From positions 1 to 60,952 of the forward strand of contig MFPL01000012.1 of NCBI GenBank assembly GCA_001784155.1: DNA of 60,952 bases, given 5' to 3'. Of the stretch, positions 1-60,952 are shown one piece after another. Position 1 is the first letter of the stretch. The number at the start of each line of letters is the position of its first letter. The position numbers were made by a program, and so were the translations under genes. The DNA comes from Candidatus Levybacteria bacterium RIFCSPLOWO2_12_FULL_41_12. GTDB lineage: Bacteria; Patescibacteriota; Microgenomatia; Levybacterales; UBA12049. Below the pieces are notes generated by a model. That model was not told the origin of the DNA. It worked only from the letters and a program-made list of their open reading frames with translations, and ran no database searches.

Positions 1-65
1 AATAGTAGTTAAGAATATTCCGAATAGACCTGGAATTTTCTTATTCCATATTGAGCTTTGCATCT

Positions 66-386
66 TTAAATTCCTTCAGCTCCTTCTGTTGCTACACTCT
101 CTTCGTTGAACAGGTCTGCTGAAGGAGACGCTTCCTCCGTTGGTGTTTCCTCGTTTGGTCCTGATAGTAGACTTTCTGGGATTTCGTATATTGGTTCTAG
201 TCTTACTCTTTTTTTGAGACCTTCTAATCCCTGTAAATCGAATGATTCGGGTATGGGATCGATTTGCTTATTAATCGGTTCAGATATTGTTGATGATACA
301 TGGCTATGATATACGTTAAAGACTACCCATAGAAGAACCATCACAAAAGTAGGAACTAATATTAAGAGAATATCTTTTTGTTTCAT
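66..386 (-). CDS. small membrane protein, third gene of a PilN/PilO-like operon
   Basis: ORF with N-terminal TM (ILLILVPTFVMVLLWVVFNVY) and acidic tail; abuts the PilO-like gene. Confidence 0.6.
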   Translation of the reverse strand: MKQKDILLILVPTFVMVLLWVVFNVYHSHVSSTISEPINKQIDPIPESFDLQGLEGLKKRVRLEPIYEIPESLLSGPNEETPTEEASPSADLFNEESVATEGAEGI

Positions 387-1009
387 TAGTTTTTGAAATG
401 GGCTGAGCCATTAATATTTAGCTGAAAAACATCTCCTTCGGATCCAGTTTTTGTTAAAGACACTACGTCAAGAGTTAATATTCGCTGCATGTTAGACAGT
501 AAATTCATAAACTCAATAAGCTCTTTACTTGATCCTCTGGCGGATATATTAAAAGAGAAAGAGTTATAGCTATTTGCGCCCTCATTTGCTTTTGTTAATT
601 CAATCTCAAAAACTTGCAGACTTATTATGCTTACATTCGCTCGAGTTGCAAGAGCTTGTATCTGGGCTGCTAAAAGGGGTGCCTCGGCTGAAACGGGTAT
701 AGCATCGGTAGCATAGAAAACCTCATCCTGAATTTGCGTAAAACTTTTTTGAAGAAGAGAAATGTTATTTATCTTTCTTTCTAATTGTTCTTCAACAAAT
801 TTACTGTCATCGAGTTCCTTATTGAGTCTTGTAATTGTAGATAGGGTTGGGTTAATTGCAAATATTCCAAAGAAAGAAAGAGCTGCAAGGGTAAGAGCGA
901 TTGTCGTTATTTGTTGTGTTCTTTCCTGCTTAAAGTCGGGGAGCATCTCGACATATTTGTCAATCTGTATGTTTTTGAAAATATTATTGGCTTTTACTTT
1001 CATTTTCAC
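386..1009 (-). CDS. PilO-like type IV pilus assembly protein
   Basis: TM followed by coiled coil and ferredoxin-like periplasmic region; position after PilN-like gene. Confidence 0.6.
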   Translation of the reverse strand: MKMKVKANNIFKNIQIDKYVEMLPDFKQERTQQITTIALTLAALSFFGIFAINPTLSTITRLNKELDDSKFVEEQLERKINNISLLQKSFTQIQDEVFYATDAIPVSAEAPLLAAQIQALATRANVSIISLQVFEIELTKANEGANSYNSFSFNISARGSSKELIEFMNLLSNMQRILTLDVVSLTKTGSEGDVFQLNINGSAHFKN

Positions 1010-1544
1010 CCTCCTTTTTAAACCCAGTGCTTATAGTCACTGTGATCACGCCGTCAGATGGTCTGTTCTCAATTTTTTCTATACTGACCGATGTTATTTT
1101 GGGATAATTCTTAAGTTTATCGCTAAAATTGGTCAATGAAGAAATGGACCCAATATCTACACTTAATCTAACGCCTTCCTTTGATATGCTGAAGCTATTA
1201 ATAGCCATATCAGCCGGGGCAAAAGACAGGATGTCCTTAGTTATGTCCATTCGCTCATCATTTTCTTTTGCAAAGGCCGATGATAGAGTCAGTCTTTCTT
1301 GAAGATTCCTATACTTTAGCTCTCTATCTTTTAAAAAATTTACAACAGCCTGTTCTTGTTTAATTTTTGTGCGTAAGTCTATAAGCTGTCTGTCTAGGGA
1401 AAAGCGGTATAGGAACGTAGCGAGAGCTATGAATTCTACTATTACAACCACGACTCTTCCTACCGATAGAGCCCATTTTATTATTTGGTCCACTAGTCCC
1501 ACATGAGTTTTAACCAAGTTTATAGAAGTGGAACTTTTCGCCAT
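984..1544 (-). CDS. PilN-like type IV pilus assembly protein
   Basis: short cytoplasmic N-terminus (INLV), one TM, coiled coil; overlaps PilO-like ORF. Confidence 0.6.
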   Translation of the reverse strand: MAKSSTSINLVKTHVGLVDQIIKWALSVGRVVVVIVEFIALATFLYRFSLDRQLIDLRTKIKQEQAVVNFLKDRELKYRNLQERLTLSSAFAKENDERMDITKDILSFAPADMAINSFSISKEGVRLSVDIGSISSLTNFSDKLKNYPKITSVSIEKIENRPSDGVITVTISTGFKKEGENESKSQ

Positions 1545-1594
1545 TATAGATTTAGTCTAGGCGGTTTTGGTACTTTTGTCAAAGAGAAATGAAC

Positions 1595-1909
1595 CTATTT
1601 TTTGGACTTTGAGGTCTTTTTCGGAGTGACTTTTTTAACTGTAGGTTTTACAGCTGTTTTAGCAGTTTTTGCGGGTTTTGAAACTAATTTAGAAAGTCCT
1701 GACTTAATCCTCGCTGCTCTATTTTTGTGGATTATGTTTTTCTTTGAAGCCTTGTCGATAACAGAGAATGCTTCCTGCAATCTCTTAGCAGAGGTGTTCT
1801 TTCTCGTATCCTTAACAGTCTTTCTTAGAGTTGTTTCGAATCTTCTATTAACTAACTCTCGCTTTCTGTCTTTTCTCAGTTTCTTTTTTGCTGATTTTGT
1901 TACTGGCAT
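1595..1909 (-). CDS. rpsT: 30S ribosomal protein S20
   Basis: MPVTKSAKKKLRKDRKRELVNRR..., S20 composition and helical pattern with Lys-rich C-terminal extension. Confidence 0.9.
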   Translation of the reverse strand: MPVTKSAKKKLRKDRKRELVNRRFETTLRKTVKDTRKNTSAKRLQEAFSVIDKASKKNIIHKNRAARIKSGLSKLVSKPAKTAKTAVKPTVKKVTPKKTSKSKK

Positions 1910-1962
1910 GGGCGTATTTTAGCATGCTATACTGTTAATCGCAACGTACTTCGTTTATTCGT

Positions 1963-3681
1963 ATGCCTAAAAGTTTTTTCCAAAAAGGCCTCTCTATTTT
2001 ATTGCAAAGGCAAACGAGTATCCTATCTGCAGCATTGATACTAATGGTAACTGTTGTTTTGTCACAGGTCTTAGGTCTCGTAAGACAGCGGCTTTTAGTA
2101 AGTATTTTCGGAGCATCAGATACTTTGGGGGTCTACTTTGCATCAACAAAACTTCCCGATTTTATTTTCCAGCTTGTTATCGTAGGGGCACTTTCAACTG
2201 CTTTTATTCCAATATTTAACGATTTAATGGGTAAAGGTCAGAAAGAGGATGCCAACAGAATGGCCTCAACGCTTCTTCTGCTCGTTTTTATTGTTTTTGG
2301 ATCACTCTCGGTTGTCCTTTTTATATTCGCTCCTTTATTTCTTTCGCTTCTAAACATTGGATCAGGTTTTAGTGCCGAACAAATGCAACTCATGGTAAAT
2401 CTCATGAGGGTTATTTTACTGGGACAAATGTTTTTTCTTCTGGCAACCTTCTTTTCGACTATCCTGCAGTCCTATAATCATTTTTTCATATCAGGTATTG
2501 CAGCGGCTCTTTATAACCTAGGCATAATAATTGGAATAGTTTTTCTTTCGTCAAGATTTGGGATTTACGCACCGGCAATAGGAGTTATTTTCGGAGCCTT
2601 AATTTTTGTTCTTGTTCAACTACCCACTGTTCGGCAAATTGGTTTTTCTTTTAAGCCAAGGCTTTCGCTAAAAACTTTGGGGGTCCTCGAAGTATCACGC
2701 CTAATGGGACCTAGAATATTATCTATTTTAGTTCTTCAATTGGGGACTCTTATTACCCTATCTCTAATCTCTTTTCTTCCATCCTCCGGCAGAAATTATG
2801 TAATTTATGATTTTGCCCTCACTCTTTCTTTTGCTCCGACAGTACTTTTTGGTCAGACTATCGCACAGGCTGCGTTTCCAGTACTCTCCAGAGAGAAAGA
2901 ACGATTAGAAGATTTTAGGAGTACTTTCATAACTAGTTTTAATCAGATGCTTTATCTTATTTTGCCTGTGTCAGTGTTAGTACTAGTATTAAGAATACCC
3001 ATAGTTCGCCTTGTCTACGGGGCTGCCAGATTTGACTGGGACGCTACGGTTCTAACCGGCAGGACTCTGGCTTTTTTCTCTCTGTCCATATTCGCGCAAG
3101 CCCTGTCTCATCTTGTCTACCGCGCATTTTATGCTCTTCACGACAGCAAGACGCCGTTTGCAGTAGGGAGTTTTTCTACTATAATTATGGTTGTATTAAG
3201 CGCTCTTTTTGTTTTGGTATGGGATTCCTCTTTAAGAGAATTCGCAACTTCATATGCCGATAAATTAAGGCTTATTCCCGTAGGTGTTGAATCAATCGCT
3301 TTTGCCTATTCAATAGCGAGCGTTTTTAATCTTATTGTTTTACTCTTATTTTTACACCGAAAAATAGGAATATTTTCGACAAAGATTTTTTTCCTCCCTC
3401 AGATAAAGATAGTTATGGCGACTATATTTACCGCTTTTGCGATATACATACCCATAAAACTTTTGGATCAATTAGTATTTGATACAACAAGAACGGTAAA
3501 TCTAATTCTTTTAACCGGTATTTCAAGTTTTGCCGGACTTTCTCTTTACCTTTTTCTTACGTGGCTTTTCGACGTAAAGGAAGCGTCTATGTTTCTTTTG
3601 CTTTTCAGAAAGATCGGTAATTGGAGAGAAATTCTTGGAGGAAAAGAAAAAGTCCTCGAAACACGAACTACTCTTAATTGA
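1963..3681 (+). CDS. murJ: lipid II flippase MurJ/MviN
   Basis: multi-TM; ASDTLGVYFASTKLPDFIFQLVIVGALSTAFIPIF motif. Confidence 0.92.
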   Translation: MPKSFFQKGLSILLQRQTSILSAALILMVTVVLSQVLGLVRQRLLVSIFGASDTLGVYFASTKLPDFIFQLVIVGALSTAFIPIFNDLMGKGQKEDANRMASTLLLLVFIVFGSLSVVLFIFAPLFLSLLNIGSGFSAEQMQLMVNLMRVILLGQMFFLLATFFSTILQSYNHFFISGIAAALYNLGIIIGIVFLSSRFGIYAPAIGVIFGALIFVLVQLPTVRQIGFSFKPRLSLKTLGVLEVSRLMGPRILSILVLQLGTLITLSLISFLPSSGRNYVIYDFALTLSFAPTVLFGQTIAQAAFPVLSREKERLEDFRSTFITSFNQMLYLILPVSVLVLVLRIPIVRLVYGAARFDWDATVLTGRTLAFFSLSIFAQALSHLVYRAFYALHDSKTPFAVGSFSTIIMVVLSALFVLVWDSSLREFATSYADKLRLIPVGVESIAFAYSIASVFNLIVLLLFLHRKIGIFSTKIFFLPQIKIVMATIFTAFAIYIPIKLLDQLVFDTTRTVNLILLTGISSFAGLSLYLFLTWLFDVKEASMFLLLFRKIGNWREILGGKEKVLETRTTLN

Positions 3682-3714
3682 TTTAGCATCTATCCGTCCC
3701 GTATACTACAATTC

Positions 3715-5439
3715 ATGAACAAAACGAATACTAGAAATTTTGCGATTATTGCTCATGTGGATCATGGTAAGAGTACTCTCGCAGACAGACTTTTGGAAAA
3801 GACCGAAACAGTCTCTCAAGAAAAAATGCAAGAGCAGTTCTTAGACCAAAATCCTATAAGTCGCGAGCGGGGAATTACTATAAAGCTTGCTCCCGTAAGA
3901 ATGAATTACAGAAAGAATAGTGAAGAATATATCTTGAATTTGATTGACACTCCAGGCCACGTAGATTTTTCATACGAAGTATCAAGGACCCTTGCAGCAT
4001 GTGAAGGAGCCATTCTTTTGGTAGACGCTACGCAGGGAGTACAGGCACAAACAGTTGCTCACTACCATTCTGCTGTCAGGGAAAATCTTTTTATAGTGCC
4101 CGCCATCAATAAAATTGACCTTCCAGAGGCTCGGACAGAAGAAGTGGAAAAACAACTCTTAGAAATGTTTTCTATAGAAAAAGCAGATATTATTTATATT
4201 TCTGCGAAAACTGGGCAAAACGTAGATAAACTTCTAGACGCAGTGATCGATAGAATTCCTCCTCCCGAAGGCTCGCTTGAGAGTCCTTTTAAGGCTCTTA
4301 TTTTCGATGCTTTTTACGACGAGCACAGAGGGGTTATAGTCTACACCAGAATTTTTGACGGGTCTTTAAAAAAGGGAGAAAGAATCGGACTTACTCAGAG
4401 TAAAAATTCTTCAATAGCGTCCGAAGTCGGATATTTTACCCCGTTTCTTAAGGAGGAAAGTGAGATTTCAGCGGGGGATATAGGCTACATTGTAACCGGA
4501 ATAAAAGACATAAGACTTGCTAGCGTAGGAGACACTATTCACAAAAGCGGGGAAAGGGTGAGCGCTATGCCTGGGTATTCACAGCCAAAGCCAATGGTTT
4601 TCTTCGGGATGTATCCCAGAAATACTCATGACTTGCAAAAGCTTAAGGAATCTCTTCACAAAATTTCTTTAAACGATACGTCTATTAGTTTTATTGAAGA
4701 ACGCTCATCGTTTCTGGGAAGCGGATTTAGGGTAGGATTCTTGGGTTTACTTCACGCCGAAATAGTTAAGGAGAGAATAGAACGCGAAAGTAATCTGGAT
4801 ATTTTACTCACCATGCCCCACGTACTTTATGAAGAGGGAGATAGTGGTATAAAAGAGCCTTATATTGAGCTGACAATCTACTCTCCCAAGGACTACGTAG
4901 GGGCAATTATAAATCTTTGTGAGACAAAGAAAGGGAATATGCTTAATCTGTCATATTATCAGAATAGCGCGATATTAAAGTATGAACTGCCCTATACAAT
5001 GCTTGTTCGCGGATTGTCGTCGGATCTTAAAAGCATATCTTCGGGGTATGCCACAATCGATTATGAGCTTGCGGGATTTAGACAGGCTGACCTTGTTGAT
5101 CTAAGAATACTAATAAACGGAGTTGATATAGACGTACTTTCGGAAAAAGTCTATAGGGACGAAGCAATGTTTTTGGCTCGCGAAAAAACGAAGAAATTGA
5201 AGGAAGCCTTGCCAAAGCAACAATTCCGCCAGATTATTCAGGCTGCTATTTCAGGGAATATTGTTGCGCGTGAAGAAGTACCGGCCTTCCGAAAAGACGT
5301 TTTGTCAAAAATGTCAGGAGGCGACAGGACTAGAAAAGACAAGCTTTTAGACAAGCAGAAGAAGGGTAAGCAAAAACTTTTGGTTGATGCGAGAGTAACT
5401 ATACCCCAGGAGGTTCTATTCTCAATGATTAGAAGCTAG
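3715..5439 (+). CDS. lepA: elongation factor 4 (LepA)
   Basis: FAIIAHVDHGKSTLADRLLE, RERGITIK, DTPGHVDF, LepA C-terminal domain. Confidence 0.97.
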   Translation: MNKTNTRNFAIIAHVDHGKSTLADRLLEKTETVSQEKMQEQFLDQNPISRERGITIKLAPVRMNYRKNSEEYILNLIDTPGHVDFSYEVSRTLAACEGAILLVDATQGVQAQTVAHYHSAVRENLFIVPAINKIDLPEARTEEVEKQLLEMFSIEKADIIYISAKTGQNVDKLLDAVIDRIPPPEGSLESPFKALIFDAFYDEHRGVIVYTRIFDGSLKKGERIGLTQSKNSSIASEVGYFTPFLKEESEISAGDIGYIVTGIKDIRLASVGDTIHKSGERVSAMPGYSQPKPMVFFGMYPRNTHDLQKLKESLHKISLNDTSISFIEERSSFLGSGFRVGFLGLLHAEIVKERIERESNLDILLTMPHVLYEEGDSGIKEPYIELTIYSPKDYVGAIINLCETKKGNMLNLSYYQNSAILKYELPYTMLVRGLSSDLKSISSGYATIDYELAGFRQADLVDLRILINGVDIDVLSEKVYRDEAMFLAREKTKKLKEALPKQQFRQIIQAAISGNIVAREEVPAFRKDVLSKMSGGDRTRKDKLLDKQKKGKQKLLVDARVTIPQEVLFSMIRS

Positions 5440-6629
5440 AGTGCGAAGAAGATAACAAATCCCAGAACCGTGAGTATTGCTCCAAGAAGTCCAACGCCCA
5501 CTACTGTTTTATCCGGTCCTGTTGCCGGGAGGGTAGGCTCGGGAGTCGCTGTAGCAATAGCCCCCCCTCCGCCTACTGAAATTGTTTCGGAGCAAAAGTT
5601 GGGGTCACTTGTCGCGTTATTATCATCAATGAACGTAGCAGTCGCCGTAAATTCACCGTCAGTACTATATGTATGGCCTATTTGGGCGCTGACCGATGCT
5701 TCTTCGCCTATTCCTCCAGTTTCGGTCAAATCCTGTGCAGGCCCATCCCCAAAATTAAACGTAATCTTACTAACAATCCCGTCAGGATCAAAGCCCTCTG
5801 TAGTGAATGTTATCGATAAAGGAGCAGTTCCTTCTGTTTCGTCTACCGTGAAGCTTTCGCAAACAGGCGCTTGATTTGTATCTCCGCCTTCTTCATTGCC
5901 GCCGTCACCTTCAGTTGGTTCTGCTGTTGGAGCTTCAGTTGATTCTGCTGTTGGTTCTACGTCTTCCGAAGCCTCAATAATTACGTCTGTTCCTATAGCA
6001 TTTGCTATGACTGGTTCTTTTGGTTCAGATTCTAAACTAGACCGGGCATCAGTATTGCCTGCCGTCATATCGAAGCTTAATGAAGTAAATGCTGCGGGAT
6101 CGGCTTCTGTTACAGTTACCTCTTCTGCTACAAAATTAAGCGTTCCAAGAGTTTGTACTCCGCCGGTAATCCCGGGATTCAAAGCATTAATAGCCATTTC
6201 TACAGAAATAGTTCCTAAGTCCGGATCGTAGACAGGGGGGATGTTGGGGTCGATTATGAATTGGGATGAGGCGTTTTGCTCAAAAGCTATAATTTCTCCG
6301 CCGTCGTCGGTCTTAAGAGACAATACTTGAGGATCGTATTTCACAAGGAATTTTATCCAAGTTACTGCATTTATGTCAGGGTTTATTTTTACTTCTACTT
6401 GCACTTCATCACCCTTTTTTACTGTTTGGGTGAATTTATTTGTAAAAGGAGGCTGTAGTGGTGGGCAATTAGTCTCGCCAGGAGGGCATAATTGAAGATT
6501 TGTCGCTGCCTGAGCCCCGCTTCGGGTCTCCTGTTGCTGTTGAACCAAATACACCGTTAAGGGTATAGCCAGCATAAGGACTGCAAGAAAACCAAACAGG
6601 AGAAGTTTTTTACGGGAAATAGATCGCAT
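5436..6629 (-). CDS. secreted cohesin/PKD-like surface protein with LPATGP sorting-like signal
   Basis: N-terminal TM, cohesin-like domain, PKD-like repeat, C-terminal LPATGP followed by TM. Confidence 0.75.
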   Translation of the reverse strand: MRSISRKKLLLFGFLAVLMLAIPLTVYLVQQQQETRSGAQAATNLQLCPPGETNCPPLQPPFTNKFTQTVKKGDEVQVEVKINPDINAVTWIKFLVKYDPQVLSLKTDDGGEIIAFEQNASSQFIIDPNIPPVYDPDLGTISVEMAINALNPGITGGVQTLGTLNFVAEEVTVTEADPAAFTSLSFDMTAGNTDARSSLESEPKEPVIANAIGTDVIIEASEDVEPTAESTEAPTAEPTEGDGGNEEGGDTNQAPVCESFTVDETEGTAPLSITFTTEGFDPDGIVSKITFNFGDGPAQDLTETGGIGEEASVSAQIGHTYSTDGEFTATATFIDDNNATSDPNFCSETISVGGGGAIATATPEPTLPATGPDKTVVGVGLLGAILTVLGFVIFFAL

Positions 6630-6691
6630 AATGCTTTAAATTATCGTATATGAATATGAATTGCCATGTCAAGCAAAGGGGACATAGGACC

Positions 6692-6720
6692 TTGACAGAC
6701 AAAGAGTTTTGTTGTATAAA
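6692..6720 (+). promoter_or_regulatory. groES promoter TTGACA-17-TATAAA
   Basis: TTGACA 6692-6697, 17-bp spacer, TATAAA 6715-6720. Confidence 0.8.
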
Positions 6721-6747
6721 TTAGCAGACAAAATATCGGAGTGATAT
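6721..6747 (+). promoter_or_regulatory. CIRCE-like operator (HrcA site) for groESL
   Basis: TTAGCAGAC-N9-GAGTGATAT, each arm 7/9 to TTAGCACTC-N9-GAGTGCTAA, directly after the -10. Confidence 0.75.
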
Positions 6748-6760
6748 TTTGTTTTTTCTT

Positions 6761-9392
<2,632 letters not shown>

Positions 9393-9393
9393 A

Positions 9394-10328
9394 TTATGTC
9401 GCTAATCTATATTGATTTATTTCGTTTGTCAGTCTCTGTGTTTCTGCTCTTGCTGCTCCTGCAAAATCAGGACCGCTTGATGCAAATATTATACTTCTTG
9501 ACGCATTAATAATCATTCCTTGTTTATTACTATCTCTGCCCGCTATTACGGTTGATTCTACGTCTCCGCCTTGCGCTCCAATGCCGGGTATAAGAATTGG
9601 CGTCTCTCCTGCTATTCTTCTAATCTCTGCTAATTCTACAGGACTGGTTGCTCCTGCAACCAAGCCAACATTCCCATTGCTATTCCAGTTTACAGCAGCA
9701 GCATAAGCGATTATTTGGTAAAGCGGAAACACATCGTCTCCAGTCATTTCCCTAAGTCCTTCTAGATCTCCAAATCTTTTTTTATAGAAATCGCTTAAGC
9801 GATTTAAATCAACGGGAAGATCTTGGAATTCACCTGCCCCCGGATTTGAAGTTCTCGCCAGAACTAAAATTCCCTTATCTGTTCTATCTAAGAAAGGAGC
9901 AAGAGCCTCTCTTCCTAAATAAGGATGAACAGTTACTGCGTCCGCGCCAAATCTATCGAAAGCTTCTTCGACGTATCCATTATTTGTATTCCCAATATCT
10001 CCTCTTTTGAAATCCAAAATAACAGGGACTCGTGGATAGGAGTGCTTTATATATCTTATTGTTTCTTCAAGAGCTGCAACTCCTTCGCTTCCTAGCTTTT
10101 CATAAAAGGCAGAGTTGGGTTTGAATGCGCATGCTAGGTCAGCAGTTGCGTCTATTATGCGCGTGTTAAAATCCACTAAGGATCTAGCTGATTTAGGCAG
10201 TTTTCCGTATCGGAGTCTAATCCTACACAAACAAATAGTCCTTGCGACCAACGATTCTCAAGCTTTGCGACGAACTCAGATTTGGGGAGAGTTGGTTCTA
10301 AGTCAGCAGAGGTTAATTGCTCGTTCAT
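9394..10328 (-). pseudogene. pyrF: orotidine 5'-phosphate decarboxylase, interrupted by a 1-nt frameshift near 10209
   Basis: ATG at 10328 encodes MNEQLTSADLEPTLPKSEFVAKLENRWSQGLFVCVGLDSD then leaves frame; YGKLPKSARSLVDFN... continues in the next frame to 9394. Confidence 0.85.
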
Positions 10329-10384
10329 AAAAAAATGCCCTTTCGGGCACTCCCTAGATTATAATTTTTAAAATTAAATGTCAA
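10329..10384 (-). promoter_or_regulatory. pyrF leader: TTGACA-15-TATAAT promoter followed by hairpin TGCCC-GAAA-GGGCA and T7 abutting ATG
   Basis: minus-strand -35 at 10384-10379, -10 at 10363-10358, hairpin 10349-10336, T-run 10335-10329. Confidence 0.6.
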
Positions 10385-10436
10385 TAGTTTGAACTTTAAA
10401 ACTTCACTGTGGTATATTTAGTTTCTAGCCCTTCCT

Positions 10437-11264
10437 ATGCGTAGAATTATTCTTTTTGTTTTGCCGCTTATTTTAATAACCGCAATATTTTTGGTAACGA
10501 TTTTTGTTGTGTCTAAGGAATCGGGAAAAGGCGCTCTTCAGGTGACATCAAATCCACCGAGTAAAGTCTATCTGAGCGGGTCATACATTGGTGATACTCC
10601 TCTTTGCAGATGTAAGCTTCCTGAGATGATTGAGGCAGGAGAATACGATTTAAGAATTGTTCCGAAAGACGCAGTATTTGATGAATTTAGGGAAAGAATA
10701 AAGGTATCCGCGTCTGTGCTTACTGTAATTGATCGGACTTTTGGAAAAGGTGCCCAGTCTTCAGGAAGCATAATAAGCCTGACCGAAATCGATGATAAGA
10801 AATCTTCGCCACTTCTCGTAGCTTCTTTCCCCAATAAGGCAGAAATAATAATAGATAGCAATCGCGAAGGCCTAAGCCCTCTCCTGCTAGATAAAATTAC
10901 TGCATCGGATCACGAGGTCAGAATTTCCAAGGACAACTATAAGGAAAAAATACTTCGTGTTAGGACTGTCCCCGGATATAGACTTGAGATAACTGCATTT
11001 TTAAGCATAGAGCCATTAAAGAAAGCGACTGGTTCTGCATCGAGCGATACGCCTGTAATCCAAAAGATAGTAATACTAGATACTCCTACAGGGTTCCTAA
11101 GGGTTAGAGAGGGAAGTTCGGCTGCATCCCAACAGGTGGGTCAAGTGTCGCCTGGTGAGGAATACGATTTATTAGAAGAAGGAAACTCTTGGTACAAGAT
11201 TAAGCTTAAGGATGGAAAAGAGGGGTGGATAAGTGAGACATATGCGCAACTTAAGCCCCAATAA
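10437..11264 (+). CDS. PEGA-domain lipoprotein/membrane protein with C-terminal SH3-like domain
   Basis: N-terminal TM; GALQVTSNPPSKVYLSGSYIGDTP PEGA repeats; SH3 tail FLRVREGSSAASQQVGQV...GWI. Confidence 0.75.
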   Translation: MRRIILFVLPLILITAIFLVTIFVVSKESGKGALQVTSNPPSKVYLSGSYIGDTPLCRCKLPEMIEAGEYDLRIVPKDAVFDEFRERIKVSASVLTVIDRTFGKGAQSSGSIISLTEIDDKKSSPLLVASFPNKAEIIIDSNREGLSPLLLDKITASDHEVRISKDNYKEKILRVRTVPGYRLEITAFLSIEPLKKATGSASSDTPVIQKIVILDTPTGFLRVREGSSAASQQVGQVSPGEEYDLLEEGNSWYKIKLKDGKEGWISETYAQLKPQ

Positions 11265-12195
11265 AGTAAATAATAAATATTACCAAAAGACCCCAAATGA
11301 TAACCGCTGTTAGTAAAGGCTTGTCTGAAAGGAGTACTTTTTCAGGACTTTCTCCTTCGTGCTTCTCGTAAATATCTTGAAGATAGCGCATAAGTATATA
11401 GACCACCGGAATGATGGTAACCATGAGCCATTTTCTCTGAAAGAAGGTCGGCAGAAATTCCGGAAAGAAAACGCCTGTCGGAAGCGTTATATCTTTTGGA
11501 TCCTCCAGGAATGTAAAAAGAGAGTAGGAAATAAATGTTCCGGTTGCGAAGACTGAAGCGTAAACATCTAGAAGTCTTTCTGAGTAGTGAGATAAGGTTT
11601 TTCTGGTAGCAGCGATATGAGAATCCTTATTTTGTGACACTAGAGTCAACTCAGATCGTCTCTTCCCTATAGCTATGAAAAGAGAAATTGAAATGGTAGT
11701 AAGAAGAAGCCATACGGAAATGTGAAATCCTGTAGCAAACTCCCCGGCATACACTCTTAAAATATAGCCCGCTGCTATCGCTAGAATGTCAATTACAGTT
11801 ACGGTCTTTAAGAAAGACGAATACATAAACTGCAGCAACAGGTAAAGAATTGTTAAGAAGAAAAATGCTGGTGTGACAGAAAGCGATAAAGCAAGAGACA
11901 TGAAGAGTAAGAAAACAGCTATCGCTGCAGCAAGTGAGATAGGAACATCCCCGTGGGCTAATGGACGATACTTCTTAAATGGATGCAATCTATCATTCTC
12001 TACATCGAATATGTCATTTACGATATAGCTTGCCGAAGATAAGCCGCAGAATACAAAAAAGGCTATTATTACCTTGTTTAACAGAACGACGTCGAAGAGC
12101 TGTCCGGAAAAAACAATAGCAGCGAATACGGCAAAGTTTTTAATCCATTGCCTTGGTCTTAGAAGACGAAATATATCATACGGTAATTTTGTCAT
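11251..12195 (-). CDS. UbiA-family prenyltransferase, decaprenyl-phosphate phosphoribosyltransferase-like
   Basis: LRPRQWIKNFAVFAAIVFSGQLFD, NDIFDVENDRLHPFKKYRPLA. Confidence 0.8.
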   Translation of the reverse strand: MTKLPYDIFRLLRPRQWIKNFAVFAAIVFSGQLFDVVLLNKVIIAFFVFCGLSSASYIVNDIFDVENDRLHPFKKYRPLAHGDVPISLAAAIAVFLLFMSLALSLSVTPAFFFLTILYLLLQFMYSSFLKTVTVIDILAIAAGYILRVYAGEFATGFHISVWLLLTTISISLFIAIGKRRSELTLVSQNKDSHIAATRKTLSHYSERLLDVYASVFATGTFISYSLFTFLEDPKDITLPTGVFFPEFLPTFFQRKWLMVTIIPVVYILMRYLQDIYEKHEGESPEKVLLSDKPLLTAVIIWGLLVIFIIYFIGA

Positions 12196-13249
12196 TGTTC
12201 TTTTTAAGAAAATAATTTAAAAACAGAATTGCGCCGCCAACAAGTACTGCTACCATTATAATAGCAAACAGCTTCCCTTTGCTCGATAACACCAAAGAAA
12301 GCGCCCCCAATATAGCAGATATAATCCAGTAAAACAACGCAATTCTTCTCTGACTGTAGCCAGATGAAAGAAGTAAATGATGAAGGTGTTTTTTATCATG
12401 CCAAAAAGGAGAACGACCCGAAATTACTCTTCGAAATACTGTATAGACGCCGTCTGCCAAAGGAACTCCCATGACGAGAATTGCTGTAGCCAACTTAGCG
12501 CTTGATAGCATTGCGACAACACTGAGCAGAAGATAAATTGATGTAGCACCATACCCTGGAAAAATTTTGGCAGGATGAAAATTGTAGATGAGAAATCCCA
12601 GCGCAGATCCTGCAATTATAAAAGCGAGCTTTGCGCTTAAAATACTTGCCTCATCAATTGCAGCGAAACGCAGACTTAAGATTCCTATAACTATCGCTGA
12701 GATTGCTACAATCCCCGGCATTTGTCCGTCTACTCCCTTGCTCCAGTTAAGCATATTCATTACCCAGACTATCCAAAAAATTGCAATAAAATCAGATAGA
12801 GAAAAGACGACATGCATACCAAGCAGGCTTATTGGAAGGTTAAAGTGATTAAGATAAAGTATTCCGCCAAACGGGTTAGTTATAAATGGAATATTTACTC
12901 CACTTGCAACAATAATTATTGCGCAAGCTATTTGTACGATAAAACGAAAATATGGAGAAATGTCAATTTTATCGTCAAGCACCCCGATGACAAGCGAAAT
13001 AAAAGATGCAACAAAGATAGCAATTGTAGTAGGATTTATTGGAATAAAAATAAGAGACGCAACTACTACTCCCAGAAAAAGAGGTATGCCTCCTCCTCTA
13101 GGGATCGGCTTTTTATGAATTACGCCGGGATGTTTTCTTTTGGGGTCGTCAATTACTTTATGTTTTTTCAGAAGGCTAATTGCAGGGGGAGTTATCAATG
13201 CTGTAACAATAAATGAAATAAAAAATGACAGGATAATTGATGCAATCAT
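12176..13249 (-). CDS. MraY/WecA-like undecaprenyl-phosphate sugar-1-P transferase
   Basis: DDPKRKHPGVIHKKPIPRGGGIPLF, GVLDDKIDISPYFRF, HDKKHLHHLLL. Confidence 0.85.
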   Translation of the reverse strand: MIASIILSFFISFIVTALITPPAISLLKKHKVIDDPKRKHPGVIHKKPIPRGGGIPLFLGVVVASLIFIPINPTTIAIFVASFISLVIGVLDDKIDISPYFRFIVQIACAIIIVASGVNIPFITNPFGGILYLNHFNLPISLLGMHVVFSLSDFIAIFWIVWVMNMLNWSKGVDGQMPGIVAISAIVIGILSLRFAAIDEASILSAKLAFIIAGSALGFLIYNFHPAKIFPGYGATSIYLLLSVVAMLSSAKLATAILVMGVPLADGVYTVFRRVISGRSPFWHDKKHLHHLLLSSGYSQRRIALFYWIISAILGALSLVLSSKGKLFAIIMVAVLVGGAILFLNYFLKKNNDKITV

Positions 13250-13599
13250 ATTACGAGTTGTATTGTTCGAATTGTGAAAAGAAGAGTCAAAATTGAAATT
13301 AGAAAGGTGGTAACAGCAAGCATTCTAGAAATTAGAGGAATAGTTTTATATATAACAGACGAGAATACGAAGTTAAAAATAGTTATGCCCAAGGCTATCC
13401 CGACGGGAAGAAAAATACCAATTGATGGACTGAATCTTTGCTCGCCCCATGGTAGTTGATTGAAGAGCGGAATGATGGGGGGGAGACTCCGAAAGCTTAG
13501 AACACCATATAAAAATGCAATTATAAGAACGATAATTGTCCCAAAGTAAAAACGAGAAAGGCTTCTGTTGAGCCGTAATTTATTAATTAATTCTTTCAT
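13246..13599 (-). CDS. small multi-TM protein
   Basis: three predicted TM segments; overlaps neighbouring genes on the same strand. Confidence 0.5.
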   Translation of the reverse strand: MKELINKLRLNRSLSRFYFGTIIVLIIAFLYGVLSFRSLPPIIPLFNQLPWGEQRFSPSIGIFLPVGIALGITIFNFVFSSVIYKTIPLISRMLAVTTFLISILTLLFTIRTIQLVI

Positions 13600-15055
13600 A
13601 GATTAAAGCGTTATCTATCTTTATTCTCTCTTTGTAGTTAAAAAGCGAAAAAGGTAAAAGCTCTTTGTCCTGCATTATTACAATAAATTTTGGCTTTTTT
13701 CTAGTCAGAGAATCAGTTACTAGTGAAGGACCATCGCTGTAGCTAGTTACATGATAAAGGACAGTGTATCTGTGTGGCGGAATTTTATTGGTCATTTTGT
13801 AAATCTGGGCGTTATTTCCCCATAAATATATAGAATCAGCATCAGTTGTATTGGAATTAATAAAACTTGCTATTTTATAATCTGTTACCGCCCTTTTGTC
13901 AAAGAATCTTATATAGTCAGTTATTGGTTTTTTCCCTCCGACGAAATCTAGGAAGTTTTTATAATATCCCACCGTTTTATATTCATAGTGAAGGGGAAAG
14001 TTAGATAGGACAAGAACCAAAGTGAAAATAAACGCTACTGATAATGTACGACGGAGTTTCTTGTTCCACAAAAGGAGTCCTATGAAAAGACAGAAGCTTG
14101 GAAGGAAAACTAGGAGATAATGAACGTATGGCCTCTGAGAAAAAAATGAATTAAAAAGTGAAAATATAAACCAAATCAAAACAAAGAGAGAAGTGCTATC
14201 GAGCTCTTTTCTTTTTCGGAATATTATGTATAAGAATAAACCAAGAGCTCCGGCTTTGACGAAAAGAAGTCCTTGGGGAATAAGTAAGAAATTGCCAAGT
14301 CCAACATAAGAAATGTTGCTAAACAGCGAGGCGTCCATAAAGTTTTTAAAGTTTGCTGTTAAAAGGAAATAAATAGATGTGATAAAAACAGGCAGAATAA
14401 ATCCCACTAGGAAGAAATATATCTTTCTGATTTCAAGCCCGCCATTTTTCTTTAAATGGAAAATTGTCAAAAAACTTAAGAATGCAAGCATATCAAAAAT
14501 AGCTACAATCTTTGTGAGAAAGGCTAGAGACAGAATAACCCCACCGCTTACAAGTAAGGCATTTCTTCTGTCCTCGGTCTTTTCAGAAAGAGAGTATAGA
14601 ATTAACAGCGCAGACATTATTATAGGAAGAAGCATGAAGTTTTCTGAGTTCGCAATGTTGCCCTCAATTATTGGTAGGCTGAAAAGAATAGCAAAAATCG
14701 CAGTTACTGTGTAAGTAATTTTTCCGCTTCGATTTTCAGAAAACAGCTTTTTTACCAAAAGAAAAAATGTCCATACGGATGCTGTTCCAAAAACCAGAGA
14801 TGCCAGTCTTAATAGATATTGCTCACCGTTTAAAAGATTATAAATAACAAAAAGCAGAGGCGGTTTGTTATCAAATGCGTCCTGATATATGGTCCCGCCG
14901 TTTCGTAGGGTAACACCAATAGCTTGATATATTCCTTCGTCTCCATACCAATAGGGTTCAAAAAGCGAGGGGAGGCGAAAGAGAAAAAAAATAAAAGATA
15001 AAATTACTAGAAACCAAAACTCGCGACTTTTCTCAAGTCTTGTTATAAGCCTCAT
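13583..15055 (-). CDS. GT-C (family 39-like) membrane glycosyltransferase
   Basis: FEPYWYGDEGIYQAIGVTLRNGGTIYQDAFDNKPPLLFVIYNLL. Confidence 0.75.
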   Translation of the reverse strand: MRLITRLEKSREFWFLVILSFIFFLFRLPSLFEPYWYGDEGIYQAIGVTLRNGGTIYQDAFDNKPPLLFVIYNLLNGEQYLLRLASLVFGTASVWTFFLLVKKLFSENRSGKITYTVTAIFAILFSLPIIEGNIANSENFMLLPIIMSALLILYSLSEKTEDRRNALLVSGGVILSLAFLTKIVAIFDMLAFLSFLTIFHLKKNGGLEIRKIYFFLVGFILPVFITSIYFLLTANFKNFMDASLFSNISYVGLGNFLLIPQGLLFVKAGALGLFLYIIFRKRKELDSTSLFVLIWFIFSLFNSFFSQRPYVHYLLVFLPSFCLFIGLLLWNKKLRRTLSVAFIFTLVLVLSNFPLHYEYKTVGYYKNFLDFVGGKKPITDYIRFFDKRAVTDYKIASFINSNTTDADSIYLWGNNAQIYKMTNKIPPHRYTVLYHVTSYSDGPSLVTDSLTRKKPKFIVIMQDKELLPFSLFNYKERIKIDNALIYERIN

Positions 15056-16545
15056 AGTTTTTCAGTAACCTTATACTCCATTTTTTTCCCAAACATAACT
15101 TGGGTATGAGAGATTATTGCCGGCAGGGAGTTAAAGAAAAAGCCCGCGACCGGCATAAGAACGAATTCCAGGGGAAAGAGCAATTCTCGAGTCTTAGATC
15201 TAGATATATACTTCGGTCTGTTTCTATAGTCTATGACTATCATGATAGCCAAGGCGATAATAGTAGACGCAAGTATGATTCGGGCTAGAATTGGAAGATT
15301 ATAGCCGAGTGCAGTTCTGGCAAAAACGGGGTTTATAAGAGTTATGACATTTGCAGCTATGGTTATTATGAACCAGTTAACAGGCCACAGAAAATGATCG
15401 ATAAGAACATGGAATAGAATTTTTGTTTTCTTAAAGAAGGGAACGTTGGGTACAGTAAACCACCATTTAATAAATAGCGGATCGTCAGATACCCCATAAG
15501 ACCAGCGTCTTATCTGATGGTACTTAGTCTTAAGACTTTTAATGTATGTGTGAGACATAGGTGAATCGAGCGAAGTTTTCAGAAAAATAGGGTTTGCCTT
15601 TACGTCTCCTCCTGTTTTATAAAAAGCTTTGAAAAATACGCGGTAATCCTCAGGAATAACGTCAGTATCCCAAAATCCGATTCTTTCTAGGAGCTTGAAA
15701 GATAGAGAATAAGTCGATGTAGCGATTAGTCTGTCGCCTTGAACCAATAGGCCAGTTCTCCAAAGGCTAGAGAAAAAAGAGAAGATTCTTATTGGGGCAG
15801 GTACAGTCCAGAAGTTGTTGTGGTCTACTGTCGCAGATTGCCAGAAATTATTGTATTTTTTTTCATCCTTAAGAAAGCTTTGGGTTAGGTAGGAAAGGTA
15901 TTGTGGGTCAAAGCATGTATCAGCGTCGGCAGTAGTGACAGTAGTGAAGTTAATATCAAGAGGCCCGCTTTTTATAATTTTTTTGTAAATGTATTTTCCG
16001 CCGTATGCTTCGTTTGAAGACTTACCTTTTACTTCCCCAGGAATATCAGGATGAAACGTAGAAAAGATTCCACCAAAGACTCCACCAAATTCGCGTATCA
16101 GATCATCAGCCTTTTTTCTGGCATTTTTCTCTCTTTTCTCCATTGCCAAAACCACATATATTTTCTCCTTTGGAAAGGTTTGCTGGGCAAGAGTTGTAAT
16201 AAGCCTTAATAGTTTTTCAAAACTTTCCTGATAATTTGGGATGATTACGATGTGAGCTACTTCTGAAAAGTGATTTTGCTTTTTTGATTCAGATAGCCAA
16301 TCGACTTTTTCTGCCTTTTTAATTTTCTGTGAGGCGATATACGCGGTTACCAAAAGTGCAAAAGATCGATAGAACCAAAAAACATCGAAAAACAGTACGA
16401 AGTAGGCTACTATGTAGGGGATTACCAAAGCGCCCCATAGAGGGAATAGAATCAAAAACCATGAAACAAATCCAGGAAGTATCTCTAGGGCTCGTTGGGT
16501 TTTTATAGGGTATCTGGTAAAAAACTTGTCAAAAAAGTGAGTCAT
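15052..16545 (-). CDS. membrane glycosyltransferase family 2
   Basis: VIIPNYQESFEKLLR, TTADADTCFDPQYLSYL, RRWSYG motif, C-terminal TMs. Confidence 0.8.
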   Translation of the reverse strand: MTHFFDKFFTRYPIKTQRALEILPGFVSWFLILFPLWGALVIPYIVAYFVLFFDVFWFYRSFALLVTAYIASQKIKKAEKVDWLSESKKQNHFSEVAHIVIIPNYQESFEKLLRLITTLAQQTFPKEKIYVVLAMEKREKNARKKADDLIREFGGVFGGIFSTFHPDIPGEVKGKSSNEAYGGKYIYKKIIKSGPLDINFTTVTTADADTCFDPQYLSYLTQSFLKDEKKYNNFWQSATVDHNNFWTVPAPIRIFSFFSSLWRTGLLVQGDRLIATSTYSLSFKLLERIGFWDTDVIPEDYRVFFKAFYKTGGDVKANPIFLKTSLDSPMSHTYIKSLKTKYHQIRRWSYGVSDDPLFIKWWFTVPNVPFFKKTKILFHVLIDHFLWPVNWFIITIAANVITLINPVFARTALGYNLPILARIILASTIIALAIMIVIDYRNRPKYISRSKTRELLFPLEFVLMPVAGFFFNSLPAIISHTQVMFGKKMEYKVTEKL

Positions 16546-17336
16546 ATGCCGAACAAATCCATTGCATTTTGTGTTGTCTGGTCTCTTACCTCCTCAAAAG
16601 TTAAAGACTTGATTTCTGCGATGAAGTTACCAACTATTATAACATAAGCCGGCTCATTTCTCGTGCCTCGGTGAGGCTCGGGAGTGAGAAAAGGACTGTC
16701 GGTCTCGGTAACTATGCGGTCTATAGGCGTAGCCTTGGCGATGTCGGGGAGAGATACCGATTCTCCAGGGGGAAGCCCTTTGTATGTGATATTTCCATCA
16801 AAGCCTATGTAAAATCCTAAATCCAAGGCACCTCTTAGAATCTCCATCGAGCCTGCAAAACAGTGGAACATTCCGGGCGCGTCTCTTAGTATGTTTTTGT
16901 GATGTTTAAGAATCTCAATTATATCTTCCCCAGCGTGCCTATTGTGTATTTGAAGAGGAAGATTTAGCCTGTGCGCCAGTTCTATTTGTTTTTCGAAGAC
17001 TTCTTTTTGAACCTTTGGTTCGACAATGCCATTCGATAGATACTTGAAATAATCTAGGCCCACCTCTCCGATAGCCACAACTTTTTTGTTTTTTGCCAAT
17101 TCTTCTAAGTTCTGGATCCAGTTTTCCCCCGGTTTATCTGCATGATGCGGATGAACCCCAACAATTGCATAGAGCTCATCATATTCTTCCGACAACTCAA
17201 CAGCTTTTTGACTTGAGTCAATCTTTGTTCCCACGTTAATAATACTTCTCACGCCCTGAGATAAGGCTCTTTTAATAGCCGCGTCAGAATCTTTTTTAAA
17301 AGACTCAAAATTTAAATGGCAATGAACGTCAATCAT
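16542..17336 (-). CDS. tatD: TatD-family metal-dependent hydrolase
   Basis: MIDVHCHLNF, IGEVGLDYFKY, FHCFAGS, ETDSPFLTPEPHRG. Confidence 0.93.
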   Translation of the reverse strand: MIDVHCHLNFESFKKDSDAAIKRALSQGVRSIINVGTKIDSSQKAVELSEEYDELYAIVGVHPHHADKPGENWIQNLEELAKNKKVVAIGEVGLDYFKYLSNGIVEPKVQKEVFEKQIELAHRLNLPLQIHNRHAGEDIIEILKHHKNILRDAPGMFHCFAGSMEILRGALDLGFYIGFDGNITYKGLPPGESVSLPDIAKATPIDRIVTETDSPFLTPEPHRGTRNEPAYVIIVGNFIAEIKSLTFEEVRDQTTQNAMDLFGI

Positions 17337-17392
17337 AACTAGATTATAACAGGCTACTTGAAAACTTCTTACGAATAAGCTTCTATTAGAGT

Positions 17393-18841
17393 ATGAATCT
17401 ATCTAGGTTGTTTAAGCTTGATAGAACCTCTCTAATTGCGTTCTTCATAGGTTTTGTTTTTTTCTTTGCATATCTCACGCTTTCCCTGGTCAAGCATGCT
17501 CATTATTGGACCGGATATGATTTATCAATCACAAACCAAATAGTTTGGGAATTTAGCCGATTTACCCTTCCCATCTCCTCGGTGCATGCATACGCTTTCA
17601 CACCTGTATTTTCCGATCATGTTGAATTTGTCTACGCAATAATTTCGCCTTTTTATTGGATATTACCGGACGCCAGAATGCTTATTATTCTTCAGGTTCT
17701 AGCATTTATTTTGTCCGGAATTCCTATTTACCTCTTGGCTAAGAGACATAAAATAAATAACTATCTATCTCTTGCATTTTTAATTTCTTACTATATGTTT
17801 TTTGGAGTGCAAAATGCTTTATGGTCGGATGTCCATAGTCTTGTTTTCGGCATATCTTCTCTCTCATTCTTTATTTACTTTCTGGATGTCAAAAAAAAAT
17901 GGCCGGCACTTCTTTTCTTTATTCTTGCACTCACCAGCAAAGAAGATATGGGCCTTCTTACTTTTTTCATTTCTTTTGTCTATTTCCTAAAAACTCGATG
18001 GAAACTTAATTTGTTTGTGATGATGGTCTCGTTTATTTACGTCTTTGTCGTGTTTTTTGTGTATTATCCTAACTTCACTTTAGGCTATCAGTATGCAGGA
18101 GAAAATGGTGTCTTATCCAATATTAATCTTTTAAACTATTTCAATACGCCTGAAAAAAGATCGGTCTTTATCTATTCCTTTTTGCAAACGGGGTTTTTAT
18201 CTCTTCTCAATCCGTTATTTTTAATCCCATACCTTTTGGATTTGGGGCATTATTTTGTATTAGGAGAAAGAGTAACTTCTGCTCAAGGACTTTTCCTTCA
18301 TTACAGAGTAACATCGGCGATTCTTTTAATTTGGCCAGCGATTTTGGTAATCGGAAAGTTTAAGAAATTGAATAATAAATATCTAGCTCTTTATGTTTTG
18401 TTTTTTGCATTCCTGGTAACTTATCTTTTGCATTCACCCCTGACGTATCTTTCCAAGAAATGGTTCTGGACAACTCCAACTGGCGTTAAAAACATCGAAA
18501 AAGCGATTGAAGCATTACCAAAAGATGCCTACGTAGTAACCCAAACAAACATCTCGCCTCACATCTCCAATAGAAAGCTTATTGTTACTATGTGGGGGGA
18601 GGGAAAAGATTTTGAAAAAAATTCCCCTTGCGGAGAGCCTAAATGTGATTGGTTTAAGTGGTCAGGTGATCCGAAATTCATGCTCGTAGATACTGCGCCA
18701 GAGTGGAACATTCTCCATCTTCTGGCTAACAGGGAGGACTTTATTTCTGCTCTTTCGAATATGGAAAGGGAAGGGGTTATAAAAAAGTACAAACAAATAG
18801 GAACATCCACAATCTATACTGTCCACAAGCGCCCCTATTGA
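17393..18841 (+). CDS. DUF2079-like multi-TM protein
   Basis: YDLSITNQIVWEFSR..., SSVHAYAFTPVFSDHVEFVYAIISPFYWI. Confidence 0.75.
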   Translation: MNLSRLFKLDRTSLIAFFIGFVFFFAYLTLSLVKHAHYWTGYDLSITNQIVWEFSRFTLPISSVHAYAFTPVFSDHVEFVYAIISPFYWILPDARMLIILQVLAFILSGIPIYLLAKRHKINNYLSLAFLISYYMFFGVQNALWSDVHSLVFGISSLSFFIYFLDVKKKWPALLFFILALTSKEDMGLLTFFISFVYFLKTRWKLNLFVMMVSFIYVFVVFFVYYPNFTLGYQYAGENGVLSNINLLNYFNTPEKRSVFIYSFLQTGFLSLLNPLFLIPYLLDLGHYFVLGERVTSAQGLFLHYRVTSAILLIWPAILVIGKFKKLNNKYLALYVLFFAFLVTYLLHSPLTYLSKKWFWTTPTGVKNIEKAIEALPKDAYVVTQTNISPHISNRKLIVTMWGEGKDFEKNSPCGEPKCDWFKWSGDPKFMLVDTAPEWNILHLLANREDFISALSNMEREGVIKKYKQIGTSTIYTVHKRPY

Positions 18842-18873
18842 CAACGATTACGGTTTCAAGCTATAAAATATAT

Positions 18874-19038
18874 ATGGCTAAAAAAACTAGGAGGCATCAA
18901 AGCTTCAAAATGACCCCGCATGGACATCCCAATGAGAGAGTCTTTCTCTACATTGTTATTGCAGTTCTTCTGTCTGTAGCTGTGGGATATTTCTTAAAAG
19001 ATCAAGCAGCCTCGGTTCTAGGCCTCAGCTCCTACTAA
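18874..19038 (+). CDS. small single-TM protein
   Basis: MAKKTRRHQSFKMTPHGHPNERVFLYIVIAVLLSVAVGYFLK; TATAAA 6 nt upstream of ATG supports this internal start. Confidence 0.6.
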   Translation: MAKKTRRHQSFKMTPHGHPNERVFLYIVIAVLLSVAVGYFLKDQAASVLGLSSY

Positions 19039-20456
19039 ATCCTCGGGAAAAGGGGAGGGGCGGATTTAATCTTCGCTTCGCTAAACTGTTTTTCAATTCG
19101 TTCGGTAGTCTCGGGCATAAATGGTCTAAGAATTCCTGAAATTTCTAATATCCCGTCCACGAGATGCGCGAGAACGCTTTTAATTTTGGGATCCCTTCTC
19201 TTAACTAACTCCCATGGTTTTTCAGAGTCTACAAACCTATCCAGTTCTCCAATCCTTCCCCAAACTATTGAAGCCGCATCTTCAAGCCGAAAATCATTAA
19301 TTGCAGAATCATACTCTTCTTTATTCTCAACATGCGAGTCAGAATCTGAATTTTGTGTAAAATCAGCTGACTCACACAGTTTTGCTACCCTTGATACCAA
19401 GTTTCCGAGCCCGTTTGCGAGTTCTGCATTGTAAGCTTCGGTTAACTTTTCGAATGAGAAATCCCCATCTTGTCCAAAAGGGAATCGAGATACCAAGAGA
19501 AAACGCGTAGCATCTACTCCAAATTTATCCACTAATTCTTTTGGTGAAATAGAATTTCCTGCAGATTTGGACATTTTCGCTCCGTTAATTGTAAAAAATC
19601 CTGTTGCAAAAACTGATTTTGGTAGTTCCAGATCAGCCGCTTTTAAAAGTGCAACCCAGATAACAGTATGGAACCAGAGAATGTCTTTTCCAATTAGGTG
19701 TACATCTGCTGGCCAAAAATCTTTCTTGTTTTCTAAAAATTGTGTTGCAGTATAGTAGTTAAATAATGCTTCTACCCAAACATAAATAGTTTGTTTCCCG
19801 TCCCAGGGAATAGGAATTCCCCAAGAAACTCCTTCCCTGGAAATTGCTATGTCTTTAAGTTCGTCTCTGAGTTTCCCAAGTATTTCGCTTTTCTTGCTTT
19901 TTGGAAGAATTTCGACTGTTCCTTTCTCAAACCATCCGATCAGGTCTTTTTTAAACTCAGACAGTTTAAAGAAATAGTTTTTTTCTTTCTGGTGAACGGG
20001 CGTTAAATTGGGGTGAAGCGGGCATTTTTCCTCAACCAAATCGCTTTCGGCCAGGAATTTTTCGCAACCTACGCAGTACAAACCTTCGTAAACCCCTTCA
20101 TAAATAAGCCCTTTGTTATAAATTTTTTGCAAAATTTCCGAAACCTTCTTTTCGTGTCGTGGATCGGTTGTTCTGAAAAAGTGAGAGTAGTCTATGTTTA
20201 ATAATTTCCACGCTTCTTCAAACTTTGGGACAATATCATCTGCAAATTCTTTTGGGTTTTTGCCTGCATCTTTTGCAGCCTCCGCAATTTTTGCTCCGTG
20301 CTCATCCGTCCCTGTTAAAAAAAAGACGTTTTCCTCTCCCAGCTTTTCTTTATAGTACCTAGCGAGTATGTCCGCAGCCACTGTTACGTAGGCGTGCCCT
20401 ATGTGTGGGACGTCGTTAATGTAAAAAATTGGTGTAGTTAGGTAGAACTTGTTCAT
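19035..20456 (-). CDS. metG: methionyl-tRNA synthetase
   Basis: FYLTTPIFYINDVPHIGHAYVTVAADILARY, AKMSKSAGN. Confidence 0.97.
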   Translation of the reverse strand: MNKFYLTTPIFYINDVPHIGHAYVTVAADILARYYKEKLGEENVFFLTGTDEHGAKIAEAAKDAGKNPKEFADDIVPKFEEAWKLLNIDYSHFFRTTDPRHEKKVSEILQKIYNKGLIYEGVYEGLYCVGCEKFLAESDLVEEKCPLHPNLTPVHQKEKNYFFKLSEFKKDLIGWFEKGTVEILPKSKKSEILGKLRDELKDIAISREGVSWGIPIPWDGKQTIYVWVEALFNYYTATQFLENKKDFWPADVHLIGKDILWFHTVIWVALLKAADLELPKSVFATGFFTINGAKMSKSAGNSISPKELVDKFGVDATRFLLVSRFPFGQDGDFSFEKLTEAYNAELANGLGNLVSRVAKLCESADFTQNSDSDSHVENKEEYDSAINDFRLEDAASIVWGRIGELDRFVDSEKPWELVKRRDPKIKSVLAHLVDGILEISGILRPFMPETTERIEKQFSEAKIKSAPPLFPRI

Positions 20457-20535
20457 AATTTTAGCAATTAGCATTTAGCCACTAGCAACTAGCTCGAATT
20501 TTAGCAGACTTGACGATGACAGTCTAATAAGGCGA

Positions 20536-20549
20536 GTATACTAGTATAC
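20536..20549. repeat. 14-bp perfect palindrome GTATACTAGTATAC
   Basis: self reverse-complementary, in the metG upstream region. Confidence 0.7.
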
Positions 20550-20571
20550 CTGTCCAGGGGTTAAGTCTGAT

Positions 20572-20937
20572 CTATTTTTTCTTAATAACAAATAATTCTA
20601 CTGTTACGAAAAGAGCGAGGAAGAGAGCTCCAAATAACCAGTGGGTAAGTCCAACTAAGCGTAAAATTAGATAGAAAAGAATTAAGAGTGAAATAACTAT
20701 TCCTTGAGTTTTTTGAATGAAAATAAAAGTCAGAACTGAAAAAATAAATCCTATTAAGGAAGTTAAGAAAATCGGTAAAACCGGAACTCCACTGTTTAAA
20801 ACTGTAAACTTATATTCCGGCGAAAATGAAAAAAATATGTAGGCTGTTGAAATTGCAAGTAAAATCGCAAGCAAAAGATAAACAAAATTATGCCTTTTTC
20901 TGGCAATTGGCTTGATTCTTATCCTCATTTTGTCCAC
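20572..20937 (-). CDS. small multi-TM protein
   Basis: GTG start (VDKMRIRIK) 7 nt after TGCTATACT; three TM segments. Confidence 0.55.
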   Translation of the reverse strand: MDKMRIRIKPIARKRHNFVYLLLAILLAISTAYIFFSFSPEYKFTVLNSGVPVLPIFLTSLIGFIFSVLTFIFIQKTQGIVISLLILFYLILRLVGLTHWLFGALFLALFVTVELFVIKKK

Positions 20938-20964
20938 TAAACCCAGTATAGCATTTGTGACCTC

Positions 20965-20993
20965 TTGACAGGAATTAGCAATCATGGTATATT
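20965..20993 (+). promoter_or_regulatory. hrcA promoter TTGACA-17-TATATT
   Basis: TTGACA 20965-20970, TATATT 20988-20993. Confidence 0.8.
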
Positions 20994-21001
20994 ACTGCTA
21001 A
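20975..21001 (+). promoter_or_regulatory. CIRCE-like operator overlapping the hrcA promoter
   Basis: TTAGCAATC-N9-TACTGCTAA; left arm 8/9 and right arm 7/9 to the CIRCE consensus. Confidence 0.8.
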
Positions 21002-21003
21002 TT

Positions 21004-21738
21004 ATGCATGACCTGACACAAAGGCAGATAGAAATCCTCAAGAGTTTAATCGAGGAATATATTGAAACAGCAGAAGCCGTAGGTTCTGAGACTCTTGAAA
21101 AGAAGCACTCTTTGAGTGCAAGTCCTGCGACCATTCGAAATGAAATGGTACGCCTTACAGAATTTGGATATCTAAAAAAACCTCATACTTCATCAGGCCG
21201 AATTCCTACCCCTCAAGCAATGAAGTTTTATGTAAAACAGCTCATGAAGGAAAAGGAACTTTCTGTGGCAGAGGAAGTAGCTGTAAAAGAGAAAGTTTGG
21301 GACTTTCGAGATGAGCACGAGAAATTTCTCCATGAGCTTACAAGGTCTTTAGCAGAAAAGACTAAGGCTTTGGCAGTTTCTGCAACAGATGACGGAGGGT
21401 GTTTCTTCTCGGGTTATGCGAATATTTTGGATATGCCGGAATTTTTCGATATTGATCTAACAAAGGCTTTGCTCTCCGCGTTAGATGATGAAGAAGCCTA
21501 CCTCCAGCCATTATTCCAGGGAATAATTGGAGAAGAGGATGTTTATGTTCTAGTCGGTGACGATCTAGGCCCAGGGTTGCAGGGCCCGTATAGTCTAGTT
21601 TTTGCTAAATATACTACTTCAATGAATCAAAAAGGAGAGATAGGTGTTATAGGACCGGCAAGACTTGATTACACATCGATTGTACCGACAGTTAAATACT
21701 TCGGACGTTTAATAGAAGAAGTGGCTAGGGGATGGTAG
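21004..21738 (+). CDS. hrcA: heat-inducible transcription repressor HrcA (short form)
   Basis: LTQRQIEILKSLIEEYIETAEAVGSETLEKKHSLSASPATIRNEMVRLTEFGYLKKPHTSSGRIPT; upstream of grpE-dnaK. Confidence 0.93.
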   Translation: MHDLTQRQIEILKSLIEEYIETAEAVGSETLEKKHSLSASPATIRNEMVRLTEFGYLKKPHTSSGRIPTPQAMKFYVKQLMKEKELSVAEEVAVKEKVWDFRDEHEKFLHELTRSLAEKTKALAVSATDDGGCFFSGYANILDMPEFFDIDLTKALLSALDDEEAYLQPLFQGIIGEEDVYVLVGDDLGPGLQGPYSLVFAKYTTSMNQKGEIGVIGPARLDYTSIVPTVKYFGRLIEEVARGW

Positions 21739-21739
21739 A

Positions 21740-22291
21740 ATGAGTAAGAAGGATAATAACAGAAAAGAAAAAACCCTAGACATAGAGAACCTTGAAAATC
21801 AATTAAAAAGAGCAGTAGCAGACTATCAGAATCTTGAAAAAAGAATGGATTCTGAAAAAAGAGAATGGATAAGATCGGGAAATAAAGGCTTGATATTAAA
21901 GTTCTTACCGGTCTTAGATATTCTATTTCTTGCACAGGGACACATTAAGGATGAAGGACTTTCTCTTTCGATCGAGAAATTTTTAGAAATTTTGAAAGAA
22001 GAAGGAGTAGAGAAGATCGAAACAGAAGGGCAAGACTTCGATCCGAATAAAATGGAATGTGTTTCAGTGCAAGAAGGAGCGGAAAATAAAGTGCTCTCAG
22101 AACTGCGGCCGGGATTTGTCCTAAGCGGACAGACTCTTAGGCCATCACAAGTAATAGTAGGTTTAGGAAGTTCACATAAAGATACGAATCCAATAACAAA
22201 TGAGCCGGGTTCAAAAGAAGTTTTTAATCAAGATGACCCGAATAATAAGTGGGAAGACATGCTAAAAGAAGATAATGATTCTCAGAATTAA
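21740..22291 (+). CDS. grpE: GrpE nucleotide exchange factor
   Basis: coiled coil then LKFLPVLDIL...GVEKIETEGQDFDPNKMECVSVQE; operon position. Confidence 0.9.
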   Translation: MSKKDNNRKEKTLDIENLENQLKRAVADYQNLEKRMDSEKREWIRSGNKGLILKFLPVLDILFLAQGHIKDEGLSLSIEKFLEILKEEGVEKIETEGQDFDPNKMECVSVQEGAENKVLSELRPGFVLSGQTLRPSQVIVGLGSSHKDTNPITNEPGSKEVFNQDDPNNKWEDMLKEDNDSQN

Positions 22292-22295
22292 ATTT

Positions 22296-22415
22296 ATGGA
22301 TGTATTACCAATATTACTGATAGCTACTTTAGGGTTTATTGCCTTTGTGCTAATGGCTATAGCACATGTATTGGGACAAATTAGGGATGAACTTTATCAT
22401 TTGAGAAATAAATAA
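22296..22415 (+). CDS. 39-aa single-TM small protein (not in ORF track)
   Basis: MDVLPILLIATLGFIAFVLMAIAHVLGQIRDELYHLRNK*, tightly packed between grpE and the next ORF. Confidence 0.55.
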   Translation: MDVLPILLIATLGFIAFVLMAIAHVLGQIRDELYHLRNK

Positions 22416-22416
22416 T

Positions 22417-22761
22417 ATGGCAAAAATTGTTATTGATGATAATCAAAAAGGTAGGTTTATAGTAGAAGAAATTCCTGTCATTTCTACTATTCCTGATTTT
22501 AACAGGAAATTATTCAAGGTTTTTAATGAATCTACAAAGGAAAAATTTTATGAAGGAATTTCTATTAGTCGAACTAATTTTGCAGTTGAGAGAAATAGAG
22601 GAATTACAGAGGATGAAGTATGGAATCGCAATATAAACGATATAATAGTTAAGCAATTAATACTCAATGGAGTTAAAAATAGAGAGATCTTACTCGGAGA
22701 TAAATATGAAACAAAAGAACTTAATCCAGAAGACGGTAGTATAAGAGAGCAGAATAATTAA
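22417..22761 (+). CDS. hypothetical protein inserted between grpE and dnaK
   Basis: 114 aa ORF spaced 1-2 nt from its neighbours. Confidence 0.7.
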
Positions 22762-22762
22762 T

Positions 22763-24688
22763 ATGGCTAAAATTATAGGAATTGATTTAGGTACAACAAA
22801 TTCGGCAGTTGCGGTAATGGAGGGAGGATCTCCTAAGATTATCCATAGCGCTGAAGGAAGAAATGTAATACCGTCGGTGGTCGATCCGATTAGTCATGTT
22901 GTTGGAGACGTTGCTAAAAGACAGCTTATTTTAAAGCCAAAAACAACAATTTTTTCGATAAAAAGACTAATGGGAAGAAAATACACAGATGAAAGCGTGC
23001 AGTATGACCTTAAGTGGCTTCCTTATTCTATTAAATCCGGTAGAGACGGTATGGCTGATGTTGAAGTTGACGGAAAAACATTAACTCCGCAGGAAGTAAG
23101 CGCCATGATACTTCAAAAAATAAAAGCAGATGCCGAAGCCTACTTGGGCTCAAAAGTTACACAAGCTGTTATTACTGTCCCTGCATATTTTGACGATTCG
23201 CAGCGTCAAGCTACGAAACAAGCTGGAGAAATTGCAGGACTTGAGGTTTTAAGAATTATTAATGAACCTACGGCTGCAGCACTTGCGTACGGGCTTGACA
23301 AGAAAAATGCACACACTATCGCAGTTTATGACTTGGGGGGCGGAACATTTGATATTTCAATACTCGAGCTTGGAGAAGGAGTTTACGAAGTAAAATCAAC
23401 AAACGGAGATACGCATTTAGGCGGAGATGATTTTGATAAAGCAATAATTGATTATTTAGCAGAAGAATTTAAAAAACAAAATGGAGTTGATTTAACAAAA
23501 GACCCCCAGGCTTTGCAGCGACTTCGAGAAGCAGCTGAAAAAGCAAAAATTGAGCTTTCAAGCTCCACTGAGGCGCAGATTAACCAACCCTTTATTACGC
23601 AAGGCAAAGATGGACCTTTGCATTTAACAGTTACATTAACAAGGGCAAAACTTGAGCAAATTGTTGATCCATTAATTCAAAAAACCCTTAAACCTGTCGA
23701 GCTTGCTTTAAAAGATGCAAAAATGAAAGTCTCTGACATTGATGAAGTTGTTTTAGTTGGGGGAATGACCAGAATGCCAAAGGTTATAGAAGCTGTAACT
23801 AAATTTTTTGGTAAAGAAGCAAATAAATCAGTAAATCCCGATGAAGTAGTTGCGATTGGAGCAGCTGTTCAGGGAGGAGTCTTAGGAGGAGAAGTAAAAG
23901 ATGTCCTCCTTCTTGATGTCACTCCATTGACCTTAGGAATTGAAACTCTCGGCGGAGTTTCAACGCCTTTAATTGAAAAAAACACAACTATTCCTACATC
24001 AAAATCCCAGGTCTTCTCAACAGCCGCCGATAACCAGACACAAGTAGAAATTAATGTCCTGCAGGGAGAACGTCCTATGGCTCAAGACAATAAGTCGCTG
24101 GGTAGGTTTATTCTGGACGGAATTCCGACTGCTCCTCGAGGCGTGCCTCAGGTAGAAGTGGCATTTGATATAGATGCCAACGGAATTCTAAATGTGAAGG
24201 CTACAGATAAGGCCACAGGAAAAGAGCAAAGCATAAAGATTACTGGTTCTACAGGACTTTCTAAAGAAGAAGTTGAGAAGATGACGAAGGAAGCAGAGAC
24301 CCACGCAGAGGAAGATAGGGTAAAGAAAGAATCAGTAGAAGCGAAAAATCAGGCAGATGCGATGGTTTTCACGGCCGAGAAAACATTAAAAGATAACGAG
24401 GGCAAAATCGCTGATGACCTAAAAAAGGAAATAGAAGAAAAAACAAAGGCGCTGAGAGAAATACTTTCCACGGGTACAAAAGAAGACTTAGAGATCAAAA
24501 CAAAAGACTTGTCAGACACATTGACAAAAGTTGGTCAGGCAATGTATCAAGCGAAGGGTTCAGAATCTGGTTCGGCCGCCTCCGCTGACAGCTCTGGCGA
24601 ACCAAAGGAAGAGCCAAAAGAAGACGGAGAAGCAAAAACGGAAGATAAAAAAGCTGATGAGCCTGTTGAGGGTGAAGTGGTAAATTAA
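22763..24688 (+). CDS. dnaK: molecular chaperone DnaK
   Basis: [33 protein letters not shown], acidic EPKEEPKED tail. Confidence 0.98.
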
Positions 24689-24703
24689 TGAAGCGCTGAG
24701 GTC

Positions 24704-24796
24704 GGAATAAAAATTTTCTTGTTGCGCGCGCGGAAAAAGGTTAGTTTTAAACCCAGCTCCTGCCCCGCAAATTCTCACAACGAAAATTTTCATTCC
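24704..24796. repeat. long imperfect inverted repeat between dnaK and glmS
   Basis: arms GGAATAAAAATTTTCTTGTTG (24704-24724) and CAACGAAAATTTTCATTCC (24778-24796), 53-nt loop with GC-rich core. Confidence 0.65.
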
Positions 24797-24821
24797 TCCC
24801 CGCGCAATTTTTGTTTTTAAT

Positions 24822-26585
24822 ATGTGCGGAATTTTTGGCTACGTAGGAAAAGATAATAATGTCGGTAATTTAATTCTGGAAGGATTAAAAACTCTTGAGT
24901 ATCGTGGATATGATTCGTGGGGAATAGCCGTAAAAAATGGTAAAACGATAGAGATCGAGAAAAAAGTTGGCAAGATCGGCGATCCAAAACTAAGGTTTCC
25001 CAAAAGCAGTATTGGCATAGGTCATACCAGATGGGCAACACATGGCGGAGTTACTGTCGAAAATGCTCATCCGCACCTTGACTGCAGTAGGAAAATTGCA
25101 GTCCTCCATAACGGAATAATCGAAAACTTCGAAGAGCTAAAAAAAGAATTATTGGAACAAGGCCACAAGTTTGTTTCGGAGACTGATACAGAAGTTATGC
25201 CCCATCTTATAGAAGAAGGTTTAAAGAAAGAAGGATTCGCGTCCTCGGTAAGAGATGCTTTCAATAGGCTTAAAGGGCTTAATGCGATCGTCGCACTTAA
25301 CGCTGATTCCTCAGAAATTATAGCAGCCAAAACTGGATCGCCTTTAGTGATAGGCGTGTCAGACGACGGATATTATATATCTTCAGATTCGCTGGGGCTT
25401 GTTCCCCATACAAGAAATCTTCTTTTTTTGGAAGACAATGAAATGGTAATTCTTGGAAAGACTCTAAAGCTTATCTCCCTGCCACGAGGAGAAGAAAAAA
25501 CTCCCGATATCCAGACGGTGGATTGGAAATTTGAGAAGGTAGATAAAGGTAAATACAAACACTTTTTATTGAAAGAGATAAACGAGCAACCACAAGTTGT
25601 AGAAAATATTGCACTTAACTACGAAACTGAAGTAAAAAACTTAGCAGATCTAATCGATGAAGCATTTGGCACATTTCTTTTGGGGTGCGGCACTGCTTCA
25701 TACTCAGGGCTAGCGGGAACGTATCTCTTCTCGAAAATTGCAAAAAAACATGTTAACTTTTCCATTGGTTCTGAGTTTAATTACCTTGAAGATTATCTAA
25801 CGCCAAAAAGTTTAGTTATCCCCATTTCGCAAAGTGGAGAAACAATTGACGTTGTTGAACCTGTTGCCCGGGCAAAACAAAAGGGGTCAAGAATAGCCGC
25901 GATTACGAATGTTTTAGGCTCCACGCTTTATAGACAGTCAGATTTTAAAATTTTACTTGGGGCCGGGCCTGAAAAGGCAGTTGTAGGTACAAAAAGCTTT
26001 ACAGCAATGGTAGCCGTGCTTTTATTCACAGCTTATACGCTTGCCAAGCGACAAGCCGAAGGGAAAAAAATGCTTTCTCTAGCAGCAGAAAATGTTTCTG
26101 AAATCCTAAAAAACCATGTTGGAGAGAATATTCAAAAATTAGCGGCCACACTTAAGAATAGGGAGCATATTTATGTCATTGGGAGAGGTATATCCTATGC
26201 GACTGCCCTAGAGGCTACGCTCAAAATTAAGGAAACAGCGTGTCTGCATGCAGAAGGATTCGCAGGTGGAGAGCTCAAGCATGGAGTAATTGCGCTTATT
26301 GAGAAAGGGACACCGTGTATAGTTATTGCCCCCAATGATGAGACGTATGACGATATTATTTCTAACGCCCAAGAAGTTAAAGCAAGAGGAGGAATCATAA
26401 TTGGGATAGGTCCTCGTCCAAATAAGGTTTTTGACCATTTCCTCCAAACAGCTGATGTAGCGGAAGCAACAATTATCCCCCAAGTAGTTGTCGCCCAACT
26501 GCTCGCATATTACTTAGCGCTTGCCCGAGGAATAGAAGACCCGGATAAGCCGAGAAATTTAGCAAAAAGTGTCACCGTTAAATGA
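24822..26585 (+). CDS. glmS: glutamine--fructose-6-phosphate aminotransferase (isomerizing)
   Basis: MCGIFGYVGKDNNVGNLILEGLKTLEYRGYDSWGIAV, SIS domains, C-terminal KSVTVK. Confidence 0.97.
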   Translation: MCGIFGYVGKDNNVGNLILEGLKTLEYRGYDSWGIAVKNGKTIEIEKKVGKIGDPKLRFPKSSIGIGHTRWATHGGVTVENAHPHLDCSRKIAVLHNGIIENFEELKKELLEQGHKFVSETDTEVMPHLIEEGLKKEGFASSVRDAFNRLKGLNAIVALNADSSEIIAAKTGSPLVIGVSDDGYYISSDSLGLVPHTRNLLFLEDNEMVILGKTLKLISLPRGEEKTPDIQTVDWKFEKVDKGKYKHFLLKEINEQPQVVENIALNYETEVKNLADLIDEAFGTFLLGCGTASYSGLAGTYLFSKIAKKHVNFSIGSEFNYLEDYLTPKSLVIPISQSGETIDVVEPVARAKQKGSRIAAITNVLGSTLYRQSDFKILLGAGPEKAVVGTKSFTAMVAVLLFTAYTLAKRQAEGKKMLSLAAENVSEILKNHVGENIQKLAATLKNREHIYVIGRGISYATALEATLKIKETACLHAEGFAGGELKHGVIALIEKGTPCIVIAPNDETYDDIISNAQEVKARGGIIIGIGPRPNKVFDHFLQTADVAEATIIPQVVVAQLLAYYLALARGIEDPDKPRNLAKSVTVK

Positions 26586-26652
26586 CTATTGATGATTGAT
26601 TATTGAATATTAAATTGTCAATTGTCACTAGTAAATATAAAATATTATTGTT

Positions 26653-27549
26653 ATGGCAGAAAGCATTGATTTTTACGGAGCTTTAGGAGTCTCAAAGACT
26701 GCAAGCGCAACTGATATTAAAAAGGCTTACAGAAAGCTTGCCTTAGAGCATCACCCGGATAGGAATAAGGGAAATAAAGAATCTGAAACAAAGTTTAAAG
26801 AAGTGACCAAGGCTTATGAAGTTTTATCTGATCCTCAGAAAAGACAAACCTATGATCAGTTTGGGGCAGCAGCTTTTGAACAGGGTGCAGGGCAGGGACC
26901 CTTCGGCGGTAATCCGTTTGCTGGGGGATTTGGTCAACAGGGTCAAGGACCGTTTACATACACTTATACAACAGGAGGAAACGAGGGGGGGTTTGATTTC
27001 GGAGGATTTTCAGACCCTTTTGAAATATTTGAACAGTTTTTTGGCGGAACGTCACCTTTCGGCAGGCAGCAAAGACGTCCTGTTTACTCCGTATCGGTCT
27101 CCTTTATGGAGGCTATTAATGGCGTAGCAAAAAGAGTAAGCATAGATGGAAAAACCCAGACTATAAAAATTCCCCCAGGAGTGGACAATGGATCAAGAAT
27201 TAGATTTCAGGAATACGATATCTTAGTTGAGGTCGCTCCGGACAGGAAATTTAAAAGAGAAGGTGCAGACATAATTTCTGATATTGAGCTTTCCTTTGCA
27301 AAAGCTTCCTTAGGGACTGAGGTAGAAGTTAACACAGTAGCAGGTCCTGTAAATTTAAGAATTCCGCAGGGAACTCAGCCGGGCACCGTAATAAGGCTTT
27401 CGGGAAAAGGAGTGCCTAGGGTAAGGGGTTCTGGGCGGGGAGACCACTATGTTCAAATTAAAATCACGGTACCCAAGAATCTTACAGCAAGACAAAAAGA
27501 ACTTCTGAAAGAGTTTGATCAGGAAAAAGGAAAACACGGCTGGTTCTAG
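26653..27549 (+). CDS. DnaJ/CbpA-type co-chaperone without zinc finger
   Basis: J-domain with HPD ([10 protein letters not shown]), G/F region, C-terminal substrate domain. Confidence 0.92.
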
Positions 27550-27585
27550 ATTGTAATTTTGTCTTGAAGTTTCTATACTTAGCTT

Positions 27586-27909
27586 GTGATCGCCCTGCCC
27601 GTTATTTTTTTCAAGTTCTGGTTTCTGGAGGCTCCGGAGTCTCTTATTTCTTTTTATGCCTCTCTAAATAAAGCCCTACTCGAGCTTTTTTCACTTCCCC
27701 TTCTTATCAAAACTTTCTTTAAACCATGGAAAAACGAATACAGAAAAGGATTGATTGGATTTTCCCGGGGCATGGGAATGTTTATAAAAAGCTTTGTTAT
27801 ACTCGCAGATTTGGCAATTTTTGTTTTTTTTATTCTTCTTGAAGCTATTGTTTTTTTCGCATTTATTCTATGGCCATTTGCAACGCTTGTTCTTTTGAAG
27901 CCAAACTAA
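27586..27909 (+). CDS. small membrane protein (GTG start), partner of Clp-like gene
   Basis: two hydrophobic segments; ends 1 nt before the next ATG; TTGTAA-17-TATACT promoter ends 6 nt before the GTG. Confidence 0.6.
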   Translation: MIALPVIFFKFWFLEAPESLISFYASLNKALLELFSLPLLIKTFFKPWKNEYRKGLIGFSRGMGMFIKSFVILADLAIFVFFILLEAIVFFAFILWPFATLVLLKPN

Positions 27910-27910
27910 A

Positions 27911-30253
27911 ATGAAAGGCATTGTCAGGCTTTACCATTTTTATAACTCTTTAATACTTAAGATATTAAGGTCTGTTTTGCTTCTTTTATTGGTGTTTGCT
28001 GTTTTCCTCACTTTTTCAAAGATATTTCTTTTTCTTCTTTCCGTCTTTTTGATCTGGGAAACTTTTTTTATTTTTAAAATCTCAAAAACGACTCCCAATC
28101 TTAGAATTTCGGATAACAGAGAAGACCCAATGGGTTCATTTACTCTTAAGTCTCAAGAAGCTCTACTTTCCGGGAAAACAGAAGATATTGTTAAAAATCT
28201 TCTTAAGTTTCCATCAGTCAAGTTCCTAATTGGTAAAGCGGAAATAGACCCTAAAGATTTGATCTTCAAAGAAGTAGCTAAAAAAGACTTAAGTGAGGCC
28301 TCTTTTTCTCTGGCTAGCGAGAGAGGAGGAGCATATGTCACGCCTTTTGATATTTTCGCAAGCTTTCTTCTGCTTTCCGAGGAAGAGACAAAAGCCCTTT
28401 TTAATAGAAGGCTAAAGAAAGAAAATCTCCTTCACATTTTGCGATGGACTAAGGAGAAGTTTCCAAATGAAGAATCACATAAACCCCTTAGAGCCGAGTT
28501 TTGGGGCGAAGGGATTGGAGAAAGCTGGGTTCATGGATGGACTCTTGAGACAAAGAAGTATATGACTGATTTTACTGCGAATGTTTTGCGAAGAAAGCCT
28601 GACTATTTTGGACGCGATAAAGAATACCGAGGAATAGTAGAAGGACTTTCTTCGGGTCAAAGCGTACTTCTTGTGGGGGAGGAGGGTGTCGGCAAAACGT
28701 CTCTTATAGAGGCATTAGCGATAGAAAGCTTTTCGGGAAAGCTTTCGGGCAATCTTTATCATAGGAGAATTTATCAATTTATGGCAGATGCTTTTCTGGC
28801 AGGTGCACAAAACCAAGGAGAGCTTGAGCAAAGATTTGTGTTATTTACAGATGAAGTAAGTCATTCGGGAAACATTATAATTCTTATCCAAAATCTAGAG
28901 ACAATACTGGGTCAGGGATCCTTAAATTTGGATCTATCAGGGCAACTCCTTCCATATCTTGATGCTTCGGATAAAAAACTTCTTTTAATCGCAACTTCAA
29001 CTGAAGGAGTATATAAAAAATTCATAGAACCTAAAACCTCTTTTGCAGCATCTTTTAAAACCGTAAGAGTTGAAGAGCCGGATAGGGATCAAATAGCGGA
29101 GATCATTATTAAAAAAAGTTTTGATATTGAGGAAAAATATAAAGTTCTCGTTTCCTATAGGGCAATGCTTGCAGCACTCGATCTTGGAAAAAAGTATTTG
29201 CCGCAGCGTGCAAATCCGGGAGCATCGGTCTTGCTTCTTGAGGATGCCGCAAATAGATCCAAGCTTTCTAAGAAAAATGTAGTAACAGAAGAGGACGTCA
29301 CTTTTGAAGTAAAGACAAAGACAAATCTTCCTATTGGTTTGCCAAAAGATGATGAAAAAAAGACTCTTCTGAATTTGGAAGAGGAAATGCATAAGAGACT
29401 TGTGGATCAGGAAGACGCGGTAGGCTCAATAGCAGAAGCTATGAGAAGAGTGAGGGCAGGGCTTGAGTCAAATAAGAAACCTATTTCTTTTCTTTTCCTA
29501 GGTCCTACAGGAGTTGGGAAAACGGAAACCGCAAAAACTCTGGCAAATATTTATTTTGGAGGGGAAGCAAAAATTATAAGAATAGATATGTCCGAATTTG
29601 CGGATTCATCGGGGGTGAATAAAATTCTAAGTCCTGACAAGGGGTCTCTTTCGGATGAGATTTTTAATTTCCCTTTTTCTTTGGTTCTTCTTGACGAGTT
29701 TGAAAAAGCAAGCTCTTTGGTTCACAATCTTTTCCTCCAGGTTTTAGATGACGGGAGACTTACGGATAACAGCGGAAGAACCGTGAATTTTGCGGACGCC
29801 ATAGTTATAGCCACTTCAAATGCCGGATCGGAATACATAAGAGAATCCCTTCAAATAAATCCCATTCTTGATAAAAATTTCAAAAAAAATCTTTTAGACT
29901 TTGTTCAGAAGAATGGAGTCTTTGCCCCCGAGCTTCTCAATCGATTCGACGAGCTTGTCGTATTTAAACCCTTATCAGGTCAGGATTTGAGAAAAATAGC
30001 GTCCCTCATGCTTTCAGAAGTTGCAAAGAATATGAAGGAGAAAGACATAGAGGTGTCTTTTGACCAAAGTGTAGTAGAAAAGGTGGCTATGGGAGGAGCA
30101 AGCGATGAATTCGGAGCAAGACCGCTTCGCCGATTCATTCAGGATAATATTGAAGATATTCTTGCAAGAAAGATTTTAACAGGCGAGATTCAAAGAGGAG
30201 AAAAGCTTGTAGTGGTTTCTGTTAACGGAACAATCTCGGTAAACAAACAATAG
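27911..30253 (+). CDS. membrane-anchored Clp/Hsp100-like double AAA+ ATPase
   Basis: N-terminal TMs, Clp_N-like segment, D1 Walker A GEEGVGKTS, D2 Walker A GPTGVGKTE, Walker B LVLLDEFEKA, C-terminal D2-small GARPLRRFIQ. Confidence 0.9.
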   Translation: MKGIVRLYHFYNSLILKILRSVLLLLLVFAVFLTFSKIFLFLLSVFLIWETFFIFKISKTTPNLRISDNREDPMGSFTLKSQEALLSGKTEDIVKNLLKFPSVKFLIGKAEIDPKDLIFKEVAKKDLSEASFSLASERGGAYVTPFDIFASFLLLSEEETKALFNRRLKKENLLHILRWTKEKFPNEESHKPLRAEFWGEGIGESWVHGWTLETKKYMTDFTANVLRRKPDYFGRDKEYRGIVEGLSSGQSVLLVGEEGVGKTSLIEALAIESFSGKLSGNLYHRRIYQFMADAFLAGAQNQGELEQRFVLFTDEVSHSGNIIILIQNLETILGQGSLNLDLSGQLLPYLDASDKKLLLIATSTEGVYKKFIEPKTSFAASFKTVRVEEPDRDQIAEIIIKKSFDIEEKYKVLVSYRAMLAALDLGKKYLPQRANPGASVLLLEDAANRSKLSKKNVVTEEDVTFEVKTKTNLPIGLPKDDEKKTLLNLEEEMHKRLVDQEDAVGSIAEAMRRVRAGLESNKKPISFLFLGPTGVGKTETAKTLANIYFGGEAKIIRIDMSEFADSSGVNKILSPDKGSLSDEIFNFPFSLVLLDEFEKASSLVHNLFLQVLDDGRLTDNSGRTVNFADAIVIATSNAGSEYIRESLQINPILDKNFKKNLLDFVQKNGVFAPELLNRFDELVVFKPLSGQDLRKIASLMLSEVAKNMKEKDIEVSFDQSVVEKVAMGGASDEFGARPLRRFIQDNIEDILARKILTGEIQRGEKLVVVSVNGTISVNKQ

Positions 30254-30261
30254 TTTGCTTG

Positions 30262-30281
30262 CCCTGAGTTTTGTCGAGGGG
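30262..30281. repeat. REP-like palindrome CCCTGAGTTTTGTCGAGGGG
   Basis: resembles the common CCCTGAG-nTTGTCGA-AGGG extragenic palindrome; directly precedes a TATAAT. Confidence 0.5.
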
Positions 30282-30296
30282 CTATAATTGCCTCAA

Positions 30297-30590
30297 ATGA
30301 AATTCAAGCTGAAAAACGATAAGTTTAGGAAGTCTCGTGGTGGGTACTCAAGGCTTTTGGAAATAAGTTGTTCTTCCTGCAACACTAAGCTTTTTAAATA
30401 TCAAAAAGACGGCCCTGGAATTATAAAAAGGCTGTATGTCGATAGAATTTATCTGGAGGTGAGCGGATCTACCATAAAATGCGAAAACTGTAAAAGGCTC
30501 GTCGGAAAATTAACAGTTTACGAAAAAGAAAATAGACCTGCTTATGCTATCCAATCTGGAGCTATAAAAAAGAAAATTGTTAAGCTATAA
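30297..30590 (+). CDS. small two-CxxC zinc-ribbon-like protein
   Basis: ISCSSCNTKLF...IKCENCKRLVG; TATAAT 30283-30288 is 8 nt before the ATG at 30297. Confidence 0.65.
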   Translation: MKFKLKNDKFRKSRGGYSRLLEISCSSCNTKLFKYQKDGPGIIKRLYVDRIYLEVSGSTIKCENCKRLVGKLTVYEKENRPAYAIQSGAIKKKIVKL

Positions 30591-30597
30591 TTGCCCC

Positions 30598-31053
30598 ATG
30601 AAAGATTGTATATTTTGTAAGATCTCAAACGGAGCTGATCCTAAAAAAGTGATTTGGGAGGATGAGAAGCATATTGCATTTCTTTCTCTTCATCCCAACA
30701 CAAAAGGTTTCACTGTTGTAACCACGAAAAAACATTACCCAAGTTATTATTTTGATCTTCCGGACGAAGTCTTAAAAGACCTAACCATTGCTTCCAAAAA
30801 AGTCGCAAAGCTTCTTGACCGAAAATTGGAAGATGTCGGGAGAACCGGAATGGTTTTTGAAGGATTTGGCGTAGACCATGTCCACGCAAAGCTTTTTCCC
30901 ATGCATGGAACTGGGAATATGAAAAAGTGGAAGAAGCTTTCATCAAGTGTCGATAAGTATTTTGAAAAATATGAGGGCTACATTTCGTCTCATGACTACA
31001 AAAGAGCAGATGATAAGGATCTTGAAGAACTTGCCAAAAAGATACGGGAATAG
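30598..31053 (+). CDS. HIT-family hydrolase
   Basis: MKDCIFCKISNG...; HVHAKLFPMH histidine triad. Confidence 0.93.
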   Translation: MKDCIFCKISNGADPKKVIWEDEKHIAFLSLHPNTKGFTVVTTKKHYPSYYFDLPDEVLKDLTIASKKVAKLLDRKLEDVGRTGMVFEGFGVDHVHAKLFPMHGTGNMKKWKKLSSSVDKYFEKYEGYISSHDYKRADDKDLEELAKKIRE

Positions 31054-31075
31054 CCACTCTGCTATAATTGGCGCA

Positions 31076-31618
31076 ATGAAAAACGCTATTATTTTTCATG
31101 GTTCTGGAACAACTCCAGATGCGGTTTGGCAGCCATGGTTAAAAAAAGAACTGCAGAAAAAAGGCTATTCTGTTTCAATTCCAGTTTTAACTTCCGATGA
31201 TCCGGCTGCTCTCAATGTCTGGTTGCCGCTTGCTTTAAAAGAGAACTACAATGACCAGACTGTTTTAATAGGTCATTCATCAGGAGCTCCTCTAACTCTT
31301 TCAGTACTGGAAAACTTAAATGTAAAAGTTAAGCAGGCTATATTGGTTGCCGGATTTATTTCCCCTCTCCTTTACGATAAAGGATATAATCCAATCCTTC
31401 AAAAAAAATATGATTGGAATAAAATTAAGAAGAATGCAAACGAATTCATTTTCATCAATTCCGTTAATGATCCGTGGGGATGCAATGAGGAGCAAGGAAA
31501 AGCGATGTTCAATAAGCTGGGTGGATCGCTTATTGTAAATAAAGAAGGCCATATGGGTTCTCAAAAATTCAATCAACCATACAAAGAATTTCCATTTTTG
31601 CTTAGGTTAATTGAATGA
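31076..31618 (+). CDS. RBBP9/YdeN-type alpha/beta hydrolase
   Basis: IIFHGSGTTPDAVWQPWLKKEL, LIGHSSGAP, GHMG. Confidence 0.85.
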   Translation: MKNAIIFHGSGTTPDAVWQPWLKKELQKKGYSVSIPVLTSDDPAALNVWLPLALKENYNDQTVLIGHSSGAPLTLSVLENLNVKVKQAILVAGFISPLLYDKGYNPILQKKYDWNKIKKNANEFIFINSVNDPWGCNEEQGKAMFNKLGGSLIVNKEGHMGSQKFNQPYKEFPFLLRLIE

Positions 31619-31648
31619 GCTTTATTTTGCTTCTGCTATAATTGCGGC

Positions 31649-32305
31649 ATGAAATTACTTTTAACATCTTGTGGAAATGCGAATAAATCTATCGAAAAGG
31701 CTTTGTTAGAGCTTTTGGGTAAACCATTTAAAAAGGCAAACTTAACCTTTGTCCCAACGGCAGCAAACGTAAACGAAGGAGATAAGAGCTGGCTTCTTAA
31801 CGATATGAACAATTTCAAAAAACTGGGTTTTGCCTCATTTGACATTATTGATATATCTTCGGTACCCAGACATATATGGCTTAAAAGTTTTAAGAAAGCA
31901 GATGTATTTGTTTTTGGAGGAGGAGATACTTATTATCTTTCAAAGTGGATCAAAAAATCTGGGCTTTTAGAAATACTTCCTAAATTATTAAAAACAAGAG
32001 TTTATGTTGGAATAAGCGCAGGAAGTATGGTTACTGCCAAAAATATTTCTCTTGCCACCGTAGGTATCTTATATTATGAAAAATACGGAAAACTTAAAAA
32101 TAAAAGCGGCTTAGGACTCGTTGACTTTGAATTAAGACCTCATCTGAATTCCAACTGGTTTCCCAAAATTAGACTGCCATATCTTAAAAAGCTTGCGGAA
32201 AAAGTGCCATACAGCTTTTATGCTATCGATGATGACACTGCGATAAAGGTAGTGGGTAATAAAATCTCAATTATTTCCGAAGGTGAATGGAAAAAATTCA
32301 ACTAA
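31649..32305 (+). CDS. peptidase S51 (peptidase E-like)
   Basis: FVFGGGDTYYL, VGISAGSMV. Confidence 0.88.
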   Translation: MKLLLTSCGNANKSIEKALLELLGKPFKKANLTFVPTAANVNEGDKSWLLNDMNNFKKLGFASFDIIDISSVPRHIWLKSFKKADVFVFGGGDTYYLSKWIKKSGLLEILPKLLKTRVYVGISAGSMVTAKNISLATVGILYYEKYGKLKNKSGLGLVDFELRPHLNSNWFPKIRLPYLKKLAEKVPYSFYAIDDDTAIKVVGNKISIISEGEWKKFN

Positions 32306-32385
32306 ATGATAACGCTTTCGGGACTTATTGATCCCCCGTCCACTTAAAAACCTAGGGGAAATGAAAAAATGTTATAATCTTCCGA

Positions 32386-33453
32386 ATGCTTCATAGGCCT
32401 TTTTTTGATCCCCATCTGTCCTACGAAGAAAATTATAAAAAAGGACCATTCGGAGCATTTGCAGACAAAAAAGTTTTCAAAGACAAAGGAAAGCCAAGCT
32501 ATAATTTTTTGGGTGAAAAGGTATTTCTTCCACTTGGAATTCCCGCAGGGCCTCTCTTAAACTCGAAATTTACAAATGCAGCTTTGGATAAGGGATTTGA
32601 TATCGTTACTTATAAAACAGTAAGAAGTAAGAAATATTCTTCTCATTCATGGCCAAATGTTTTGTCGGTTAAAGTGCATGGGAAATTAACAGAGAAAAAA
32701 GCAGAGCGAGGGGTTATTGGCCACCATGGTTATAGTCATCCGTTATCTATTACCAATTCATTTGGTGTTCCATCCTTTGATCCTGATGTTTGGCAAAAAG
32801 ATTTAGCTAAGGCTGTAAGACACGCCCGAAGAGGACAAGTTGTTGTAGGAAGTTTTCAGGGAACAGTAAACAGTCAGCATGATAATGAAAAGTATCTTAA
32901 AGATTTTATTCTGACTGCCAGACTTATGAAAGAAACAGGAGTAAAAATTATGGAAGTGAATCTTTCGTGTCCAAACGAAGGTCACGGTAATTTACTCTGC
33001 TTCGATATAGAAAGAGCAAAGTTTATCGTGTATGGAATAAAGAATAAAATAGGCAATATTCCATTGATCGTGAAGATCTCTTATTTTCATAATGAAGAAA
33101 GACTTAGTAAGTTCGTTTACGAGCTAGGCAGCATAGTAGATGGCATAGCGGCAATAAATACATTACCCGCCAAAGTAATTGATGAAAAAAATCACCAAGC
33201 TCTTCTTGGAGAGGGAAGAATAAAAAGTGGGATTTGTGGTAGTGCTATACAATGGGCAGGACTTGAAATGGTAAAAAGACTTAAGAAATTGCGTGAAGAA
33301 TTGGGTTTGTCATTTGCCATTATCGGAGTGGGTGGAGTAACTATCCCAGAGGATTACTTCAAATACAAAAAAGCAGGAGCGGATGCTGTGATGTCTGCGA
33401 CAGGTGCCATGTGGAACCCCTTTTTAGCTCAAGAGATAAAAAACCTCCTCTAG
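32386..33453 (+). CDS. pyrD: dihydroorotate dehydrogenase-like protein
   Basis: PLGIPAGPLLNSKF, MEVNLSCPNEGHGN, IIGVGGVTIPEDYFKYKKAGADAVMSATGAMWNP. Confidence 0.85.
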   Translation: MLHRPFFDPHLSYEENYKKGPFGAFADKKVFKDKGKPSYNFLGEKVFLPLGIPAGPLLNSKFTNAALDKGFDIVTYKTVRSKKYSSHSWPNVLSVKVHGKLTEKKAERGVIGHHGYSHPLSITNSFGVPSFDPDVWQKDLAKAVRHARRGQVVVGSFQGTVNSQHDNEKYLKDFILTARLMKETGVKIMEVNLSCPNEGHGNLLCFDIERAKFIVYGIKNKIGNIPLIVKISYFHNEERLSKFVYELGSIVDGIAAINTLPAKVIDEKNHQALLGEGRIKSGICGSAIQWAGLEMVKRLKKLREELGLSFAIIGVGGVTIPEDYFKYKKAGADAVMSATGAMWNPFLAQEIKNLL

Positions 33454-33489
33454 ATTGACAAAAGCTTTTTATTGTGAGGATAATGGATT

Positions 33490-34089
33490 ATGCAGAGCCA
33501 GTATAAGAGAAGAGCCAAGGTTGGAATTATAATTTGGCTTATTGTTTCTATATCGAACCTCTATTTAGGCTTTTCTTTATTACCTCAAGTTCTTCAAACA
33601 GGAAATTCAAATTTTTCAAATCCAGCTTTTTTCTTAACGGGATTTGTTGGATACGCTTCTTTAATCATAGGTTTATATTACTATGCTAAATCCAAGGGTT
33701 ATTCGGGTTGGTTAGGATTGCTTGGATTTTTGCAGCTTATCGGAATATTGATAATTGTACTTCTAAAAGACAAAACCAATCCAAACTCCGCGAAGAAAAG
33801 CAACAAGCTGCTAATAATTTTTGCTGCAGCTATTCTTATAATTATTGTATTTGGAGTGGTATCTAGTATGTTATTGTCGAAAATTGATCCATTCAAACAA
33901 ATAACTGAAGCTACTATTGTTTCTTGCACAGATCAATGCAATACTAGTGGAGAAAATTCAAATCGATGTATTTTAACTTGTTTGGAAGAAAAAAATATAA
34001 TCAGTAAAGACAGCGAATGCTCATCTAAATGTGAAGACTCATTAAATGTTAGTCAATGCGTTGTTGATTGTGTTCTTCCAGAAAAATAA
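33490..34089 (+). CDS. membrane protein with Cys-rich C-terminal ectodomain
   Basis: TM segments then CTDQCNTSGENSNRCILTCLEEK...CSSKCEDSLNVSQCVVDC. Confidence 0.6.
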   Translation: MQSQYKRRAKVGIIIWLIVSISNLYLGFSLLPQVLQTGNSNFSNPAFFLTGFVGYASLIIGLYYYAKSKGYSGWLGLLGFLQLIGILIIVLLKDKTNPNSAKKSNKLLIIFAAAILIIIVFGVVSSMLLSKIDPFKQITEATIVSCTDQCNTSGENSNRCILTCLEEKNIISKDSECSSKCEDSLNVSQCVVDCVLPEK

Positions 34090-34118
34090 TAGGTAATTCT
34101 AGAGTTTCTTAGCCTTGA

Positions 34119-34200
34119 AGTAGGACGCGAGCCGTAATGTCTGCCACCGGCGCCATGTGGAACCCGTTTTTAGCCCAAGAAATCAAGAAAAAGATAAATT
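34119..34200 (+). pseudogene. decayed 3' end of a second DHODH gene
   Basis: GCCGTAATGTCTGCC...AAATTGA (34131-34200) translates AVMSATGAMWNPFLAQEIKKKIN*, same as the pyrD C-terminus but with many synonymous changes. Confidence 0.85.
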
Positions 34201-34258
34201 GACAACTATTTGAATTGCTGAAACAATAATTTAAAGATACAATCCTGCAACCAGAAGA

Positions 34259-34789
34259 ATGAAGAATAAGATACTAATTGCAATACTTCTCATCGCAGGA
34301 ATTCTAGGGCTACTCGTGATTGTTGCTCCGGCCACTCTTTTACCAGTTTATATCTGGATTGTAAGACCATTCCAAATAAAAGGAGATGCGATGTATCCTA
34401 ACTTTAAGGACGGACAGTACTATTTGACTGATATTCAGTATGTTAAAAAGGACAAAATCCAAAGAGGAGATGTACTGATATTTAAAGCCCCACCTGATCC
34501 GGAAAAAGATTTTATAAAAAGAGTAATTGGATTGCCGGAGGATAAGATCCTGATTAAAGACGGCAATGTTTATCTGAACGGACAGCTATTAGGAGAACAA
34601 TATGTGAATGGTACAAAAACATACGGCGGAGATTTTTTGCAAGACGGGGAAACTGTTACTGTTCCGCCGAATAATTATTTTGTTTTAGGGGACAACAGGG
34701 AATATAGCTCTGACTCAAGAGTTTGGGGATTTGTTCCAAAAGAGAATTTAATAAGTAAAGTCGGTTTTTGCTACAATAACTGTGAATAA
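34259..34789 (+). CDS. signal peptidase I family protein, catalytic Ser replaced by Ala
   Basis: FQIKGDAMYPNFKDGQYYL, DFIKRVIGLPEDKI, NNYFVLGDNREYSSDSRVWGFV. Confidence 0.85.
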   Translation: MKNKILIAILLIAGILGLLVIVAPATLLPVYIWIVRPFQIKGDAMYPNFKDGQYYLTDIQYVKKDKIQRGDVLIFKAPPDPEKDFIKRVIGLPEDKILIKDGNVYLNGQLLGEQYVNGTKTYGGDFLQDGETVTVPPNNYFVLGDNREYSSDSRVWGFVPKENLISKVGFCYNNCE

Positions 34790-34843
34790 ACAACCTCTAT
34801 AGCCTTGAAGCTGGGCTCCCTATCTGTTATACTTGAACCCACT

Positions 34844-36019
34844 ATGCCGGCAATTCAGAGAAGCGAATTCGCGCTAGCACTAAATCAGGTGGCAAATGAG
34901 CGGGGAATTGATCCCCAGATTGTCGTGGAAACTGTAAAGAATGCGATTCTCGCAGCATATAGAAAAGATCACCCCGATATCGAAACTGAAGAATTTACAG
35001 TAACTTTGGACGAAAACACAGGAGAAGCCAGAGTATTTCATAAGAAAGAAGATCTTACGCCTCCGGGGTTTGGTAGAATTGCCGCGCAGACTGCAAAACA
35101 GGTAATTCTTCAAAAAATCAGAGAGAAGGAAAAGGAAGCAATAATCACTGATTATAAAGTCAGAATTGGAACTATAGTTAACGGAATGGTGTTGCGCTTC
35201 GCAGGCCCAAATATAATCGTAGACATAGGAAAAACAGAAGGAATCATGCCTCCTGAAGAGCAAATTCCCAATGAGAAATATCACCTTAACCAGCGCCTTG
35301 CAGTTTACCTTTCAGAAATTAGGGAAGGAGCGAAGGGAGAGGATATAATTGTTTCACGTGCCTCAAGTGGCCTCTTGGAAGGGCTCTTGAAGAGAGAAGT
35401 TCCTGAAGTTGCACAAGGGTCGGTCGAAATAAAAGAAATTATAAGAGAACCTGGAAATAGAGCAAAAATTGCGGTCGCATCTACTCAGTCGGGAATAGAT
35501 CCGGTAGGAAGCTGCGTTGGTCAAAAAGGAGTAAGAGTGCAAGCTGTTATCCAGGAATTCGGAGGAATAGAAAAGATAGATATTATCCAGTGGACACAAG
35601 TCCTAAAAGACTACATCATTCAAGCCCTGTCTCCTGCAAAAAATATGAAGGTAGACTTAAATGAAGAGGGGAAAACCGCTTTAGTTACTGTTCCTCAGGA
35701 AGATTTGTCTCTGGCAATCGGAAAAGACGGACAAAACGTAAGGCTTGCTTCAAAACTGACAGGAATAAAAATCGAGATTGAAGGAGAAGCCTCCGCCGCT
35801 GAAGCTTTGGAAGCGCAAGGAGAGGAAGATAAGACTAAGCTTGAAGAAGCCTCAGCTGAAGAGAAGCCTGCAGTAAAAAAAACTAAAAAGGAAAAAGCCC
35901 CCAAGGCCAAAGCAGCTGTCGAAGCTGCAAAAGCAGAAGATGAAGGAGAGGTATCTAAAGAAGAACCAAAAGAAGAACCAAAAGAAGAACCAAAAGACGA
36001 AAAGCCATCTGTGGGGTAA
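34844..36019 (+). CDS. nusA: transcription termination/antitermination factor NusA
   Basis: S1 plus two KH domains; internal ATG start after TATACT; acidic repeat tail. Confidence 0.93.
   Translation: MPAIQRSEFALALNQVANERGIDPQIVVETVKNAILAAYRKDHPDIETEEFTVTLDENTGEARVFHKKEDLTPPGFGRIAAQTAKQVILQKIREKEKEAIITDYKVRIGTIVNGMVLRFAGPNIIVDIGKTEGIMPPEEQIPNEKYHLNQRLAVYLSEIREGAKGEDIIVSRASSGLLEGLLKREVPEVAQGSVEIKEIIREPGNRAKIAVASTQSGIDPVGSCVGQKGVRVQAVIQEFGGIEKIDIIQWTQVLKDYIIQALSPAKNMKVDLNEEGKTALVTVPQEDLSLAIGKDGQNVRLASKLTGIKIEIEGEASAAEALEAQGEEDKTKLEEASAEEKPAVKKTKKEKAPKAKAAVEAAKAEDEGEVSKEEPKEEPKEEPKDEKPSVG
35957..35992 (+). repeat. 12-bp tandem repeat (AAAGAAGAACCA x3) encoding KEEP
   Basis: three exact copies in the 3' end of nusA. 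Confidence 0.9.
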
Positions 36020-36051
36020 CCTATGAGAAACATTTCGTCTTCAAATAATAT

Positions 36052-37482
36052 ATGCCAAAAGATAATAAATCAAAAACAATCTATCCGCCCGTTGTAGCTG
36101 TTTTGGGTCATGTTGACCACGGAAAAACTACACTCCTTGATTCAGTTAGGAAATCTAGCGTCGCAGAAAAAGAGCACGGAGGAATAACTCAGAGAATCGG
36201 AGCCTCTTCAGTAGAAGTACTTCATGAAGGGATAAAGAGAAGAATAACTTTCATAGATACTCCGGGACACGAGGCCTTTTTTGCCATGAGAAGTAGGGGG
36301 GCGAGGGTCGCTGACGTATCGCTTCTCGTAGTTTCTCTGGTAGACGGGGTAATGCCTCAAACAAAGGAGAGTATAAAACTTCTTCAGGCATCCAAGATGC
36401 CTTTCATAGCTGTTCTTACAAAATCTGATTCACCGGAAAAAAATTCTGAGAAAGTAAAACAGCAGCTTATTAAAGAGGACGTAGTGCTAGAAGGGTATGG
36501 CGGAAATGTTCCCCTTATTGAAGTATCCGCAAGGGACGGAAGCAATATAAAGGAGCTTTTGGATCTAATTCTTCTGGTTTTTGACGTAACTCCCTCTCAT
36601 GCTTCAAAAACTTCTCCTTTCGAAGGGGTAGTTATTGAGTCGCGACTTGATGAAAAAGCAGGTCCTAGAGCAACACTTGTTATAAAAAACGGGTCATTAG
36701 CAGTAAGAGACGAGATTTCCTCCGATGGCCCGAAGGCCCGCGTCAGAACAATAATTAATTCTCTTGGGGAGCATATAAAAGAAGCAAGTGTAGGAGACGC
36801 TGTTGAAATTTTGGGTTTTGATAAAGTGCCCGATGTAGGAATCGTCTTTACAAAAGGTGGGAAAGCCGAGGCTCCGGTTTCGGTCCGGGAAGAATCCATT
36901 CCTCCTCAAAATCCGGAAGGAATAGTTTCTTTAACGCTCGCCGCAGAAACTCAAGGGGCACTGGAGGCAATTGTTAGCGCATTGCCGACTGGAGCAAAGC
37001 TTGTTTCCAAAAAAACCGGAGAGATAACTACAGCTGATGTGCTTTTCGCTAAGTCAATCGGTGCAATAGTTCTAGGATTTAATGTAAAGATAAGGCCTGA
37101 AGTTTTAAAGCTTGCAGCCACGGAAAAAGTATTAGTCAAAAATTACAAGCTTATTTACGAAATGCTCTCTGAGATAAATGACGTTATCGAAGGGAAAGAG
37201 CTGTCAATGCAGGAGGAAATATATGGAGTCGCAAAGATTCTGGCGCGATTTCCATATGAGAAAACAGAGGTTTTAGGTATTGCTGTCACAGACGGACGCG
37301 TGGCTAAAGGAGATAAGGCGCGAATCGTCCGTGGAGACGAAGTTGTAGGGGAAGCTAGGATTACTTCTCTCAGACAAGGTAAAGAACAAATATCAAAAGT
37401 AGAGACAGGCGAGGAAGCAGGTATTATAATCACCCCTTTTCTTGACTTTACTATAGGGGATATGGTAATATGCCACGGTTAG
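36052..37482 (+). CDS. infB: translation initiation factor IF-2 (short, no N-terminal extension)
   Basis: VVAVLGHVDHGKTTLLDSVR, DTPGHEAF, IF-2 domains; G4 motif is TKSD. Confidence 0.95.
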   Translation: MPKDNKSKTIYPPVVAVLGHVDHGKTTLLDSVRKSSVAEKEHGGITQRIGASSVEVLHEGIKRRITFIDTPGHEAFFAMRSRGARVADVSLLVVSLVDGVMPQTKESIKLLQASKMPFIAVLTKSDSPEKNSEKVKQQLIKEDVVLEGYGGNVPLIEVSARDGSNIKELLDLILLVFDVTPSHASKTSPFEGVVIESRLDEKAGPRATLVIKNGSLAVRDEISSDGPKARVRTIINSLGEHIKEASVGDAVEILGFDKVPDVGIVFTKGGKAEAPVSVREESIPPQNPEGIVSLTLAAETQGALEAIVSALPTGAKLVSKKTGEITTADVLFAKSIGAIVLGFNVKIRPEVLKLAATEKVLVKNYKLIYEMLSEINDVIEGKELSMQEEIYGVAKILARFPYEKTEVLGIAVTDGRVAKGDKARIVRGDEVVGEARITSLRQGKEQISKVETGEEAGIIITPFLDFTIGDMVICHG

Positions 37483-37507
37483 TTTAATCCTATAGCATTT
37501 AGCATTC

Positions 37508-38386
37508 ATGAATAACTTAGATAAAGTAATCGAGGCTCTAAATAAAGGTGAACCCATCGCCGTCGCCGTAGGTCAAAATTATGGCCTTGACGAAATTGCT
37601 GCGGCATTAGGCCTTTACTTGACGCTTTTCGATTCAGGAAAAGACGTTTCTATTGCTTCTCCAACAAGTCCCCTGGTTGAAGTTTCAAATCTTGTAGGAA
37701 TAGATAAGGTTAAAGGAAACTTTGTAAATGGTAAGGGAGGAGATCTAGTTGTATCTTTTCCTTACAAGAATGATGAAATAGACAAAGTTTCGTATACCCT
37801 CGAAGAGGGATTCTTAAACATTATAGTTAAGGGAAAAGATGAGCAGCTCTCCTTCGGAGAAAAAGATGTGATATTTAAAAACACAAGCAAGGCTCCCTCT
37901 CTTTTATTCGTAGTTGGTACTCCAAGAATTTCTGATCTGGGAAGACTTTTTGACGCTGAAGCAATGAAGGACACAATGGTAGTAAATATAGATAATAAGC
38001 CGGATAACCAAGGATACGGAGACGTAGTTGTTGTTTCACCTACCGCGTCTTCTGTTTCAGAACAAGTCGGAGACTTGATACTGGGATTAGGACTTAGGCT
38101 TGATCCCGATTCTTCGCAGAATTTAATGTCTGGAATTTCCTACGCCACAAATGATTTTGCAAGCGACAGAACAACCCCTTTGGCTTTTGAAATAGCATCA
38201 ATTCTTATGAGAAATGGAGCTCGAAGAAATAGAACCCATACCGTACAGGAAGAGAGACCGGTAGCAGAGGAAAGAGTAGTCGGCGAGAGAACTTTTGATA
38301 TTAAGAGAGTTGAGCGAAAAGTTCAAAATCCGCCAAAAGAATGGCTTACACCTAAGATTTATAAAGGTTCAACGAACGTTGAATAA
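37508..38386 (+). CDS. degenerate DHH/NrnA-like protein
   Basis: NKGEPIAVAVGQNYGLDEIAAALGLYLTL resembles the DHH N-terminal domain with motif I lost; position between infB and rpsO. Confidence 0.65.
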   Translation: MNNLDKVIEALNKGEPIAVAVGQNYGLDEIAAALGLYLTLFDSGKDVSIASPTSPLVEVSNLVGIDKVKGNFVNGKGGDLVVSFPYKNDEIDKVSYTLEEGFLNIIVKGKDEQLSFGEKDVIFKNTSKAPSLLFVVGTPRISDLGRLFDAEAMKDTMVVNIDNKPDNQGYGDVVVVSPTASSVSEQVGDLILGLGLRLDPDSSQNLMSGISYATNDFASDRTTPLAFEIASILMRNGARRNRTHTVQEERPVAEERVVGERTFDIKRVERKVQNPPKEWLTPKIYKGSTNVE

Positions 38387-38430
38387 AGCCTCGATTGTTA
38401 AAGTAAAGAAAGAATGTTATAATACGACCT

Positions 38431-38700
38431 ATGCCGCTTAGTCCTTCACAGAAACAAGAAGTTATTAAGGAGTTCCAAACAGTAGATGGAGATACGGGAA
38501 GTCCTGAAGTGCAGATCGCACTTTTGTCCAAAAGAATAGAAAAGCTAACGGGACATCTTAAGGAACACAATCATGATGTTCATTCAAGGCGTGGGCTTCT
38601 GTCGATGATCGCCAAAAGACGCAGACTTGTGAATTTTCTAGAGAAGGTAGATAAAATTAGAGCCTCCGAGATTGTTAAGAAAGTAGGACTAAAAAACTAA
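38431..38700 (+). CDS. rpsO: 30S ribosomal protein S15
   Basis: DTGSPEVQIALLSKRIEKLTGHLKEHNHDVHSRRGLLSMIAKRRRLVNFL. Confidence 0.98.
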   Translation: MPLSPSQKQEVIKEFQTVDGDTGSPEVQIALLSKRIEKLTGHLKEHNHDVHSRRGLLSMIAKRRRLVNFLEKVDKIRASEIVKKVGLKN

Positions 38701-38751
38701 CTAACTTCCTTATAGGAGTGCCTCGTAACAAAGTAATAAAGTAAGAAATAA

Positions 38752-41040
38752 ATGAAAAAGACTCAAGCAAGTTTAGAGCTTGCAGGTAAAACATTAACGC
38801 TCGAAATGGGAGAATTGGCAAGACTTGCCACGTCTTCCGTTTTGGCGCGGCTCGGAGATACTATGGTGCTTGCTACTGTAGTAATGGGACAGGAGAGAGA
38901 TGATATTGATTACTTTCCTCTTACCGTTGAATACGTTGAACGACTTTATGCAGGGGGAAGAATTAAGGGATCGCGTTGGGTGAAAAGAGAGGGAAGGCCA
39001 TCTGATGACGCAATCCTTTCAGGAAGACTAATTGATCGATCAATCCGCCCGCTTTTTCCAAAGAGTTTTAAAAGAGAAGTCCAGGTAGTAGTAACTATCC
39101 TATCCGTAGATAACGTAAATGATCCGGATACCCTCTCAATAGTTGCAACATCCGCGGCGTTGCATATGTCACCCATTCCATGGGGAGGGCCGGTGGGAGC
39201 GGTAAGAGTAGCAGTAGTTAAAGAGAAGGGAAATGGAAATACAGAATTTATCATTAATCCTGAAATCAGCGAGACTCAGCTTTCAGATTTGGACCTTGTA
39301 GTAACTCAGACTAAAGATAAGACTCTCATGATAGAGGCAGGAGCCAATCAGGTTTCGGAAGACAAGGCGCTTGAGGCAATAGAGAAGGCGCAGGCTGAAA
39401 ATGTAAAAATAATAGAATTTATTGAGAACTTGGCAAAGGAAGCAGGGATTAAAAAAGAAGCTGCTCCGGAAGATCCTCGTTTGGCAGAGCTTACTTCGAA
39501 GCTTGAGAAGTCATATAAGGAAGACATAGAGGCGCTAATTAAGATAAGAGTAGATAAGGAATCCGGAAAGGATCTTTCTACAGACGCTTTAATAGATAGA
39601 ATTTATCAAGACGAAAAATTAAGCGATCCCGAAAACGCTCCCGACAAAAAGAAAACATCAAAAGCGCTTGAAACAGTTCTTTATAAGATTATTAAATCAA
39701 ATACTCTTAAAGGAAAAAGAGTCGACGGGCGCGGAATGGATGAGGTCCGCCCTATTTCTTCAAAAGTAAGTGTTCTTCCCAGAACCCACGGATCTGCAAT
39801 ATTTCAAAGAGGAGACACACAGGTATTAACAGTAGCAACGCTTGGTTCTCCAAGAATGGAGCAGTTAATTGAATCAGCTGAAGGTGAAGAGGCAAAAAGC
39901 TACATACATCACTACTCTTTTCCTCCTTACTCTGTTGGTGAAACTGGAAGAATGGGTGTGCCCTCTAGACGAGAAATAGGACATGGTGCGCTCGCTGAGA
40001 GGGCTTTAGAACCAGTTATTCCAATTCAGGAAAGTTTTCCATATACGATTCGAGTAGTCTCTGAAGTTCTCTCCTCGAATGGCTCAACATCTATGGCATC
40101 TACTTGTGGATCTACGCTTGCTCTAATGGATGCAGGAGTTCCTATTAAAAGCCCGGTTTCAGGAGTTGCGATGGGTATGATGTCTGATGGAGACAAGTAC
40201 CAAATACTTACGGATATCCTGGGTCTTGAAGATTTTGCAGGAGATATGGATTTCAAAGTGGCAGGAACAAAGGAGGGCGTAACTGCGATACAGCTTGATG
40301 TAAAAATTCCAGGTCTTACGCTAGCACAAATTAAAGAGATTTTGGAAAAAGCGAAAGTTGCAAGAGAGGGAATAATGGACACAATGCTTTCTGTAATTCC
40401 CACAGTGCGACAGGGAGTCTCAGAATACGCGCCAAAAATAGAATTAATTCATATTCCGGTCGAAAAAATTGGAGAGGTTATAGGGCCGGGGGGAAGAATG
40501 ATAAAAAGTATTATAGCGCAGACCGGTGCAACAGTAGACGTAGAGGACGACGGAACAGTTACAGTCTCGGGAACAAATGAAGAGTCCGTAAGAATGGCTT
40601 CAGAATGGATAGCTGGCTTAGTGCGTGAAGTAAAAGCAGGAGAAGTCTTTGAAGGCGAAGTGAAGAGAATCCTACCATTCGGAGCATTTGTTGAAATTCT
40701 TCCGGGAAAAGAAGGAATGGTTCATGTATCCCAGATGGCTTCTGAATTCGTGAAAAATCCAAATGACGTAGTTGCGATTGGCGATAAGGTTAAAGTAAAG
40801 GTAATAGAAATCGATGAACAATCTAGGATAAACCTTTCAATGAAATTCGGACAAGAAGGCTCAGGGGCCGGTGGGGGAGACCGTCCGGAAAAAGGAAATG
40901 AAAAAGAGGTTCCTGCTCTACAGCAGCCAAAAAGTGCACATCCCCTGGCAATGCAATTTCAGCGCGAAAGACGTGAAAAAGAAGAAAGCATGAGGCGTGC
41001 AAATCCCAGACGCACTCCCTACAAAAAAAACAATTACTAG
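38752..41040 (+). CDS. pnp: polyribonucleotide nucleotidyltransferase
   Basis: two RNase PH domains, KH (IGEVIGPGGRMIKSI) and S1 domains. Confidence 0.98.
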   Translation: MKKTQASLELAGKTLTLEMGELARLATSSVLARLGDTMVLATVVMGQERDDIDYFPLTVEYVERLYAGGRIKGSRWVKREGRPSDDAILSGRLIDRSIRPLFPKSFKREVQVVVTILSVDNVNDPDTLSIVATSAALHMSPIPWGGPVGAVRVAVVKEKGNGNTEFIINPEISETQLSDLDLVVTQTKDKTLMIEAGANQVSEDKALEAIEKAQAENVKIIEFIENLAKEAGIKKEAAPEDPRLAELTSKLEKSYKEDIEALIKIRVDKESGKDLSTDALIDRIYQDEKLSDPENAPDKKKTSKALETVLYKIIKSNTLKGKRVDGRGMDEVRPISSKVSVLPRTHGSAIFQRGDTQVLTVATLGSPRMEQLIESAEGEEAKSYIHHYSFPPYSVGETGRMGVPSRREIGHGALAERALEPVIPIQESFPYTIRVVSEVLSSNGSTSMASTCGSTLALMDAGVPIKSPVSGVAMGMMSDGDKYQILTDILGLEDFAGDMDFKVAGTKEGVTAIQLDVKIPGLTLAQIKEILEKAKVAREGIMDTMLSVIPTVRQGVSEYAPKIELIHIPVEKIGEVIGPGGRMIKSIIAQTGATVDVEDDGTVTVSGTNEESVRMASEWIAGLVREVKAGEVFEGEVKRILPFGAFVEILPGKEGMVHVSQMASEFVKNPNDVVAIGDKVKVKVIEIDEQSRINLSMKFGQEGSGAGGGDRPEKGNEKEVPALQQPKSAHPLAMQFQRERREKEESMRRANPRRTPYKKNNY

Positions 41041-41072
41041 ACTAAGCAGTCCTCTTCCCCTATTATTTATAT

Positions 41073-42116
41073 ATGGATCAGAATCTGTCCCAAAACATTA
41101 ACGCTTTGCGCGAAAAAGTCAAAAATGCAAATCTTCCAACGGATTTATCGGAAAAGATAGATAGTATGATTTCTATCGTTTCAACAGCAGGCATGTCGAT
41201 TAACAACTTTGAGAACGTAGCTAGCTATATAAATTACGTCGTTTCGCTTCCCTTTAACTCTTTATCCCAAGACACTTTGGATTTGAATAAAGCAAAGGAA
41301 GTTTTAGACAAAAATCACTATGGTCTCCAGAGTGTAAAAGACAGAATTCTTGAGTACATGGCGAGCTTAATCCTAAATATTCAAAAAGATCAGGGCAGTT
41401 CAATGGATGCGCCTATTCTTTGTCTGGTAGGACTTGTCGGAACAGGTAAAACCACCCTAGCCTATTCTATAGCTCAAGCTCTGGGTCGTTCTTTTGAAAG
41501 AATCCCTTTTGGAGGACTGGGGGATATAAGATCTATTAGGGGACAAGCCCGAGGCCTTAATGACGCAGAGCCAGGGTTAATCATAAAAAAACTTATTAAT
41601 GCGAAAACTAAAAACCCTGTTATTCTCCTTGACGAAATAGACAGAGTTGTCGAAGTCTCGAGGGCAGATGTTATGGGTGTACTTTTGGAAGTTTTAGATC
41701 CAACGCAAAATAAAGCATTTGTAGATCATTATGTCGATTATCCATTCGATTTGTCTCAGGTACTTTTCGTCGCTACGGCTAACAATACAACTAATATATC
41801 AACAGCTGTTTTAGACAGGCTTGAGGTTATTCAGATGCCTTCATACAGCGATGAAGAAAAACTAAATATAGGAAAGAGCTATCTTTTGCCTAAAATTATT
41901 GAGCGCTCTGGGCTCGGTGTGGGACAACTTGTGTTTGACGAAACCATCTGGCCTAGTATCATAAGACCATTAGGATTTGACTCCGGAATTAGAAGTCTTG
42001 AGAGGGCAATAGAGGGAATTTCTAGAAAGGCAGCCCGTATGATTGTTGAAGGAAAAATCAAGAAAGATGCTATAATCCGAGTTGATAGCTCGAACATTAA
42101 GGCATTCATGACCTAA
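41073..42116 (+). CDS. protease-less Lon-like AAA+ ATPase
   Basis: HYGLQSVKDRILEYMA, ILCLVGLVGTGKTTLA, NPVILLDEIDR, LLEVLDPTQNKAFVDHYVDYPFDLSQVLFVATAN; ends after the AAA lid. Confidence 0.9.
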   Translation: MDQNLSQNINALREKVKNANLPTDLSEKIDSMISIVSTAGMSINNFENVASYINYVVSLPFNSLSQDTLDLNKAKEVLDKNHYGLQSVKDRILEYMASLILNIQKDQGSSMDAPILCLVGLVGTGKTTLAYSIAQALGRSFERIPFGGLGDIRSIRGQARGLNDAEPGLIIKKLINAKTKNPVILLDEIDRVVEVSRADVMGVLLEVLDPTQNKAFVDHYVDYPFDLSQVLFVATANNTTNISTAVLDRLEVIQMPSYSDEEKLNIGKSYLLPKIIERSGLGVGQLVFDETIWPSIIRPLGFDSGIRSLERAIEGISRKAARMIVEGKIKKDAIIRVDSSNIKAFMT

Positions 42117-42120
42117 TTTT

Positions 42121-43773
42121 ATGGATAAAAAAATTTCATTTATTCCTATTGGAGGAATCACAGACGTCACCAAAAACATGTATCTCTACGAATATGAGGA
42201 TTCAATTCTAATAGTTGATTGTGGGCTTGGGTTTCCCAACGAAACAATGCTCGGCGTTGACCTTCTTCTTCCTGACATAACTTACCTTAAAACCACTAAG
42301 AAAAAAATTGTAGGAATGGTATTAACTCACGGACACGAAGATCATATAGGTGCGCTTCCATATGTGCTTCCGGAACTACCAAGTTTTCCGATATACGCCA
42401 CAACCCTAACAGCAGCATTTTCAAACGAAAAGTTAGTGGAGTTTGGAACATCTTACAGAGTGCAGACTGTGCCTTTCGAAAAAGATATTCAAATAGGTCC
42501 CTTTGGCATATCTTTTATCAGAGTTACTCATTCCGTTCCCGATACCTCAAACATTTTTATTAAAACACCCGCGGGGAATTTTTATCACGGATCAGATTTC
42601 AAATTTGACATGACGCCGTTTGATGGAAAGAAAACGGACTTTACAAAGATATCCAGACTTTCGTCGCAAGGGGTGTTATGTCTAATGTCTGATGCCTTAG
42701 GGGCAGAAAGACCGGGAGCCTCTCCAACAGAAATGGATATTCTTCCGATTCTTATTGAAGAGATGAGAACCTGTAAGGGGAAAATCATTTTGACTACTTA
42801 CTCATCCAACATTTCAAGACTTAACCAGGCAGTTTTGGCGGCAAGACTCACGGGACGGAAAGTTTGCTTCATTGGACGATCTCTTCTTAAGGCTAAGGAT
42901 GTAGCTCAGAGACTGGATTATATGAAAATAGATAAAGGGATTGAGATAGAACAAAAACAGCTCAGAAATTTTAAAGATCAGAATTTGCTACTTTTCGTTG
43001 CAGGCAGTCAGGGGCAGGAAGGCTCTGCTCTTTCAAGGCTAGTAAATGGAGACATAAGAGAAACCTCGATTAAACCTACTGACACTGTGATATTTTCATC
43101 GGATATTATTCCGGGAAATGAAGTGTCGGTGAATGCACTAATTGATGAAATTTCTAAAATTGGAGCAAAAGTTTTGCATTCAGAAGTCGCAGAAGACATA
43201 CACGTATCAGGCCACGGTAAGCAATATGACTTAATGCTTATGATGTCTTTGGTAAAAGGGCAAAATGTAATGCCAATAGGCTCAACATATAGACACGCCG
43301 CAGCGTACAGACAGCTTGCCCGGAATATGGGGTATCTGGATAAAAATATACTTCTTTTGGAGGATGGGCAGGAAATAATCTTTGAAAAAGGAACAACAAG
43401 AATGGGGCAGAAGATACAGGTTAGAAATGTTTACGTAGACCAGCTGTCAGGCGAGGAGATAGAGAGCTTTGTCCTTAGAGATAGAGAAAAGATATCCAAG
43501 GAAGGCGTTGTGGTATTAATGCTTGAGCTCGATTCTAACACAGGACAGGTAATAGGAACACCCAATATAATAGCGCGTGGCTTTTCAACAGCAGAAGCTA
43601 TTGAGTTAAACAAAGCTTTGGTAAATGAAATAAAAAGAAGCATGCTGAATAAGAAGGGACGAGTAACAGACTGGACCTATACGAGACGCTTTATAGGAGG
43701 AATAGCTGAGAAATTTATTTCAACTAAATTTAGAAGACGACCTCTTGTCCTTCCCGTAGTTATAGAAGTGTAG
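42121..43773 (+). CDS. rnj: ribonuclease J
   Basis: LTHGHEDHIGALPYVL, VSGHGKQYDLMLMMSLV, beta-CASP domain. Confidence 0.95.
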   Translation: MDKKISFIPIGGITDVTKNMYLYEYEDSILIVDCGLGFPNETMLGVDLLLPDITYLKTTKKKIVGMVLTHGHEDHIGALPYVLPELPSFPIYATTLTAAFSNEKLVEFGTSYRVQTVPFEKDIQIGPFGISFIRVTHSVPDTSNIFIKTPAGNFYHGSDFKFDMTPFDGKKTDFTKISRLSSQGVLCLMSDALGAERPGASPTEMDILPILIEEMRTCKGKIILTTYSSNISRLNQAVLAARLTGRKVCFIGRSLLKAKDVAQRLDYMKIDKGIEIEQKQLRNFKDQNLLLFVAGSQGQEGSALSRLVNGDIRETSIKPTDTVIFSSDIIPGNEVSVNALIDEISKIGAKVLHSEVAEDIHVSGHGKQYDLMLMMSLVKGQNVMPIGSTYRHAAAYRQLARNMGYLDKNILLLEDGQEIIFEKGTTRMGQKIQVRNVYVDQLSGEEIESFVLRDREKISKEGVVVLMLELDSNTGQVIGTPNIIARGFSTAEAIELNKALVNEIKRSMLNKKGRVTDWTYTRRFIGGIAEKFISTKFRRRPLVLPVVIEV

Positions 43774-43815
43774 GAATATTCTCATTTGTGGTAGAATAAT
43801 ATCTCCCATACCCAA

Positions 43816-44346
43816 ATGAAGGCATTTTTAAAAGAAATCAAGTTTGATTCAACGAACCACACATATATAAAAAACATCACTGATGTTGTTAACGAAGCAA
43901 TAAAAAAAGCTGGCGTAAAAGATGGATTAGCCTTAATTAATAGTAAACATACGACAATGGGAATTCTGGTGAATGAAATAGCCGAGCCCCACCTTCTAGA
44001 AGATTTTCTTCATCACACTCTTGCCTCAGTACACGAAGATAAAAGATCAACAAGAGTAAATAAAGACTATAAGCATCCAACAAAAGATTATAAACATAGG
44101 TGTCAGGATAATCCTTACTGTGATGAGATAGACGAGGATTATAATGCAGCAGCCCACATTAGAGCCATTCTTTATTCTCATCCCAGCGTATCGCTCTCCA
44201 TAAAAGGCGGGAAATTGGAGTTGGGTAAATATCAGGAAGTTGCTATTTTTGAATTTGACGGAAGAGACGGGAAGGGGAAAAATCCTATCAGAAAAAGAAC
44301 AGTGCAGATCTGGATCTACCCCTTCGAGGAAGTAGTAGTACTATAA
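43816..44346 (+). CDS. YjbQ/UPF0047 family protein
   Basis: INSKHTTMGILVNEIAEPHLLEDF..., DYNAAAHIRAILYSHPSVSLSIKGGKLELGKYQEVAIFEFDGR. Confidence 0.9.
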   Translation: MKAFLKEIKFDSTNHTYIKNITDVVNEAIKKAGVKDGLALINSKHTTMGILVNEIAEPHLLEDFLHHTLASVHEDKRSTRVNKDYKHPTKDYKHRCQDNPYCDEIDEDYNAAAHIRAILYSHPSVSLSIKGGKLELGKYQEVAIFEFDGRDGKGKNPIRKRTVQIWIYPFEEVVVL

Positions 44347-44356
44347 TTTATCTTAG

Positions 44357-45904
44357 GTGTTAAAGAAAATAATTAAAAAGGAAACTATACTCCTTTTAAT
44401 ACTCCTTCTTGGAGCATACGCTTTTCTCTACCAGATCCTTATTCCTCGAGTTTCCTCTTTTGGATGCTTTGATGATTGTTTTAATATTGTAGGAGGATAC
44501 TTTATTCTTAACGGCCTTCATCCGTACTCAGACTTTTTCTTTAACCACCAGATGCTCATGCCCTACATAAGTTATTTTATACAGCTTATATCAGATCCTA
44601 TCAACATTTTCGATCTGGTTCTTAAGCATAGACAAACTCTTCTTTTTTTCTCATTTTTTTTCAACGCGTTTCTTATCCTTCGTTTCAGATTAGCTGGATT
44701 TCTGTTTGTGCTTTTCTACGAGTTTTCAAAATATTACATTTTTGGAGACAGGTTCCTAGCGGAATCTTTCATTGTATACCCACTAGTATACATGATTGGT
44801 ATTCTTATTTTTAAGTTTCATGGCAGGGAAGTGCATCGTTTTGAATATTTTCTCTCAGCAATTTTTGCGTGGCTCGTCGTATTTATGAGAGAACCATATA
44901 CGCCTCTCGCCTTTCTTCTTTTACTTATGATTCACATTCCCACTCCACGAAAGATCGCCTTGGTTTCCGCGGGAATATTTTTAAGTCTCTCTGCCATAGT
45001 TATTCTGCAATACCCAATAAGTGAGTATTATTTCAATGTGGTCACCGTTAGTAAGCAAACTGTTTTATCCTACGAACTAAAAGAAACATCGCTATTTGGT
45101 GCGGGCTTTCTAAAAGCATTTCTGTATCCGCTATATGTTTTTATGACCGGAGAGTGGAATATTTTTAGGAGTTACCTTTTGGTTATCTCTCTGTCTTTTC
45201 TTCTTGCATTCTCTTATTACTCCTACAGGGTAAGAAACGCAAAGCTATTCATAGCTATACTTCTACTTTTGGGTTTAGCCAATCTTCGCTTAGTTGCCCC
45301 GGGTACTATTTTCTACGAAGCATTCCATATCATACCGTGGTTCGGAATGATTATCATGTCAATCTTTTTGGTTTTGTCGCTTATAAAAAGCAAGCCCATC
45401 TCCTACGTGCTTTACATTTTTCTGTTCATTACATTTTTAGGTTTTATTTTTTCAGAAAAGTCGTATTTGCGAGATAAAGTAGACCAGCAGTCTCTACTGA
45501 TTAACAATTACAGTCGAGAAATGGGAGCTGGTCAAGCTGTTAAGAATTTATCTAAAGAGGGTGACACGTTTTTCGCTGATGGATTTGATGAGCTTACCTT
45601 CTGGCAGTCAGGGCTTCTGTCCCCATATCGTTATGGATGGTATACGTCAGTTATGCCTAGATTTGAGAAGTATAGAAAGGCAAGAGTAGAGATGTTTGAA
45701 AAAAATCCGCCGGATTTTTATTATGGCTCGTGCGAAAAAGGATTTCCTGTTATCCCAGGCCCAATAAGAGATGATTATGTAAGGCTAACATCGAACGGGA
45801 AACCGGGTTGTATCTTTGTTCACGTGAAAAAACTTCCGGAAATAAATGATGACCAGTGGAAAAAAGCAGGAGAAAGTCTCTACGAGTTACCGGAGGATTA
45901 TTGA
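44357..45904 (+). CDS. GT-C-like multi-TM membrane protein (GTG start)
   Basis: multiple TMs, C-terminal soluble domain with FADGFDELTFWQSG. Confidence 0.6.
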   Translation: MLKKIIKKETILLLILLLGAYAFLYQILIPRVSSFGCFDDCFNIVGGYFILNGLHPYSDFFFNHQMLMPYISYFIQLISDPINIFDLVLKHRQTLLFFSFFFNAFLILRFRLAGFLFVLFYEFSKYYIFGDRFLAESFIVYPLVYMIGILIFKFHGREVHRFEYFLSAIFAWLVVFMREPYTPLAFLLLLMIHIPTPRKIALVSAGIFLSLSAIVILQYPISEYYFNVVTVSKQTVLSYELKETSLFGAGFLKAFLYPLYVFMTGEWNIFRSYLLVISLSFLLAFSYYSYRVRNAKLFIAILLLLGLANLRLVAPGTIFYEAFHIIPWFGMIIMSIFLVLSLIKSKPISYVLYIFLFITFLGFIFSEKSYLRDKVDQQSLLINNYSREMGAGQAVKNLSKEGDTFFADGFDELTFWQSGLLSPYRYGWYTSVMPRFEKYRKARVEMFEKNPPDFYYGSCEKGFPVIPGPIRDDYVRLTSNGKPGCIFVHVKKLPEINDDQWKKAGESLYELPEDY

Positions 45905-46533
45905 CAGTTTAACTGTGTGAGGCAAGTAGTTTTTGCGTCTCCACTCAGTGAGTTGCAAGCGGAACACTGATCCTCAGAGTCTCCATCTGTTGATTTGGGC
46001 TGAGTCACGTTTATACTTGATAAATCTAAGAATTTCAGATTTGACGGAGGATTGAATTTGGTAGGATCTGCTAGCCATGATTTACATTTATAGTCCACCT
46101 CTTTTTCTGCATCTAGGTATCCCTTTGCCTGATCGCTCTTTGAGAACTCATCAACGGGAAGCGTCATCTTAATTCCTGTTTCCATTTCTGAACCCCATAT
46201 GTAATTCGTATTACCATTTCTTATTATGCTAACGGTAGATGTATCATCGTCTTCGTTTGTTACGTCGATATCCCCTCGAAACTTATCACCGGAAAGATAG
46301 AAGATTCCTTTCGTAGATCCATTGTCATCATCTTCGTATTGGAAAGTGCATTCCTGTGTACTACCTGAGGATATTAATGCTAAGAGATTATTCTTAGCAG
46401 TCTCTACTTTTGTTTCAGCTACTGTGGCATTTTCTTGTGAAGGAGCCTTGGTACTCTGTGCATAAAAGAATAAACCTCCTATGGCCAAGAGTATTAATCC
46501 AAAAGCTGCAGCTGCAATATACTTTATGTTCAC
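45898..46533 (-). CDS. secreted/anchored hypothetical protein
   Basis: N-terminal TM; TTGACA-17-TAATAT ends 7 nt before the GTG at 46533. Confidence 0.6.
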   Translation of the reverse strand: MNIKYIAAAAFGLILLAIGGLFFYAQSTKAPSQENATVAETKVETAKNNLLALISSGSTQECTFQYEDDDNGSTKGIFYLSGDKFRGDIDVTNEDDDTSTVSIIRNGNTNYIWGSEMETGIKMTLPVDEFSKSDQAKGYLDAEKEVDYKCKSWLADPTKFNPPSNLKFLDLSSINVTQPKSTDGDSEDQCSACNSLSGDAKTTCLTQLNCQ

Positions 46534-46565
46534 GCCCACAATATTATTCTATAGGGTTGTTCTTG

Positions 46566-47687
46566 TCAAGAAGCGTTAGGAATATTAGATTTGATTTTTT
46601 CCCACGGGAAAATCTCTCTTCCAAAATGGCCATATGTTGAGGTCTTAAGATAGATTGGTCGTCTTAAGCTTAATCCGTCAATAATTCCTGCTACAGAAGT
46701 GTCTAGAATTTTAGACATAAAGCTTTTGATTACTGCATCGGATTTTTTTGCAGTCCCAAAGGTTTCTACGTCTTGCATTAGGGGTTTTTTTGCACCAATA
46801 AAATAGGCGAGTCTGACTTCTGCTTTGTCTGCGAGTTTCTCGGCAACTATATTTTTTGCAATAAATCTTGCGGCGTATGCTCCTGATCGATCAACTTTTG
46901 TAGGGTCTTTCCCGGAGAACGCGCCTCCACCTACCCTCGAATACCCGCCATACGTGTCTACTACAATTTTTCTTCCGGTAAGTCCTGAGTCAGACGCAGG
47001 ACCGGGGTTATGCCAAACGCCGGTTCCATTAACTATCAATTCCTTTTTGCTTATTTTAAAACCGTATTCTCCTAAGATCTCTGTGACAACCTTTTTATAA
47101 ATATCTTCGGCGACTTCGCTGAGTTTTACTTTTTTATCATGGGGGACTGCTACTACTACATGGGATACTTTATACGGCCTTCCGTTTTTATATTCTACTG
47201 TGGCTTGAGTTTTACCATCGGGTAAAAGATATAATAGGTCTTTTTTTACTGCATCCAGCTTTTCTGATAAGCCATGAGCCAAAGTTATAGGAAGAGGCAT
47301 ATAGCTTTCTGTTTCTCGGCATGCAAAACCAAACATCATTCCCTGATCACCTGCGCCCTCAGGCTTCACGCCTTTTGCAATCTCAGGGGACTGTTCGTGG
47401 ATAAAGACCTGTATGAGGGATTTGTCTGAGAAATTAAACGATGGATGGGTATATCCAAGTTCCCTTATCCTTTCGCGGGCAATTTTTTTGTAATCGAGTT
47501 TTACTTTCGTTGTGACTTCTCCGGCAATTACTACCATGTTGAATCCTGCGAGAGTCTCGACTGCAACCCTTCCAAATTTATCTTGCTTTAGTACCTCATC
47601 CAATATGGCATCGCTTATGGAATCGCAAATTTTGTCGGGGTGTCCTGCGCAAACTGACTCTGAAGTAAAAAAATAATTTTTGCCCAT
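46566..47687 (-). CDS. metK: S-adenosylmethionine synthetase
   Basis: MGKNYFFTSESVCAGHPDKICDSISDAILDE; GAGDQGMMFGFACRET; in-frame upstream ATG at 47696. Confidence 0.96.
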   Translation of the reverse strand: MGKNYFFTSESVCAGHPDKICDSISDAILDEVLKQDKFGRVAVETLAGFNMVVIAGEVTTKVKLDYKKIARERIRELGYTHPSFNFSDKSLIQVFIHEQSPEIAKGVKPEGAGDQGMMFGFACRETESYMPLPITLAHGLSEKLDAVKKDLLYLLPDGKTQATVEYKNGRPYKVSHVVVAVPHDKKVKLSEVAEDIYKKVVTEILGEYGFKISKKELIVNGTGVWHNPGPASDSGLTGRKIVVDTYGGYSRVGGGAFSGKDPTKVDRSGAYAARFIAKNIVAEKLADKAEVRLAYFIGAKKPLMQDVETFGTAKKSDAVIKSFMSKILDTSVAGIIDGLSLRRPIYLKTSTYGHFGREIFPWEKIKSNIPNAS

Positions 47688-47692
47688 AGGCC

Positions 47693-47770
47693 GCATCTCG
47701 TGAGACGAATGGCACCGCGGTCTTTTTATCGACTCGGTTGCCGGATGGATGTATCCATCGCTCTTGATGC
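47693..47770 (-). ncRNA. SAM-I/IV-clan riboswitch aptamer, minimal form
   Basis: GCATCAAGAGCGATGGATACATCCATCCGGCAACCGAGTCGATAAAAAGACCGCGGTGCCATTCGTCTCACGAGATGC: AUCAAGAG, CGGCAACC, GGUGCCA and GAGAU core plus P1-P4 helices; directly upstream of metK. Confidence 0.85.
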
Positions 47771-47814
47771 TTTAACATAGCCTATCATAAGGGTAAAAAG
47801 CTTGTCAATAAAGT

Positions 47815-47843
47815 TTGACAGGAATTAAAAGCTGGAGTATAAC
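47815..47843 (+). promoter_or_regulatory. near-consensus promoter TTGACA-17-TATAAC
   Basis: TTGACA 47815-47820, TATAAC 47838-47843; divergent from metK. Confidence 0.8.
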
Positions 47844-47851
47844 GGAGTAAA

Positions 47852-48010
47852 ATGAAAAAGCTTTCAGCTTCTGCAAAGCATTATAGTCAGGGCGGTCTCC
47901 TTTTTTGGCAAAAGGGTTACAGTAGAGACGGAAAAATGGTGAAGCCTCATTTTAAGACAAAACCCGATAATAACGCCTCCAATAATCGCAAACACCTTTT
48001 GGGTTACTAG
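47852..48010 (+). CDS. 52-aa basic small protein (not in ORF track)
   Basis: MKKLSASAKHYSQGGLLFWQKGYSRDGKMVKPHFKTKPDNNASNNRKHLLGY*, promoter ends 8 nt before the ATG. Confidence 0.7.
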   Translation: MKKLSASAKHYSQGGLLFWQKGYSRDGKMVKPHFKTKPDNNASNNRKHLLGY

Positions 48011-48043
48011 CTTGACAGAATTCTGTAAACTGGTTTAAAGGAA

Positions 48044-48649
48044 TTAGCCCGAGAAGGTGAGGCGCTTGTAGATTTTTCGGGTTAACTCCACATCTCTTTC
48101 GCAATATTCACAAATCTCTTTAATGCGTCCGTCTTCAAAGGCCTTAGCGACATTTTTACCCGTTATGTCTCCTTCTTTTGAGGAAGGCAGTCCTAATGCT
48201 TTTGCTAAGGTATCTAGTGAAACAAAAGTATTTCCCCATTTGTTCCATTCTTTCATTACGTCAAAAATCGGTTCTCTTCTGTACCTCGCGAAATTGAGAT
48301 CTATACTAGGTTTTACTCCTAGAACTACAGACCTTTGATATATGAAGCGGAGATCAAAATCCATTACATTAAAACCTATGAAAAGCGTCGCATCTTTTGC
48401 CACATCCCAGAAGTCTTCAACTATCTTTTTCTCGTCCCCGAAAAAAGTCGTGGTTTTCCCGTCATTTATCGCATAAGAAATACAGGCAATTCTGCCAAAC
48501 GCTCCGTCAAATGAGGTTTGTAAAACGTATTCCTCAAAAGTCCCAGGCTTTTTGCCGTCGTTAATAGCTCTGTCATAAACGTCTTTCAATACTGGATGTT
48601 TTTCTTTCTCAACAGGAATTGTCTCGATGTCTAAAAAAAGTTTGTTCAT
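48044..48649 (-). CDS. PolB-type DEDD 3'-5' exonuclease (RNase H fold)
   Basis: LFLDIETIP, FIGFNVMDFDLRFIYQRS, SLDTLAKALGL, YCERDVELTRKIY. Confidence 0.85.
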   Translation of the reverse strand: MNKLFLDIETIPVEKEKHPVLKDVYDRAINDGKKPGTFEEYVLQTSFDGAFGRIACISYAINDGKTTTFFGDEKKIVEDFWDVAKDATLFIGFNVMDFDLRFIYQRSVVLGVKPSIDLNFARYRREPIFDVMKEWNKWGNTFVSLDTLAKALGLPSSKEGDITGKNVAKAFEDGRIKEICEYCERDVELTRKIYKRLTFSG

Positions 48650-48708
48650 AAGGATAAATTATACACCATTGACACTGCTTGGGTTTGGAAGTAGAATGTT
48701 TTTCTCAG

Positions 48709-49122
48709 ATGACAATAGAATTGGATACGTCAAGCTCGGAAGCCGGAAACTTTTACGGAAGAAATAGAGTCGTTGTTAGGGATGAACCTGAGTTTGTTGA
48801 TGTCTTCTCCCCATACAGGAGACTAGTGTTGCCTTCTTCGATGGAAGTTGTAAGAGATTTACCTAGGCCGGAAATTCATGAAGAAGTTAGGGTAGCCAAG
48901 GGAGGAAACGAAGTTGATATTATTGAGCATCAATATGACGCAGAGGGCAGAAAAATTCATGTGGGGGTCAAAGCGTTAATCGGAGAAAGAATAAACGAAA
49001 GAGATATATGGGTAAACCCTCACAATTTATCCCAGCCTGTAAGGCTTAGGTGGGTTGAGGGTAATCCAATAAAAAGAGCAATTGGGGCAGTAACGAGAAG
49101 ATTAAGACTTACCCTCAGTTAA
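48709..49122 (+). CDS. hypothetical protein
   Basis: MTIELDTSSSEAGNFYGRNRVVV... ORF, tail-to-tail overlap with the next gene. Confidence 0.5.
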   Translation: MTIELDTSSSEAGNFYGRNRVVVRDEPEFVDVFSPYRRLVLPSSMEVVRDLPRPEIHEEVRVAKGGNEVDIIEHQYDAEGRKIHVGVKALIGERINERDIWVNPHNLSQPVRLRWVEGNPIKRAIGAVTRRLRLTLS

Positions 49123-50397
49123 CTTATAGCCTCGGGTTTTAACAGTTACTATTTCTTTCTTGCTATTCTGATTTTTAAGTTTTACCCGCACTCTTGCCAC
49201 CAGCCTATCTATAGCCCAATCGGTTACGCCCAGTTCTTCAGCTTCAGGCCAGACGTTTTCAATAATCTGCTCTCTTTCGCAAACCTGATCTTTATTCGCC
49301 TCAAGAAAATTGAGAAGTGCGAGTTCTTTTTTAGTTAAATCTACAGATACAGTCTCTCTTCGGCTGCCTTTTGTTCTAATATACTCCTCAAAAAGAGAGC
49401 TAAAGAGTTTATCGTCTTCCCCAACAATTCCTGTGCTCCAAAGATATTCAGTTTCAGGAAAATCTTTTATTGCCTTACCGCTTCCTATCTCTAGAAGCGC
49501 TTTTTGCTCTCTATCGGTCAGACTTTCCCAAAGTTCTTCAGACTGAAGTGCTATGCGTTCATCTTTTAAGAGAAATTCGAACAGTTCGTCTTTTGTCGCC
49601 GGTATCTTATCTACCTCGTGGAGCGAAATTAAAGCAAACTGAAGATACTGAATGTAGCCATCGACCAAACCCAGAAGATTTTTGGTTTCTTCTTCACCTA
49701 GTTTTAGCGGGCGGGTTTTTATATTTGTGTCAAAGACTATTTGTGTGTCAGTGTGTTTTGCAGGTTTTATGTAAAATGTATCTGCAAAGACTGAAACAGA
49801 TTTCAAAGCCCGGTCGCTGGTAAAAACAAAGCTTAATTTACCATGAGCCGCGTCCACCAGTCCTTGAAAATTTGCAAATAGCTCGGGAGATATAGCCTCT
49901 TCTAGTCTGTCGAAGCGCAGATAAAAAACGGTTGGCAAGTATCCTTCCTCCGCAAGAGACGAAAGGCTTTTTCTAACGCAGTCAATTGTGAAGAAAAGAT
50001 CTTGAGACTGAATGCTATCTAAAAAATAGCTAGATACCTTTTTTTTGACCTTATCAGGCAGAGTGGACGCTTCTACGCTGTCGGCAATTCTTTTAAGGGT
50101 AAGAACCCAGAAGGGGAAAAGCTCTCTTTCTACGAGATCATTAAGATCTACGGGGACGAAGAAATGATTATCGCCTTTAAGATAAGTTTGTGGAATATCT
50201 TTGTGGTATAGAAAAAATCTTAAGAAATTACTTATTCCCACTCTTTTCATTCCCACAAGCACGACAGACCTCCGATTTGAAAGAAGAGCCCCAAGCCTGC
50301 CTGCTTCTTCTTCTCGGAAAGTGAGAGGGTAGCGTGTTTCAATGATATGGCCTTCCATATGTAAAGCTATTCTAGCTTTAACTTTCTTATTTGGCAA
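49102..50397 (-). CDS. STAND-like P-loop protein with C-terminal OmpR-type winged helix
   Basis: SVVLVGMKRVGISNFLRFF degenerate P-loop; C-terminal LTKKELALLNFLEANKDQVCEREQIIENVWPEAE...DRLVARVRVKL...KTRGYKL. Confidence 0.8.
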   Translation of the reverse strand: MPNKKVKARIALHMEGHIIETRYPLTFREEEAGRLGALLSNRRSVVLVGMKRVGISNFLRFFLYHKDIPQTYLKGDNHFFVPVDLNDLVERELFPFWVLTLKRIADSVEASTLPDKVKKKVSSYFLDSIQSQDLFFTIDCVRKSLSSLAEEGYLPTVFYLRFDRLEEAISPELFANFQGLVDAAHGKLSFVFTSDRALKSVSVFADTFYIKPAKHTDTQIVFDTNIKTRPLKLGEEETKNLLGLVDGYIQYLQFALISLHEVDKIPATKDELFEFLLKDERIALQSEELWESLTDREQKALLEIGSGKAIKDFPETEYLWSTGIVGEDDKLFSSLFEEYIRTKGSRRETVSVDLTKKELALLNFLEANKDQVCEREQIIENVWPEAEELGVTDWAIDRLVARVRVKLKNQNSKKEIVTVKTRGYKLTEGKS

Positions 50398-50468
50398 TGA
50401 AGTATTTTGTCAGGATTCTGACAGAAAAATATCAAGCAGGGAGGTTTTCTATTTGTTTAAATTAAAAC

Positions 50469-50669
50469 ATGCCAGGTAGCAGCCCAGATATCAGTCCATG
50501 CAGGCCTGCCGCAAGCCATTACCTTAGAGTAGTTAAAGATAGTGACGGGAGATTTCGGAGAGAGCCTGATGGCCGCTTAGAAATGCAGAGTGTTCCCCAT
50601 AGAGCGACGCTACTTTTTGATTCATCAAGAATTCGAAAAGGAGGCAGCCACTCAAATGGCAGGACCTGA
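50469..50669 (+). CDS. small hypothetical ORF
   Basis: 66-aa ORF only; no recognised motif. Confidence 0.3.
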   Translation: MPGSSPDISPCRPAASHYLRVVKDSDGRFRREPDGRLEMQSVPHRATLLFDSSRIRKGGSHSNGRT

Positions 50670-50759
50670 TATAGAAATGGGATCAAGTCCTAGGCCTAGA
50701 AGGTAAACATCATCGGTTTTTTCTTGTGGTCTTCAGGCTAAGTGTATATAATATTTCAT

Positions 50760-52868
50760 ATGCCTCGAAGACGATCCAGAAGGCCAAAGCTTAAGCTAAA
50801 ATTACGCAAAAATACCATCTATTCCATTTTTGCACTGGGTCTTATTCTTTTTGGCGTTTTTGTTCTCCTTTCTTTCACCCAAAGCGGACCGACCCTAGTA
50901 TTTTTAAATGAGGTAATCGTTCGCCTCTTTGGCAGAATGGCGATTTTCTCAGCGCTTCTGGTAGTGCTTTTCGGCTTCTTGTTTTTAAGGCTTAAAACGT
51001 TTATTTCCCGTCCCCACACAGCCGTGGGGTACGCGATATTCTTCATGTCCATGCTGGCTTTGGGGAAATCCGGTCTTGCAGGAGAAATTTTATATGCCAA
51101 TATTGCAGACGTGGTATCTCCGATTGGTGCATTATTTATCTTTCTCGCAGGATTATTCATAGGCATCGTAGTATTTTTTGACACGTCAATTGACGAGATA
51201 GGAAAGATTGTGGCCTCAATAAGGGAAGTCTTTGGGAAAATTCTGCCCCGCGGCGCTTTATCGTTTTTTAAGAAAAGACCCGAAGCATTTGATGCAAAGA
51301 AGTTTACTATAAAAGGAGAAGTGTCCAGCTTTACCGGGTTTTCAAGAAAACAACCAACAGTGGCCTCCCAGTCTGCTGATCAATTCCCCGAAGACAAGCT
51401 TGTGAGTAACAAAATGCGAGGGGGGCTTATTTGGCAGTACCCCCCATTATCTCTTCTTGAAGATTCTGAAGGGAGAAAGGCAGAGCGGGGAGATATTAAG
51501 AAAATAGCATCAATTATTGAGGAAACCCTAAAAAGCTTCGGAATTGGCGCCAAAGTATCGGAAGTAAATCTGGGCCCTGCAGTTACGCAATACGCAGTTC
51601 AGCTGGCATTCGGTACAAGGGTCTCTAAAATTACTTCTCTTGCAAATGATTTGGCACTCGCTACAGAAGCGCCCACAGGACAGATAAGGATTGAAGCACC
51701 AATTCCCGGAAGAAATCTGGTAGGAATTGAGATCCCCAACAGGTCGCTTGAACTCGTGTCTCTTAGAACAATGCTTGCCTCCGACGTAATGATGAAAAGT
51801 AAATCAAAGCTTACTATTTCAATGGGGCTTGATGTATCGGGAAATCCTGTCGTCTCAGACATTGCAAAGATGCCCCACGTTTTAATCGCCGGAACCACGG
51901 GATCCGGAAAATCGGTCATGATAAATTCGATTATCGCGTCTCTTCTTTTCAGAGCGTCTCCTGAGGAGTTAAAGCTAATCCTTATTGATCCAAAGAGGGT
52001 AGAGCTGACAGGTTTTAACGGAATCCCGCATCTAATGGTGCCTGTAATTGTGGAGGCAGATAAAATTCTGTCTGCTCTTCGCTGGGCAATAAAAACGATG
52101 GACGAGCGATATAAAATTTTTGCAGAGAAAGGGGTAAGAAATATTGATGGTTTTAATGAGCTCGCAGGTTTTCAGTCTCTTCCGTACATTGTAGTCGTAA
52201 TTGATGAACTCGCAGATCTTATGGCTTTTGCCCCGGTAGAAGTGGAAGACGCGATAGCGCGTCTTGCTCAGATGGCTCGTGCGACAGGAATTCATTTAAT
52301 CGTCTCTACTCAGCGGCCATCGGTGGATGTTATAACAGGTCTCATAAAAGCCAACATTCCGGCTCGCGTAGCATTTAACGTGTCTTCCATGATTGACTCA
52401 AGAGTTATCCTTGACACTCCCGGAGCAGAAAAACTTCTTGGACGGGGAGACATGCTTTATATTCCACCTGACCAGGCAAAACCTGCAAGAATTCAAGGTG
52501 CTTTTGTATCCGATAAGGAAGTTAAGAGACTAGTCGATTTCCTGAAAGATAAAGGGCCGCAAGTAGAATACACAACAGAAATTATAGAAATGACTGGCGG
52601 AAGGCGAGGCAGAGGCACGGGGCAGTTGGGGCCTGATAAAAATGATCCTAAGTTTGAGCAGGCAGTGAGAATAGTTTGTGAGTTTGATAAAGCATCTGCG
52701 TCATTCCTCCAAAGAAAGCTGTCCATCGGATATTCAAAAGCAGCAGGGTTTATTGACGTCATGGAGGACGCAGGAATTGTGGGTCCGCAGGAAGGTGCAA
52801 AGCCCAGGGACGTTTTGGTGAAGAACGCTGATGATGCACTGAGTCTTCTTCAGGGAAATCAAGAATAA
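50760..52868 (+). CDS. ftsK: DNA translocase FtsK/SpoIIIE
   Basis: 4-TM N-terminus, HVLIAGTTGSGKSVMINSIIASLL, LILIDPKRVEL, C-terminal gamma winged helix; TATAAT 7 nt before the ATG at 50760. Confidence 0.96.
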   Translation: MPRRRSRRPKLKLKLRKNTIYSIFALGLILFGVFVLLSFTQSGPTLVFLNEVIVRLFGRMAIFSALLVVLFGFLFLRLKTFISRPHTAVGYAIFFMSMLALGKSGLAGEILYANIADVVSPIGALFIFLAGLFIGIVVFFDTSIDEIGKIVASIREVFGKILPRGALSFFKKRPEAFDAKKFTIKGEVSSFTGFSRKQPTVASQSADQFPEDKLVSNKMRGGLIWQYPPLSLLEDSEGRKAERGDIKKIASIIEETLKSFGIGAKVSEVNLGPAVTQYAVQLAFGTRVSKITSLANDLALATEAPTGQIRIEAPIPGRNLVGIEIPNRSLELVSLRTMLASDVMMKSKSKLTISMGLDVSGNPVVSDIAKMPHVLIAGTTGSGKSVMINSIIASLLFRASPEELKLILIDPKRVELTGFNGIPHLMVPVIVEADKILSALRWAIKTMDERYKIFAEKGVRNIDGFNELAGFQSLPYIVVVIDELADLMAFAPVEVEDAIARLAQMARATGIHLIVSTQRPSVDVITGLIKANIPARVAFNVSSMIDSRVILDTPGAEKLLGRGDMLYIPPDQAKPARIQGAFVSDKEVKRLVDFLKDKGPQVEYTTEIIEMTGGRRGRGTGQLGPDKNDPKFEQAVRIVCEFDKASASFLQRKLSIGYSKAAGFIDVMEDAGIVGPQEGAKPRDVLVKNADDALSLLQGNQE

Positions 52869-52877
52869 AAAGCTTCT

Positions 52878-53519
52878 ATGATAAAGGTAGGACAGAAATT
52901 TCAGGAAGAACGTTTGAGAAGAGAGCTAACGCTTGCCCAGGTTGAAGAAGCGACCAAGATACGAGCAGCATTCATAGATGCTATAGAAAAAAGCGAGTAT
53001 TCCCGTCTTCCTTCCCCTGCATATGCCCATGGTTTTGTCAGGAATTATGCAAAGTTTCTTAATTTTCCCGAGGATCAGACATTAGCATTATTTAGAAGGG
53101 AGTTTGACTTAGAGCGTGAGTACGAAGTTTTACCAAAAGGCTTCTCCAAAACTTCAGAATTTTCAATTAAAAGAATTAGGGTGAATAGGACTTTTATCCT
53201 GATGGGATTTGGAGCAATCCTTCTTCTCGCATTTATTATTTATCAATACAGATCTGCTTTCATAAACCCCCCTCTTTTGATAACAGAGCCTAGAGAAGGG
53301 GCAGTTATAAAATCTTTGTCTGTTCGAATTTCGGGGAAGACCGATCCGGACTCAACAGTTTATATAGAAAACGAGGCAGTATCCCTTGCGAAAGACGGGT
53401 CATTTAAAAAGAGTGTGACCTTTTTTCCGGGAAAGACGACGATTAATATAAGATCAGTAAATCGTTTTGGGAAAGAGACTGTAAAACAGGTGCCGATTGA
53501 AGTAAAACCTGGCTCTTGA
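52878..53519 (+). CDS. RodZ-like HTH/TM protein with Ig-like ectodomain
   Basis: GQKFQEERLRRELTLAQVEEATKIRAAFIDAIEKSEYSRLPSPAYAHGFVRNYAKFL, TM, Ig-like tail. Confidence 0.85.
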   Translation: MIKVGQKFQEERLRRELTLAQVEEATKIRAAFIDAIEKSEYSRLPSPAYAHGFVRNYAKFLNFPEDQTLALFRREFDLEREYEVLPKGFSKTSEFSIKRIRVNRTFILMGFGAILLLAFIIYQYRSAFINPPLLITEPREGAVIKSLSVRISGKTDPDSTVYIENEAVSLAKDGSFKKSVTFFPGKTTINIRSVNRFGKETVKQVPIEVKPGS

Positions 53520-53553
53520 CACAAAAACGTTATTGAGATAACTTAGAGGAACT

Positions 53554-53820
53554 ATGGCTGATCCTGCTCAAACAATTCTACTCGTAGTAATTCTAATTCT
53601 TTCCATACTCCTCGTAGTTTTGGGAATACAAGTCTTCTTAATCTTAAGAGATCTCCGTGAGACAATAGCCAAAGCAAATAAGGTTTTGGACGACGCAGGT
53701 CAAATTGCCCAGAGCGTATCTGCTCCTGTATCCACCATCTCCTCAATTCTAATGGGAATTAAAACAGGCGCAATAGCATCTTCAATTTTCAGTAAGAAAG
53801 GAAAGAAGGAAAAAGAATAA
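53554..53820 (+). CDS. single-TM protein (DUF948-like)
   Basis: N-terminal TM, amphipathic helix, basic C-terminus. Confidence 0.55.
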   Translation: MADPAQTILLVVILILSILLVVLGIQVFLILRDLRETIAKANKVLDDAGQIAQSVSAPVSTISSILMGIKTGAIASSIFSKKGKKEKE

Positions 53821-54132
53821 ATGGGACAAAGTAGGTTTTCTGACGGTTTTTTACTTGGAGTAATTATTGGAGGAGGAATTGCTCTTCTTTTTACGACCAA
53901 AAAAGGAAATAAGATTCTAAAGGCAGTATCTGAAGAGGGGTTTGAAGGCTTAAGTAAGCTAATCGATGATGCGTCCCAAGGAGTCGATAATTATGTTGAG
54001 AAGAAGGAAGAAGAGGGTAAAGTCGAGGGGTTTTCTTTTGAAGATCAAAACGTAAAACCACCCACAAACGGAGACACTGCTGTAAAAGAGCTAAAGCCTG
54101 CGCGAAGATTCTTCAGAAGGATAAAGAAGTAA
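53821..54132 (+). CDS. YtxH-like protein
   Basis: FSDGFLLGVIIGGGIALLFTTKKGNKI glycine-rich TM. Confidence 0.65.
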   Translation: MGQSRFSDGFLLGVIIGGGIALLFTTKKGNKILKAVSEEGFEGLSKLIDDASQGVDNYVEKKEEEGKVEGFSFEDQNVKPPTNGDTAVKELKPARRFFRRIKK

Positions 54133-54351
54133 GTAAGACTGTTCGCATTGAAATTTTCTCATCTCTACGTTGCGCTAATTTTCCCTAGCTAGCTCGTTTT
54201 TTGTTTGACTAAAGTCTTAAGCTAATTCGCTTATCTTATGTTTTAGCTCAGGTATAGCTTCGAAAATTCCAAAGACTCACATTCTCAGAATTTTATAATT
54301 TGGATTTGTTTAGAAATTAGTAATTAGGAATTAGAAATTGTAACGAAGTTA

Positions 54352-55305
54352 CTAGAGTCCGTACTTTTCTATATTGTTATTGTGTTCCCCTAGTGTATCT
54401 GCGTATCTGTTAATACCGTTTTTGTCAGAAATATAGAATAGGTAATCGGTTTCTTTTGGACTTAGTGCAGCATCAAGACTGGCAAGTCCGGGATTTGATA
54501 TCGGCCCGGGCGGAAGCCCCGCTAGTCTGTAAGTGTTATAGTCGGAATTTATGAGTTTGTCGTTTGAGGTTAGCCCTCTTTTCCACCATCCCTGTCCGTC
54601 TCCCTGGAAACCCAATGCATACTGAAGGGTAGCATCTATATCTAATTTCATTCCGATGTCGAGCCTATTGTGAATTACTGAGGAAACAAGAGGTCTGTCT
54701 TCCGCATGTTTTGCCTCCCGTTCTATAAGGGATGCAATTATCACTGCATCTTCTTTTGAAAGCTGCCCTTTATTATCTAGCGATTTATACTTATTTTCAA
54801 AATTGCCAGTCATCATATTTATAATAAAATCAATGTCAGCGTCTTTAGGAATTAAATATGTGTCCGGAAAAAGATATCCTTCGTGATTTGTGAGTTCATC
54901 GGCCCATGAGTCTTGGTAGGAGGGAATTTTTACTTTAAGAATCTCAGCTACTTCTTCAGCCCTTTTCCCTTCAGGAATCGTTACCCATGCATCTAATGTT
55001 CCATGGGTCAGCTCTTCCGCAATTTCGTAGGCGTTCATAGACGGGTAAAGTCTATAGTCTCCGGCTTCTATTCTTATGTCCAGTCCCAGACGCTTCGTAA
55101 GAAGAAAAAAGACTATTTGATTTTTTATGAATCCCTGCTCTTTTAAATTTTTGGCAATAGCTTTTACACCCTGGCCTCTCTCAATTACGAAAATTCCGGG
55201 AGTATTGTTTTTATCGTTAACCGGTGAAGTTCCCGCTTTCCAAAAAACGAAAGCAGCGAGAAGTATTAAAAGGGCAATAATGAAAGCGATGGCAAGTCTT
55301 TTCAT
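54352..55305 (-). CDS. mltG: endolytic murein transglycosylase MltG
   Basis: IPEGKRAEEVAEIL, EGYLFPDTYLIP, ASLIEREAKHAEDRPLVSSVIHNRL, NTYRLAGLPPGPISNPG. Confidence 0.95.
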   Translation of the reverse strand: MKRLAIAFIIALLILLAAFVFWKAGTSPVNDKNNTPGIFVIERGQGVKAIAKNLKEQGFIKNQIVFFLLTKRLGLDIRIEAGDYRLYPSMNAYEIAEELTHGTLDAWVTIPEGKRAEEVAEILKVKIPSYQDSWADELTNHEGYLFPDTYLIPKDADIDFIINMMTGNFENKYKSLDNKGQLSKEDAVIIASLIEREAKHAEDRPLVSSVIHNRLDIGMKLDIDATLQYALGFQGDGQGWWKRGLTSNDKLINSDYNTYRLAGLPPGPISNPGLASLDAALSPKETDYLFYISDKNGINRYADTLGEHNNNIEKYGL

Positions 55306-56576
55306 GGGTACCTGAATAAAGGCAGGCTTAAAAGAGTTTCTTTAGCTTCATTAAGATTATACACTTTTTCGCTATAAAGTGTACAGATTGTCTCTCCTTT
55401 TTCAAACTTTTCGCCGATTTTTTTATTAAGATATATTCCTGATCTTTTCATATCAGGCGCACCAAGAATTCTTGAAACTGCAGTGAGATTTCTCATTTCA
55501 AAAGAGCATATCCTCCCGCTCTTTTCGGCCAACACTTTATAGGAGTGTTTCCCGGGATTAAGGTCTGTACTTTTGACATCGGGATCTCCCCCCTGTGCTT
55601 TTATTATTTCTTTCATCTTCGCTAAGGCAAGTCCGGACTGAAGAATTGACGAAGCCCAGTTGAAAGAATTTTTATATTGGTTCTTAACAAAATCTTTCTG
55701 TTCTTTGTTACAAGACTCAAGGCATAGTTCAAGAAGGTGTCCCGCGAGATTTATGCTTCTTGCTTCAAGGTCCAAAGCCCTGTCATCTCTTTGCTCAAGA
55801 ACCATAAGAGACTCCCGCGTCTCTAGCACTGGGCCGATTCCTCGTCCTGCGGGTTCGTCGGTCTTGTGCATTACGACTTCGATTTTTATGTCAAACCTTT
55901 TTGCTAAAATCTCGAATTTCCTTTTAAGAAGATTAGCATCGGTGAGCTTTTTTACTTTTGATTGATCCCCCCATGGAATATCTATCACCACATGATTTGA
56001 CCCAAAAGCTATTTTTTTGGCCATTATGGAAATTAAAATTTTGTCATATGACTCAAAAAGCAAAACTTCCTCAACCTTTATAATTACATCATCAGCCGGG
56101 GCAATGTTGACGCTTCCTCCCCATACAATACACCCATTGGTTTTTTCGACTGTCTCGTATATCTTCTTTTTTGAAAGAGTAACAGGAGCGAGTATTTCCA
56201 TGTCATCCGCTGTTCCTCCTGGAGTGGTAATTGCACGGGAGGAACTTTTAGGAATCTTAAATCCCGAAGCTGCGATTATGGGGACTACTATCATGGTTGT
56301 TCGGGTTCCGGGAATTCCGCCTATTGAATGTTTGTCCGCGACAATTCCTTTGAACTTGAGTCTCTCCCCGGTCTCTACCATTGCTTTAGTCAGGTAGTAT
56401 ATTTCCTCGTTTGAGAAGCCTTTTGAGAATCCGGATGCAGCAAAATAGGTGGTTAGGACGTCCCCCAATTTTTTCTGGGAAATCTGATCCATTATTGCAT
56501 AGACCTCTTTGTAGTTTAGCGTTTTGCCAACAAGCTTTTTTCTAATGGCAGCTATTGCCAGGTGTTTTTCATCCAT
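55302..56576 (-). CDS. AMP/thymidine phosphorylase (archaeal-type, lacks N-terminal domain)
   Basis: DKHSIGGIPGTRTTMIVVPIIAASGFKIPKSSSRAITTPGGTADDMEILAPV. Confidence 0.88.
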   Translation of the reverse strand: MDEKHLAIAAIRKKLVGKTLNYKEVYAIMDQISQKKLGDVLTTYFAASGFSKGFSNEEIYYLTKAMVETGERLKFKGIVADKHSIGGIPGTRTTMIVVPIIAASGFKIPKSSSRAITTPGGTADDMEILAPVTLSKKKIYETVEKTNGCIVWGGSVNIAPADDVIIKVEEVLLFESYDKILISIMAKKIAFGSNHVVIDIPWGDQSKVKKLTDANLLKRKFEILAKRFDIKIEVVMHKTDEPAGRGIGPVLETRESLMVLEQRDDRALDLEARSINLAGHLLELCLESCNKEQKDFVKNQYKNSFNWASSILQSGLALAKMKEIIKAQGGDPDVKSTDLNPGKHSYKVLAEKSGRICSFEMRNLTAVSRILGAPDMKRSGIYLNKKIGEKFEKGETICTLYSEKVYNLNEAKETLLSLPLFRYP

Positions 56577-56699
56577 TTTTTATTTGTTTTATTGCAAGAC
56601 CTAAGAATTTCTTGATAATCGAGATAAAATTATAATAAATAGTGTTTATAACCCTGTAGACGGTTGGCCAAATTCCGGCAAGCAGTCTTTTGAGTTTTA

Positions 56700-57413
56700 T
56701 CATAGTTCTGAAAGCCTGGCCTTAATAACAAGTCGTTTCCAGATAGTGCCGGGAGGTGTGCATGTGATAAGAGTTATAAAGCTATCTGAAAAATCCTGTG
56801 CCAGAACAGAAGTATCGTTGGGTTCAACTACTATTATGCTTTGGACTTTATAATGATAACTTACTTTTCCCATATTCACGAAAATTGAATCTCCAACTCC
56901 GAGTTTGTAGGCATTGGCAAGAATTGTCTTGTAATCGTTTGGATTATAAAGCTGGGGGAGCGTTGAATGTCCAAATATTAACGTGTTGCCTTTTTGAGAA
57001 GGCGCAGTGTCTGTGTTGAATTGGACCATGTGCTTCGTTAGGTCGCGATCAGCGGACGAGACTTTTGCATCAGCCACGTTAATTTTAGGAATTGAAACCG
57101 AATAGTTAAGGTTTGTAAGTTTTTTGAATTGCGCATCTGGATACCAGTTCTCGGCATTTGTATAATCTACTGAAAAGCCTGCTGCGGCATTTGACAAGAG
57201 TCCTGCAATACTCCGTCCACCCGTAACTGCAGTCTTTGGAATTGGTACTTCAAAACTCTGTGACGCAAAGATGGGTGCGAAATAAATTTGCCACGAAATT
57301 ACAGGAAATGCAACGTAGAGAAATATGGCAACTCCTATTAAAGAGAGTATAAGGCTAAAAATCCTTGCGACTTTTCTGCCTTTAAAAGTTTTCTTTTTGT
57401 AATACTTAGTCAT
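56700..57413 (-). CDS. sortase
   Basis: N-terminal TM, SIPKINVADAKV, NTLIFGHSTLP, FITLITCTPPGTIWKRLVIKARL. Confidence 0.92.
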   Translation of the reverse strand: MTKYYKKKTFKGRKVARIFSLILSLIGVAIFLYVAFPVISWQIYFAPIFASQSFEVPIPKTAVTGGRSIAGLLSNAAAGFSVDYTNAENWYPDAQFKKLTNLNYSVSIPKINVADAKVSSADRDLTKHMVQFNTDTAPSQKGNTLIFGHSTLPQLYNPNDYKTILANAYKLGVGDSIFVNMGKVSYHYKVQSIIVVEPNDTSVLAQDFSDSFITLITCTPPGTIWKRLVIKARLSEL

Positions 57414-59656
57414 TGAATTTCTATAACGAGCTTTATGTTTTTGCCGGAGCGAGGCAAAAACTTTGGAAGAAGAGGAATCGGAGGACTTTGAGAAATTTCG
57501 ACGCTTGATACGTTGGGAAGTTTTTCAAGTATCTTCCGTGCGTCTCCGTAAGGTTTTCCGGAAAGTTCATTAATTAAATCTTTTTCTTGAATTTTCGGCA
57601 CCAGATTTGCTGTGACGTCAAGATTTGCCGAAACATCTCCTCCTGCAGCTGTTTTTATATTTTTTACTCCTATTTCGATATCATCTTCATTTATGGTAAG
57701 TTTTTCATCTATGTCTTCCTCAAGATTTGCTTTAGCGAATTTTAGGAGATCCGCAGTCTTATAAGCAATTCCCTGAAACTGGATAACTGCAGTTAGCGCT
57801 ACCTGTGTTGCCTCATCATCTACATCTTTTGAAAAAGTTTTTCTTTCAAATTTTGTCGTAACGAACACGCTTAGCAATTCTTCGTCTTCTGATACTTCAG
57901 TCTGAATATCTTTTCTGGCTTTTCCCTCAAGAGTTTTGGGAAGCTCTTTAAGTAGCTTGTCTATGTCTTTTTGAGACACCACTATAAGATCCTTTTTCGT
58001 ACCGCCTGAAAAAGGATTGTCATTTTTTGCAGCAATAGAGTTTGAACCTTCGACTGAGAATTTAGTATTCGACGGTTGATTATAGTTGGTGCCGAATTTG
58101 ACAGCAGTTACTCCTACTTCTTCTGTTCCGGGCTTCGTACCCGAGAAAACGTCTCCCGACGCCGACGCTACGGTTATTTTCTTATCGGTTACGAATTCAA
58201 GACCGTTTGCTGACGTGAGTTTAGTGCCCTGTTCCAATGTTTTGGAGGCGTCATTGTTGTTAAATATCGTTACGCTTCCTTTCGCTTTGTCTCCGGTTTC
58301 TTTCTTTCCGGTGGAGTCGGTTGAGAGCTTTCCCTCTTCTGTTACTGTTACTATTCTTCCCGACAGGACATTTTCCGTCGGATTTGTTTCGCCCTCCGCA
58401 GTAAAAGTAATAGTCTCGTTTTGAGAAACACTTTTTTTATCGACCTGAAGCGTGATAGTGGCTTTTGTAGCAAAGAGATAAAAAAGAAGGAATGAGAAAA
58501 CAACAAAAGCTATTATTCCCGGCACGATCAGTCTTTTCCGGCCCCCGCCGCCACCCTTTGATGTAATTTTAGAAAGCATTGGTTTAAGGTTTTTAAAAAA
58601 GGATCCCAGAACTTTTTTTCCTTCGCCTAGAATTTCCATTGCCTTAACGGGCATTTCCCGCGTTGTTTCACGAAGGCTCAGGTCGTCCGGAATTTCGGAG
58701 ACCTTTTCTGAGAAACTTGAGGCGTCCTTTGTCTCGATTGCCTTAGCTCCTGCAATGTCATGGTCCTGCATAAAACCAAAGTCAGATGACAAATTGTCGG
58801 ATACTATTGTTTTGCCTGGCTCTTCTTTAGAGAACTCCTCGTAGTTAAAATCTTCAATTGATGCGATCGGCTTTTGAAATGTAATGTTTTTAAGAGACTC
58901 CATGGATAGAATAAATTTCATTTGGTTTACTGCACCGTATACCACTGCTTTTGCATCATAATTTATAGAAAGTGCTTTTATCTGTGGGGGATGAAGAAAG
59001 GGAAGAGACTTACTCCATGAAAAGTTTAAGAACTCCTGCTCAAGTCTTTCATCTGCGTCATAAACAATTATCTTTGAAGGCAGAACTTCAGGAGTAGTCA
59101 AATGTTTAAGAAGAATGTTTGTTGTGAACGCTGCGGATTCATGAATTTCCGAAGACTTTTGCTCAATTATTTTGCCTGCGCGCACAAGAGAGATGGAAAC
59201 CCTCTTTGGTCCCACTTCTGCTAAAACCGCAGAGACCGGCGCGCCGTCCTCAATCTGTAAAAGATGGAGAAGTGCCTCGGTTATTATTAAAAAGCCCACC
59301 GGCTTTAATCCCAGCTCATCGCTTGCCTTCTTAAGCTTTTCCAGATATTCAGGTTTTATTTTACCCTCCATAACCCAGGAATCTTTTACGGCAAAAATAG
59401 TATTATGGGTCTCTACATTTTTTGGGAGATTTTCTTCAGCCGAAGAGATTGCTTTATCTAAGGTTTGCAGAATTTCATCTGTTTCTGCGGTTTCGATACT
59501 GTCTTTAAATTTTTCTTCACCAAATCCTACGATGCGTGCTTGTCTTGCAGTCTCTTCAAGTATTACGGCGCTTGCCTTATCATCCCGAAGAGTTAGGGAT
59601 AGGTAGTAGCTTGACTCTTTTTTATTTTGACCAATGGGCAGATTCGGTAATTTCAT
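57410..59656 (-). CDS. PilM/actin-like domain, TM, baseplate-J-like extracellular region fusion
   Basis: cytoplasmic actin-fold-like N-half, TM at RLIVPGIIAFVVFSFLLFYLF, then KAKGSVTIFNNNDASKTLEQGTKLTSANGLEFVTDKKITV. Confidence 0.7.
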   Translation of the reverse strand: MKLPNLPIGQNKKESSYYLSLTLRDDKASAVILEETARQARIVGFGEEKFKDSIETAETDEILQTLDKAISSAEENLPKNVETHNTIFAVKDSWVMEGKIKPEYLEKLKKASDELGLKPVGFLIITEALLHLLQIEDGAPVSAVLAEVGPKRVSISLVRAGKIIEQKSSEIHESAAFTTNILLKHLTTPEVLPSKIIVYDADERLEQEFLNFSWSKSLPFLHPPQIKALSINYDAKAVVYGAVNQMKFILSMESLKNITFQKPIASIEDFNYEEFSKEEPGKTIVSDNLSSDFGFMQDHDIAGAKAIETKDASSFSEKVSEIPDDLSLRETTREMPVKAMEILGEGKKVLGSFFKNLKPMLSKITSKGGGGGRKRLIVPGIIAFVVFSFLLFYLFATKATITLQVDKKSVSQNETITFTAEGETNPTENVLSGRIVTVTEEGKLSTDSTGKKETGDKAKGSVTIFNNNDASKTLEQGTKLTSANGLEFVTDKKITVASASGDVFSGTKPGTEEVGVTAVKFGTNYNQPSNTKFSVEGSNSIAAKNDNPFSGGTKKDLIVVSQKDIDKLLKELPKTLEGKARKDIQTEVSEDEELLSVFVTTKFERKTFSKDVDDEATQVALTAVIQFQGIAYKTADLLKFAKANLEEDIDEKLTINEDDIEIGVKNIKTAAGGDVSANLDVTANLVPKIQEKDLINELSGKPYGDARKILEKLPNVSSVEISQSPPIPLLPKFLPRSGKNIKLVIEIQ

Positions 59657-59661
59657 AAAAG

Positions 59662-60952
59662 TTAGCCTGCCTTAGCGTATAATCTTTTCTGTCCGCGACC
59701 CAAATTCTCCTGCTTTATTATCTTAAAACTTTTAACCTCGCTAGTAAAGCTGACATGAGGCCCACCGCAGAATTCACGTGAATATGCTTGCATATGAACG
59801 TGTGGTGAGTGATCAATCGAACCACTTTTCGGACCAATAAAATAAACTTTTACACTGTCCTGATATTTTTCATCAAATAGCCCAATTGCTCCTATTTCCT
59901 TGGCCTTCTGAAGCGGCAGCATCTCAAAATGCACGGGAAGATTCTCTTTAATCCTTCCATTTACTACGTTTTCAAGTTTGTCTATTTCTGCGTCAGTCAG
60001 TGCCTTATCGTAGTTAAAATCAAACCTTACACGCTCACTAGTGATATTTGATCCTGTCTGGTGGACCTGCGTTCCAAGCAAATCTCTTATTGCTTGATGG
60101 AGAAGATGCGTTGCAGTATGCCCTCTTACTGTAGCCTCACTTGTGTCTGCGAGTCCTCCTGCAAATTTCTTCGTCGCCCCGGCCTTGGAAACTTTCTGGT
60201 GTTCTTTCATTTTTTCCGAAAGTTCCTGTTCGTTAAAATCGTATCCCAAACTTTTAAGCTGCGTTGGACCCAGTCCGTAAGAGGCAAGGGACTTGAAAGC
60301 TAGGTCTGCGGAAATATGCGTCGTACCTTTTAACTCATCGCCAGTTTTCGTTCCCTGTTTGCCCAGCTCTTTCTCAATAAACTGCTTTCCGCCAACGAGC
60401 ACCTTTTTGTAAGTCTGTATCTCTTCCAAAATAATATTTTTGATAGTTTCAAAATTCCCTTTTAGTTCTGAATCTGTTTTTCCATATTCCGAGGCAATAG
60501 CCTCGATCACAGGGGAGGGATCTTTTGCTCCCAGCTTGTCGAGATGGTCTGCGCCTCGCCTTATAAGGCGGCGCAGGATATATCCCTGTTCTTTATTTGA
60601 AGGATAGACTTTTTCAGAGGCGATAAATGAGGCTGCAGTCAGATGATCTACGATAATCCTAATACTTTCTTTATCGTCTTTGTAGGAGCTGCTTGAGGCT
60701 TGTTCAATTGCACTTATGACAGGAGTGAAAAGACTTGTCCCAAACATGTCGGGCTTATCCTCGACAGCTGCGAGGAGGCGCTCGACGCCCGCGCCGAAGT
60801 CTACATTTTTTTGAGGAAGCTCTTTAAATGATCCGTCATCCTGTTTTTGGTATTGAATGAAGACTGAATTTGCGATCTCGAGGAACTTCCCGCATTCACA
60901 CTCCGCCGGACTATCTTTACATTCCTTACCATGTTCGCCCACGTCAAATCGA
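59662..60952 (-). CDS. alaS: alanyl-tRNA synthetase, 5' end beyond window
   Basis: RFDVGEHGKEC...GAGVERLLAAV, HTATHLLHQAIRDLLG, EFCGGPHV; open to the window edge. Confidence 0.95.
   Translation of the reverse strand, partial: RFDVGEHGKECKDSPAECECGKFLEIANSVFIQYQKQDDGSFKELPQKNVDFGAGVERLLAAVEDKPDMFGTSLFTPVISAIEQASSSSYKDDKESIRIIVDHLTAASFIASEKVYPSNKEQGYILRRLIRRGADHLDKLGAKDPSPVIEAIASEYGKTDSELKGNFETIKNIILEEIQTYKKVLVGGKQFIEKELGKQGTKTGDELKGTTHISADLAFKSLASYGLGPTQLKSLGYDFNEQELSEKMKEHQKVSKAGATKKFAGGLADTSEATVRGHTATHLLHQAIRDLLGTQVHQTGSNITSERVRFDFNYDKALTDAEIDKLENVVNGRIKENLPVHFEMLPLQKAKEIGAIGLFDEKYQDSVKVYFIGPKSGSIDHSPHVHMQAYSREFCGGPHVSFTSEVKSFKIIKQENLGRGQKRLYAKAG

Follow-up and report, generated by a model that had tools for sequence, protein, structure and literature searches.

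How a riboswitch might act on a gene whose reading frame opens inside the aptamer itself is the question raised by a metK leader on the minus strand of the stretch of DNA analysed here (60,952 nucleotides; hereafter, the window). The gene, located at 46566..47687 on the minus strand, encodes a methionine adenosyltransferase of 373 amino acids (376 if translation starts at 47696), the enzyme that makes S-adenosylmethionine (SAM). The product scored 447 bits with TIGR01034 (cut-off 309) and contains three S-AdoMet synthetase Pfam domains. Its nearest named relatives, from Candidatus Daviesbacteria, are 69-71% identical. The window belongs to an ultrasmall, uncultured Patescibacterium.

Identification of a SAM-I/IV aptamer upstream of metK

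A sequence-only reading of this locus had proposed a SAM-clan aptamer upstream of metK, with Rfam as the check. When the whole window was searched with cmscan, a significant covariance-model match to the SAM-I/IV riboswitch (RF01725) was found on the minus strand at 47775-47666, adjoining the TIGR01034 gene, with 56.7 bits against a gathering threshold of 41.1 (E 1.1e-6), and the proposal is thereby upheld. Scanning a 301-nt stretch alone gave the same match with an E-value of 5.3e-9 and one other clan match, which RF01725 outscored. The match spans model positions 1-99, which is the full model. The metK leader is the only RF01725 copy in the 853-kb genome, and its score for this model is the highest among the 374 genomes of the class. 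An exact match to the 5' part of the aptamer RNA was not found in IMG/VR.

Helices P1, P2, P3 and P4, as named in the sequence-only reading, are all present in the sequence and in the minimum free energy (MFE) structure from ViennaRNA, and the aptamer fold is more stable than those of dinucleotide shuffles (z = -2.5). All coordinates are on the minus strand. The 5' strand of P1, GCAUC (47766..47770), was identified from the RF01725 alignment, the MFE structure and both-side changes in relatives; the 3' strand, GAUGC (47693..47697), was identified from the sequence, the same alignment and the open reading frame (ORF), and holds an AUG (47696-47694) in the metK frame. P2 (47744..47759), which appears in the MFE structure and covaries, consists of six base pairs between GAUGGA (47759-47754) and UCCAUC (47749-47744) with a UACA tetraloop. 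P3 (47711..47742), placed by the RF01725 alignment, comprises the conserved core CAACC/GGUGCC, an inner GUC/GAC and L3, GAUAAAAA (47730-47723), and P4 (47698..47708) is formed in the MFE structure by UCGU (47708-47705) and ACGA (47701-47698) around CUC.

The architecture of these helices was then compared with the families of the clan. The kink-turn and PK-1 of SAM-I (RF00162) are missing, as P2 in the MFE structure has six continuous pairs and a four-nucleotide loop, with the internal loop, the kink-turn and the PK-1 loop strand all absent. SAM-IV (RF00634) has PK-1, a split P2 and no P4 (PMC6890682), whereas the MFE structure has P4 and a simple P2, without PK-1; what the window shares with SAM-IV is a P5 and PK-2 subdomain after P1, the PK-2 being a candidate. 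As in SAM-I/IV (PMC2864571, PMC6890682), the window has the core with P1 to P4, a P2 without internal loop, kink-turn or PK-1, a P4 between P3 and the 3' strand of P1, and a P5 that lies 3' of P1. The 'miniature' P2 of the sequence-only reading is thus correctly described, with its 6 bp, its tetraloop and no kink-turn or PK-1, but it is not novel, as a small P2 of this kind is a known hallmark that defines the SAM-I/IV family (PMC2864571, PMC6890682). A spermidine-sensing SAM-I variant (PMC10853860) was also considered and was set aside because the core in the window matches the SAM-I/IV consensus.

The probable start codon in the P5 hairpin

The RF01725 model places a hairpin, P5, directly 3' of P1, followed by a tail. 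This hairpin had been overlooked in the sequence-only reading. In the RF01725 alignment, P5 (47682..47691, minus strand) is formed by GCC (47691-47689) and GGC (47684-47682) around the loop UAUG (47688-47685), and the MFE structure of a truncated RNA and covariation in relatives also point to it. The loop holds the likeliest metK start codon, the AUG at 47685..47687 (minus strand), five nucleotides 3' of P1, and the 3' strand is codon 2 (GGC). The N-terminal domain of MetK begins at residue 4 when counted from this AUG, and the start is therefore either 47687 or 47696. Given this and the placement of the AUG in relatives, 47687 is the most likely start. The AUG in the 3' strand of P1, which had been singled out previously, is indeed in frame with metK (ORF 46566-47696), but it belongs to the RF01725 consensus agAUGcGG and is found as well in relatives whose start lies elsewhere; taken alone, it is therefore no special signal. 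The key element is P5, whose loop carries the start codon, rather than the AUG in P1.

Because the start codon lies inside the aptamer fold, SAM binding probably blocks translation directly. The suggestion that aptamer and expression platform are one, with the start region hidden in the fold, thus stands as the most likely reading, and we infer with reasonable confidence that the RNA is a SAM-I/IV feedback OFF switch that binds SAM and acts on metK translation by direct occlusion of the start codon. The transcript would begin at about P1. At high SAM, the ligand would bind the P1/P3 core and lock P1 and the P5/PK-2 subdomain, and in this locked fold both the AUG in the P5 loop and the in-frame AUG at 47696 in P1 would be unusable. 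At low SAM, P1 and P5 would breathe open and the ribosome would use the AUG without a Shine-Dalgarno (SD) sequence. In their 2014 study of the SAM-I/IV structure, Trausch et al. reportedly described how SAM stabilises a pseudoknot belonging to the regulatory switch. Thermodynamic folding speaks against so simple a picture: in the absence of ligand the region stays closed, with a cost of 14.4 kcal/mol for opening -15..+15 and of about 4 (4.0) kcal/mol for breaking P1 alone. If P1 is held open, the AUG region is predicted to pair downstream and is not freed; no clean ON fold is therefore visible.

Expression platforms of related metK leaders

The gene was found in 163 of the 374 genomes of the class and in 43 of the 73 genomes of the family, and approximately 130 metK leaders were read in related Patescibacteria. 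The resulting counts are approximate because P5 was parsed in part automatically, and several loci (L001, L002, L006, L012, L018, L023, L115, L160 and L247) were set by hand or omitted. This sorting resulted in about 52 leaders in which the aptamer is followed by an intrinsic terminator before the AUG, with a U tract that often reaches the AUG; about 30 in which the AUG lies at most 14 nt after P5, several of them with GGAGG as the 3' strand of P5; 15 genomes (families f1, f4, f7 and f8) in which the AUG is embedded in P5 or P1; and about 25 leaders with no recognisable aptamer. The embedded AUG lies in P5 in 13 genomes (G000, G180, G139, G149, G232, G294, G002, G234, G354, G375, G376, G393 and G343) and in P1 in G132 and G101, where it is the only possible start. 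Some embedded genomes, such as G101 and G149, have a longer, SAM-I-like P2. In G139 and G180 (L019 and L011), the AUG in P1 opens an ORF of four codons whose UGA overlaps the metK AUG (AUGA), an arrangement that could allow termination-reinitiation. In other families (L239, L242, L243, L229, L237, L226 and L230), the SD sequence of metK, GGAGG or AAAGG, is the 3' strand of P5 and stands directly before the AUG; GGAGG at this position is an ordinary SD sequence hidden in P5. SAM-clan aptamers with terminators also occur in the class upstream of genes other than metK (L015, L017, L021, L026, L144 and L152).

The frequency of terminators among these leaders raises the possibility that metK in the window is instead controlled by transcription attenuation, through an unrecognised terminator or a Rho or RNA-stability site, as in approximately 52 related metK leaders, that of the sister genome G053 among them, this aptamer is followed by an intrinsic terminator. 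We consider this unlikely. In agreement with the sequence-only reading, a scan of 47500-48100 detected no terminator-like site, and the 14 other embedded genomes are likewise without one. In addition, there is no room for a terminator ahead of the ORF because metK begins inside the aptamer. With terminators in those relatives and none in the embedded set, the embedded subset therefore represents a different platform.

Signals for transcription and translation

A -35-like TTGACA (47803..47808, minus strand), similar hexamers of which occur in relatives, is separated by an 18-nt spacer from a weak -10-like TAGGCT (47779..47784, minus strand). TTGACA-like boxes peak 29-34 nt 5' of P1 in 88 related leaders, the distance in the window being 32 nt, and TAGGCT is located 8 nt 5' of P1, the region in which relatives most often have a -10-like box. 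The TTGACA-18-TAGGCT promoter proposed earlier is thus present and its placement is backed by relatives, but the -10 box has only three of six consensus matches and was missed by a consensus scan. Based on the position of the TTGACA-like peak, transcription probably starts at about the first base of P1.

The motifs AGGA, GGAG and GAGG are absent 5' of the metK AUG. SD motifs and -10 boxes were counted throughout the window and, for relatives, in stretches of 20 kb. SD-like motifs precede 3 of the 46 ATG-start genes of the window, compared to 9% for random sequence, and are not enriched. A near-consensus -10 box (TATAAT, 5-9 nt 5' of the ATG) was found for 9 of the 46 genes, compared to 2% at random (for example, at 32386, 31649, 17336 and 30288). 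TATAAT at the ATG combined with few SD motifs is a signature of widespread leaderless transcripts. The scarcity of SD motifs and the leaderless signals extend to many relatives with every platform architecture. Judged by sequence, the class seems to make frequent use of SD-independent starts; by themselves, these do not predict which platform metK uses. A scenario in which embedding of the AUG followed a genome-wide loss of SD sequences was unsupported, as SD and leaderless signals are similar across the three architectures. The anti-SD sequence CACCTCC was not found in the 16S rRNA locus, nor in the genome by one strict pattern. The 16S rRNA of this genome (L256 3020-3107, G000:C10) is normal up to GTACACAC and then diverges, possibly reflecting an insertion, divergence or the end of the assembly.

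These counts bear on whether a ribosome-binding site, rather than the start codon, is what the fold conceals. The purines of P4 and the 3' strand of P1 (ACGAGAU) might constitute a weak site masked by P4-P1, the AUG in P5 then being secondary and the switch an ordinary case of the direct translation attenuation described for SAM-I. A GAG lies 9 nt before the AUG at 47687, a ribosome-binding site in the 3' strand of P1 has been reported for SAM-I (PMC2258182), and other families in the class use GGAGG as the 3' strand of P5. However, the -20..-4 stretch is predicted to pair only weakly with an anti-SD sequence (-3.0 kcal/mol) and SD motifs in the window do not exceed chance, and we regard SD sequestration as improbable.

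Covariation of P5 and candidate PK-2 pairing within the coding sequence

In an alignment of 13 of the 15 embedded genomes, RNAalifold recovered P1, P2, part of P3 and, unaided, P5. Pairs 2 and 5 of P1 are changed on both sides in relatives, P2 also covaries, and the core columns of P3 are invariant across the 13 relatives. The covariation that the sequence-only reading had named as a check is therefore observed in P1 and P2, and also in P5, which that reading lacked and whose three pairs are changed on both sides in 3, 6 and 2 sequences. Codon 2 differs across the embedded set (GGC, ACA, GAC, GGA, GCA, AGC or AAA), and the 5' strand of P5 compensates. In the embedded set, P5-plus-AAA hairpins occur much more often than shuffling of the tails produces them (0/2000). 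The P5 of the window, with only 3 bp, is by itself no better than chance (525/5000 shuffles), and in a longer RNA the MFE structure gives its strands other partners.

The potential tail of PK-2, the partner for L3, corresponds to metK codons 3-7 and is thus inside the ORF. Complementarity suggests a candidate 3' strand UUAU (47673..47676, minus strand) in codons 4-5, with AUAA (47729-47726) as partner, or alternatively UUUUUUUA (47673-47666) with UAAAAAGA (47728-47721) on the same strand. The candidates consist of A and U only and are unconvincing, and for want of support PK-2 is not accepted as an established element of the window. Across the short-P2 set, the L3 of a sequence is more complementary to the tail of that sequence than to tails re-dealt from the others (0/500, uncorrected for kinship), with pairs such as AAGCUU/AAGCUU, GAGUAUU/AAUACUU, AAACAC/GUGUUU and UAAUUU/AAAUUA. 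For the embedded subset, complementarity reaches significance only when a tail of 16 nt is allowed (5/2000; 628/2000 at 9 nt).

The weakness of PK-2 and P5 in the window when taken alone, the lack of a predicted ON fold and the reduced genome (853 kb) would all fit a vestigial aptamer that ceased to regulate when its terminator disappeared and that overlaps the start codon by an accident of genome compaction. This explanation appears very improbable, as the core is intact and scores best in the class, and compensatory changes keep P5 paired within the coding sequence across the embedded set.

Evolution of the platform

On a MetK tree of 54 sequences, whose bootstrap values had not entirely settled, the AUG-in-P5 label requires eight changes, at least four of them on branches with good support; the sister of the window on this tree, G053, has a terminator after its aptamer. 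These repeated changes indicate that the same aptamer has been re-coupled repeatedly. In one further genome, G097 (L131), the metK AUG lies inside a predicted PK-2 helix, CAUAG/CUAUG. We lean towards the view that, in a class with often leaderless and SD-independent initiation, SAM-clan riboswitches have repeatedly exchanged terminator control for concealment of the start codon in P1, P5 or, as in G097, the PK-2 helix, with the first metK codons drawn into the ligand-stabilised aptamer and co-evolving with it.

Comparison with known riboswitches

In direct translation attenuation, the ribosome-binding site is buried in the aptamer, including SAM-I riboswitches that carry it in the 3' strand of P1 (PMC2258182). 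The window resembles these SAM-I examples in that an expression signal lies on the 3' side of P1 with no separate platform, the start being within 15 nt of the end of the aptamer core and no terminator present. It differs in that no SD sequence is buried in the aptamer; the start codon is hidden instead, and the aptamer is of the SAM-I/IV type without kink-turn or PK-1. In the RF01725 consensus itself, P5 is followed on its 3' side by an SD-like aggag, whereas in the window there is no SD sequence, the start codon is in P5 and the PK-2 territory is in the ORF. Direct occlusion is recognised as a group of riboswitches that comprises SAM-II/V, SAM-III, SAM-SAH and preQ1-I/II (PMC10907184). As in that group, the aptamer would be the expression platform and the ligand would hide the translation start region; unlike its members, which embed the ribosome-binding site, the window has another fold and embeds the start codon and early codons. 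Direct occlusion is therefore already known, and what appears new is an SD-free version that places the start codon and first codons within a SAM-clan aptamer and that recurs in one bacterial class. A text search of the literature retrieved no start codon overlapping an aptamer, which does not establish absence, the main SAM-I/IV paper being outside that search.

The metK leader hints at a way in which translation can come under riboswitch control when no SD sequence exists to hide. Within one gene family, a single type of aptamer is joined to a terminator, to an SD sequence or to the start codon, a natural series in which the evolution of expression platforms is testable. For the Patescibacteria, a largely unstudied group, direct occlusion of the start codon would in addition represent a mechanism of regulation by RNA; the use of riboswitches to control gene expression in these bacteria, as a tool, has been proposed (PMC11665869).
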